From: Candidatus Bathyarchaeota archaeon
GTDB lineage: Archaea; Thermoproteota; Bathyarchaeia; 40CM-2-53-6
Length of the DNA stretch: 32,437 bases
Direction of reading: 5' to 3'
NCBI GenBank assembly: GCA_005881615.1
Contig: VBBR01000099.1
Span: 1-32,437, forward strand
The position numbers were made by a program, and so were the translations under genes. The notes beneath the pieces were generated by a model that was not told where the DNA came from, made no database searches, and saw nothing but the letters and a program-made list of their open reading frames with translations. Numbering within the stretch: the stretch's first letter is position 1; each line of letters begins with the position of its first letter. Shown here piece after piece: positions 1-32,437 of this stretch.

Positions 1-1044
1 ATAGCTTGTGCTTACCCCGCCTGAGTTTGCCAAGATGTCTGGGATCAGGGTGACGTCTTTCTTGAAGAGAATGTCATCAGCCTCAGGTGTCGTCGGCCCG
101 TTGGCCCCTTCAGCGACTAGCTTAGCCTTAATGTTTCGAGCGTTGTTTTCGGTAATGACGTCCTCTAGTGCTGCGGGTACGAGTATGTCTACGTCTAGTT
201 CGAGTATCTCTTCATTGGTAATGTTCTCGGTCCCGGGCAAGTTGGCCATGCTCGCATTCTTCTTCTTGTAGGCTGCGACTTCATTGAACCAGAGACCAGT
301 TTTCTTGTGAATTCCTCCCTTTGAGTCGGAGACGGCGACAACTTTGACTCCGGCCTCTTCAAGAAACATGTGAGCGAAGGAGCCTACGTTTCCCCAGCCC
401 TGGATCGCACAAGTAGCCTTCTTCAGGTCGATCTTGAGATGTCTCGCAGCTTCCTCAACACTAACCGCGACTCCCTTCCCGGTGGCTGAATCTCTTCCGA
501 GCGAGCCTCCGATTATGATCGGTTTGCCGGTTACCACCGCGTTCGCGTTATTCCTCTCGGTCTTGCTGTATTCATCCATGAACCAGGCCATAGTCTGAGA
601 ATCGGTGTAAACGTCGGGCGCGGGTATGTCGCGGAACGGACCTACTATCTCGCTGATGAGCGAGAAGAATGTTCTGGAGAGCCTTTCTAGCTCGTGTTTG
701 GATAGAAGTTTCGGGTTAACTGTGACGCCTCCCTTCGCTCCGCCGAATGGAATGCCTGCAACTGCGCACTTCCACGTCATCCACATGGATAACGCCTTTA
801 CTTCTTCGATGGTGACGTTGGGGTGGTATCTGATTCCGCCCTTGTAGGGTCCCAGGGCGTTGTTGTGCTGGCTTCTGAATCCTTGGTAGAGAAGGATTCT
901 ACCATCGTCCATCTTGACGGGGAAGTTTATGCTGAGTATCCTTCTAGGCTTTCGAAGAATTTCCTGAACGTTCTGGTCCAGCTTCATGAGATCAGCGGCG
1001 CGCTGGAACTGTTCTACTGCGATGTCGTACTGGGTTTTCTGCAT
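1..1044 (-). CDS. gdhA: Glutamate dehydrogenase, C-terminus cut by window edge
   Basis: Reading leftwards from ATG at 1044, 348 codons stay open to the window edge. The product deaminates glutamate to 2-oxoglutarate using NAD(P), linking amino-acid and central carbon metabolism in the cytoplasm. Visible signatures are the substrate-binding stretch GPYKGGIRYHP, the catalytic-lysine region KCAVAGIPFGGAKGG, and the dinucleotide-binding GWGNVGS in the C-terminal Rossmann domain. The frame runs to ANSGGVSTSY at the edge, so roughly 60-70 residues are missing relative to the usual family length of about 415. The gene is divergent from EF-1A with about 235 nt between the starts. Identification is by family motifs; cofactor preference cannot be read from this. 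Confidence 0.95.
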   Translation of the reverse strand, partial: MQKTQYDIAVEQFQRAADLMKLDQNVQEILRKPRRILSINFPVKMDDGRILLYQGFRSQHNNALGPYKGGIRYHPNVTIEEVKALSMWMTWKCAVAGIPFGGAKGGVTVNPKLLSKHELERLSRTFFSLISEIVGPFRDIPAPDVYTDSQTMAWFMDEYSKTERNNANAVVTGKPIIIGGSLGRDSATGKGVAVSVEEAARHLKIDLKKATCAIQGWGNVGSFAHMFLEEAGVKVVAVSDSKGGIHKKTGLWFNEVAAYKKKNASMANLPGTENITNEEILELDVDILVPAALEDVITENNARNIKAKLVAEGANGPTTPEADDILFKKDVTLIPDILANSGGVSTSY

Positions 1045-1217
1045 GCCGAGGCTTGACGGAGCGGCTTCGTGCTTAGAAGTGGTCTCTAGCAATCATTATG
1101 CCTTCGAATCGAACAAGCCGCGAGAAACTTCCCATTTAGACCTTTCTTCATAATTCAGGGAAAATCACAGTTCTAGATTTTTCTTCGATTTGAAGAGTGG
1201 AAACCGGAGAACAAGCC

Positions 1218-1227
1218 TTTTTATAAA
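1218..1227 (+). promoter_or_regulatory. TATA box of the EF-1A gene
   Basis: An AT-rich tttttataaa element stands alone in GC-rich flanks about 53-62 nt upstream of the EF-1A ATG. It fits an archaeal box A with initiation near 1250 and a leader of about 30 nt. Confidence 0.6.
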
Positions 1228-1279
1228 GAAACCGGGTGTTTGCTCTCTTCGTTTCGAGAAAGGAGTTTGAACTAAGACA

Positions 1280-2578
1280 ATGTCCGCAAAACCCCATCTC
1301 AACCTAATTGTGATGGGTCATGTTGACCACGGAAAGAGTACGCTGACAGGTCACCTTCTGTTCGATGCAGGGTACATCGATCAGAAAACGATCGAGCAGT
1401 ATGCGAAGGAGTCTGAAAAAACTGGAGCCGGTGATACTTTCAAGTACGCCTGGGTCCTAGACACGATCAAGGAAGAGAGGGAAAGAGGAGTTACTATCGA
1501 TCTCTCTTTCCAAAAGTTTGAGACTCCGAAGAATTTCTACACTATAATCGACGCGCCCGGACACCGAGACTTCATCAAGAACATGATCACCGGCGCAAGC
1601 CAAGCAGACGTCGCAATTCTCGTCATCTCAGGTAAGAAGGGCGAATTCGAAGTCGCCGTCGGACCTGGCGGTCAAGCGAGAGAGCACGCTTACCTTGCAA
1701 GAACCCTCGGAGTCAAGAACCTGGTCGTCGCCATCAACAAAATGGACGACCAGACAGTCAAGTATTCCGAGGAACGATACAAAGAATGCCGGAAAGAACT
1801 CGAAGGATTGCTCAAGACTGTAGGCTTCGACATTACAAAAATCCCGTTCGTCCCGACTAGCGGATGGCTAGGCGACAACCTGTCAAAAAAGAGCACCAAC
1901 ACCCCGTGGTACAAGGGAGTTACAGTGTTCGATGCGCTAAACGATTTCATTCCACCACCGAAGCCATTGGACAAACCACTGCGCGTCCCGATACAGGACG
2001 TGTATACGATCACCGGAGTTGGAACCGTCCCAGTAGGACGTGTTGAAACAGGTGTCGTAAAGGACGGCGACAAGGTCATCTTCAATCCCTCTGGAAAACT
2101 CGGCGAAGTAAAATCTATCGAAACCCATCACGTGCGCATGACAAAAGCGGAGCCGGGAGACAACATCGGCTTCAACATCAGAGGCGTTGCAAAGAACGAA
2201 ATCGGACGGGGAGAAGTCATGGGCCACACAGATAAACCGCCGACGATCGCGAAAGAGTTCATTGGACAGATCATCATCATCTACCACCCGACAGCTATCG
2301 CCGCAGGATACACGCCGGTCTTGCACGCGCACACTGCTACAGTCGGTGTGACATTCGAGGAACTGATCAAGAAGATCGACCCACGAACAGGTCAGGTGGT
2401 AGAGGAAAAGCCCAGCTTCCTCAAGGTCGGAGACAGCGCCCTTGTAAAGATGAAACCCTTGCACAACATGGTCCTGGAAGCTTTCTCGGATATTCCAGAG
2501 CTTGGAAGGTTTGCTATTCGGGACATGGGCAGCACCGTCGGGGTCGGCGTTGTCAAAGAGATCATCACGAAGGGCTAG
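1280..2578 (+). CDS. tuf: Translation elongation factor 1A (aEF-1A)
   Basis: This 432-residue GTPase delivers aminoacyl-tRNA to the ribosome. G1 is GHVDHGKST (about residues 13-21), G3 is DAPGHRDF and G4 is NKMD. The eukaryote/archaeal-type insertions (for example KEERERGVTIDLSFQKFE) and the C-terminal beta-barrel domains are complete, ending GVGVVKEIITKG. Length and start agree with archaeal homologues. It is followed by rps10, a neighbour pairing common in archaea, although here 490 nt separate them and rps10 has its own TATA box. Long open frames on the opposite strand are codon-structure shadows. Confidence 0.98.
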   Translation: MSAKPHLNLIVMGHVDHGKSTLTGHLLFDAGYIDQKTIEQYAKESEKTGAGDTFKYAWVLDTIKEERERGVTIDLSFQKFETPKNFYTIIDAPGHRDFIKNMITGASQADVAILVISGKKGEFEVAVGPGGQAREHAYLARTLGVKNLVVAINKMDDQTVKYSEERYKECRKELEGLLKTVGFDITKIPFVPTSGWLGDNLSKKSTNTPWYKGVTVFDALNDFIPPPKPLDKPLRVPIQDVYTITGVGTVPVGRVETGVVKDGDKVIFNPSGKLGEVKSIETHHVRMTKAEPGDNIGFNIRGVAKNEIGRGEVMGHTDKPPTIAKEFIGQIIIIYHPTAIAAGYTPVLHAHTATVGVTFEELIKKIDPRTGQVVEEKPSFLKVGDSALVKMKPLHNMVLEAFSDIPELGRFAIRDMGSTVGVGVVKEIITKG

Positions 2579-2605
2579 CTCGAAACCATTGTAACAATCC
2601 AGGGA

Positions 2606-2632
2606 ATACTCCAAGACCCTGACCGGGAGTAT
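2606..2632 (+). terminator. Possible stem-loop downstream of EF-1A
   Basis: ATACTCC (2606-2612) can pair with GGAGTAT (2626-2632) across a 13-nt loop, 28 nt after the EF-1A stop. No long T-run follows, so a 3'-end role is only suggested by position. A second small hairpin, CTATCG/CGATAG at 2736-2751, is followed by a T-rich stretch and is an alternative 3'-end site. Confidence 0.3.
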
Positions 2633-3004
2633 GGGTTGTCTGTCCTGACTGAACGCTCAGTTGTCTAGCTGTCTTTCGATCTTGTACGTCGTTGTGACGT
2701 TCACTGATGGACTGAGGCAGACTGGTCGTCTAACACTATCGAAACCGATAGGCTTTTCTTGGCAAAAAGTTCACTCAAGCGCTGCATCTGGTGTTATTAT
2801 CTCCCGGAATGCTCCTCATCCTATAGCCCGCCTAGTGTACAGCAGGAAGCAGAGATGGGACGCGGGCTTGGAAGCTTAGGCTAGGCATCAATTGAGTGTG
2901 TCGCTACCCGCCAGTAACTGTGGCTCACTGTCTAGAATGTTGTCTTTTCTTCAGGGAACGCATGAGTTTCACTCCCTCGGTTTGCGCGGGAGTTTACACC
3001 AAGG
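2633..3004. other. Intergenic stretch with no recognisable gene
   Basis: Between EF-1A and rps10 I find no tRNA, no convincing coding frame and no long repeat. A 72-codon open frame at 2661-2879 has a low-complexity, non-protein-like translation and no ribosome-binding site. The only structure noted is the small CTATCG/CGATAG hairpin at 2736-2751. Confidence 0.5.
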
Positions 3005-3011
3005 TTTTTAA
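3005..3011 (+). promoter_or_regulatory. TATA box of rps10
   Basis: TTTTTAA sits 59-65 nt upstream of the rps10 start, in otherwise GC-rich sequence. It indicates that rps10 is transcribed independently of EF-1A. Confidence 0.45.
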
Positions 3012-3069
3012 CCGCACCGGACCCGCGCTGACTCTTCGCTGCAAAGGTCGACAATGAAGGTATCTTGGG

Positions 3070-3378
3070 TTGGTTTCCAAAGCTAGAATTCGCCTGTCCA
3101 GCACAGACCCACAGGACATCAACACCATCTGTACCGAGATCAAAGACATAGCCGACAAGACAGGCGTCAAACTGAAAGGACCGATACCACTGCCGACCAA
3201 GAAGCTAATTGTCCCGTCCCGAAAATCGCCGGCGGGACAGGGAACTCATACCTTCGACAAGTGGGAGATGAGGATTCACAAACGCCTCATCGACGTAGAC
3301 CCGAACGAACGATTCTTGAAAAGACTGATGAGGATAAGAGCCCCGGACGATGTTTTCATCGAAATAGAACTTTTGTAA
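3070..3378 (+). CDS. rps10: 30S ribosomal protein S10 (uS10)
   Basis: This 102-residue protein of the 30S head matches archaeal uS10 along its whole length. It starts [13 protein letters not shown], has the conserved core [18 protein letters not shown], and then [17 protein letters not shown] near the C-terminus. The start is TTG at 3070. An upstream ATG at 3054 is out of frame, and the family N-terminus (MSKARIRL) fits the TTG. The gene ends 3 nt before the stop of the convergent beta-propeller gene. Confidence 0.96.
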
Positions 3379-3381
3379 GAA

Positions 3382-4899
3382 CTACTTCCTCGTCCGTCTC
3401 ACAGATTTCGCTTTTGGCTTTCGTTGCTTCACGTATATGGTGAAGCTACCGAGTATAATCGTTGACACGAACCCAACGGCAACATATGACACCGACGAAT
3501 CAACGACATTTACTCTTACAAATACGTTGAGACTTACTTGTCCGTTGAATGCGGTCAATGCCACATACCGTTGCCCTAGCGTCGCGTTCCAAGCTGCAGA
3601 AACCGTGATGCTCGTTGAGTACTGGTTGCTTGCGGGTACAATGTCCATTTGAGAGGAGCTGTAGATTTGTGGAGGATAATAAAGCGGTGAGTCCTGAGTT
3701 ACTGCTGAAGAATTGAGTGAGAATTCTCCTTGGTCCATTGAGTTGACAACGACCGGTACTCGTTGATAGCCACCCCTTTGAACAACTACGTCGGATGGCA
3801 CGCTATTGACACTGATTGCGACGGGTACACTAGCGTTCACGTAGCCTATCTGGCCCAGTGCCCAGGCGACAAACCATACGAGGTTGTTCGGCCCAGGCAT
3901 CGCCCACCACATTAGCGGAAGAGAACTCCCTGGGACTTGGTACTCGGTGAGAACGCCAGTCGACGGATCATAACGAGCAACCCGTCCAGCATTGTGTTCG
4001 GAGAACCAGACTGTATTCTTATTCTTCGGGTCAACAAAAATGGCGTTAGGAAGACCATAGACACAGTTGTCGTGACAGTAACCAATCGGAAACACCTTCC
4101 ACTGCGTCGTCTGAGGACTGAACACACCAAACTGGTTGGTGCCATGATCCGTGAACCAAACGTTCCCTGAAGCATCAACTGCCACCTGCTCGGGGAAGGC
4201 CAAGTTAACGGAGGAAGGTGGGGAAAACTCGCTAAACGATGGAGAAACTCCGAGAATGAGACGGCCGATCTTTTTCGACCCGCCCTCGGCGAACCAGATT
4301 GCGTTACCGGGAGGAGCAATGGCAAGTCCTTGAGCTATCGCTCCGCTAGTTGGGACTGAATAGGTCTGGTTCGAGTTGCTCAAGGGGTCGTACACCGCGA
4401 TGCTACTCGAACCCGATGCTCCCACCATCGACATCCAAATCTTACCCTGAGGATCAGCAGCGAGGTATTGGATGCTTTGGTTTGGAAAGGTAATTGCTTT
4501 TGTCTCGCTCGCCTTGCTTGTATCATAAAATGCCAGTGTCGAGTTTTCAGTAAACCAAACCTTGCCAGAGGGGTTTGATGGATCGGCGAGAATCGAGCTG
4601 ACTATGACATTTGTTAGATTAAGGACTCCTTTCGAGGTTCCATCGATGAAGAACTCTCTGATCTGCGATCTGGGAGGGGTGGCTATGCCGGCAACCCAAA
4701 CTGTCGAACTGGTTGGATAGATGAGCCAAGGGCTCGGGCTCGAATCGGGGACCTTCGGCAGAAGAGTCACATATGGCTGAGCGCTGGTTTGAAGAGCAAC
4801 TGTTGGGCCGACCGTGTGAAATGGCACGCTTGGCATTATATCGAATGAGGAGAAAACACAGAGAATCAGGAATGGTCCAATCACGTATGATAGTCGCAT
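3382..4899 (-). CDS. Exported Vgb/streptogramin-lyase-like beta-propeller with C-terminal anchor
   Basis: This 505-residue protein has an N-terminal hydrophobic signal (MRLSYVIGPFLILCVFSS). Its body holds repeated blades with the signature D..G.vWFTe, for example SGKVWFTENST, GNAIWFAEGGSKKIG, GNVWFTDHGTNQFG and NTVWFSEHNAGRVARYDP, typical of Vgb-like six- to seven-bladed propellers. A beta-sandwich-like region follows, then one transmembrane helix (about 470-490) and a basic tail (KQRKPKAKSVRRTRK). This predicts an extracytoplasmic propeller with its C-terminus in the cytoplasm. Many archaeal members lack demonstrated lyase activity, so substrate and reaction are unknown. It lies 22 nt downstream of the cupredoxin gene, which suggests co-transcription. 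Confidence 0.8.
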   Translation of the reverse strand: MRLSYVIGPFLILCVFSSFDIMPSVPFHTVGPTVALQTSAQPYVTLLPKVPDSSPSPWLIYPTSSTVWVAGIATPPRSQIREFFIDGTSKGVLNLTNVIVSSILADPSNPSGKVWFTENSTLAFYDTSKASETKAITFPNQSIQYLAADPQGKIWMSMVGASGSSSIAVYDPLSNSNQTYSVPTSGAIAQGLAIAPPGNAIWFAEGGSKKIGRLILGVSPSFSEFSPPSSVNLAFPEQVAVDASGNVWFTDHGTNQFGVFSPQTTQWKVFPIGYCHDNCVYGLPNAIFVDPKNKNTVWFSEHNAGRVARYDPSTGVLTEYQVPGSSLPLMWWAMPGPNNLVWFVAWALGQIGYVNASVPVAISVNSVPSDVVVQRGGYQRVPVVVNSMDQGEFSLNSSAVTQDSPLYYPPQIYSSSQMDIVPASNQYSTSITVSAAWNATLGQRYVALTAFNGQVSLNVFVRVNVVDSSVSYVAVGFVSTIILGSFTIYVKQRKPKAKSVRRTRK

Positions 4900-4921
4900 G
4901 GTATTCCTTTCTGGACGAGGC

Positions 4922-5344
4922 TTAGGCTACATTCAGAAGACCATTTTGCATTAAGTAGTGAACTGTGCACTTGCTGGTGCAGTAAATCCTGAACTGTCCA
5001 ATCCTTGTTGCTTGAAATTGCAATTTCTGGTGGTCCCCCCCGACAAGCTCCAAACCAACGTTGGAATAGGAGGCCACCGCGAACCCGTGAGCTTGAGTAT
5101 CGTTATTGATCACAGTGAAAACCACTGTGTCACAACGCTGAACCGAAATAACTGGCCAAGGCCCACTTTGTGATCCACTCCCATTATAACCAGTCAAATC
5201 TATGATAATGGTGAAAGCGCGAATTGTTCCTGTCACGCTGGAACAGGGAGACGGGGGAGGGCTGAGAACAACCGCGAACACTCCTCCTGCTCCGAGAGAC
5301 ACGGTAACGAGCGCGACTATGATTATCTCGCTGGTTCGCAACAA
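4922..5344 (-). CDS. Membrane-anchored CuA-like cupredoxin, shortened loop
   Basis: This 140-residue protein starts at TTG 5344 (a second in-frame TTG is at 5341). An N-terminal hydrophobic helix (about 7-28) anchors it outside the membrane. The rest is one cupredoxin domain resembling the CuA domain of cytochrome oxidase subunit II: a His in DTQAHGFAV (H86), then the ligand loop YCTSKCTVHYLM (C122, C126, H129, M132). Classical CuA loops are C-x3-C-x3-H-x2-M; here it is C-x3-C-x2-H-x2-M. Two further cysteines (C34, C71) could form a disulfide. The same shortened loop occurs in the paralogue at 11983-12525, which argues against a sequencing error. An electron-transfer or copper-carrier role is inferred. 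Confidence 0.8.
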   Translation of the reverse strand: MLRTSEIIIVALVTVSLGAGGVFAVVLSPPPSPCSSVTGTIRAFTIIIDLTGYNGSGSQSGPWPVISVQRCDTVVFTVINNDTQAHGFAVASYSNVGLELVGGDHQKLQFQATRIGQFRIYCTSKCTVHYLMQNGLLNVA

Positions 5345-5533
5345 TTACACCAAGGTCTCGTTCAGACGCAACTAGCCGGCCAGAAATCCACATAGACCAC
5401 GCTAATAGAGCCATCGTCAATAGGTTCCACATGGTTGGCGTTGGTCGAGACAGTCACAGAAGATGGCCTTGCACCCTTCGGTGCCGGACGGGTCAGATGG
5501 AAGGCTCGTCCTAACCTTAGTCTTTTTCTTCGG

Positions 5534-6124
5534 CTAACTGTATGTTATTACTATGTCATCTTGCACGCAGGGCTGGACAACGCAGAGAGCTGTTGAGGGT
5601 GCGGCGTTATGAGGGAAGACGTGTTTGTCAAACTTTGTGTCGGGACTGCCATTTACTGTCATCGTTAGACTATGTGTTCCTCCGACCGGAGCCTTGTCGT
5701 CAAAGATCTGTGTTGAGTTGAATATGGCTCTTGTAGGGTTGTTTTCCCGATGTCCCCACAAGAGGAACCAGTCCCCCAGAGTGTAGTCTCTGTTTTGATC
5801 CGTCTCGATATGGAGTACACCTGTCGCATCATGGGTATGAATGGGCTGTTGGCACCCGTTGTCAATTGTCCCTGAGGGCGGAAAGGGAAAGTTTGCTCCG
5901 TTTATTGTGATCGTCAGATTAGGATGAGAGTGGTAGATGGAGCCGGTTACACAATGGCTCAGGTAGTCCGGTAGAGGTACAAGGTTCGGGGTCCCGTGAA
6001 AGGTCAGTACAGCGACCACCACTATTGCGATAAGAGCGATTAAAATGATGAGAGTGGTTAGCGTTCTCTGTCTCCGTTTCTTCTTGACGTCCCCGAGAAT
6101 CTTCTGCTTTCGGGTTTGAGACAT
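5534..6124 (-). CDS. Membrane-anchored extracytoplasmic protein with HTHD motif
   Basis: I take ATG 6124 as the start, giving 196 residues. The open frame reaches 6355, but that extension overlaps the tRNA-like region and looks non-coding. A basic N-terminus (KKKRRQR) precedes one transmembrane helix (about 22-45), and the rest should lie outside. The conserved core is CVTGSIYHSHPNLTI..., then CQQPIHTHDATGVLHIE, then YTLGDWFLLWG, with a cysteine pair near the end (LCVVQPC). The clustered histidines suggest metal binding, and I recall similar HTHD-type proteins from archaea and cyanobacteria. No enzymatic function is known to me. It lies 189 nt upstream of the cupredoxin gene on the same strand. 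Confidence 0.7.
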   Translation of the reverse strand: MSQTRKQKILGDVKKKRRQRTLTTLIILIALIAIVVVAVLTFHGTPNLVPLPDYLSHCVTGSIYHSHPNLTITINGANFPFPPSGTIDNGCQQPIHTHDATGVLHIETDQNRDYTLGDWFLLWGHRENNPTRAIFNSTQIFDDKAPVGGTHSLTMTVNGSPDTKFDKHVFPHNAAPSTALCVVQPCVQDDIVITYS

Positions 6125-6270
6125 CGAGATAACCCTATGAGGGTGATAGGTGCATTCGAGCAATAATATCTTTCCCGCGGACATCGAATAGAGAGCAGCA
6201 GGCCCTAAGCCATCTGTCGAGAGCGCGAGCCTCAAGGCATATTTGAGAAGGCTGACGAGGGATTTTTCCT

Positions 6271-6448
6271 GCGGGGGTACCAGAGTCAGGTCAAATATCT
6301 GACCAAATGGGCGGGTCGCGCCTAGCACGCGCGCGCTACACTCAAGACCCAACACGGCAAAGGCATCGATACGATTGATGCCTTGGCAAAACGCGGGTGT
6401 GCTATCCCGTGGCGTAGGCCTTCGTGGGTTCGAATCCCACCCCCCGCA
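6271..6448 (+). tRNA. tRNA-Leu-like gene with interrupted body (introns or decay)
   Basis: GCGGGGG at 6271-6277 pairs perfectly with CCCCCGC at 6441-6447, followed by A at 6448 and an encoded CCA. The T-arm is GTGGG/CCCAC at 6424-6440, and the variable arm tggcgtaggcct is typical of archaeal tRNA-Leu. The 5' part (6271-6293) also resembles tRNA-Leu through the D-loop (GAGTCAGGTCAAA). The total is 178 nt against about 85 expected, so roughly 90 nt are extra. CTCAAGA at 6341-6347 matches a tRNA-Leu(CAA) anticodon loop. A strong hairpin (AAGGCATCGAT/ATTGATGCCTT, 6359-6384) lies in the 3' intervening part. I could not draw convincing bulge-helix-bulge sites for every junction, so intron boundaries are unresolved and a decayed gene is possible. 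Confidence 0.5.
6407..6448 (+). repeat. Left attachment repeat (tRNA-Leu 3' end)
   Basis: These 42 nt (ccgtggcgtagg ... ccgca) recur at 9407-9449 with one substitution and one extra C, in the same orientation. This copy retains a perfect T-stem and acceptor stem, so it is the host tRNA end of the integrated element. Confidence 0.85.
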
Positions 6449-6452
6449 CCAT

Positions 6453-7253
6453 GAGCGTTACCCACTGCAGGCCAAAGCTCTAGAGCATGCATTCTGGCTG
6501 AAGAGAGAAGGATACCGAGAAAGTACCATGGTCTCTAGGGTGAAACTCCTAGCAGGATTGGCCAAGAAGGCCCATCTTCTAGATCCAGAATCTGTGAAAG
6601 AGGCCATAGCCACGCTAGATGTCACAGAGGCCAGGAAAGAGAACATAGTATGCGTTTACGGAGGCTTCCGCAGGCAGAACAACGTGCCATTCAATCCGCC
6701 AAGGTATCACAGGGTAGAGCGCCTGCCCTTCATTCCTCCAGAGTCTGAAGTAGACCAGTTGAAAGCAGGTCTTGGAGGCAAGACAACAACGTTTCTCCAG
6801 ACGATCAAGGAGACCGCAGGCCCGCCGGGAAAAGTCTGGAGGCTTAGATGGCTAGACCTAGACTTGGCGGGGCAGACCATCACGATAGCCCCTGAGAAGA
6901 ACAGCAACCCCAGACAGTTCAGAGTCTCAACAAAACTGGTCTCTATGATGGGCTAGACTTAGCTAGGAAACTGGAAAGTCCCAGGATGGCCAAGATCGGC
7001 TTCAAGACCCTCCGGCGCTGGAAGGCCTCGACTCTCTACCATCAGACCCGAGACATCTTACTCGTAATGAGAACTTTGGGACACAAGGATATTCGAAACA
7101 CGCTGGTCTACACTCATCTTTTTGGACCCCAGAGACGATGAGTACGTATGCAAAACAGCCAAGTCCCTAGCTGAGGCAGGTTCTTTGATAGAGGCAGGAT
7201 TCGAATACGTGACCGAGCTAGATGGTCTGAAACTGTTTCGTAAGAGGAGGTAG
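6453..7253 (+). pseudogene. Tyrosine recombinase (integrase), inactivated
   Basis: The frame opens beside the tRNA without an in-frame ATG, GTG or TTG near its 5' end. It reads ERYPLQAKALEHAFWLKREG... through an archaeal core-binding domain (LKNSNPRQFR-like) to a TAG at 6954-6956. Coding similarity resumes in another frame from about 6970 (KTLRRWKASTLYHQT...LGHKDIRNTLVYTHL) to a stop at 7139-7141. It resumes again in a third frame (DEYVCKTAKSLAEAG...LFRKRR) to 7253. So there are at least two frameshifts. Catalytic residues are also lost: the first Arg region reads KETAGPPGK instead of an ET-G-MR-PGE-like motif, and the expected HTLRHWK is KTLRRWK. The LGHK and final Tyr (VYTH) remain. Confidence 0.85.
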
Positions 7254-7256
7254 GGA

Positions 7257-7778
7257 TTGCTGGGCGAGAAGTATCTTGGCGGCCTGATGAGTGCCTCGTT
7301 GAAGAAGGGAGAGTGGTATGGAGGATGGGCCGGCTACGGCCTGTATGCCACTGACCAAAGATTGATCGGAATCAGGAATCGAAAATACAGTCTCAGGTGG
7401 CTGGGCGGGATAACTCTCGGTGGACTAGTTGCGGGGGTCATTGAATTCGTGATATTTGGAGGATTATCGGTAGGAATTCTTGTAGGTGCTTGCATAGGCC
7501 TTATGATCGGAATCACCGCTGAAATAGCTTCGACAAGGCCAGCACCCCAGACCATTCCAGACTTAGAGTTGAGAAAGGACTTCCAAGTATACAGATTTGA
7601 AATCTCCCTGATCGAGATGAAGAAGCCGGGCTTGAGATTTGGTCATCTAAATATTGTTCTCAAATCTGGTGAGAATATCAAGATTCAGATTGGGTATAGG
7701 AACGTGTTTCAAGCTGTTAGGAGTTTGGTGTTGACATTTGCCGACTTTGAACCAAGCGTAGACTTTCGTGAGGTTTAG
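7257..7778 (+). CDS. PH-like membrane protein of unknown function
   Basis: This 173-residue protein starts at TTG 7257, supported by a strong AGGAGGT (7245-7251) that overlaps the end of the integrase remnant. Residues about 20-45 (GYGLYATDQRLIGIRNRKYSLRW) and 107-165 look like the two halves of a small beta-rich PH-like fold, as in archaeal proteins with the pattern G.Y.TdqRliG. A hydrophobic hairpin of two transmembrane segments (about 49-92) separates them. I do not know its function. It appears intact despite lying in a decayed element. Confidence 0.65.
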   Translation: MLGEKYLGGLMSASLKKGEWYGGWAGYGLYATDQRLIGIRNRKYSLRWLGGITLGGLVAGVIEFVIFGGLSVGILVGACIGLMIGITAEIASTRPAPQTIPDLELRKDFQVYRFEISLIEMKKPGLRFGHLNIVLKSGENIKIQIGYRNVFQAVRSLVLTFADFEPSVDFREV

Positions 7779-7909
7779 ATTTCCGATGGTGATTGTTCAG
7801 AAAACGATCAAAGGAGTCTCGTGTGGAAGAAGATGAGGAGAAGACATTCTTCTATGATCTAGCTTGAGCATTTGTTCTTGCGGCTTTGTGGTAGAAGCTA
7901 GTAGTTGGG

Positions 7910-8884
7910 TCAGCACGTAAAGGTCTGTGTCATGTCCGTTCCCGTAGGAACGAATGCGCTTGGTGTGGCCGAACAGGATCCGTAACCATTCGTTGTCCTG
8001 TAGAATATTGAGACGGTGTAGGTCTTACCTGGGACTATGTACAGCTGGTAGTGATTGACCACGCTCCCGTCCTGGAGTGTCAGGCTTTCAACCACCGAGG
8101 ATAAACTTGGTACATCTGGGTTCCAGTATGAGGTATCAAACATAATCCCGATTGGTACGGACCCAAATGCTGCACTCGAATCTGCCTCCCCATGGAGGAA
8201 AGTCAACAGTGGACCTAGAGTTTTCCTAATGAGTACAATGCTTTCATCATAATTCTCTGAGCTTCCTGACCCCGGTTGTTTTTGGAAGGACATTATCCAG
8301 AGGCCGTTACTAGGAACGGTTACCTGAGCTTGGTACGAATGTGCCCATGGAGATGACCAAGTCGTGGGTATGCTAGAATAGTTTCCATAGTAGACACAGT
8401 TGCAGGTGCGGAGCAGATAGTACTGGCTCGTGTTGAGAAGGGAGAGCCTCGTTGTTACTCCAAACTCGACCCCTGTGAATGACACATTGAGGGTTGCGGT
8501 TACAGTATCGGAGGGGACTGTAAAGTTGATGTATGCTACTGCCCCATTTCCGACTAGTAGAATCTGTCCCTCACTGACGAGGGTCACTTGTTTCTGGGCA
8601 AGAGAGTTTAGCTGGACCATCTCCGTCTGAAGATCTTGAACCTGATGGTTAAGCTGAGAATTGGTAGCTTCGAGTTGGCCTACCTGGCTTGACAGGCTCT
8701 TGATCTGATCTGTGAGGTTGGTCGCTTGCGAGTTGGCTTTAGAAACTTGACTAGTAAGATTGGTAATTTGATTGGACATGTCAATTGTTCTTAGCTGATA
8801 GTAGTAGGTGATCCCAGCAGAGGTTGCTCCAGTTATGATCAGTAGCGAAACCAAGGCCATTTTGTAAACAGCAGCAGTTATCAT
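7910..8884 (-). CDS. Signal-anchored coiled-coil surface protein
   Basis: This 324-residue protein starts at ATG 8884. An N-terminal hydrophobic helix (about 9-28) anchors it. It is followed by a heptad-rich coiled coil (about 36-98) made of repeated Thr/Ser/Asn-Leu-Gln units such as QITNLTSQVSKANSQ and DQIKSLSSQVGQLEA. The C-terminal 220 residues are beta-rich with many NxS/T sequons and two cysteine pairs (TCNCVYY; GYGSCSATPS...FTC), as in secreted archaeal surface proteins. No family function is recognised. It may be an oligomeric stalk protein. Confidence 0.7.
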   Translation of the reverse strand: MITAAVYKMALVSLLIITGATSAGITYYYQLRTIDMSNQITNLTSQVSKANSQATNLTDQIKSLSSQVGQLEATNSQLNHQVQDLQTEMVQLNSLAQKQVTLVSEGQILLVGNGAVAYINFTVPSDTVTATLNVSFTGVEFGVTTRLSLLNTSQYYLLRTCNCVYYGNYSSIPTTWSSPWAHSYQAQVTVPSNGLWIMSFQKQPGSGSSENYDESIVLIRKTLGPLLTFLHGEADSSAAFGSVPIGIMFDTSYWNPDVPSLSSVVESLTLQDGSVVNHYQLYIVPGKTYTVSIFYRTTNGYGSCSATPSAFVPTGTDMTQTFTC

Positions 8885-9101
8885 GAGAAGGAACGGGCCT
8901 TCCCAGCCGTTTATTGGTTGCTGAGCCTGACCAATGGTCCGGCATCGATCAGAGTATCAGAATCCTAGAAAGTCATTCCAACTCTGGAACCGCCCCGAAC
9001 GGGTTTCGAGCCATAGAGGAATGGAATTCTGGGGTTTCTCAGCCTCCTAGACAATGTATTCCTTCAATGTTAGGAAAATTTTCGTATATAGGAAAGAAAT
9101 C

Positions 9102-9281
9102 CTAACTGTTCGTATCCCCTTGAAAACGTCTCTTAAGCCAGTCAGAAAACACAGGGTCGGCGATTCTGTACACGCCGGTCATTGGCTTCTCCATGACGCC
9201 ATAGTTCACCAACATTCTAAGTTCCTTTGATATGTTCTGGATTTGCTTTCTTGCTTCTCTTGCTATCTCGCTTGCCTTGAA
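9102..9281 (-). pseudogene. C-terminal fragment of archaeal AAA ATPase
   Basis: About 60 codons encode FKASEIAREARKQIQNISKEL...YGVMEKPMTGVYRIADPVFSDWLKRRF. This is the winged-helix tail that ends archaeal STAND/AAA ATPases of the DUF234 type, where 'G.YrI.DPvf..Wl..' is characteristic. The P-loop domain is absent: a stop codon lies just upstream in frame, and no ATPase sequence follows before the attachment repeat at 9407. It is a deletion remnant rather than a functional small protein. Confidence 0.7.
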
Positions 9282-9406
9282 CAAGGATTAGGCGACAATA
9301 GTTCCACGTGGCTCATGTCCCAATATACTCCCTACCACCTACTGGCTGGTATGACAGCCAAAGAAGAGCCTAAGTCCGAATCCATCAATTCCAGTGAGCT
9401 TGCCTG

Positions 9407-9449
9407 CCGTGGCGTAGGCCTTCGTGGGTTCGAATTCCACCCCCCCGCA
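9407..9449 (+). repeat. Right attachment repeat (tRNA-Leu 3' end copy)
   Basis: This is a 43-nt copy of the tRNA-Leu 3' end. It differs from the left copy by C-to-T in the T-stem (cgaattccac) and by one extra C in the acceptor run. No tRNA 5' half precedes it, so it is the far-end att copy, now drifting. The two copies start exactly 3000 nt apart. Confidence 0.85.
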
Positions 9450-9493
9450 TCACTGATCGGGTAGTTATTGGAAGACATCTTTCCAAGGAGAGA

Positions 9494-10360
9494 TTAAGGA
9501 GGTCCAGCGAGATGAGTCAAAGTGTCGGGGGCAGGGCTCGCCTTGACTTCTCTCCAAGTAACGATCATTACGGGAATGATCACACCTATCATAAACGCTA
9601 GAACTATCAGATTCCCAAAATCCAGCGGGATGGTGTTTTGTATGCCAGTTCGGAAGACTGCTCCCGCGATGATGAATATTATTCCACCGTAGAATAAGCT
9701 GCGTGCTCCTGCTCTTGTGCCGAAGAGCTGGACTCGTTCTGGACCCCACCTCTTTGCAATTTGGAGGACACCTCCAAACACCGAACCGATTGCAAGCAAC
9801 ACGATCAGCGTGCCGAACCCGAATGCTGCGCCAGGCGCGAACCCGAGATACGCAGCTGGCATTGCTGGAACAGCGACCAAATAAATGAATGTAGTGAATA
9901 GCCCCGTGTCGACACCGAACCCGGCGATGAACCCGTGGATCACGCACCAATGTGTAGGGACCTGTCTCGAGACTCCTTTCTCGTCATAATGCGTTCCACC
10001 ACGAGTACGCAGGAATCGGGCCAGTGGATGCCAAGATGGCAACTTCCCGCGCAGTATCAAGTATCCCGCGATAGTCATGGCGATTCCGACAGCTACGTAA
10101 ACGAGCGCGTTCAACCCTTCATCGAAGGCGAGATAACTAGCGAGTGCAAAGTAGACGAGCTGAGCCATGATCGAGCGTTGTAGTGTAAAGGCCGAGGCGA
10201 AGAATATGCCCGAGAGCATTCCCCCTCGCCCGGTAGCTGAGCCCACGGAGTAGCTGAAAGTGATAGGCCACGTGTGCTCGTCAGGAATAACTCCGTGCAG
10301 CATTCCAAGCCCGAGAGAACCTAGCAGAAGAACGATCCATTCTGGGAGAAGAGTGGTCAC
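9494..10360 (-). CDS. NicO/HoxN-like nickel/cobalt permease
   Basis: This 288-residue polytopic protein has about six to seven hydrophobic segments. The first helix contains HGVIPDEHTW (H22, D27, E28, H29), which recalls the H-x4-D-H metal signature in the first helices of NiCoT/NicO transporters. A second charged/His cytoplasmic loop (HPLARFLRTRGGTHYDEKG) precedes HWCVIHGFIAGFGVDTG, another His-rich helix start. Assignment as a nickel or cobalt transporter rests on these motifs and on the divergent NikR-like regulator 65 nt away. TauE/UreH-type membrane proteins are an alternative. Direction of transport is not evident. Confidence 0.65.
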   Translation of the reverse strand: MTTLLPEWIVLLLGSLGLGMLHGVIPDEHTWPITFSYSVGSATGRGGMLSGIFFASAFTLQRSIMAQLVYFALASYLAFDEGLNALVYVAVGIAMTIAGYLILRGKLPSWHPLARFLRTRGGTHYDEKGVSRQVPTHWCVIHGFIAGFGVDTGLFTTFIYLVAVPAMPAAYLGFAPGAAFGFGTLIVLLAIGSVFGGVLQIAKRWGPERVQLFGTRAGARSLFYGGIIFIIAGAVFRTGIQNTIPLDFGNLIVLAFMIGVIIPVMIVTWREVKASPAPDTLTHLAGPP

Positions 10361-10382
10361 AGCACGCGAGGTGGAGATGGAA

Positions 10383-10410
10383 TTATTAAGTATTTTCTGG
10401 ATTTTAATAA
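10383..10410. promoter_or_regulatory. Candidate NikR operator overlapping divergent TATA boxes
   Basis: TTATTAA (10383-10389) and TTAATAA (10404-10410) form a perfect 7-bp inverted repeat with a 14-bp spacer, centre to centre 21 bp. NikR tetramers bind two half-sites about two helical turns apart (E. coli: GTATGA-N16-TCATAC). Each arm is TATA-like and lies about 16-30 nt from the start codon of the gene it faces, so binding would block both promoters. The operator function is inference. Confidence 0.5.
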
Positions 10411-10425
10411 TGTTGATATAAGGGA

Positions 10426-10845
10426 ATGGCCGAAAGTTATTACACGTACGCGGTTAATCAAATGCCCATCGTAAGCGTCTCCCTACCCAACGAGCTGGTC
10501 GATTCTATGACTGCGATTCAGGAATCCCAAGGATTCGCAGGAAGATCCGATGTGGTGAGAACCGCAATCCGCCTTCTGCTCTCTGACTCAAAGGAGAAGG
10601 CGTCACTCACCGGTCGAGTAGCTGCAATTCTAGTAGTTACACATGATGAATCGAATGAAGAGCCAATCACCCGGTTGAAACATGCTTACGATGATATCGT
10701 TCGAACACACATTCACAACAAAATGGGCCAAAACAACTGTTTCGAGCTCTTTCTCTTAGAAGGAGAAGGGAGGGAGGTCGCTTCCATGACTAGTGCATTC
10801 CAGAAGGAGAAGAAGCTGAGAAGCGTTAGGCTACTCGTCGTCTAA
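10426..10845 (+). CDS. nikR: NikR-like ribbon-helix-helix nickel-responsive regulator
   Basis: The frame gives 139 residues from ATG 10426. An internal ATG at 10462 (MPIVSVSLPNELVD) matches the usual family start and may be the true one. The N-terminal ribbon-helix-helix (VSVSLPNELVDSMTAI...GRSDVVRTAIRLLL) binds DNA. The C-terminal ACT-like domain carries THIHNKMGQNNCFELFLLEG, parallel to the NikR nickel site (H87, H89, C95 in E. coli). Here H86, H95, H97 and C105 are candidate ligands, but the His-x-His to Cys spacing is two residues longer than in E. coli. It is divergent from the permease and shares its promoter region. Confidence 0.8.
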   Translation: MAESYYTYAVNQMPIVSVSLPNELVDSMTAIQESQGFAGRSDVVRTAIRLLLSDSKEKASLTGRVAAILVVTHDESNEEPITRLKHAYDDIVRTHIHNKMGQNNCFELFLLEGEGREVASMTSAFQKEKKLRSVRLLVV

Positions 10846-10988
10846 GTGAGAATTAAAGAACCGTTCCCAGCTGATCTGCGAGCCAGGGGTTTCCAGGTGC
10901 TAGACGATCGCGAGACACTTCCATCTATTTGGGTTGATAGCCGCAGTCGCATGACTCATCGGCGGGAGAATAGGAGCAACGCTCGATC

Positions 10989-11795
10989 TTATCCTGAGTG
11001 GAAGATAGCCGCGAAATAAATCGCTAGTAGGCCGAGCGCGATCAGGATAGCTAATCTGATTGATTCCTTCGAGCTTGTTGGTTGAGTGTTATCGAATAGT
11101 GGCCCTGCGAGTCTGATGAGAGCGTAGACCGAGGTGCCCGTGCCCAAAGCGTAGAAAAAGCTGCTATCATAAGTCAGGTAGAAACCTGTCGCGGCACCGA
11201 GGAGTGATGGAATTACGAATGTTATGCTCAACAGGAGAAGGTCTCTGAGCCTGCCGGTAGCTCCCATAGCATGCTCTTTTGCATATACGCAGTAGCAGGC
11301 GCCTATCATCATGGGTTCAAGCGCTTTGTGCAAAATGTACGCGACTCCACCGGGGTATCCTCCAAACGCGTCGAGCAACGACGTACTCGATGTCAAAGCA
11401 GCCGTCCCGCCAAACGCCGCCCCCTCGCCTAGCCCGTGGATCCCTACCGCTACCGCCACAAGCCACGGTATCGTCGATCCGTACTTTCCGATTGCTAGCT
11501 GGGGCGAGAGGAGGTTTCGACTCCGGTCAATTATGAAGAAGAGTAGCAAACCAATTACAAAGAGCCCAGAGAGTGCAAGCTGACCGCCGCCTCCGGAAAA
11601 GCCGGAGTTGACATCCAGCCCTGCCGCTCCACCGATAGTATCAACGAAAAACCATAGAAAGACCCCGATTGCAAAAGCAGCCAGATACTTTGCTTTCAAG
11701 AAATTTCCGGCCACGACTATTATTAGTAGTCCTACGAAAGCAGGAATCAGTGTAACTGCAGTCCAGGGGAGGAAACTGTCAGCAAATCCTAACAT
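10989..11795 (-). CDS. ZIP-family-like metal transporter
   Basis: This 268-residue membrane protein has about eight hydrophobic segments. The two ZIP signatures are visible: HGLGEGAAFG (H120, E124) in the fourth-helix position and HKALEPMMIG (H156, E160) in the fifth, which together form the binuclear metal site in ZIP proteins. The Gly-rich loop GFSGGGGQ precedes helix 3. ZIP proteins move Zn, Fe or related divalent metals into the cytoplasm. Substrate here is not determined. Position beside the NikR-like and NicO-like genes and a copper protein supports a metal role. Confidence 0.75.
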   Translation of the reverse strand: MLGFADSFLPWTAVTLIPAFVGLLIIVVAGNFLKAKYLAAFAIGVFLWFFVDTIGGAAGLDVNSGFSGGGGQLALSGLFVIGLLLFFIIDRSRNLLSPQLAIGKYGSTIPWLVAVAVGIHGLGEGAAFGGTAALTSSTSLLDAFGGYPGGVAYILHKALEPMMIGACYCVYAKEHAMGATGRLRDLLLLSITFVIPSLLGAATGFYLTYDSSFFYALGTGTSVYALIRLAGPLFDNTQPTSSKESIRLAILIALGLLAIYFAAIFHSG

Positions 11796-11982
11796 GAAGA
11801 ACCTTTCTGAGGGTGAAAGTTTCTAAGAGTATTGGCTCAAGTTACGAACAGGATCTCGTTCGGACATCCCAGACGGTCAGATGTGCACCACGGCCTTTTG
11901 TTCGCAGTTTGAGCCATAACTCTCTTGATCAGACGGTCCTATGGCATCTCTAGTCCTAAATTCACCCTGCTGCTAGGGTTCC

Positions 11983-12525
11983 ATGCAACCTACCTTGCCT
12001 CTCAATTCCGAAACCAACAACGATGCGGAGACCGCTCCGGGATCATGGAAGACGAGTTTCCACAGAGCAAGGCGTTCAAGATTAGTTTTGTCGATCTCGG
12101 TCATAGTAATTGTTCTTACAGGTTTTTTCACTGCCGCTTACACGTTTCATTTGTTCGGGCTTGGGATGGTTAGCTGCGCAAGTCATCCCACCAACGCTCC
12201 GAACTCGGCTTTTTTCGTCGTTGTAATGGCTGACGAGGGGATGAATATCGGATTCAACGGCAGCAAGTTCCATAGCGGCTTCTGGCCTATAATGAATGTT
12301 ACAGTGGGAACCAACGTCATAATTCACGTCGTGAACAACGACACGGTCGAGCCCCATGGGTTTGCAATAACCACTTACTTCAACAAGGGTCTCATACTGC
12401 GTCCTGGCGAATGCAGTGACGTGATGTTCAACGCCAGCCAGTTGGGCTCGTTTCGAGTCTACTGCTTCATCGAGTGTTCAATCCATGTGCTAATGCAGAG
12501 CGGAGAAGTCAACGTGAACCCTTGA
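11983..12525 (+). CDS. Second CuA-like cupredoxin with shortened loop
   Basis: This 180-residue protein has a 30-residue cytoplasmic lead, one transmembrane helix (about 33-58) and an external cupredoxin domain. Putative copper ligands are H125 in DTVEPHGFAITTY, then C161, C165, H168 and M171 in YCFIECSIHVLM. The spacing is C-x3-C-x2-H-x2-M, as in the protein at 4922-5344, and it also has the CxxEC glutamate typical of CuA loops. The two proteins align over the whole domain (GxWPVI/GFWPIM, NNDT..HGFA, QSGEVNV/QNGLLNV). It starts at ATG 11983, and no oxidase subunit I gene lies nearby. A function in copper handling or electron transfer is inferred. Confidence 0.8.
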   Translation: MQPTLPLNSETNNDAETAPGSWKTSFHRARRSRLVLSISVIVIVLTGFFTAAYTFHLFGLGMVSCASHPTNAPNSAFFVVVMADEGMNIGFNGSKFHSGFWPIMNVTVGTNVIIHVVNNDTVEPHGFAITTYFNKGLILRPGECSDVMFNASQLGSFRVYCFIECSIHVLMQSGEVNVNP

Positions 12526-12725
12526 AATCGTAATGGACGAAAGTGATTATCGATGTTTGGCACAGACGCAGCGGTGCATATCTTGCTCGTCGCCTTCTCT
12601 GGCCTGGTACCAGCAGATGATGCTAAGTATGCTGAAGGCGCCTCTGCGGCTCCGTCGTCTTCGTCCTAGAGTTTTCTGCTTCGAGATAATTGGGGAAGGG
12701 GCTTGATCACGAGTTTGTGGGCCCG

Positions 12726-13493
12726 CTATAGCTTGGAGTACCAGATGTAGCAGATGGTCCCGAGCAGTGCAAAGGCTAGCGAGGGTCCGGCAAGGGTCGC
12801 GATTGACCCCAGTGAATCGCCGGCAGGAACTTGGGCAAAAGCAATAGGCGATAGTTGTCGGAATGCCTGAATGGCCCATGTCATAGGGTTCGACGATACT
12901 ATTGGGGCTAGAAAGCTGGGAAACACGCTGACTCGATAGAACAGCGCGCTGAGAAAGGACAGGTAAAGTTGGATTGCACTTCTAACGGTGACCCACATTT
13001 CTATACTCGAAGAGAACGCGGAGATAGCCATTGAAAGGCCAACTATTCCCAGCGAGAAGAGGCCTACTATCAAGTAGGCTATGAAAATCTTCGGAGTAAA
13101 AAGTATCCCATAAAGGTAGCATATGACAAGGGTCCCAGGGAACGTGGCGATCACACTTCTAACGACCCCGCCTAGGACCCTTGAGAAAGCGAGAACCGGC
13201 CTTTGCACCGGAAGAGTCAGAAGGTACGATGTCAGGTCTTTGATATACTTCTCACGCCAGACATCTCTGCCTGACTGGAATGCGGCAACCATTGCAGTTA
13301 TGAGATTCGAGCCGGGCGCGATGAAGAGGAAGTAGTTCGCGCCTTGGCCCGTGACTAGCCGGCCGAAGGTCGCAGCCGTCACAAAAAGGTCAATAGCGAA
13401 ATTTGCGAACATTATCGCGACAAGAAACGCGTCGGAGAAGAGGATCCGCACATCTCTCTCGATGATCAGTGGAATGAGTCGCGTATTGCTCAA
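12726..13493 (-). CDS. ABC-2 type permease
   Basis: This 255-residue protein has six predicted membrane segments of ABC-2 type. The family stretch around GRDVWREKYIKDLTSYLLTLPVQRPVLAFSRVLGG (amphipathic coupling region) precedes the second helix. The start is TTG 13493, overlapping the TGA of the upstream permease by 4 nt, so translation is coupled. It probably forms one half of a heterodimeric exporter channel with the next permease. Substrate is unknown. Confidence 0.85.
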   Translation of the reverse strand: MSNTRLIPLIIERDVRILFSDAFLVAIMFANFAIDLFVTAATFGRLVTGQGANYFLFIAPGSNLITAMVAAFQSGRDVWREKYIKDLTSYLLTLPVQRPVLAFSRVLGGVVRSVIATFPGTLVICYLYGILFTPKIFIAYLIVGLFSLGIVGLSMAISAFSSSIEMWVTVRSAIQLYLSFLSALFYRVSVFPSFLAPIVSSNPMTWAIQAFRQLSPIAFAQVPAGDSLGSIATLAGPSLAFALLGTICYIWYSKL

Positions 13494-14302
13494 CCGTATA
13501 TTCCTCCTTCGAGACGACGGAAATAGAACGCTGCGCCTAGCCCGAGGAAAATTACGACAAACGCTATTAGCCCAGCAAGGGCGGGAAGATCTAGAGTGAA
13601 CCCGACGAGTGACATTCGTGCCGTATCAGCGGCAAACGAAACCGGCGAGAAGGGGGCGAACAACGAAACATAGAAGGGCATGAAAGTGATCGGGTAGAGA
13701 GCCGTGCTTCCCCTTGACATGGCAAGCTCCAGGAGGGCGAGAACCACGTCGAATCTGTTGGCGCTCTTTACGCTGACAGCCACGGTTATCGACATGCCTG
13801 TAACGCCGAAGGCCAGGAGGAACAGAGAGACGAGAGCTGTGAGGATCGAGAATGGCTGAGTAAACCCCCAGACGAAAGCGACGATTAGGAACATGGGTAT
13901 AGTGTAGATTATTGCTCTCATCGCTCCGCCGAGAGCGCGGCCGATGATAAACTGGCGTCTTGGTATAGGGAGCGTTAGCAGATAATCGAGTACTCCTTCT
14001 TCGGCTTCTTCGAAGATGTCGTATCCGATGACGAATGAGATCGAAGCGATTGTTGCTACTACGCTTCCAACTGCGTAGTATTCGAAGAAGTTGAGCCCTG
14101 GAATATGGATGAGTCCGCTTATGAGGAAGGCGAAGACAAAGAGCTGTATGATGAAGGCCAGAGCTCGGGTTATGATGATCCAAGGAGTACGGAAAAGGAC
14201 CGATACATCTCTGAGAGCAGTCTGAAGAATGAGATGGGTGGGCGGTTCTGCGGCTGTGGCAGTCTTACTCAAGCCGTTGTCCAGTGTAGGTGAGGAAGAC
14301 AT
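13490..14302 (-). CDS. ABC-2 type permease
   Basis: This 270-residue protein starts at ATG 14302, inside the 3' end of the ATPase gene (38-nt overlap). It has six hydrophobic segments, with the coupling stretch DIFEEAEEGVLDYLLTLPIPRRQFIIGRALGG nearly parallel to that of the neighbouring permease, so the two are likely diverged duplicates. Together with the ATPase they form a DrrAB/NatAB-like export system. Confidence 0.87.
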   Translation of the reverse strand: MSSSPTLDNGLSKTATAAEPPTHLILQTALRDVSVLFRTPWIIITRALAFIIQLFVFAFLISGLIHIPGLNFFEYYAVGSVVATIASISFVIGYDIFEEAEEGVLDYLLTLPIPRRQFIIGRALGGAMRAIIYTIPMFLIVAFVWGFTQPFSILTALVSLFLLAFGVTGMSITVAVSVKSANRFDVVLALLELAMSRGSTALYPITFMPFYVSLFAPFSPVSFAADTARMSLVGFTLDLPALAGLIAFVVIFLGLGAAFYFRRLEGGIYG

Positions 14303-15194
14303 CCTCTAGACTAACCTCCTTCAGCTTGACGCTTTCGATCTTGAACCCCTGAGTGCTTAGAGTATCGACTATCTTAGGCAGAAGAAGTGTGCCGGAGTTG
14401 AGGAAGACCAGGATCTTGTTATCCTGTTTCTTGACATCATGGACTTCGGGGAACTTGGTCAACATGTCCGGCCTGAATTCTGACCCATCGTTTAGTGTAA
14501 GCTCTAACACTTCTCCGCCTTTCACGGTCCCCTTCAACTGTTCAGGGGTTTCACTAGCAACCAGTTTGCCCTTGTTGACTATAGCAACTCTCTCGGAGAG
14601 ACGTTCGGCCTCGTCCATCATGTTCGTGGCAACAATAACAGTCGAACCCTCATCTCTCAGCCGGCGGATCATCTTCCAGACCAACAACCTGCTCGGAACG
14701 TCGAGGAAGGCCGTCGGCTCGTCAAAGACCGCTATACTGGGCCGCTGAACCAGTATCTTCGCATCTTCCACCTTCTTCTTCATCCCTCCACTCATCAGCC
14801 AGGTTCGCTTCTTGCGTGATTCCCAGAGATCGAGAGCCTTCAGAGCGTCCTCAACTCTATTTCTTCGCTCGTCTTTGTCTAGCGTCGTGGTCATCTTGAG
14901 GTGCCAGTTCAACACCTCGAACCCGCTCAGGATACCATCCACCCGCGGGTCCTGAAAGGCGATTCCGATCAGTCTCCTAACCTCGTTGGGATGTTTCACG
15001 ACGTCGAAGCCGTTGACTGTTATCGTCCCGCTTGTGGGGCGGTAGACCGTTCCCATCATGAGCATCAGAGTAGTCTTTCCGGCACCGTTAGGACCGAGGA
15101 GGCCTAGAATCTCTCCATCCTTGATAGTTATCGAGAAGTCCTTGACGGCGTCAAGGTTGCCGAAACGCTTTCCGGTTCTCTCGAATGTTATCAT
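14265..15194 (-). CDS. ABC-2 exporter ATP-binding protein
   Basis: I choose ATG 15194 (309 residues); a TTG two codons upstream is also in frame. Walker A is GPNGAGKTT, the Q-loop FQDPRVDGILS, the signature MSGGMKKKVEDAK (a variant of LSGGQ), Walker B SIAVFDEPTAFLD, and the switch region reads ATNMMDEAERL, with Asn in place of the usual His (ATHyMdEAe). The C-terminal 90 residues form the extension common in DrrA-type ATPases. It is the first gene of a three-gene minus-strand operon. It probably powers export of a hydrophobic compound; the substrate is not apparent. Confidence 0.92.
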   Translation of the reverse strand: MITFERTGKRFGNLDAVKDFSITIKDGEILGLLGPNGAGKTTLMLMMGTVYRPTSGTITVNGFDVVKHPNEVRRLIGIAFQDPRVDGILSGFEVLNWHLKMTTTLDKDERRNRVEDALKALDLWESRKKRTWLMSGGMKKKVEDAKILVQRPSIAVFDEPTAFLDVPSRLLVWKMIRRLRDEGSTVIVATNMMDEAERLSERVAIVNKGKLVASETPEQLKGTVKGGEVLELTLNDGSEFRPDMLTKFPEVHDVKKQDNKILVFLNSGTLLLPKIVDTLSTQGFKIESVKLKEVSLEDVFLTYTGQRLE

Positions 15195-15332
15195 GGACAA
15201 TCAGTCCTAGATTGCGAAACTGCAGGGGGCGCCAGCATGCAGTCTTACTCAGCGAGTCCCGCGAAGCCGGATAAAAACCCGCGACTCCCCTACTCACACT
15301 TTTGAAGAGGCCCAGCGCAAGGTTCGACCAAG

Positions 15333-15905
15333 ATGGACTTCACGAGAACGGTTCTTACCCGAAGAATGATTAGAGCGTTCAAGCCAGACCCTGTACCCAA
15401 AGAGAAGATCGATCGGATTCTCTCCATCGCCCAACACTATCCCAGCGCCGGTTATAGTCAAGAAGTTGCGTTCGTAGTCGTAACTGACAATGAGAGACGA
15501 AAGAGAATACGTGAGCTAAGGGATCTGAAAAGCGACGCCCCCGTTCTACTGATACCATGCGTCAGCGAGAAGGTTGTCCATAATCGCTATCATGAACCTG
15601 ACAAGATCCGGCCGGGAGGAAAAGAGATCGACTGGCCTGTCCCCTTTTGGTACTTCGATGTCGGTTGCAGTTGCATGCTAGTATTCCTCGCAGCTGCAAA
15701 CGAAGGCCTTGCAGCTTCTTTCGCAGGTAGCGTTGGAATCTTCAAACCTGGTATCCTGAGAAGAGAGCTAGGCGTACCCGAACACTACGAACCCGTCGGA
15801 GTTCTTTCGCTTGGCTATCCAGACTTAGCTAGTGAAGTTCCCTCGCCGTCATTGAAACGTGGAAGGCGACCGGTGATGGATTTTGTCCACTACGAGAAAT
15901 GGTGA
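15333..15905 (+). CDS. Nitroreductase-family flavoprotein
   Basis: This 190-residue protein has the FMN-binding N-terminus (TVLTRRMIRAFKPDPVPKEKIDRIL) and the family pattern of a central GS/AxN-like region (HYPSAGYSQEVAFVVV). The C-terminal part is GLAASFAGSVGIF...LGVPEHYEPVGVLSLGYPD, where 'p.G.l.lGyp' is diagnostic. Such enzymes are FMN-dependent NAD(P)H oxidoreductases acting on quinones, nitro compounds or enones. Substrate is unknown. It is divergent from the ABC exporter. Confidence 0.88.
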   Translation: MDFTRTVLTRRMIRAFKPDPVPKEKIDRILSIAQHYPSAGYSQEVAFVVVTDNERRKRIRELRDLKSDAPVLLIPCVSEKVVHNRYHEPDKIRPGGKEIDWPVPFWYFDVGCSCMLVFLAAANEGLAASFAGSVGIFKPGILRRELGVPEHYEPVGVLSLGYPDLASEVPSPSLKRGRRPVMDFVHYEKW

Positions 15906-15938
15906 TGACGCCCGAAAAGGGGCAAGGCTCGCTACTCT

Positions 15939-16646
15939 TCAAGCGATGGGGCTTTGTATTTCGTAGTAAAGCCGTCTGTTTGTCTTTCCTTTGTTCTCCA
16001 GCTTTAACAGCTGGATTTGTCCAATCTCCTTGAGATGGGCTACGTGTAGTCCTCCGTCGGCCTGACGATCAACGCCTTCGATCTCGACAATTCTAAGTTG
16101 GGCTTCAGCCGGTGGCGCAGCCTCGGCAAGCTTCACCATGTCCGGGAGCTTGAGGGCTTCCTCCCGTTTCAGAAAATACGTCCTGACCGGTGCATCTTTT
16201 CTGATAAGATCGTTTGCTTCTGCCACGTATCCTTCGATCTGGGTTCGGTCGAACGATTCAAGGTTGAAGTCCATTCTAGACCGGTCCACGTCGATCTGGT
16301 TTCCCGTTATTCTGCAGTTAGCTCGCGAATAGAATAGAGAGCTGAGAAGGTGGCCGGCTGTATGCATCTTCATCAGTCGATGTCTCCTTTCCCAATCGAC
16401 TTGTCCTTTCACCTTGTCTCCAGGTTTCAGAGAAGCTGGAGATTCTAGGGTGTGGAGTATCCTATCGTCAGCTTTCGTTGTCTCTCGGACCAGTGCCGTG
16501 TTCAGGGCCCCGGTGTCGCAAGCCACACCACCACCGCGCGGGTAGAACAGGGTCTGGTCCAGAACAACCGCTTGCCCCTCGACCGAAACTACTTTGGCAT
16601 CGAACTCTTTGGAGTAAGGTTCTTCCCAGTACAGCTTCCTCGTAAT
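15939..16646 (-). CDS. alaX: Alanyl-tRNA editing protein AlaX, apparent ATT start
   Basis: The product hydrolyses mischarged Ser/Gly-tRNA(Ala) in trans. The editing-site signatures are HTAGHLL (zinc ligands HxxxH) and the FYPRGGGVACDTG glycine-rich motif, and the C-terminal part reads GLHVAHLKEIGQIQL. The frame continues upstream of the first ATG-like codon to ITRKLYWEEPYSKEFDAKVV, the true AlaX N-terminus. No ATG, GTG or TTG lies there: ATT at 16646 occupies the place of the initiator, preceded by GGGGAG 7 nt upstream. Length from ATT is 235 residues. It is 19 nt downstream of the LsrF-like gene, a likely operon. Confidence 0.88.
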   Translation of the reverse strand: MTRKLYWEEPYSKEFDAKVVSVEGQAVVLDQTLFYPRGGGVACDTGALNTALVRETTKADDRILHTLESPASLKPGDKVKGQVDWERRHRLMKMHTAGHLLSSLFYSRANCRITGNQIDVDRSRMDFNLESFDRTQIEGYVAEANDLIRKDAPVRTYFLKREEALKLPDMVKLAEAAPPAEAQLRIVEIEGVDRQADGGLHVAHLKEIGQIQLLKLENKGKTNRRLYYEIQSPIA

Positions 16647-16665
16647 GGATGATCTCCCCAGGCGA

Positions 16666-17493
16666 TTATCGTGCAGCAGACGGCTTTACGATTAGTGCCT
16701 CTTTGGCGCTCTTTGACTGGTTGTAGGCTTCCTGGGCTTCCCTCACAGTCGCGCTTTCATGAACTATCTCACGAATTGCCTTAATCATTGGCACGGGATG
16801 CTCAGACTGCCAGATGTTCCGTCCCATGTCGACGCCCACAGCTCCTTCTTGAATTGCGTCGTGCGCGAGTTGAAACGCGTCCAGCTCTGTCTCTAGTTTG
16901 GGTCCTCCAGCAACGACCAGAGGCACTGGACAGCCTTTGACGACTTTTCCAAAATCCTCGCAGTAGTATGTCTTGACAAAATGGGCACCGAGTTCCGCGG
17001 CGATTCTGCAAGCTAGCGCGAGATAGCGCGCGTCTCGTTTCTCCAGCTCCTTGCCCACCGCGGTAACGGCGAGAACGGGAATCTTGTGCTCTTCGCCTTC
17101 GTTCACAAGTTTTCCAAGGTTTGTCAGGGTTTGGTGCTCGTGGGCCGAGCCGACAAATATCGAGAGGGCCATTGCGCACACGTTCAACCGGACTGCGTCG
17201 CGGACAGAAGTCGTGATCGCCTCGTTTGTTAGAGAGTCTCCGATTATGCTAGCTCCACCGGAAACTCGAAGGACAATCGGAACGTTTGATCTAGGATCGA
17301 CAGAGGTCCGGAGCACTCCGCGGGTGCACATTATTGCATCGGAGTAAGCTAGAAGGGGTTCGATGGTTTTCCGAGGCTCCTCCAGCTTGTGAGTAGGACC
17401 CATGAAGTAGCCATGATCCACGGCAAGCATCACGGTCTTGCCCGTTTCAGGCTTGATTATTCTTGAAAGGCGGTTTTTCATTCCCCAGTCCAT
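16666..17493 (-). CDS. lsrF: LsrF-like class I aldolase-fold enzyme
   Basis: This 275-residue TIM-barrel protein of the DhnA/LsrF group begins MDWGMKNRLSRIIKPETGKT, close to the LsrF N-terminus. The core has AVDHGYFMGPT, the Schiff-base lysine in HFVKTYYCEDF (K174), and the phosphate-binding VAGGPK and GVDMGRNIWQ. LsrF is the thiolase that cleaves 3-hydroxy-5-phosphonooxypentane-2,4-dione in AI-2 breakdown. No lsr transport genes are nearby, so the archaeal substrate may differ (an aldolase or ADH-synthase role is an alternative). It is co-directional with alaX. Confidence 0.82.
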   Translation of the reverse strand: MDWGMKNRLSRIIKPETGKTVMLAVDHGYFMGPTHKLEEPRKTIEPLLAYSDAIMCTRGVLRTSVDPRSNVPIVLRVSGGASIIGDSLTNEAITTSVRDAVRLNVCAMALSIFVGSAHEHQTLTNLGKLVNEGEEHKIPVLAVTAVGKELEKRDARYLALACRIAAELGAHFVKTYYCEDFGKVVKGCPVPLVVAGGPKLETELDAFQLAHDAIQEGAVGVDMGRNIWQSEHPVPMIKAIREIVHESATVREAQEAYNQSKSAKEALIVKPSAAR

Positions 17494-17587
17494 AATCTGT
17501 CAGCTCAAACGGTGTTGCTGCCGCGACCGGATATTACAGTTTCTCCTTCAGACCATTCTAAAACCCCGAATCCCAGAAAGAATCGTA

Positions 17588-17605
17588 GAGCGTTCTAGAA
17601 CGCTC
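17588..17605. promoter_or_regulatory. Perfect 18-bp palindrome in divergent intergenic region
   Basis: GAGCGTTCTAGAACGCTC is fully self-complementary and lies in the 241-nt gap between the divergent lsrF-like and hydrolase genes. It has the size of a dimeric repressor site. No regulator gene is adjacent, so the partner is unknown. Confidence 0.4.
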
Positions 17606-17734
17606 AGGGAACCAACTTCGGGCAGGGGTCAAGAATTCGATACCTCAAGCTAGCGCCACGAGCTACTAAATCCCTATATCGCAACTGGGCGGCGCATCTC
17701 GTCAACAGACAGGCTGCTTTCAAGAGGCTTGTAG

Positions 17735-18568
17735 ATGATCCGACAAGGCTGGCCGTACTTTGAAGGATGGCCCTTCGCTGAGAGGTGGGTGCACCTTGAC
17801 GGGCTGGCAATCCACTACGTAGACGAGGGGTCCGGTGCGCGTCCAGTTGTAATGGTTCACGGCAACCCGGCTTGGTCCTACATGTGGAGGCGTCTGGTTC
17901 CCGCTATTACCGGTTCCGGTCATCGAGCTCTCGCGTTCGATCTGATGGGCTTCGGAAAATCAGAAAAGCCCAACCCGGACCTGCACGATTTTCCACACCA
18001 CGCAAGAATAGTCTCGAGCTACATCGAATCCCTAGGGCTAAGGAATCTGATCCTGATAGTGCACGATTGGGGAGGACCGCTCGCAATGCAGTACGTGATA
18101 CGACACCCGCAAAACGTTGCGGGCCTTGTCGTCATGAACACTTTCCTCACATCTGACTATCGCCTTCCTCCTCAAGTAGCGGCGAAAATCACACCCGCGA
18201 TCATCAAGGAATCATCCGTGCATCCTGAGAACGTCTCTGAGAGTGCCATGGAGGCCTACTGGGCACCGTTCCCGGACGACGAAGCGAAGAAAGCCTACCA
18301 GGCATTTCCAAGAATGTTCCCTGACTCACCGACACATCCTAGCTTCAAGCCGATGAAGGAGATAGAGCAAGCTCTCCCTCGGCTCAAGATTCCGACCCTG
18401 GTAATTTGGGGAACTGGAAAAACCGCCCCAACATATGCAGAGAGAGTGACTAAGATGATTCCGAATGCAAAGTTGACTCAGGTGAAGGCCGGCCACTTTG
18501 TACCGGAGGACGCACCTGACGAAGTCGAAAAGCTCGTACTAGGCTTCTTCTCCGAAAACCTTCTCTGA
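17735..18568 (+). CDS. Alpha/beta hydrolase, haloalkane-dehalogenase-like
   Basis: This 277-residue protein has the oxyanion motif HGNPAWSYMWR (residues 42-52), the nucleophile elbow VHDWGG with Asp111, and the catalytic-base region AGHFVPEDAP (H254). An Asp nucleophile followed by Trp is the haloalkane dehalogenase/epoxide hydrolase pattern, and HGNPAW resembles HGEPTW of the dehalogenases. The usual acid after strand 7 (WGxxDP) is not seen: the segment reads WGTGKTAPT. The acid may be supplied elsewhere, as in HLD-II enzymes, or activity may be altered. Substrate is unknown. Confidence 0.8.
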   Translation: MIRQGWPYFEGWPFAERWVHLDGLAIHYVDEGSGARPVVMVHGNPAWSYMWRRLVPAITGSGHRALAFDLMGFGKSEKPNPDLHDFPHHARIVSSYIESLGLRNLILIVHDWGGPLAMQYVIRHPQNVAGLVVMNTFLTSDYRLPPQVAAKITPAIIKESSVHPENVSESAMEAYWAPFPDDEAKKAYQAFPRMFPDSPTHPSFKPMKEIEQALPRLKIPTLVIWGTGKTAPTYAERVTKMIPNAKLTQVKAGHFVPEDAPDEVEKLVLGFFSENLL

Positions 18569-18650
18569 CTTGCTCACTACGGCCGCTCCAAAGCAGCTAC
18601 TGAGACCAAGCCAACCTACTGTGGACCTAGTAGCCCCCCTCGTTGCGAGA

Positions 18651-18662
18651 ATAAGTTAAAAG
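18651..18662 (+). promoter_or_regulatory. TATA-like element before the tyrosine-degradation genes
   Basis: ataagttaaaag stands 35-46 nt upstream of the HPPD ATG, after GC-rich sequence. It is compatible with a short leader. No obvious operator palindrome was seen beside it. Confidence 0.4.
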
Positions 18663-18696
18663 GTCCAACAATAGATTACCGAACGTCGATCCCAAA

Positions 18697-19785
18697 ATGA
18701 AGAATGACGCGTTACCCATAGAAGGAATAGACTATGTCGAGCTCTACGTTGGAAACGCGAAGCAGGCAAGTTACTTTTACAAGAACGGGTTCGGCTTTTC
18801 ACCCGTTGCCTATAGTGGGCCTGAGACTGGAGTCAAGGACAAGATCTCCTATCTCATGCAACAAGGCGATATCCGACTTCTACTAACCTCCTCCCTCATA
18901 CCCGACCATCCAATCTCTAGGTACGTCATCACCCATGGAGATGGAGTGGCCGATGTTGCGATGCGAGTCAAGGATGTTGACTGGACTTACAAGGAAGCAG
19001 TTCGGCGTGGGGCCAAGGGAATACAAGCACCTAAGATTCTCAAGGACGAGCATGGAACGATACGAGGCGCAGCCATAGCAGCCTATGGCGACACGGTCCA
19101 CACGTTCATAGAGCGTCACGACTACCGCGGAATCTTCGCCCCGGGATACGTGCCATTCCAGGGCAAGGCCGAGTCTGTCGGGCTGAAACAGGTGGACCAT
19201 GTCGTCGCGAACGTGGAGGAAGGAAAAATGGACTATTGGGTAGAATTCTACGGCAATGTATTCGGATTCACCCAGCTCATCAGCTTTGATGACAAGGACA
19301 TCAGTACCGAATACTCAGCCCTCCGATCTAAAGTCATGCGCAACCCAACCGGGACGGTCAAGTTCCCGATCAACGAGCCGGCCGCAGGAAAAAGAAAATC
19401 GCAGATACAAGAATATCTCGACTATTTCAAAGGAGCTGGCGTCCAACACCTCGCCATCTCCACAGACGACCTCGTCGCCACAGTTGCAAGATTAGCCGAG
19501 CGGGGAATCGAATTCTTGCGGACACCTGACAGCTATTACGAGGAGCTTCCTAAGCGCGTCGGAGGAATCTCGGAGAGAATAGATGATCTCAAACGGCTCG
19601 GCATATTGGTGGACAAGGATGAGAAGGGCTACATGCTCCAGATATTCACGAAACCCCTCCAAGACCGGCCCACACTGTTCTTCGAACTGATCCAGAGAAA
19701 GGGAAGCGAATCCTTCGGAAAGGGCAACTTCAAGGCCCTGTTCCAGTCCATAGAGGCGGAACAGGCGAAACGCGGAAACCTCTAA
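18697..19785 (+). CDS. hpd: 4-hydroxyphenylpyruvate dioxygenase
   Basis: This 362-residue non-heme Fe(II) dioxygenase converts 4-hydroxyphenylpyruvate plus O2 to homogentisate and CO2. It has two vicinal-oxygen-chelate domains. The iron triad is visible in the C-terminal one: H168 (QVDHVVANV), H251 (VQHLAIST) and E330 (TLFFELIQRKG). The C-terminal helix GKGNFKALFQSIEAEQ, which gates the active site, is present, and length is normal. It heads a tightly packed run (6 nt to the FAH-family gene). The paralogous hydroxymandelate synthase is an alternative, but the neighbours favour HPPD. Confidence 0.95.
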   Translation: MKNDALPIEGIDYVELYVGNAKQASYFYKNGFGFSPVAYSGPETGVKDKISYLMQQGDIRLLLTSSLIPDHPISRYVITHGDGVADVAMRVKDVDWTYKEAVRRGAKGIQAPKILKDEHGTIRGAAIAAYGDTVHTFIERHDYRGIFAPGYVPFQGKAESVGLKQVDHVVANVEEGKMDYWVEFYGNVFGFTQLISFDDKDISTEYSALRSKVMRNPTGTVKFPINEPAAGKRKSQIQEYLDYFKGAGVQHLAISTDDLVATVARLAERGIEFLRTPDSYYEELPKRVGGISERIDDLKRLGILVDKDEKGYMLQIFTKPLQDRPTLFFELIQRKGSESFGKGNFKALFQSIEAEQAKRGNL

Positions 19786-19791
19786 CCTCAG

Positions 19792-20802
19792 ATGAAACTG
19801 GTCGCCTACACCACAAAGAAAACGCCGAACAAGACCCGTACCGGGCTGTTGTGGGGAGAATGGATACTAGACATCGACCGAGTTACTAACGTCGCCGAGA
19901 AACTGAACATTAACCCTCCACGTTCAATTCGAAGTCTCCCAGCAACTCCGTCAATTCAACAGATCTTATCCAAGAGTCCCAAACTCCTGGACGATCTTCA
20001 ATCCCTGTCGTGGCGGATCTTCAACAGAATCCCACCCGAACATGTTCACCGATTCATGACCCGAACCGAAGATGCCGGGATCAAGGCTCCAATTCCAAAC
20101 CCACCCACCCTACGAGATTTCTATGCGTTCGAAGATCACGTCAAAACTGCACGAGCACGGCGAGGCCTGCCGATGCCGCAAGAATGGTACGAGTTTCCCG
20201 CGTTCTACTACTCAAATCCGCACGTAATCTATGGTCCCGAGGCGGACATCCCCTATCCATCCTATACTAAGACGCTTGACTACGAGCTTGAGGTTGCGTG
20301 CATAATCGGGCGAGGGGGAATCGACATACCCGAAGCTGAAGCCGAGTCCCACATTGCCGGCTACACCATAATGAACGATTGGAGCGCACGAGACGTTCAG
20401 GTGGGCGAGATGAAAATTGGGCTTGGCCCGGCAAAGGCAAAGGATTTCGCTACCTCCTTAGGACCATGGCTCGTCACGCCTGACGAGCTACAAGACCGGA
20501 AGACCGGACCAGGAAAGTTCAATCTCAAGATGACCGCCAAAGTCAACAACAAACAATTCTCAACGGGAAACATGGACAGGATGCACTGGAGCTTCCCCCA
20601 GATGATCGCTCGCGCCTCCCAATCTGTCCAACTTCAGCCTGGAGAAGTGTTCGGATCCGGTACCGTCGGAACAGGCTCTCTTCTGGAACTCGGACTTGAG
20701 GTTCATCCTTGGTTGAAACTCGGAGACACAGTGGAGCTTGAGATCGAAAGGCTTGGAGTGTTGAGAAACAAAGTTATACGCCCCGAGAAAAGCTCAGAGT
20801 GA
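19792..20802 (+). CDS. Fumarylacetoacetate hydrolase family enzyme
   Basis: This 336-residue protein shows the family metal site: Asp in YAFEDHV (D115), E165 and E167 in DYELEVACIIG, and Asp in IMNDWSARD (D196). The C-terminal GSGTVGTGSLLELG matches FAH. In this setting it should hydrolyse fumarylacetoacetate to fumarate and acetoacetate. No maleylacetoacetate isomerase is found, so it might accept the maleyl isomer. It overlaps the homogentisate dioxygenase gene by 4 nt (GTGA), indicating translational coupling. Confidence 0.9.
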   Translation: MKLVAYTTKKTPNKTRTGLLWGEWILDIDRVTNVAEKLNINPPRSIRSLPATPSIQQILSKSPKLLDDLQSLSWRIFNRIPPEHVHRFMTRTEDAGIKAPIPNPPTLRDFYAFEDHVKTARARRGLPMPQEWYEFPAFYYSNPHVIYGPEADIPYPSYTKTLDYELEVACIIGRGGIDIPEAEAESHIAGYTIMNDWSARDVQVGEMKIGLGPAKAKDFATSLGPWLVTPDELQDRKTGPGKFNLKMTAKVNNKQFSTGNMDRMHWSFPQMIARASQSVQLQPGEVFGSGTVGTGSLLELGLEVHPWLKLGDTVELEIERLGVLRNKVIRPEKSSE

Positions 20803-21974
20803 CAGAATTGCCCAGTTATTACAGCATTGGCAAACTTCCTGCCAAGAGGCATACCCAATTTCGAAAACCAGACGGCTCGTTGTACCAGGAAGAGGTTTTT
20901 GGGACAGAAGCATTCTCAGGAGTGTACTCGACGCTCTACCACATCAATCCCCCTACAAGAGTGTCTCACATCAAGAAGCTGAAAGATCTCGCGATAACTC
21001 GCTGGCAACCTGACCTCCATCGTCATCATCACGTTCGCACCAAGAACTCGGAGCTGGCAAAGGACCCTGTCGAGGGACGCCAGCCCCTCTTCTACAATGA
21101 TGACGTATTCGTCTCGACAGTCCGACCTTCCCACGGAATGGACTGGTTCTTCAGGAACGCCCAAGGAGACGAACTATACTTCATCCATGAAGGAAAGGGT
21201 AACATCGAATCCGTGTTCGGAATCCTTCCATTCCATGAGGGCGACTTCATCATCGTTCCACGGGGAACCACCTATAGAATAGACCTGGATGGGAGAGAAA
21301 ACCGGTTCATGATAACCGAATCCGCCGGGCCCATCGAAGTTCCCAAACGGTACAGAAACGATTATGGCCAGCTGGTTGAGCTGGCGCCCTATGCGGACAG
21401 AGATTTTCGTCGGCCCGAGAAACTTGTCCCGCACAGCGATTCTGGAGAATTTGAGGTCCGAGTCAAGATCGACAACTCATTAATGTCGTACGTTTTCGAC
21501 TATCACCCTATCGACGTTGTCGGATGGGACGGCTACCTCTATCCCTGGATTTTCAACGTTAACGATTTCGAGCCTCTGACCGGTCGCATTCATCAGCCCC
21601 CGCCGATCCATCAAACGTTCGAAGCGCCCGGGTTTGACGTATTGTCCTTCGTCCCGCGGAAACTCGACTATCACCCTCAAGCAGTACCCGTCCCGTACAA
21701 CCACAGCAACATCGACAGCGACGAGGTCCTCTACTATGTTAGCGGAGACTTCAGCAGCCGCCGAGGAATCGAAGTAGGATCATTCACACTGCACCGTAGA
21801 GGAGTACACCACGGACCCCAACCAGGGGCCGTGGAAGCAAGCCTAGGAAAAGACTCTACAAATGAACTGGCAATTATGATAGAGACCAAGAAGCCGTTGA
21901 AGGTGACCTCGATTGCTGAGAAGCTGGACGATCCCAACTATCCCTTCAGCTGGCAGACACCAGCCAAGAAATAA
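20799..21974 (+). CDS. hmgA: Homogentisate 1,2-dioxygenase
   Basis: This 391-residue cupin-fold enzyme starts at GTG 20799. It opens the ring of homogentisate with O2 to give 4-maleylacetoacetate. The Fe(II) ligands align with the human enzyme (H335, E341, H371): H302 in YNHSN, E309 in SDEVLYY, and His in HHGPQPG (H338). Other conserved parts are PSHGMDWFFRN and VGWDGYLYPWIFNVNDFEP. The length is shorter than the ~440 of bacterial/eukaryotic forms, as in other prokaryotic short forms. It lies centrally in the catabolic run. Confidence 0.94.
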   Translation: MTELPSYYSIGKLPAKRHTQFRKPDGSLYQEEVFGTEAFSGVYSTLYHINPPTRVSHIKKLKDLAITRWQPDLHRHHHVRTKNSELAKDPVEGRQPLFYNDDVFVSTVRPSHGMDWFFRNAQGDELYFIHEGKGNIESVFGILPFHEGDFIIVPRGTTYRIDLDGRENRFMITESAGPIEVPKRYRNDYGQLVELAPYADRDFRRPEKLVPHSDSGEFEVRVKIDNSLMSYVFDYHPIDVVGWDGYLYPWIFNVNDFEPLTGRIHQPPPIHQTFEAPGFDVLSFVPRKLDYHPQAVPVPYNHSNIDSDEVLYYVSGDFSSRRGIEVGSFTLHRRGVHHGPQPGAVEASLGKDSTNELAIMIETKKPLKVTSIAEKLDDPNYPFSWQTPAKK

Positions 21975-22009
21975 ACTGCCGTAGCCTTCCGAATCCGAAG
22001 CTGACATTC

Positions 22010-23116
22010 TTGTCTGATTTGCAGATCGTCAGCGGCGAGTACTCCTATCTGCCGATCGAGAGAGTCCACTTTGGACCCGGCTCAATTGCACAGTTATCTG
22101 AAGAGCTTGGCAAGCTAAAATCACATCGTCCATTCATAATAACAGGACAAACCATCGCAGAAAAGACAAGACTCGTAGACACAATCGAAAAGGCATCTGG
22201 ACGAAAGCTTGTCGGTGTCTTCTCAGGCATCAAGCAACACGCACCGATAAGCAGCATAAACCGGGCGATCAGCGAAGCAGAAAAAGCAAGAGCGGACTCT
22301 CTCATTAGCCTTGGAGGAGGCAGCCCTATCGACTCCACAAAGATCGCTGTCAAGGAGCTCTCAGAAAACTTCGCCAAACCCATCATTCCCCACCTCGCGA
22401 TTCCCACAACACTCTCCGCCGCTGAATTTTCCCCATCCGCAGGAATGACAGATGACACTTCAAAAAGAAAGACCGGAGTCCGTGATCCACGGCTCGTCCC
22501 ACGTTTCGTCTTCCTCGACCCGAAGATCACAGTTGATACTCCGTCGTGGCTCTGGGCGTGTACCGGAATCCGAAGTCTCGACCACGCTGTGGAATCTCTT
22601 TACTCCCCCAGACACCAGCCATACGTTGACACCCTCGCACTCGAATCCATCAAACTCCTCTTTCAAGATCTCAAGTCATCCACCAACAACCCGGGCGACA
22701 TCGGCCCACGTCTATCGTGTCAGATGGCGGCTTGGATGTCTTTCGCAGGTGTCCAGAGCGTCGGGACGGGATTGAGCCATGCAATAGGACGCGTCATTGG
22801 CGCAACTTGGGACATACCCCACGGCATCACATCATGCTTGACGTTGGCCCAGGTAATGAGGCACGAGGCTCAGAAACATCCCGACAGGCTCGCGATGATT
22901 GCCCAGGCAGAAGGACAGGACTTGAAAGGAATGAGCGAAAACAAGCTAGCTCTATCAGCGGCCCAACGAGTGGAAGATCTGGTCAAAGATTTGGGACTCT
23001 CCAAGAGACTCAGCGACTATGGAATCAAGAAGGAAGACTTACCGTCGATTGCAAGAGACGCATCCTCATCCGGAGAATATTCAACTGCGTTACAGGTCCT
23101 AGAAGCAATTTTCTAG
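22010..23116 (+). CDS. Fe-ADH family reductase, maleylacetate-reductase-like
   Basis: This 368-residue two-domain protein starts at TTG 22010. Its N-terminal NAD(P)-binding part contains VHFGPGS and SLGGGSPIDSTK; the C-terminal helical part has SLDHAVESLYS, GLSHAIGRVIG and DIPHGITS. The His positions H192, H257 and H271 match group III dehydrogenase metal ligands, but the family Asp four residues before H192 is Arg188. Maleylacetate reductases also lack this Asp. Context in aromatic breakdown favours reduction of a maleyl-type intermediate. The archaeal glycerol-1-phosphate dehydrogenase is a less likely alternative. Confidence 0.8.
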   Translation: MSDLQIVSGEYSYLPIERVHFGPGSIAQLSEELGKLKSHRPFIITGQTIAEKTRLVDTIEKASGRKLVGVFSGIKQHAPISSINRAISEAEKARADSLISLGGGSPIDSTKIAVKELSENFAKPIIPHLAIPTTLSAAEFSPSAGMTDDTSKRKTGVRDPRLVPRFVFLDPKITVDTPSWLWACTGIRSLDHAVESLYSPRHQPYVDTLALESIKLLFQDLKSSTNNPGDIGPRLSCQMAAWMSFAGVQSVGTGLSHAIGRVIGATWDIPHGITSCLTLAQVMRHEAQKHPDRLAMIAQAEGQDLKGMSENKLALSAAQRVEDLVKDLGLSKRLSDYGIKKEDLPSIARDASSSGEYSTALQVLEAIF

Positions 23117-23196
23117 CTGTTGAAAAGTTGAAAGCCTTAACGCCAAGGAAGTCAGAACAGCTAGTCCTCCGCGTGCAAGCGTTCGGGGTTCAATAG

Positions 23197-24048
23197 ATGC
23201 CAGGGATAACTGAAAGACTTCTCTACCGTATCGCAAAGCGATGGATAGCAGGATATTCGCTCGATGACGCGATCAAAGTCGCCCACGATGCGAACAACAG
23301 AAAACTGAGAGTAATCCTCAACCGACTGGGCGAACACACCCCTGACGAGAAGCTGATCCAAGGTTACACGGAAGAATACCTCAGACTTCTAGATCGGATA
23401 CGAGCGGAGAAAATAAACGGTACGATTTCGGTAAAACCATCTCAGCTAGGGCTTGCCGCAAATCCTTCTCTCTACAAGGCGAACCTGCTACGAATTGTAG
23501 AAAGAGCCGAAGAATATGACCAGTTCGTCTGGATAGACATGGAAAATTCTCCTTACACCGGGGAGACGCTAGAGACGTACAGGGAGATTCTTCCCGGTCA
23601 TCGACAGTTGGGAGTCTGTTTGCAGGCAAACATGAAACGGACCGAGTCTGATCTCAAAGATCTTATTCCTCGCGGCGGGATTGTCCGGCTTGTGAAAGGT
23701 GCGTATCCTGAGCGCGGAGAGTTGGCTTACAAGAAGCGAAGCGAGGTTAATGCGAACTACGTTAGACTCATGACCATGCTCTTTGAGAGAGGAGGTCGGT
23801 TTGCCATCGGGACCCATGATGGAAAGCTCATTGACATTGCAAGAGAACTTGCAAAGGTTCGGCAGCCAAACTTCGAGTTTCAATTGCTGAAAGGAATCAG
23901 AGATGACATCAAGCCAACTTTGATCGAGGAAGGATATCGAGTAAGCGAGTACATCCCCTATGGACCAGAGTGGTACAATTACAGTAAGCGGAGGATGCGC
24001 GAGCGAAAGCGGAACATTCTACTCCTCCTACGATCCATCACTGGCTAG
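23197..24048 (+). CDS. putA: Proline dehydrogenase
   Basis: This 283-residue single-domain PRODH oxidises proline to pyrroline-5-carboxylate with FAD. Signatures are SVKPSQLGL, FVWIDMENSPYT, LGVCLQANMKRTESDL, RLVKGAYPE and FAIGTHD. The C-terminal YIPYGPEWYNYSKRRMRE matches the family YVPfG..W..Y..rR substrate motif. It lacks the P5C-dehydrogenase half found in bacterial PutA fusions, and no separate P5C dehydrogenase is in the window. It lies 80 nt after the Fe-ADH gene and may share its transcript. Confidence 0.93.
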   Translation: MPGITERLLYRIAKRWIAGYSLDDAIKVAHDANNRKLRVILNRLGEHTPDEKLIQGYTEEYLRLLDRIRAEKINGTISVKPSQLGLAANPSLYKANLLRIVERAEEYDQFVWIDMENSPYTGETLETYREILPGHRQLGVCLQANMKRTESDLKDLIPRGGIVRLVKGAYPERGELAYKKRSEVNANYVRLMTMLFERGGRFAIGTHDGKLIDIARELAKVRQPNFEFQLLKGIRDDIKPTLIEEGYRVSEYIPYGPEWYNYSKRRMRERKRNILLLLRSITG

Positions 24049-24115
24049 TCCTAACTGGGAAGATGGAGCAGAGCTTATCTACAGTTTCGGACTGCCCGCT
24101 GAAACATTCCGCGAG

Positions 24116-24310
24116 ATGAGGATCAGAAACAGGGGATTGGTTGTTACGGATCAGGTGGACAAGAACTTCATCGCCGATCTACTAGTACTACTCGTCATCC
24201 TCATGGTTGTTGTCGGAGGCTTCGCGTTTCTCCATGCTACAGCAATCCTTGTTGGCGGAGGCCTGGCACTAGTCGTCGCTGTTGCTGCCGAATTTGCCTG
24301 GTCTCGCTGA
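24116..24310 (+). CDS. Small membrane protein, unknown
   Basis: The frame is open from 23960, inside proline dehydrogenase, but the overlapping part is not protein-like. ATG 24116 gives 64 residues. Two hydrophobic segments (about 22-41 and 43-60) follow a polar start, and the protein ends AEFAWSR. No family is recognised. Its 3' end overlaps the convergent gene by 42 nt, which makes one of the two ends uncertain. Confidence 0.45.
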   Translation: MRIRNRGLVVTDQVDKNFIADLLVLLVILMVVVGGFAFLHATAILVGGGLALVVAVAAEFAWSR

Positions 24311-24874
24311 CGCTCCAGCGATTCTTGCAGCCCTCTTTCTCGCTCTCGATCTTCTTGCTTGCCTTTCCCGTTTCTTCTTGGAAACTCTCTCTCTGCTGAT
24401 ACGGGACCTTAGGGAAGTGAATAGCTTTCTCACTTCTCCGGCATAGGAGTCTTTAGGACCTTTGATGTGTCGGTCAGCGAAGACAGCACAAAAGAGACCT
24501 ACCCAAGCGATCCAGAGCGGGGGTCCAAGACTTCCCGATGCAAGGGATGGTACTGAGGTCAAGAGGTCAACTAGTCCAAAGGTTGTTCCGAACCCGACAA
24601 GTTCCTTTCCGAGCCTGAGATGGTTTGCATAGCAGAGAAGGCCACCTAGAAGAATCGTGACTCCCCCGATCTGCACGAGTACCGAGAGAATGCCAGCTAG
24701 AATCCAGAAAACGGTTACGCCATTGCCCGAGAGGTTGGTAAACAGAACAGCCCAGGGATTCGAGGCGTTGCCTGGCACTAAGTTCGATAGGACTGGCCTC
24801 GTCAATGTGAGAATGACTCCCGCCACCATGGCAAGGGCGCTGGAGTATCTGTTGTCAATGTTCACAAATGCCAA
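24269..24874 (-). CDS. Multi-pass membrane protein with basic tail
   Basis: This 201-residue protein starts at TTG 24874 (an in-frame GTG lies three codons on). Four hydrophobic segments occupy about residues 10-135. The last 50 residues are strongly basic (SKKKRERQARRSRARKRAAR), suggesting a cytoplasmic, possibly nucleic-acid- or lipid-interacting tail. No family is recognised. Confidence 0.6.
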   Translation of the reverse strand: MAFVNIDNRYSSALAMVAGVILTLTRPVLSNLVPGNASNPWAVLFTNLSGNGVTVFWILAGILSVLVQIGGVTILLGGLLCYANHLRLGKELVGFGTTFGLVDLLTSVPSLASGSLGPPLWIAWVGLFCAVFADRHIKGPKDSYAGEVRKLFTSLRSRISRERVSKKKRERQARRSRARKRAARIAGASARPGKFGSNSDD

Positions 24875-24930
24875 GGAAGTGTCCCCTCAGTTCCGCTCGA
24901 ATTCTTCCGCTAAAAGGGTGCAGATACCGC

Positions 24931-25536
24931 TTACGGGTGTTGTGGCGCGGTTTTCGTTTTGACCCATTCGATCCGGAGCAGCTTGGGCATATTGTCCTTC
25001 AAGATCTGCTCAATATTCGTTCTCAGCCTACCAATGTCGAGACCTTTGAAATGGTCGAGTGTGCCCAGCTTCCCCTTGGCCCTTCCAAGAATGGAGACGC
25101 AAACATCATTCTCATTCTTCTGGTAATGAACGAGCGCCGCAGCAGTTAGGATCAGGCCTTGAATCATATCTCGTTCAACACCTGTTGCTGGATGCCAGAT
25201 CTCCTCAAGGAGTTCGTGGGCTTCCCAAAACCTCTCCTGATTGAACAAATCAATTCCTTCTCGCAACGTTTGCATTTCTGCTCTCGCTGAGGCAGCTAGG
25301 GGTTCTATGGGTCTGAGCGTTACCACTTTTGAGATCTTGGCTTCTAGGAGACTCTTGGATTTGTTGAGGTCGGTTTGCTCTGTGAAGAGGTCGAACTCGA
25401 TCGCGCTCGTGCTCATTCTGAGGTTGCCGATCTTTTCTGCGGAGCCCAACAGTTCTCGAATCTTCGCTTGAAGCACCTTGACGTCTCTGGGCGTGTAGCC
25501 TTGGCTGTTTGTCAGCCTCACGAGATATCTCATCAT
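24931..25536 (-). CDS. DUF309 protein with N-terminal extension
   Basis: This 201-residue protein carries the DUF309 core GIDLFNQERFWEAHELLEEIW...DMIQGLILTAAALVHYQK, with H107-x3-E111-x2-W114 as in that family. The helical core is usually about 70-120 residues. Here about 85 extra N-terminal residues (MMRYLVRLTNSQGYTPRDVK...) form a separate alpha/beta-like segment I do not recognise. The DUF309 function is unknown. It starts at ATG 25536, with a possible ribosome-binding ggag 8 nt upstream. Confidence 0.8.
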   Translation of the reverse strand: MMRYLVRLTNSQGYTPRDVKVLQAKIRELLGSAEKIGNLRMSTSAIEFDLFTEQTDLNKSKSLLEAKISKVVTLRPIEPLAASARAEMQTLREGIDLFNQERFWEAHELLEEIWHPATGVERDMIQGLILTAAALVHYQKNENDVCVSILGRAKGKLGTLDHFKGLDIGRLRTNIEQILKDNMPKLLRIEWVKTKTAPQHP

Positions 25537-25561
25537 TCTTCTCCGGGTTCAGGTGGGCCGA

Positions 25562-26505
25562 TTAAGCGAATCCTTGATCGCGCAGGAATTTGATCCGAAG
25601 AAGTTCCTCGCCCGTCAATGGAGGAGATTCCGAGGAAGCTAGGTCCTCGTCCACATGCTCAGGAGTTTTCGCTCCTGGGATAACTGTCGATACCTCTTTG
25701 TGGTCTAGCACGAATCTCAACGCTGCCTGCGCCAGGGTTCGACTATTCGACTCCACGAACCTTAGTTGATCCACTGCTGTTGTGAGCTGTGAGACGTAGT
25801 TCCGAGGAAAGCTATGGCGAATATCTCCTTGATGGAAAGTGGATTCAGTCTTCAGTTTGCCGGCGAGGAACCCGTTCGCCAGAGGCTCTCGCGCAACGAT
25901 TCCGACATTGTTCTGAGTTGCTTCTCGAAAGAGTTGGTTCTTAGCCTCCTGTCGCAAGATGTTGAAGACAACTTGAACAGCTCCTATACCGCCATTCCTC
26001 ATCGCGAGTAGCCCTTCCTGTGGATCATGGATCGATATGCCATAGTGTCGGATTTTTCCTGAGGCGTTGAGCCTTTCAAGTGTCTTGAAGACCCTACCGT
26101 CCTTGATCAGTTGGACTGGCGGGTTGTGCAACTGGTAGAGGTCAACGTAGTCAGTGCCTAATCTTTCACAGCTCTTCCTAGCGCAAACTCGAGATAGTCA
26201 GAGTTGAAGTTCATTCGAGGAGTTCCGTGATAAAAGTCTCCACCTACTTTCGTGGCAATGATGACCTCCGATCGACAGCCCCTGAGAGCTTGCCCAAGCA
26301 ATTCCTCGCTGTGGCCATGACCGTAGACGTCGGCAGTGTCGAAGAAGTTGCATCCCAGTTCTAGCGCCCTCCCTATTGCTGCCAGGGACTGTTTGTCGTC
26401 GGTGGGCCCGTAGCTGTTTCCGAAGGCATTACCACCAATTGGCCATCCACCAAATCCTACTTCGCTGACCTTAAGCCCAGTCTTGCCTAGAACTCGGTAC
26501 TTCAT
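25562..26505 (-). pseudogene. Aldo-keto reductase interrupted by a frameshift
   Basis: The 5' part (26158-26505, 115 codons) reads MKYRVLGKTGLKVSEVGFGG...FFDTADVYGHGHSEELLGQAL...VIIATKVGGD and ends in LGRAVKD-stop. In the next frame the expected continuation, SCERLGTDYVDLYQLHNPP, runs into the 3' part that ends LLRIKFLRDQGFA. A single-base deletion near 26165-26180 explains the break. The catalytic Asp-Tyr-Lys-His set (DTADVY, TKVGG, QLHNP) is otherwise intact and total length is normal (~315). This is a recent pseudogene or an assembly error, in a family reducing aldehydes and ketones with NADPH. Confidence 0.85.
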
Positions 26506-26886
26506 TCTATGTTTCCAATGTTAGGTTTACGGGGCTGAATAGATTAACCTTGAATGACATGTACTGAGAAGATCTAGAGTTGTCCCGTCCCTGCCATCTA
26601 GGGGGATCCGCACAAGGTTCTGGTGGCGGCGCAGCAGCTTGAGGGCCACCTCTAGCTAGTTTCCAAAAAAAACATGCTTTTCTCGACCCCCCGGGGTGGT
26701 CGATTTTCGCGCGTCCCCGCCCTTCATGAAACACGTTTTCTAGACCTACAAACCCCGTCCGGAAGCTGGACAGGGACGCTTTGCAGAATCTTTGTTGTGA
26801 TTGTGCATCAAGGTGCGTCGCCCACAAGATCGGGGGTTACAGTTCGTTGATAGTCTACAAGCGTGGCTTACCTGTCAGGATGAACT
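26506..26886. ncRNA. Structured non-coding stretch, possible RNA
   Basis: No coding frame is convincing in these 380 nt. Two hairpins occur. GGTGGC/GCCACC spans about 26622-26650. A GC-rich one, TCGACC..CCC/GGG..GGTCGA at 26683-26703, is preceded by an A8 tract and followed by TTTTC. The stem-plus-T-tract looks like a transcript end reading rightwards. Lying between divergent genes, it could mark a small RNA, but there is no direct support. Confidence 0.25.
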
Positions 26887-27240
26887 TTGGCAGTAAACGT
26901 ATCGCCAAAGCCAACAGCAGCCTTTGCTCTGTCAGCGCTCGCGGGGCTAATCACCCTGATCAGTGCCTTCATTGCCAGCACAGTCAGCTCCTTGCTGATA
27001 CCAGGCATCGACTCGACTATGATCCTGGTATGGGGTAGCATCGCAGGCATACTGACACTCGTCGGTTCTTGGCTGTTGTACAACAACGCGGCTCAGAGGA
27101 AAATAGGGTCAATACTCGTGCTCGTCTTCTCTGTAATCTCACTGAACTTTGTCGGATTGATCCTAGGCCTCATCGGAGGATTCCTCGGATACACCTTCAA
27201 AGGTGCACCCGTAACCACCTCCAACACCTCAAGCCGGTAG
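26887..27240 (+). CDS. Four-helix membrane protein, unknown
   Basis: This 117-residue protein starts at TTG 26887, with AGGATGA at 26878-26884 as ribosome-binding site. Four hydrophobic segments (about 10-35, 45-65, 72-92, 93-108) have short loops and a Thr/Ser-rich tail. It resembles the small DUF4064/DUF6114-type archaeal membrane proteins in layout only. A strong terminator-like hairpin follows directly. Confidence 0.6.
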   Translation: MAVNVSPKPTAAFALSALAGLITLISAFIASTVSSLLIPGIDSTMILVWGSIAGILTLVGSWLLYNNAAQRKIGSILVLVFSVISLNFVGLILGLIGGFLGYTFKGAPVTTSNTSSR

Positions 27241-27246
27241 CCTCAA

Positions 27247-27268
27247 TCCGCCCTAGGCAAAGGGCGGA
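27247..27268 (+). terminator. Hairpin terminator after the four-helix protein
   Basis: TCCGCCCT (27247-27254) pairs perfectly with AGGGCGGA (27261-27268) across a 6-nt loop, followed by a pyrimidine-rich cctcctttcttt. It marks the end of the upstream gene and the last feature before the second element. Confidence 0.55.
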
Positions 27269-27368
27269 CCTCCTTTCTTTGTCTACAGAAGAAACACGAT
27301 AGCCTCTCTTTTTGGCATAGGATACAGCACGCTTTTCAGAACCGCTTCCGTAGGAGGTTCTTAGAAAA

Positions 27369-28598
27369 ATGGCTTTGATTAACGACAGAACAGCGAAGCT
27401 ACTCACACCAGACGAGTGGATTGTCCGAGGCAAAGTTAGGGGCAGAATACAGGATGTCTCAGTTAGCACACAGTACAGCCGTAGGGCATTCTTAGCGATC
27501 TTTGCTAGAGCAAACGGAACCAAGACGGCTAGCGAAGTAATCGCTGGAATCAAGTCTACCACACAACTCTACAAGTCTGCGCAGAACGTCGTAGAGTACT
27601 GCAAGAATGTGGCACACCACAAACCGGGAACCATTGCTGACTACAGAAACATGATGCCTGGGTTTTTCACAGAAGTATTTGGGAAAGACTTCGACCGGAA
27701 AGCGTTCGAGGAAGACGTGCCTTCGGTCAAGAGTATCGTTTCGACGGTTAAGGCAGAATTCGACCGGGACGTGCTAGTTAGACTCTTGAAAGAAGGGTCT
27801 ACTCCAAGAGACAAAGCCCTACTCTACTTCTTGAGCTACGGTTTCCGAATAGGCGAGACACTCAGCCGCAAGTTCAGTGACTTAGAGGATAAGGGGGAAT
27901 ACACCATTGTAAAGCTCTGGAGTGACGAGACAAAAACTAGGGAAAGCCGAAGGCAGTTTGTTTCGAAAGAGTGCATGAACGTACTCAGGTCTTACCACGC
28001 TACATTGAGAGAGAAACAGAAAAACAGCCTCTACCTCTTCCCCGGCGAGACCTCACCAAAGACCCACGTAGCAGGGCACCTAAGCAAGGTTGCGGCGGGC
28101 GACAGCCTGAAGAAACTCTTCATCTCGCATGGACTCAAGGACACAGCACGTGAGATATTCAGCCCTCACGGACTCAGAACGTTTGCAGAGAATCAGATGA
28201 GGGAAGCAGGACTGAACGACACATTCACCAAACAAATAGTGGGGCACAGTGCTAAGACTGAGGACAGCTACAAAGGGTGGCAGGCTATCGAGAAGGCTTG
28301 GGTAGCTAAGTGCCTAACAAAGATGACGTGGCTTCGTCCTACTGAAGTAGCACTCGTGGAGAATCCAGAGACCCGGAAAGAGCTTGATCTTCTCAAAGCC
28401 AAAGTAACAGAACTAACTACGCCTGAGGGGTTGCTAAAGGCACTGAAGCAGGCCTATCTAATCGAAGGTAGTCTGCCTTGGGAGATACCGAACAAGAAGC
28501 TCGAACTGGCCAAGAAGATACAGAAGGAATTGGAAGACGATCAAGGCCAACCAGACGTAGAACAAGTAGACGACGCATCTAGCAAAGTAAGTAACTAA
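27369..28598 (+). CDS. Tyrosine recombinase (integrase), catalytically complete
   Basis: This 409-residue protein starts at ATG 27369 behind GGAGGT at 27353-27358. The N-terminal SAM-like domain (about 1-125) precedes a catalytic domain with R160 (YGFRIGETLS), K189 (ETKTRESRR), H267-x2-R270 (SPHGLRTF), H293 (VGHSAKTE) and nucleophile Y301 (DSYKGW). The last 60 residues are charged and likely helical. It catalyses site-specific integration or excision. It shares no close sequence with the dead integrase at 6453-7253, so the two elements are independent. Confidence 0.9.
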   Translation: MALINDRTAKLLTPDEWIVRGKVRGRIQDVSVSTQYSRRAFLAIFARANGTKTASEVIAGIKSTTQLYKSAQNVVEYCKNVAHHKPGTIADYRNMMPGFFTEVFGKDFDRKAFEEDVPSVKSIVSTVKAEFDRDVLVRLLKEGSTPRDKALLYFLSYGFRIGETLSRKFSDLEDKGEYTIVKLWSDETKTRESRRQFVSKECMNVLRSYHATLREKQKNSLYLFPGETSPKTHVAGHLSKVAAGDSLKKLFISHGLKDTAREIFSPHGLRTFAENQMREAGLNDTFTKQIVGHSAKTEDSYKGWQAIEKAWVAKCLTKMTWLRPTEVALVENPETRKELDLLKAKVTELTTPEGLLKALKQAYLIEGSLPWEIPNKKLELAKKIQKELEDDQGQPDVEQVDDASSKVSN

Positions 28599-28614
28599 CC
28601 CCGCTTTCTAGGGG
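28589..28614 (+). repeat. 26-nt direct repeat, copy 1, overlapping integrase stop
   Basis: AAGTAACTAACCCCGCTTTC plus the next six bases recurs at 29758-29783 with two substitutions, in the same orientation. Here it covers the integrase stop codon and part of the hairpin behind it. Confidence 0.6.
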
Positions 28615-28635
28615 TATCGTTCTCTTTTCTTCTAA
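28598..28635 (+). terminator. Hairpin and T-rich tract after the integrase
   Basis: ACCCC (28598-28602) pairs with GGGGT (28611-28615) around GCTTTCTA, followed by a tract rich in T and C up to 28635. It is a probable 3' end of the integrase transcript. Confidence 0.45.
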
Positions 28636-28656
28636 GTCGGTCAATGACTTATGGTT

Positions 28657-28891
28657 ATGAGAAGCGAAGCCGTGCCTTCCTTATTCGGCATTGATCCCTC
28701 CAAGACTGTGATTCAAATTTGCTCGAAGGGTCACAAGTGGCACGTATTTAGAAAACTACCTTAAGGCTGTCGTGGACAAAAAGTGTCCGGAATGCAAGTC
28801 AATAGCGGAGAAAGCCCGTAGCCTGAAGAGCGCACTTAGGCGACAAAAGAAGCAAGAGAAAAAATGGCCCGAAGAGGGGAAGTTGGAGTAA
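28657..28891 (+). pseudogene. Small zinc-ribbon ORF split by a +1 shift
   Basis: ATG 28657 reads MRSEAVPSLFGIDPSKTVIQ, then ICSKGHKWHVFRKLP and a TAA. In the +1 frame the sequence continues YLKAVVDKKCPECKSIAEKARSLKS... to TAA 28889. Together they make a plausible 77-residue protein with two metal-binding halves (C...H and CPEC) and a basic helical tail. One inserted base near 28755-28765 explains the break. A programmed shift at CCU-UAA is conceivable but unsupported. Confidence 0.45.
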
Positions 28892-28983
28892 TGCTATCTA
28901 AAGCAGATTAGTTACTGAGCAACACAAGAAAGAAAATAGGAGCTAACCCGAGTATCTCCCGACACAAGTAACTGAGCTATGGG

Positions 28984-29163
28984 TCAGCTTGAGTTCTGCG
29001 CCATGACCTTCGTCTCTTTCGGCCTATGGAGGGTCTCTTTGGCGGTATACACGAGATATTGAGCCGGCTCTGGGTACGCGTCCTCAGCGGAGGAGCTAGT
29101 GGTCTCAGGCTTAGTAGCCTCCGGCTTAGCCACCTTTGCTTTCTCCGTTTTCGCTTGGGACAT
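28984..29163 (-). CDS. Small charged, Lys/Glu/Pro-rich protein
   Basis: ATG 29163 gives 59 residues: an MSQAKTEKAKVAKPEATKPE low-complexity lead, then DAYPEPAQYLVYTAKETLHRP. A longer reading to 29220 would overlap the membrane-protein gene upstream. No family is recognised. The Ala/Lys/Pro repeat suggests a disordered N-terminus. It is 37 nt downstream of the membrane-protein gene on the same strand. Confidence 0.5.
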   Translation of the reverse strand: MSQAKTEKAKVAKPEATKPETTSSSAEDAYPEPAQYLVYTAKETLHRPKETKVMAQNSS

Positions 29164-29200
29164 ATCCACTATCAACCTGTACTCGGCGCTAAATAAGCGT

Positions 29201-29740
29201 TCATTGGAGACCGAAGGCATACACGAGTTCTATCCCAAAAAGAACGATGGCAAAGACCGAAATCCCTAGGAGATAATACCCCACCTTAATGACTCCCGTC
29301 TTGAAATCGTTTAGTCCGTGATTGTAGAGCGTGGCATCAACGACATTGCTCGTTACTTGCCTCATCAAATCGGGATTCTTCAATTTCGCAAGCCCGCCTG
29401 TTATCGCAGATGGGCTGGGGTCAAACCTGTATGTGGCGAACCTGTTTGCGTAAAGGAAAACAAGAAGGTCGATGGCGAATAGGATTAGCCCAATGATAAG
29501 ACTCCCTTGCAGGTAGGCAATCAAAGGATTCGTGTTTTTCAGGTTCGATAGAGCAGAGTTTCCAAGCACCAAAAAGAGAGTCATGAGAGTGCCAGAAACA
29601 CCCATCCCTTGACTAGCTCTCGTTTGGATGCCCTCGGTTCGGCTCCGTTCCATAGAGAATCGGTCAGTGGCGAGCTGGTACCTTGTCTCGTCGGCATCTT
29701 GAACCAAGGCCGCTCCCATCATCCGATTAGACAGAGCCAA
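29201..29740 (-). CDS. Three-helix membrane protein of the element
   Basis: This 179-residue protein has a polar N-terminus (about 1-45, heptad-like with many Arg/Glu). Two transmembrane helices follow (about 48-68 and 78-100), then a cytoplasmic-type segment (FATYRFDPSPSAITGGLAKLKNPDLMRQ), and a third helix (about 150-175). The layout recalls SLATT-like two-helix effectors, but no diagnostic motif is seen, so this is not a claim. It is likely transcribed with the 59-residue gene. Confidence 0.65.
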   Translation of the reverse strand: MALSNRMMGAALVQDADETRYQLATDRFSMERSRTEGIQTRASQGMGVSGTLMTLFLVLGNSALSNLKNTNPLIAYLQGSLIIGLILFAIDLLVFLYANRFATYRFDPSPSAITGGLAKLKNPDLMRQVTSNVVDATLYNHGLNDFKTGVIKVGYYLLGISVFAIVLFGIELVYAFGLQ

Positions 29741-29757
29741 TATAAGCGCAGGGCAGC

Positions 29758-29783
29758 AAGTAACTAACCCTGCTTTCTAGTGG
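29758..29783 (+). repeat. 26-nt direct repeat, copy 2
   Basis: This matches the 28589-28614 copy at 24 of 26 positions. The two copies flank the zinc-ribbon, 59-residue and membrane-protein genes (about 1.17 kb apart). Here it lies between two minus-strand genes and the hairpin is weakened by both substitutions. Confidence 0.6.
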
Positions 29784-29791
29784 CTTTATTC

Positions 29792-29905
29792 TTACTTTTC
29801 GTACACGTAGCGGACGTTCACTTGTCCGGGGCTAACCTGCACCAGAGAAATTGAACTAACAACCTCAGCGCGTCCGTCTTTGTGGACGATTACGACTAAT
29901 TCCAT
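29792..29905 (-). CDS. Small 37-residue ORF
   Basis: ATG 29905 to TAA encodes MELVVIVHKDGRAEVVSSIS... ending QVNVRYVYEK. The alternating hydrophobic/polar pattern predicts a small beta-sheet, unlike random frames in the region. It is divergent from the 224-residue membrane protein gene. Function unknown. Confidence 0.45.
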   Translation of the reverse strand: MELVVIVHKDGRAEVVSSISLVQVSPGQVNVRYVYEK

Positions 29906-29977
29906 GATGCTTCGAGAGTTAGAAATCTCGCCTCCCGGAAATAAACAAAGATACAGCGCGACAAAGGTTACTCAATT

Positions 29978-30652
29978 GTGACTTTTCGAAGTACACTATC
30001 TAACATAATCCAATCTCCAGCCTTATACTTTGCCAAGCATGCGGAGCACAGGCTTGAGCAGCACTGGGCACAAACCTACGCCATTATTGCAATTATCAGC
30101 AATGCGTTCATCGGTCTTTCTGCCTTGCTCATTGTACCTAGGATTACTGCATTTCGCGCAATCGGTGATTCAGTCTACATTATCCTCGCCATACTCACTT
30201 TTTTCATTCTAGTTGAGTACGGAATATTCACTAACAGAGTGCATCGAAAGACTGTTGCACTCTACAATTCGGCACCTTGCCAAGTGAAGCTAACGATTCT
30301 CAGAGTTCACATGAAACGAAAGCTATTGACCCAAATCACTTTCGCGACGAATTTCGCCTTTTCGATCTTTGATTACTTCGGCGCTTCGGTTGCACTGCTT
30401 ACCGCTGGACTTCCTTATTACATTGCGCTGAATGCCGGCATTCTGCTCGGGTTCAAACTGAACAATGAGCAGGAATTCAGTGCTGTATTCGAAGCTGTTC
30501 CTCAACTACGGAAGCTACCAGAATTCTATCAAACAATGAGCATGCGATTTCTAAAAGACAAGATTAGGTCAAAACTGAAGGAACAGGTCCCAATTGCCGG
30601 GGACATCAATCCAGACCCATTTCTTAGAGAGAGTTCTATCTCGAAAACGTGA
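29978..30652 (+). CDS. Four-helix membrane protein of the element
   Basis: This 224-residue protein starts at GTG 29978 with AAAGGTT upstream. Hydrophobic helices lie at about 34-55, 63-84, 120-140 and 142-160. Between helices 2 and 3 there is a basic cytoplasmic-type loop (NRVHRKTVALYN...HMKRKLL), and the C-terminal 55 residues are charged. No family is recognised. It overlaps the next gene by 4 nt (GTGA), so both proteins are probably made together. Confidence 0.65.
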   Translation: MTFRSTLSNIIQSPALYFAKHAEHRLEQHWAQTYAIIAIISNAFIGLSALLIVPRITAFRAIGDSVYIILAILTFFILVEYGIFTNRVHRKTVALYNSAPCQVKLTILRVHMKRKLLTQITFATNFAFSIFDYFGASVALLTAGLPYYIALNAGILLGFKLNNEQEFSAVFEAVPQLRKLPEFYQTMSMRFLKDKIRSKLKEQVPIAGDINPDPFLRESSISKT

Positions 30653-30924
30653 TTCCTGAAACTCCAACTCTAGAGGCAGTCCAACGGGCAACGGACTTGA
30701 AGAGTGCTCTCACAAAGAATACTGATTTGATGAAGGTGCTGAATCAAGTAACACCAAAATCTACTGAGAACGCGCCAGTGAAGTTCTGGCTACCGTGGGA
30801 GAAGAGGTTCAACTGGACCAGGTGGGGAGTATTTACATTCTCAATAATTCAAGTCGTTGCGGCGCTCTACACACTGCAGGTCTTTGGGTTCGTCAGCACA
30901 TTCTTGAAGTTCATTGGTCATTAG
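30649..30924 (+). CDS. Small protein with C-terminal membrane helix
   Basis: This 91-residue protein starts at GTG 30649 inside the stop of the preceding gene. About 45 residues of polar helix (LEAVQRATDLKSALTKNTDL) lead to PWEKRFNWTRWGVFTF and one transmembrane helix (about 60-85). It is a probable partner of the upstream membrane protein. No family is recognised. Confidence 0.6.
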   Translation: MIPETPTLEAVQRATDLKSALTKNTDLMKVLNQVTPKSTENAPVKFWLPWEKRFNWTRWGVFTFSIIQVVAALYTLQVFGFVSTFLKFIGH

Positions 30925-31088
30925 AAACGTAAGATCCTCTGTTCGAGCGAAAGTAAATACTTCCCCCGTTAAGAATCGTAAGAGAGGTCGGATCCGGTAT
31001 AGTTCCAGGATCCGGTTAACCCCGTACTTCTCGCATTACCGCCGCCCCAAACTCATAGCACACCATACCAACCGCATGGAGTAGTGAA
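30925..31088. other. Non-coding stretch with a GGATCCGG direct repeat
   Basis: No gene is seen. GGATCCGG occurs at 30990-30997 and again at 31008-31015, 18 nt apart, each holding the palindrome GGATCC. The 18-nt period (about 1.7 helical turns) could suit tandem protein binding, but there is no independent support. Confidence 0.3.
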
Positions 31089-31235
31089 CTATTTACCAAC
31101 AGACAGCGCGCCTTTCTTTTCACTCGAAATGATCTGTACCCTTCTCGAAGGCTGATAACATGTATTTACAAACACTAACCCGCACCCAACCAGTGAGAGT
31201 AGTATCACAAGATCGCTAAGCCGGTCGGAGTACAT
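31089..31235 (-). CDS. Small 48-residue membrane ORF
   Basis: ATG 31235 to TAG encodes MYSDRLSDLVILLSLVGCGL and then FVNTCYQPSRRVQ, with a polar, basic tail. A single hydrophobic helix followed by basic residues is the pattern of a small membrane protein. No close ribosome-binding site is evident, so the call is tentative. Confidence 0.35.
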   Translation of the reverse strand: MYSDRLSDLVILLSLVGCGLVFVNTCYQPSRRVQIISSEKKGALSVGK

Positions 31236-31300
31236 ACAGTCGAAGGTCTAGGCTTGGAGTATCCGGTACCGTAATGGGCTCGCATATGCACTATGGAGTG

Positions 31301-31450
31301 TTACTTTCTTACTCTATGCCCACGGATTGCCCGTTGCGATTTGCGCGAGGATGGGCTTTGGTAGATTGCTTCGTCTCGGAGGGGTGTACCGATTCGATTT
31401 CTATCTCTCTTCAAGCATTCAAATAGAAACTCAGATGCCCATATCTTCAT
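31301..31450 (-). CDS. Small basic ORF, doubtful
   Basis: ATG 31450 gives 49 residues: MKIWASEFLFECLKRDRNRI and a very basic tail ending RGHRVRK. It overlaps the last 20 nt of the coupled 34-residue ORF. The composition is compatible with a DNA-binding or spurious peptide. Confidence 0.25.
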   Translation of the reverse strand: MKIWASEFLFECLKRDRNRIGTPLRDEAIYQSPSSRKSQRAIRGHRVRK

Positions 31451-31535
31451 TTGGGAAGTATATTTCGTCACCGTAAATGGTAACGATATGGCCATTCTCT
31501 ATCTTCCTCACTCCAAAAAAGTTAGTTGTTGTCAT
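31431..31535 (-). CDS. Small 34-residue ORF coupled to zinc-ribbon gene
   Basis: ATG 31535 overlaps the TGA of the 152-residue zinc-ribbon gene (ATGA), a classic coupling arrangement. The product MTTTNFFGVRKIENGHIVTI and then YGDEIYFPNEDMGI looks like a small beta-hairpin protein. Function unknown. Confidence 0.5.
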   Translation of the reverse strand: MTTTNFFGVRKIENGHIVTIYGDEIYFPNEDMGI

Positions 31536-31990
31536 TCTATTTTCACCTCAGTTTTGCATACTGGGCACTTGGTGCCTAATGTCGTGCGTTCTCGGTTGCA
31601 TGTCTTACAGAAGTATTTAGTTGGCTTCGGTCTATTCGTCCCGCTGTTCTGCGTTAGTGGTTTGAGACCTAGTAGTTTCTCTATCTTCTGAGCTGGGTTC
31701 AAGTTGTCGAAGTGTGCTGTCTCGTCTATCGGAACCGGTGACTTAGGGATATTTCGTGGTTCAGGCTGTGAGAATGATATGACAATGGAACTCTTCGGGG
31801 GTTCTACGACAAACTTAGGCTTCTCGAAATGACAACGGGCGCACACCCATTTTTCCGTATGTGGTGAACTACTGTTATAGCATATGAAAACATCGTCCAT
31901 CGGGCACTTACAGGTAGGACGATCAGGTCGGGCCCACGCATACGGACTCTTTGCGTCGTTCTGACCGTATGGTGAGTAGTCTGGTATCAA
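31532..31990 (-). CDS. Double zinc-ribbon protein
   Basis: This 152-residue protein has an N-terminal ribbon CKCPMDDVFICYN...WVCARCHFEKP and a C-terminal ribbon YFCKTCNRERTTLGTKCPVCKTEV (CxxC...CxxC). A Pro/Ser-rich linker with a short helix (NPAQKIEKLLGLKPL) joins them. Such pairs occur in small nucleic-acid-binding proteins of archaeal elements. The function is inferred only as binding. It is the second gene of a minus-strand operon: 4 nt after the 62-residue gene and coupled to the 34-residue ORF. Confidence 0.7.
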   Translation of the reverse strand: MIPDYSPYGQNDAKSPYAWARPDRPTCKCPMDDVFICYNSSSPHTEKWVCARCHFEKPKFVVEPPKSSIVISFSQPEPRNIPKSPVPIDETAHFDNLNPAQKIEKLLGLKPLTQNSGTNRPKPTKYFCKTCNRERTTLGTKCPVCKTEVKIE

Positions 31991-31994
31991 CTAT

Positions 31995-32183
31995 TTACCA
32001 GTCTGCTGGCTTGTCCACTTTCACTCGACCAATGATTGAGCCGTCAGGATATGTTATCGTAATGACCCAACTCTTTGTATCAAGATGGGTGTCGAACGTG
32101 GTTGTTACTCCATTCAATAATTCCGCGAGTTTGTGTCTGCCGTGAGTCTCGACTATTAGGTCTAAGTGATTATAGTCTGTCAT
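31995..32183 (-). CDS. Small 62-residue protein, first of zinc-ribbon operon
   Basis: ATG 32183 encodes MTDYNHLDLIVETHGRHKLA and a beta-rich end (KSWVITITYPDGSIIGRVKVDKPADW). An upstream gaggt 11-15 nt before the ATG may serve as ribosome-binding site. No family is recognised. It is tightly packed with the zinc-ribbon gene. Confidence 0.55.
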   Translation of the reverse strand: MTDYNHLDLIVETHGRHKLAELLNGVTTTFDTHLDTKSWVITITYPDGSIIGRVKVDKPADW

Positions 32184-32189
32184 TTCTGT

Positions 32190-32348
32190 TTACCTCACAT
32201 AGGATTGAATATCTCTAAGCGCCGCGGCTTCGAGACAATCTATCAGCATTGCCACTTCCGTTAGTTCTGTTAACTCTTCGTCTGATGAGTTAGCTTCGGG
32301 GCATCGACTCCAGGGATTACCGTAGGCATCGGGTTCCCCTTCACTGCT
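32190..32348 (-). other. Open frame without start codon, possible broken gene
   Basis: A 52-codon open stretch ends in TAA 3 nt... just upstream of the 62-residue gene. It reads GEPDAYGNPWSRCPEANSSD followed by EELTELTEVAMLIDCLEAAA and LRDIQSYVR, which looks protein-like. There is a stop in frame at 32349-32351 and no start before GTG-GCA-ATG near the 3' end. A frameshifted or start-less gene is possible. Confidence 0.3.
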
Positions 32349-32437
32349 TCAACTGCTCCGCCTTGCGCCTCTAGTAAGATGGGAGGCTGGGAGCGTGCGA
32401 ACCTCACCCGTCCCCGCCGAGCCAGGTTTATCGCTGC

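Follow-up and report, generated by a model that had tools for sequence, protein, structure and literature searches.

To our knowledge, the spacing of the copper loop in CuA domains is usually regarded as invariant. In nitrous oxide reductase (NosZ) a CuA domain is joined to a propeller, and the CuZ site requires seven histidines. Nitrosocyanin (red copper) is likewise a small single-domain cupredoxin; its site contains one Cys, a Glu and a second loop His, where the family described below has a His, a Cys pair and a Met. Mononuclear type 1 sites of the amicyanin type use the loop Cys-x2-His-x2-Met. Engineered chimeras have been used to explore the step that separates two-copper CuA from one-copper blue sites. 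Type 1 loops grafted into a CuA scaffold yielded mononuclear sites, as described in part of PMC7480511.

Two cupredoxin genes, P0001 and P0002, were found in the window, i.e. the whole stretch of 32,437 nucleotides analysed here. They and their neighbours are located as follows.

3382 to 4899, minus strand: Vgb-lyase-like beta-propeller, directly downstream of P0001 with a 22-base gap (Pfam PF24684, 1.3e-21)
4922 to 5344, minus strand: P0001, membrane-anchored cupredoxin with short CuA-like loop, P1 subfamily, 140 aa, TTG start; extra Cys pair C34/C71
4949 to 4981, minus strand: P0001 ligand loop C122-x3-C126-x2-H129-x2-M132; upstream His H86 at 5087-5089
5534 to 6355, minus strand: conserved protein upstream of P0001 with a His-rich motif, H-x-H...H-x-E
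10989 to 11795, minus strand: divergent ZIP-fold transporter, transcribed away from P0002
11983 to 12525, plus strand: P0002, membrane-anchored cupredoxin with short CuA-like loop, P2 subfamily, 180 aa; extra Cys pair C65/C144
12463 to 12495, plus strand: P0002 ligand loop C161-x3-C165-x2-H168-x2-M171; upstream His H125 at 12355-12357

The initial annotation had described both proteins as CuA-like cupredoxins with a single-helix anchor and the arrangement His...Cys-x3-Cys-x2-His-x2-Met, which is read directly from both (loops CTSKCTVHYLM in P0001 and CFIECSIHVLM in P0002; 45% identity across 89 aa). Each consists of a single domain and one N-terminal hydrophobic stretch and lies outside any oxidase or N2O reductase polypeptide, in agreement with their description as stand-alone membrane-anchored domains.

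When P0001 was searched as a single sequence against solved structures, the CuA domain of COX2 was returned first (5.5e-4), which upholds the resemblance noted initially; P0002 returned nitrosocyanin (0.04) and then COX2 (0.067). Among the NCBIfam models, N2O reductase CuA was on top for both (P0001 2.6e-10; P0002 9.2e-10) and the COX2 models ranked last (0.059 and 0.027, respectively). With profile methods, COX2 ranked below N2O reductase CuA, nitrosocyanin and three-domain nitrite reductases (their N-terminal domain). Family-wide, the N2O reductase CuA model was matched by 39/39 members at E<=0.001, and in the profile search 38/39 reached the nitrosocyanin model and 3/39 CoxB. The AlphaFold model of P0001 (pLDDT 95.7) predicts a cupredoxin beta-sandwich, and the best Foldseek E-values were again those of CuA domains (6ptt, 8.5e-9; 2cua, 1.2e-8). 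The Thermus CuA fold is matched loosely (TM about 0.66; rmsd about 6.7), and the superposition with N2O reductase chains is closer (rmsd 2.3-2.8). Numerous further cupredoxins were matched as well; 5u7n, a chimera with a type 1 loop in a CuA scaffold, is among the best fold matches. CuA domains are the nearest relatives, and whether N2O reductase or COX2 comes closest varies with the method. With NosZ CuA the family shares the cupredoxin fold and the ligand set of two His, two Cys and Met, but it is stand-alone and membrane-anchored and has C-x2-H instead of C-x3-H. COX2 CuA has the same ligand set, but the loop C-x3-C-x3-H-x2-M.

Loop spacing was determined in a loop-blind census, for which the loop was excised from the profile and the spacing read outside it. 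Out of 42 domains scoring at least 80 bits, a threshold set after the scores were known, 39 have Cys-x2-His, three are without loop ligands and none is classical. Below 80 bits (n=40) there were 17 classical loops, 23 domains without a Cys-Cys-His-Met match and no short loop. The profile had been trained on 31 short-loop rows of alignment A2, whose high scores arise by construction; informative are the spacing outside the profile, 30 rows from the Thaumarchaeota side and the tree. These 30, i.e. all that were read out of 38 matches, show C-x3-C-x2-H-x2-M and score 65.7 to 108.5 bits, the best classical row scoring 50.5. As a control, 44 COX2 sequences were gathered with a profile that itself contains the classical loop; the 30 that were read all showed C-x3-C-x3-H-x2-M, which bears out the invariance of the classical loop. 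Tabulated against COX2, as had been proposed, the short-loop family has 0/39 and 0/30 classical spacings. The pattern from which alignment A3 was built dictates the spacing, which makes its invariance there a matter of construction; a sequence-pattern search would recover 25 of the 39 known members and its reach is a lower bound. The compared genomes are mostly incomplete bins.

Within the 39, four members read C-x4-C-x2-H-x2-M and three C-x3-C-x2-H-x3-M. Only Cys-x2-His is hence a fixed unit, the spacings to the first Cys and to Met being variable. The earlier description of a one-residue deletion is incomplete in view of these seven, and a simple deletion was refined accordingly. Sequencing error or chance was ruled out as the source of the spacing by its recurrence in two archaeal lineages and many genomes; its earlier designation as a conserved trait is further borne out by separation in the tree.

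In a tree calculated without the loop, the short-loop family is set apart from classical CuA with a support of 98/91 after leaving out the long-branched L102, a two-domain protein; the tree rests on few alignment columns and the bootstrap had not settled. A quick tree retaining L102 was not clean, with three changes for the short group, and in an AU test with all rows the clade was not rejected (p 0.859). The first-Cys spacing switches three times on the tree.

All five ligands (His, Cys, Cys, His, Met) are retained in 31/31 aligned members, from which ligand-less paralogues had been left out, and all ligand-bearing members read (39 from the census and 30 from the Thaumarchaeota side) have both loop cysteines. 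The three ligand-less domains have lost the loop ligands jointly, none retaining a lone loop Cys. We would place the two proteins of the window in an archaeal family of its own, made up of extracytoplasmic cupredoxins that are tethered to the membrane and of CuA-type descent. Copper is presumably held there by the five conserved side chains, most likely as a two-copper CuA-derived cluster in a loop that has become tighter past the second Cys. Variation in the first-Cys spacing (x3/x4) and in His-x2/x3-Met, invariant in the COX2 controls, is odd for a rigid two-copper diamond and speaks against two coppers, as does the identity of Cys-x2-His-x2-Met with the amicyanin-type mononuclear loop.

That identity, together with the threefold change of the first-Cys spacing, raises the alternative of a mononuclear type-1-like site with both His (upstream and loop), Met and a single Cys as ligands, the other Cys being a non-ligand or a tuning residue. 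The second Cys of the family fits the type 1 loop C-x(2-4)-H-x(2-4)-M; amicyanin and 5u7n, however, are without a second Cys four residues upstream, the additional Cys found in all ligand-bearing members read. The mononuclear sites obtained with type 1 loops in a CuA scaffold (part of PMC7480511) and the fold match to 5u7n point the same way. A non-ligand Cys should vary, though, whereas here the two are kept together and lost together, and we consider a mononuclear site unlikely.

Exactly two further cysteines occur within the 115 residues before the loop in 37 of 38 ligand-bearing domains from the genome family of the window, the 38th having neither. The position of the second differs by subfamily (-51/-52, -17 or -44, counted from the loop's first Cys). 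This would fit a structural disulfide that leaves the loop pair free. By eye, L109, L128 and L143 from the Thaumarchaeota side are without the extra pair, so that the disulfide reading is not general. A disulfide between the loop cysteines is not favoured, as the extra pair could account for one.

Gene neighbourhoods were mapped with greedy ORF calls for 41 of the 42 rows (L156 is without a map). In the window's family of genomes, the Vgb-like propeller is the same-strand neighbour of 17/19 P1 genes, a ZIP-like gene adjoins 12/12 P2 genes and COX1 adjoins 6/6 genes of a third subfamily; the genomes are relatives and these counts are not independent events. Assignment of P0001 and P0002 as oxidase subunits was rejected; the statement that such proteins are not part of an oxidase remains valid for these two, although the third subfamily lies beside oxidase genes.

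As N2O reductase joins a propeller and a CuA domain, and P0001 matches the CuA end of that enzyme best among the NCBIfam models, P0001 and its neighbour might be read as a split N2O-reductase-like enzyme. The propeller, however, matches Vgb lyase and not NosZ, and only H252 and H302 reach at least 85% conservation (25 of 32 propeller genes, within length limits), as against the seven histidines of CuZ. We regard a split enzyme as extremely improbable and rejected it on these histidines. By eye, the propeller has a signal-like N-terminus and a helix-like C-terminus. In a homologue carrying a Thaumarchaeota label, the propeller and a plastocyanin-like domain form one fusion protein.

No Pfam family was found at E<=1 for the ZIP-like protein, and the Zip profile matched 0/15 members. 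With its AlphaFold model (pLDDT 86.8), however, the top 8 Foldseek matches were all BbZIP (best 3.8e-4; TM about 0.5). H120-x3-E124 and H156-x3-E160, in neighbouring helices, are invariant in 15/15; we take two H-x3-E motifs to be the ZIP signature (23 of 24 ZIP-like genes were within length limits for conservation counts). A cupredoxin match lies within 1 kb of the ZIP-like match in 15/19 and 23/28 cases in two archaeal groups. For this count, 39 of 60 cupredoxin matches (4 ligand-less and 17 weak ones dropped; one of the 39, G020, carries a classical loop) and all 38 from the Thaumarchaeota side were used; joining the coordinates of two pieces of the ZIP-like match G752 reduced 29 rows to 28, and 3 of the 23 Thaumarchaeota-side pairs involve a cupredoxin with an unread loop. 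Among 400 genomes, the cupredoxin occurs in 29, the ZIP-like gene in 26 and both in 23 (Fisher value 8e-29, related genomes counted as independent). The cupredoxin L065 adjoins a ZIP-like gene yet has a classical loop; the short loop is therefore not required for ZIP pairing.

This strong pairing, and the third subfamily adjoining COX1, would suit copper carriers that bind Cu(I) outside the cell and pass it on, either to oxidase assembly or to the ZIP importer, rather than electron carriers. In Nitrososphaera viennensis, pairs of multicopper oxidase and zinc/iron permease genes have been proposed to serve copper uptake (part of PMC7785015). A cupredoxin fold with all CuA ligands kept nevertheless suits electron transfer, and the partner of the P0001 type is a propeller instead of a transporter; carriers of copper thus appear rather improbable. 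The link to a metal importer could in itself mean metal trafficking and not electron transfer.

To the reading as archaeal CuA-derived tethered cupredoxins, probably with two coppers and acting as one-electron carriers wired by their gene neighbours, we give about an even chance; predicted fold class, ligand set, loop type, tree separation and gene settings were computed for the family. The proteins would relay single electrons outside the cell membrane, with the wiring following the genes: the P0001 type may serve the adjacent Vgb-like propeller, the P0002 type may take part in redox or hand-over of a metal for the ZIP importer next to it, and the terminal oxidase, whose own COX2 retains a classical CuA, may be fed by the third type. 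Possibly, if on balance doubtfully, the family forms a third natural CuA-like class, with two coppers, a tight C-x2-H and a movable first Cys, and serves ZIP, propeller and oxidase in uncultured aerobic archaea as a plug-in module for electrons or metal redox. A large natural family stands between CuA and blue-copper loop types. It is open to direct expression and measurement, and provides a candidate electron carrier and metal-uptake partner of uncultured archaea that can be put to the test.

The conserved protein upstream of P0001 returned no Pfam family at E<=1. Its gene is a same-strand neighbour in 10/19 P1 loci, and H173, H175, H182 and E184 are invariant in 13/13 members. Elsewhere, the genome of the window carries an oxidase with a classical CuA and, nearby, a plastocyanin-family gene.

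The two CuA-like cupredoxins of the window are small proteins, each with a single N-terminal hydrophobic stretch, and share 45% identity over 89 residues:

4922-5344, minus strand: cupredoxin P0001, with H86 and the loop C122-TSK-C126-TV-H129-YL-M132
11983-12525, plus strand: cupredoxin P0002, with H125 and the loop C161-FIE-C165-SI-H168-VL-M171

The initial annotation had taken the loop C-x3-C-x2-H-x2-M (short), as opposed to C-x3-C-x3-H-x2-M (classical), for a conserved feature, and by sequence comparison the short spacing is indeed a family trait. By profile search, the cupredoxin was recovered from 20 of the 21 genomes of the window's family and from none of the 17 remaining genomes of its order. 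Across 31 aligned members that bear ligands, none of the five ligands varies. The census profile was built with the loop cut out and loops were read only afterwards, because circularity was to be avoided. At or above 80 bits (42 domains), 39 show Cys-x2-His (32 C-x3-C-x2-H-x2-M, four C-x4-C-x2-H-x2-M and three C-x3-C-x2-H-x3-M), the remaining three have no loop ligands and none is classical; below 80 bits (40 domains), none is short, 17 are classical and 23 gave no Cys-Cys-His-Met match. Cupredoxin matches were also found in 29 of 400 genomes searched in the class of genome G534, here named the Thaumarchaeota side because the loop regions of loci L218 and L225 are the same as those of L145 and L105, whose records carry the labels Thaumarchaeota and Gagatemarchaeum. 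All 30 loops read there, from 38 matches, were C-x3-C-x2-H-x2-M, and all 30 read from the 44 matches of a phylum-wide COX2 control were C-x3-C-x3-H-x2-M.

In a tree calculated without the loop, short and ligand-less rows separated from classical rows with support of 98/91, one long-branched protein being omitted; with all rows included, a clade of short and ligand-less rows was not rejected (p 0.859). The first-Cys spacing changed three times on the careful tree. In the C-x4-C-x2-H-x2-M variants the distance from first Cys to His is as in the classical loop, and the second Cys is displaced:

L034:14015-14434
L037:4026-4451
L052:3581-4036
L055:2512-2976

A pattern scan of 84,980 species genomes returned 47 stretches, of which 36 carry a cupredoxin domain (37 domains), nine are other things and two (L130, L136) extend past the fetched DNA. 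The records of the 36 are archaeal by name except L125, labelled bacterium. Its label looks wrong, since its loop region is identical to that of L212 from the Thaumarchaeota side, as does the same label of L130; both carry this archaeal gene set. At L112, L117 and L127 a Sphingomonadales protein with the string FCAGVCTMHxNM is by sequence no cupredoxin. Several genomes of the window's genus are depth-labelled bins and probably come from soil, and Gagatemarchaeaceae are described as aerobically respiring (PMC10640624). The window's own genome encodes a COX2 whose CuA is classical and a protein fusing COX1 and COX3; it also has a gene of the COX15/CtaA family and another of the plastocyanin family.

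Neither P0001 nor P0002 matched Pfam above cut-off, and the closest CuA family varied with the method used. Single-sequence searches of solved structures placed COX2 CuA first for P0001 (5.5e-4) and second (0.067) to nitrosocyanin (0.04) for P0002. In NCBIfam, with all scores far under the models' whole-protein cut-offs, both proteins scored best against the Sec-dependent N2O reductase model, at its CuA end (2.6e-10 and 9.2e-10), followed by nitrosocyanin and other N2O-reductase models, with COX2 models last; among 39 members scanned (E<=0.001) these models matched 39 (Sec-dependent N2O reductase), 38 (nitrosocyanin) and three (CoxB). A profile search of solved structures likewise ranked the N-terminal domain of three-domain nitrite reductase, N2O-reductase CuA and nitrosocyanin above COX2 CuA. 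For P0001, the modelled domain (pLDDT 95.7, pTM 0.86) matched the Thermus CuA domain best by E-value (6ptt, 2cua; TM ~0.66, rmsd ~6.7), and further nitrosocyanin and N2O reductase, whose chains fit more tightly (rmsd 2.3-2.8). The alignment with COX2 noted initially holds for P0001 by single sequence and fold E-value, but falls behind N2O-reductase CuA in the NCBIfam and profile searches.

Fold class, ligand set, loop type, tree separation and gene settings are established by computation; the short-loop cupredoxins would bind copper outside the cell membrane and transfer single electrons. In four paralogues the two Cys of the loop, its His and its Met are all missing, with the upstream His kept in three; they retain the cupredoxin fold, and the copper loop is gone:

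G000:C110:1104-1511 (L064), third copy in the window's genome
L034:2548-3099
L037:14468-14974
L033:10197-10451

Because the loop Cys pair is retained or lost jointly, a two-copper, CuA-derived site is favoured. Its leading competitor is a site with a single copper (mononuclear), as C-x2-H-x2-M is the loop of amicyanin and the P0001 model also matches 5u7n, a CuA scaffold with an amicyanin loop. According to PMC7480511, type-1 loops in a CuA scaffold yield mononuclear sites. Searching open-licence papers for the loop motif strings gave one match, concerning a fungal transcription factor, and among the open-licence titles listed on cupredoxins, CuA, nitrosocyanin, ZIP or these archaea, together with passages of PMC9038741, none was seen to describe this loop, which is not proof of novelty.

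Within the window's family, 37 of 38 ligand-bearing short-loop domains have exactly two extra Cys in the 115-residue stretch preceding the loop, the first close to the N-terminus, the second at -51/-52, -17 or -44 relative to the first loop Cys; the exception, L036:4145, has neither, and L109, L128 and L143 of the Thaumarchaeota side, judged by eye, are without the pair. The extra Cys may form a structural disulfide whose partner position moves, in which case the two loop Cys would be available to metal.

The extra-Cys position goes with the gene setting (neighbours within 1.5 kb). The -51 type, to which P0001 belongs, has a same-strand Vgb-like propeller in 17 of 19 cases; the -17 type, that of P0002, has a ~268-residue membrane protein in 12 of 12, with a same-strand propeller too in five. 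All six of the -44 type adjoin COX1 and a plastocyanin-like gene assigned by eye (one such gene had no Pfam match), and in the two clusters where COX2 was read (L060, L062) its loop is classical. The description as stand-alone domains apart from an oxidase suits P0001 and P0002, which are single domains; this third type sits beside an oxidase gene. The propeller downstream of P0001 (3382-4899, minus strand) was considered as an N2O reductase and ruled out: its match is to Vgb lyase, and no more than two His are conserved at 85% or above.

The membrane protein beside P0002 (10989-11795, minus strand) had no convincing Pfam match; the top eight structure matches of its model (pLDDT 86.8) are all BbZIP, and two H-x3-E motifs are invariant (15/15). 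Of the ZIP-like matches, 15 of 19 in one lineage and 23 of 28 in the other have a cupredoxin match within 1 kb, on the same strand in 22 of the 23 pairs; among the 400 genomes, 26 have the ZIP-like gene and 23 have both. The pairing does not depend on a short loop, because L065 (genome G020), one of the 15 pairs, has a classical cupredoxin. As a second rival to electron transfer, the cupredoxins might hand over copper: PMC7785015 reports a proposal of copper uptake for multicopper-oxidase and permease gene pairs of Nitrososphaera viennensis.

Next to the ZIP-like gene lie:

10426-10845: NikR-like regulator (Pfam NikR_C, 1.1e-12), between the ZIP-like gene and the following
9494-10360: hydrophobic protein with the motif HGVIPDEH, nothing above cut-off in Pfam

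This trio recurs in several relatives, hinting at possible control by nickel or another metal. In a Thaumarchaeota-labelled homologue, L119:2309-5713, a 1135-residue open frame fusing a plastocyanin-like domain to Vgb-like propeller repeats, adjoins a short-loop cupredoxin and a ZIP-like gene.
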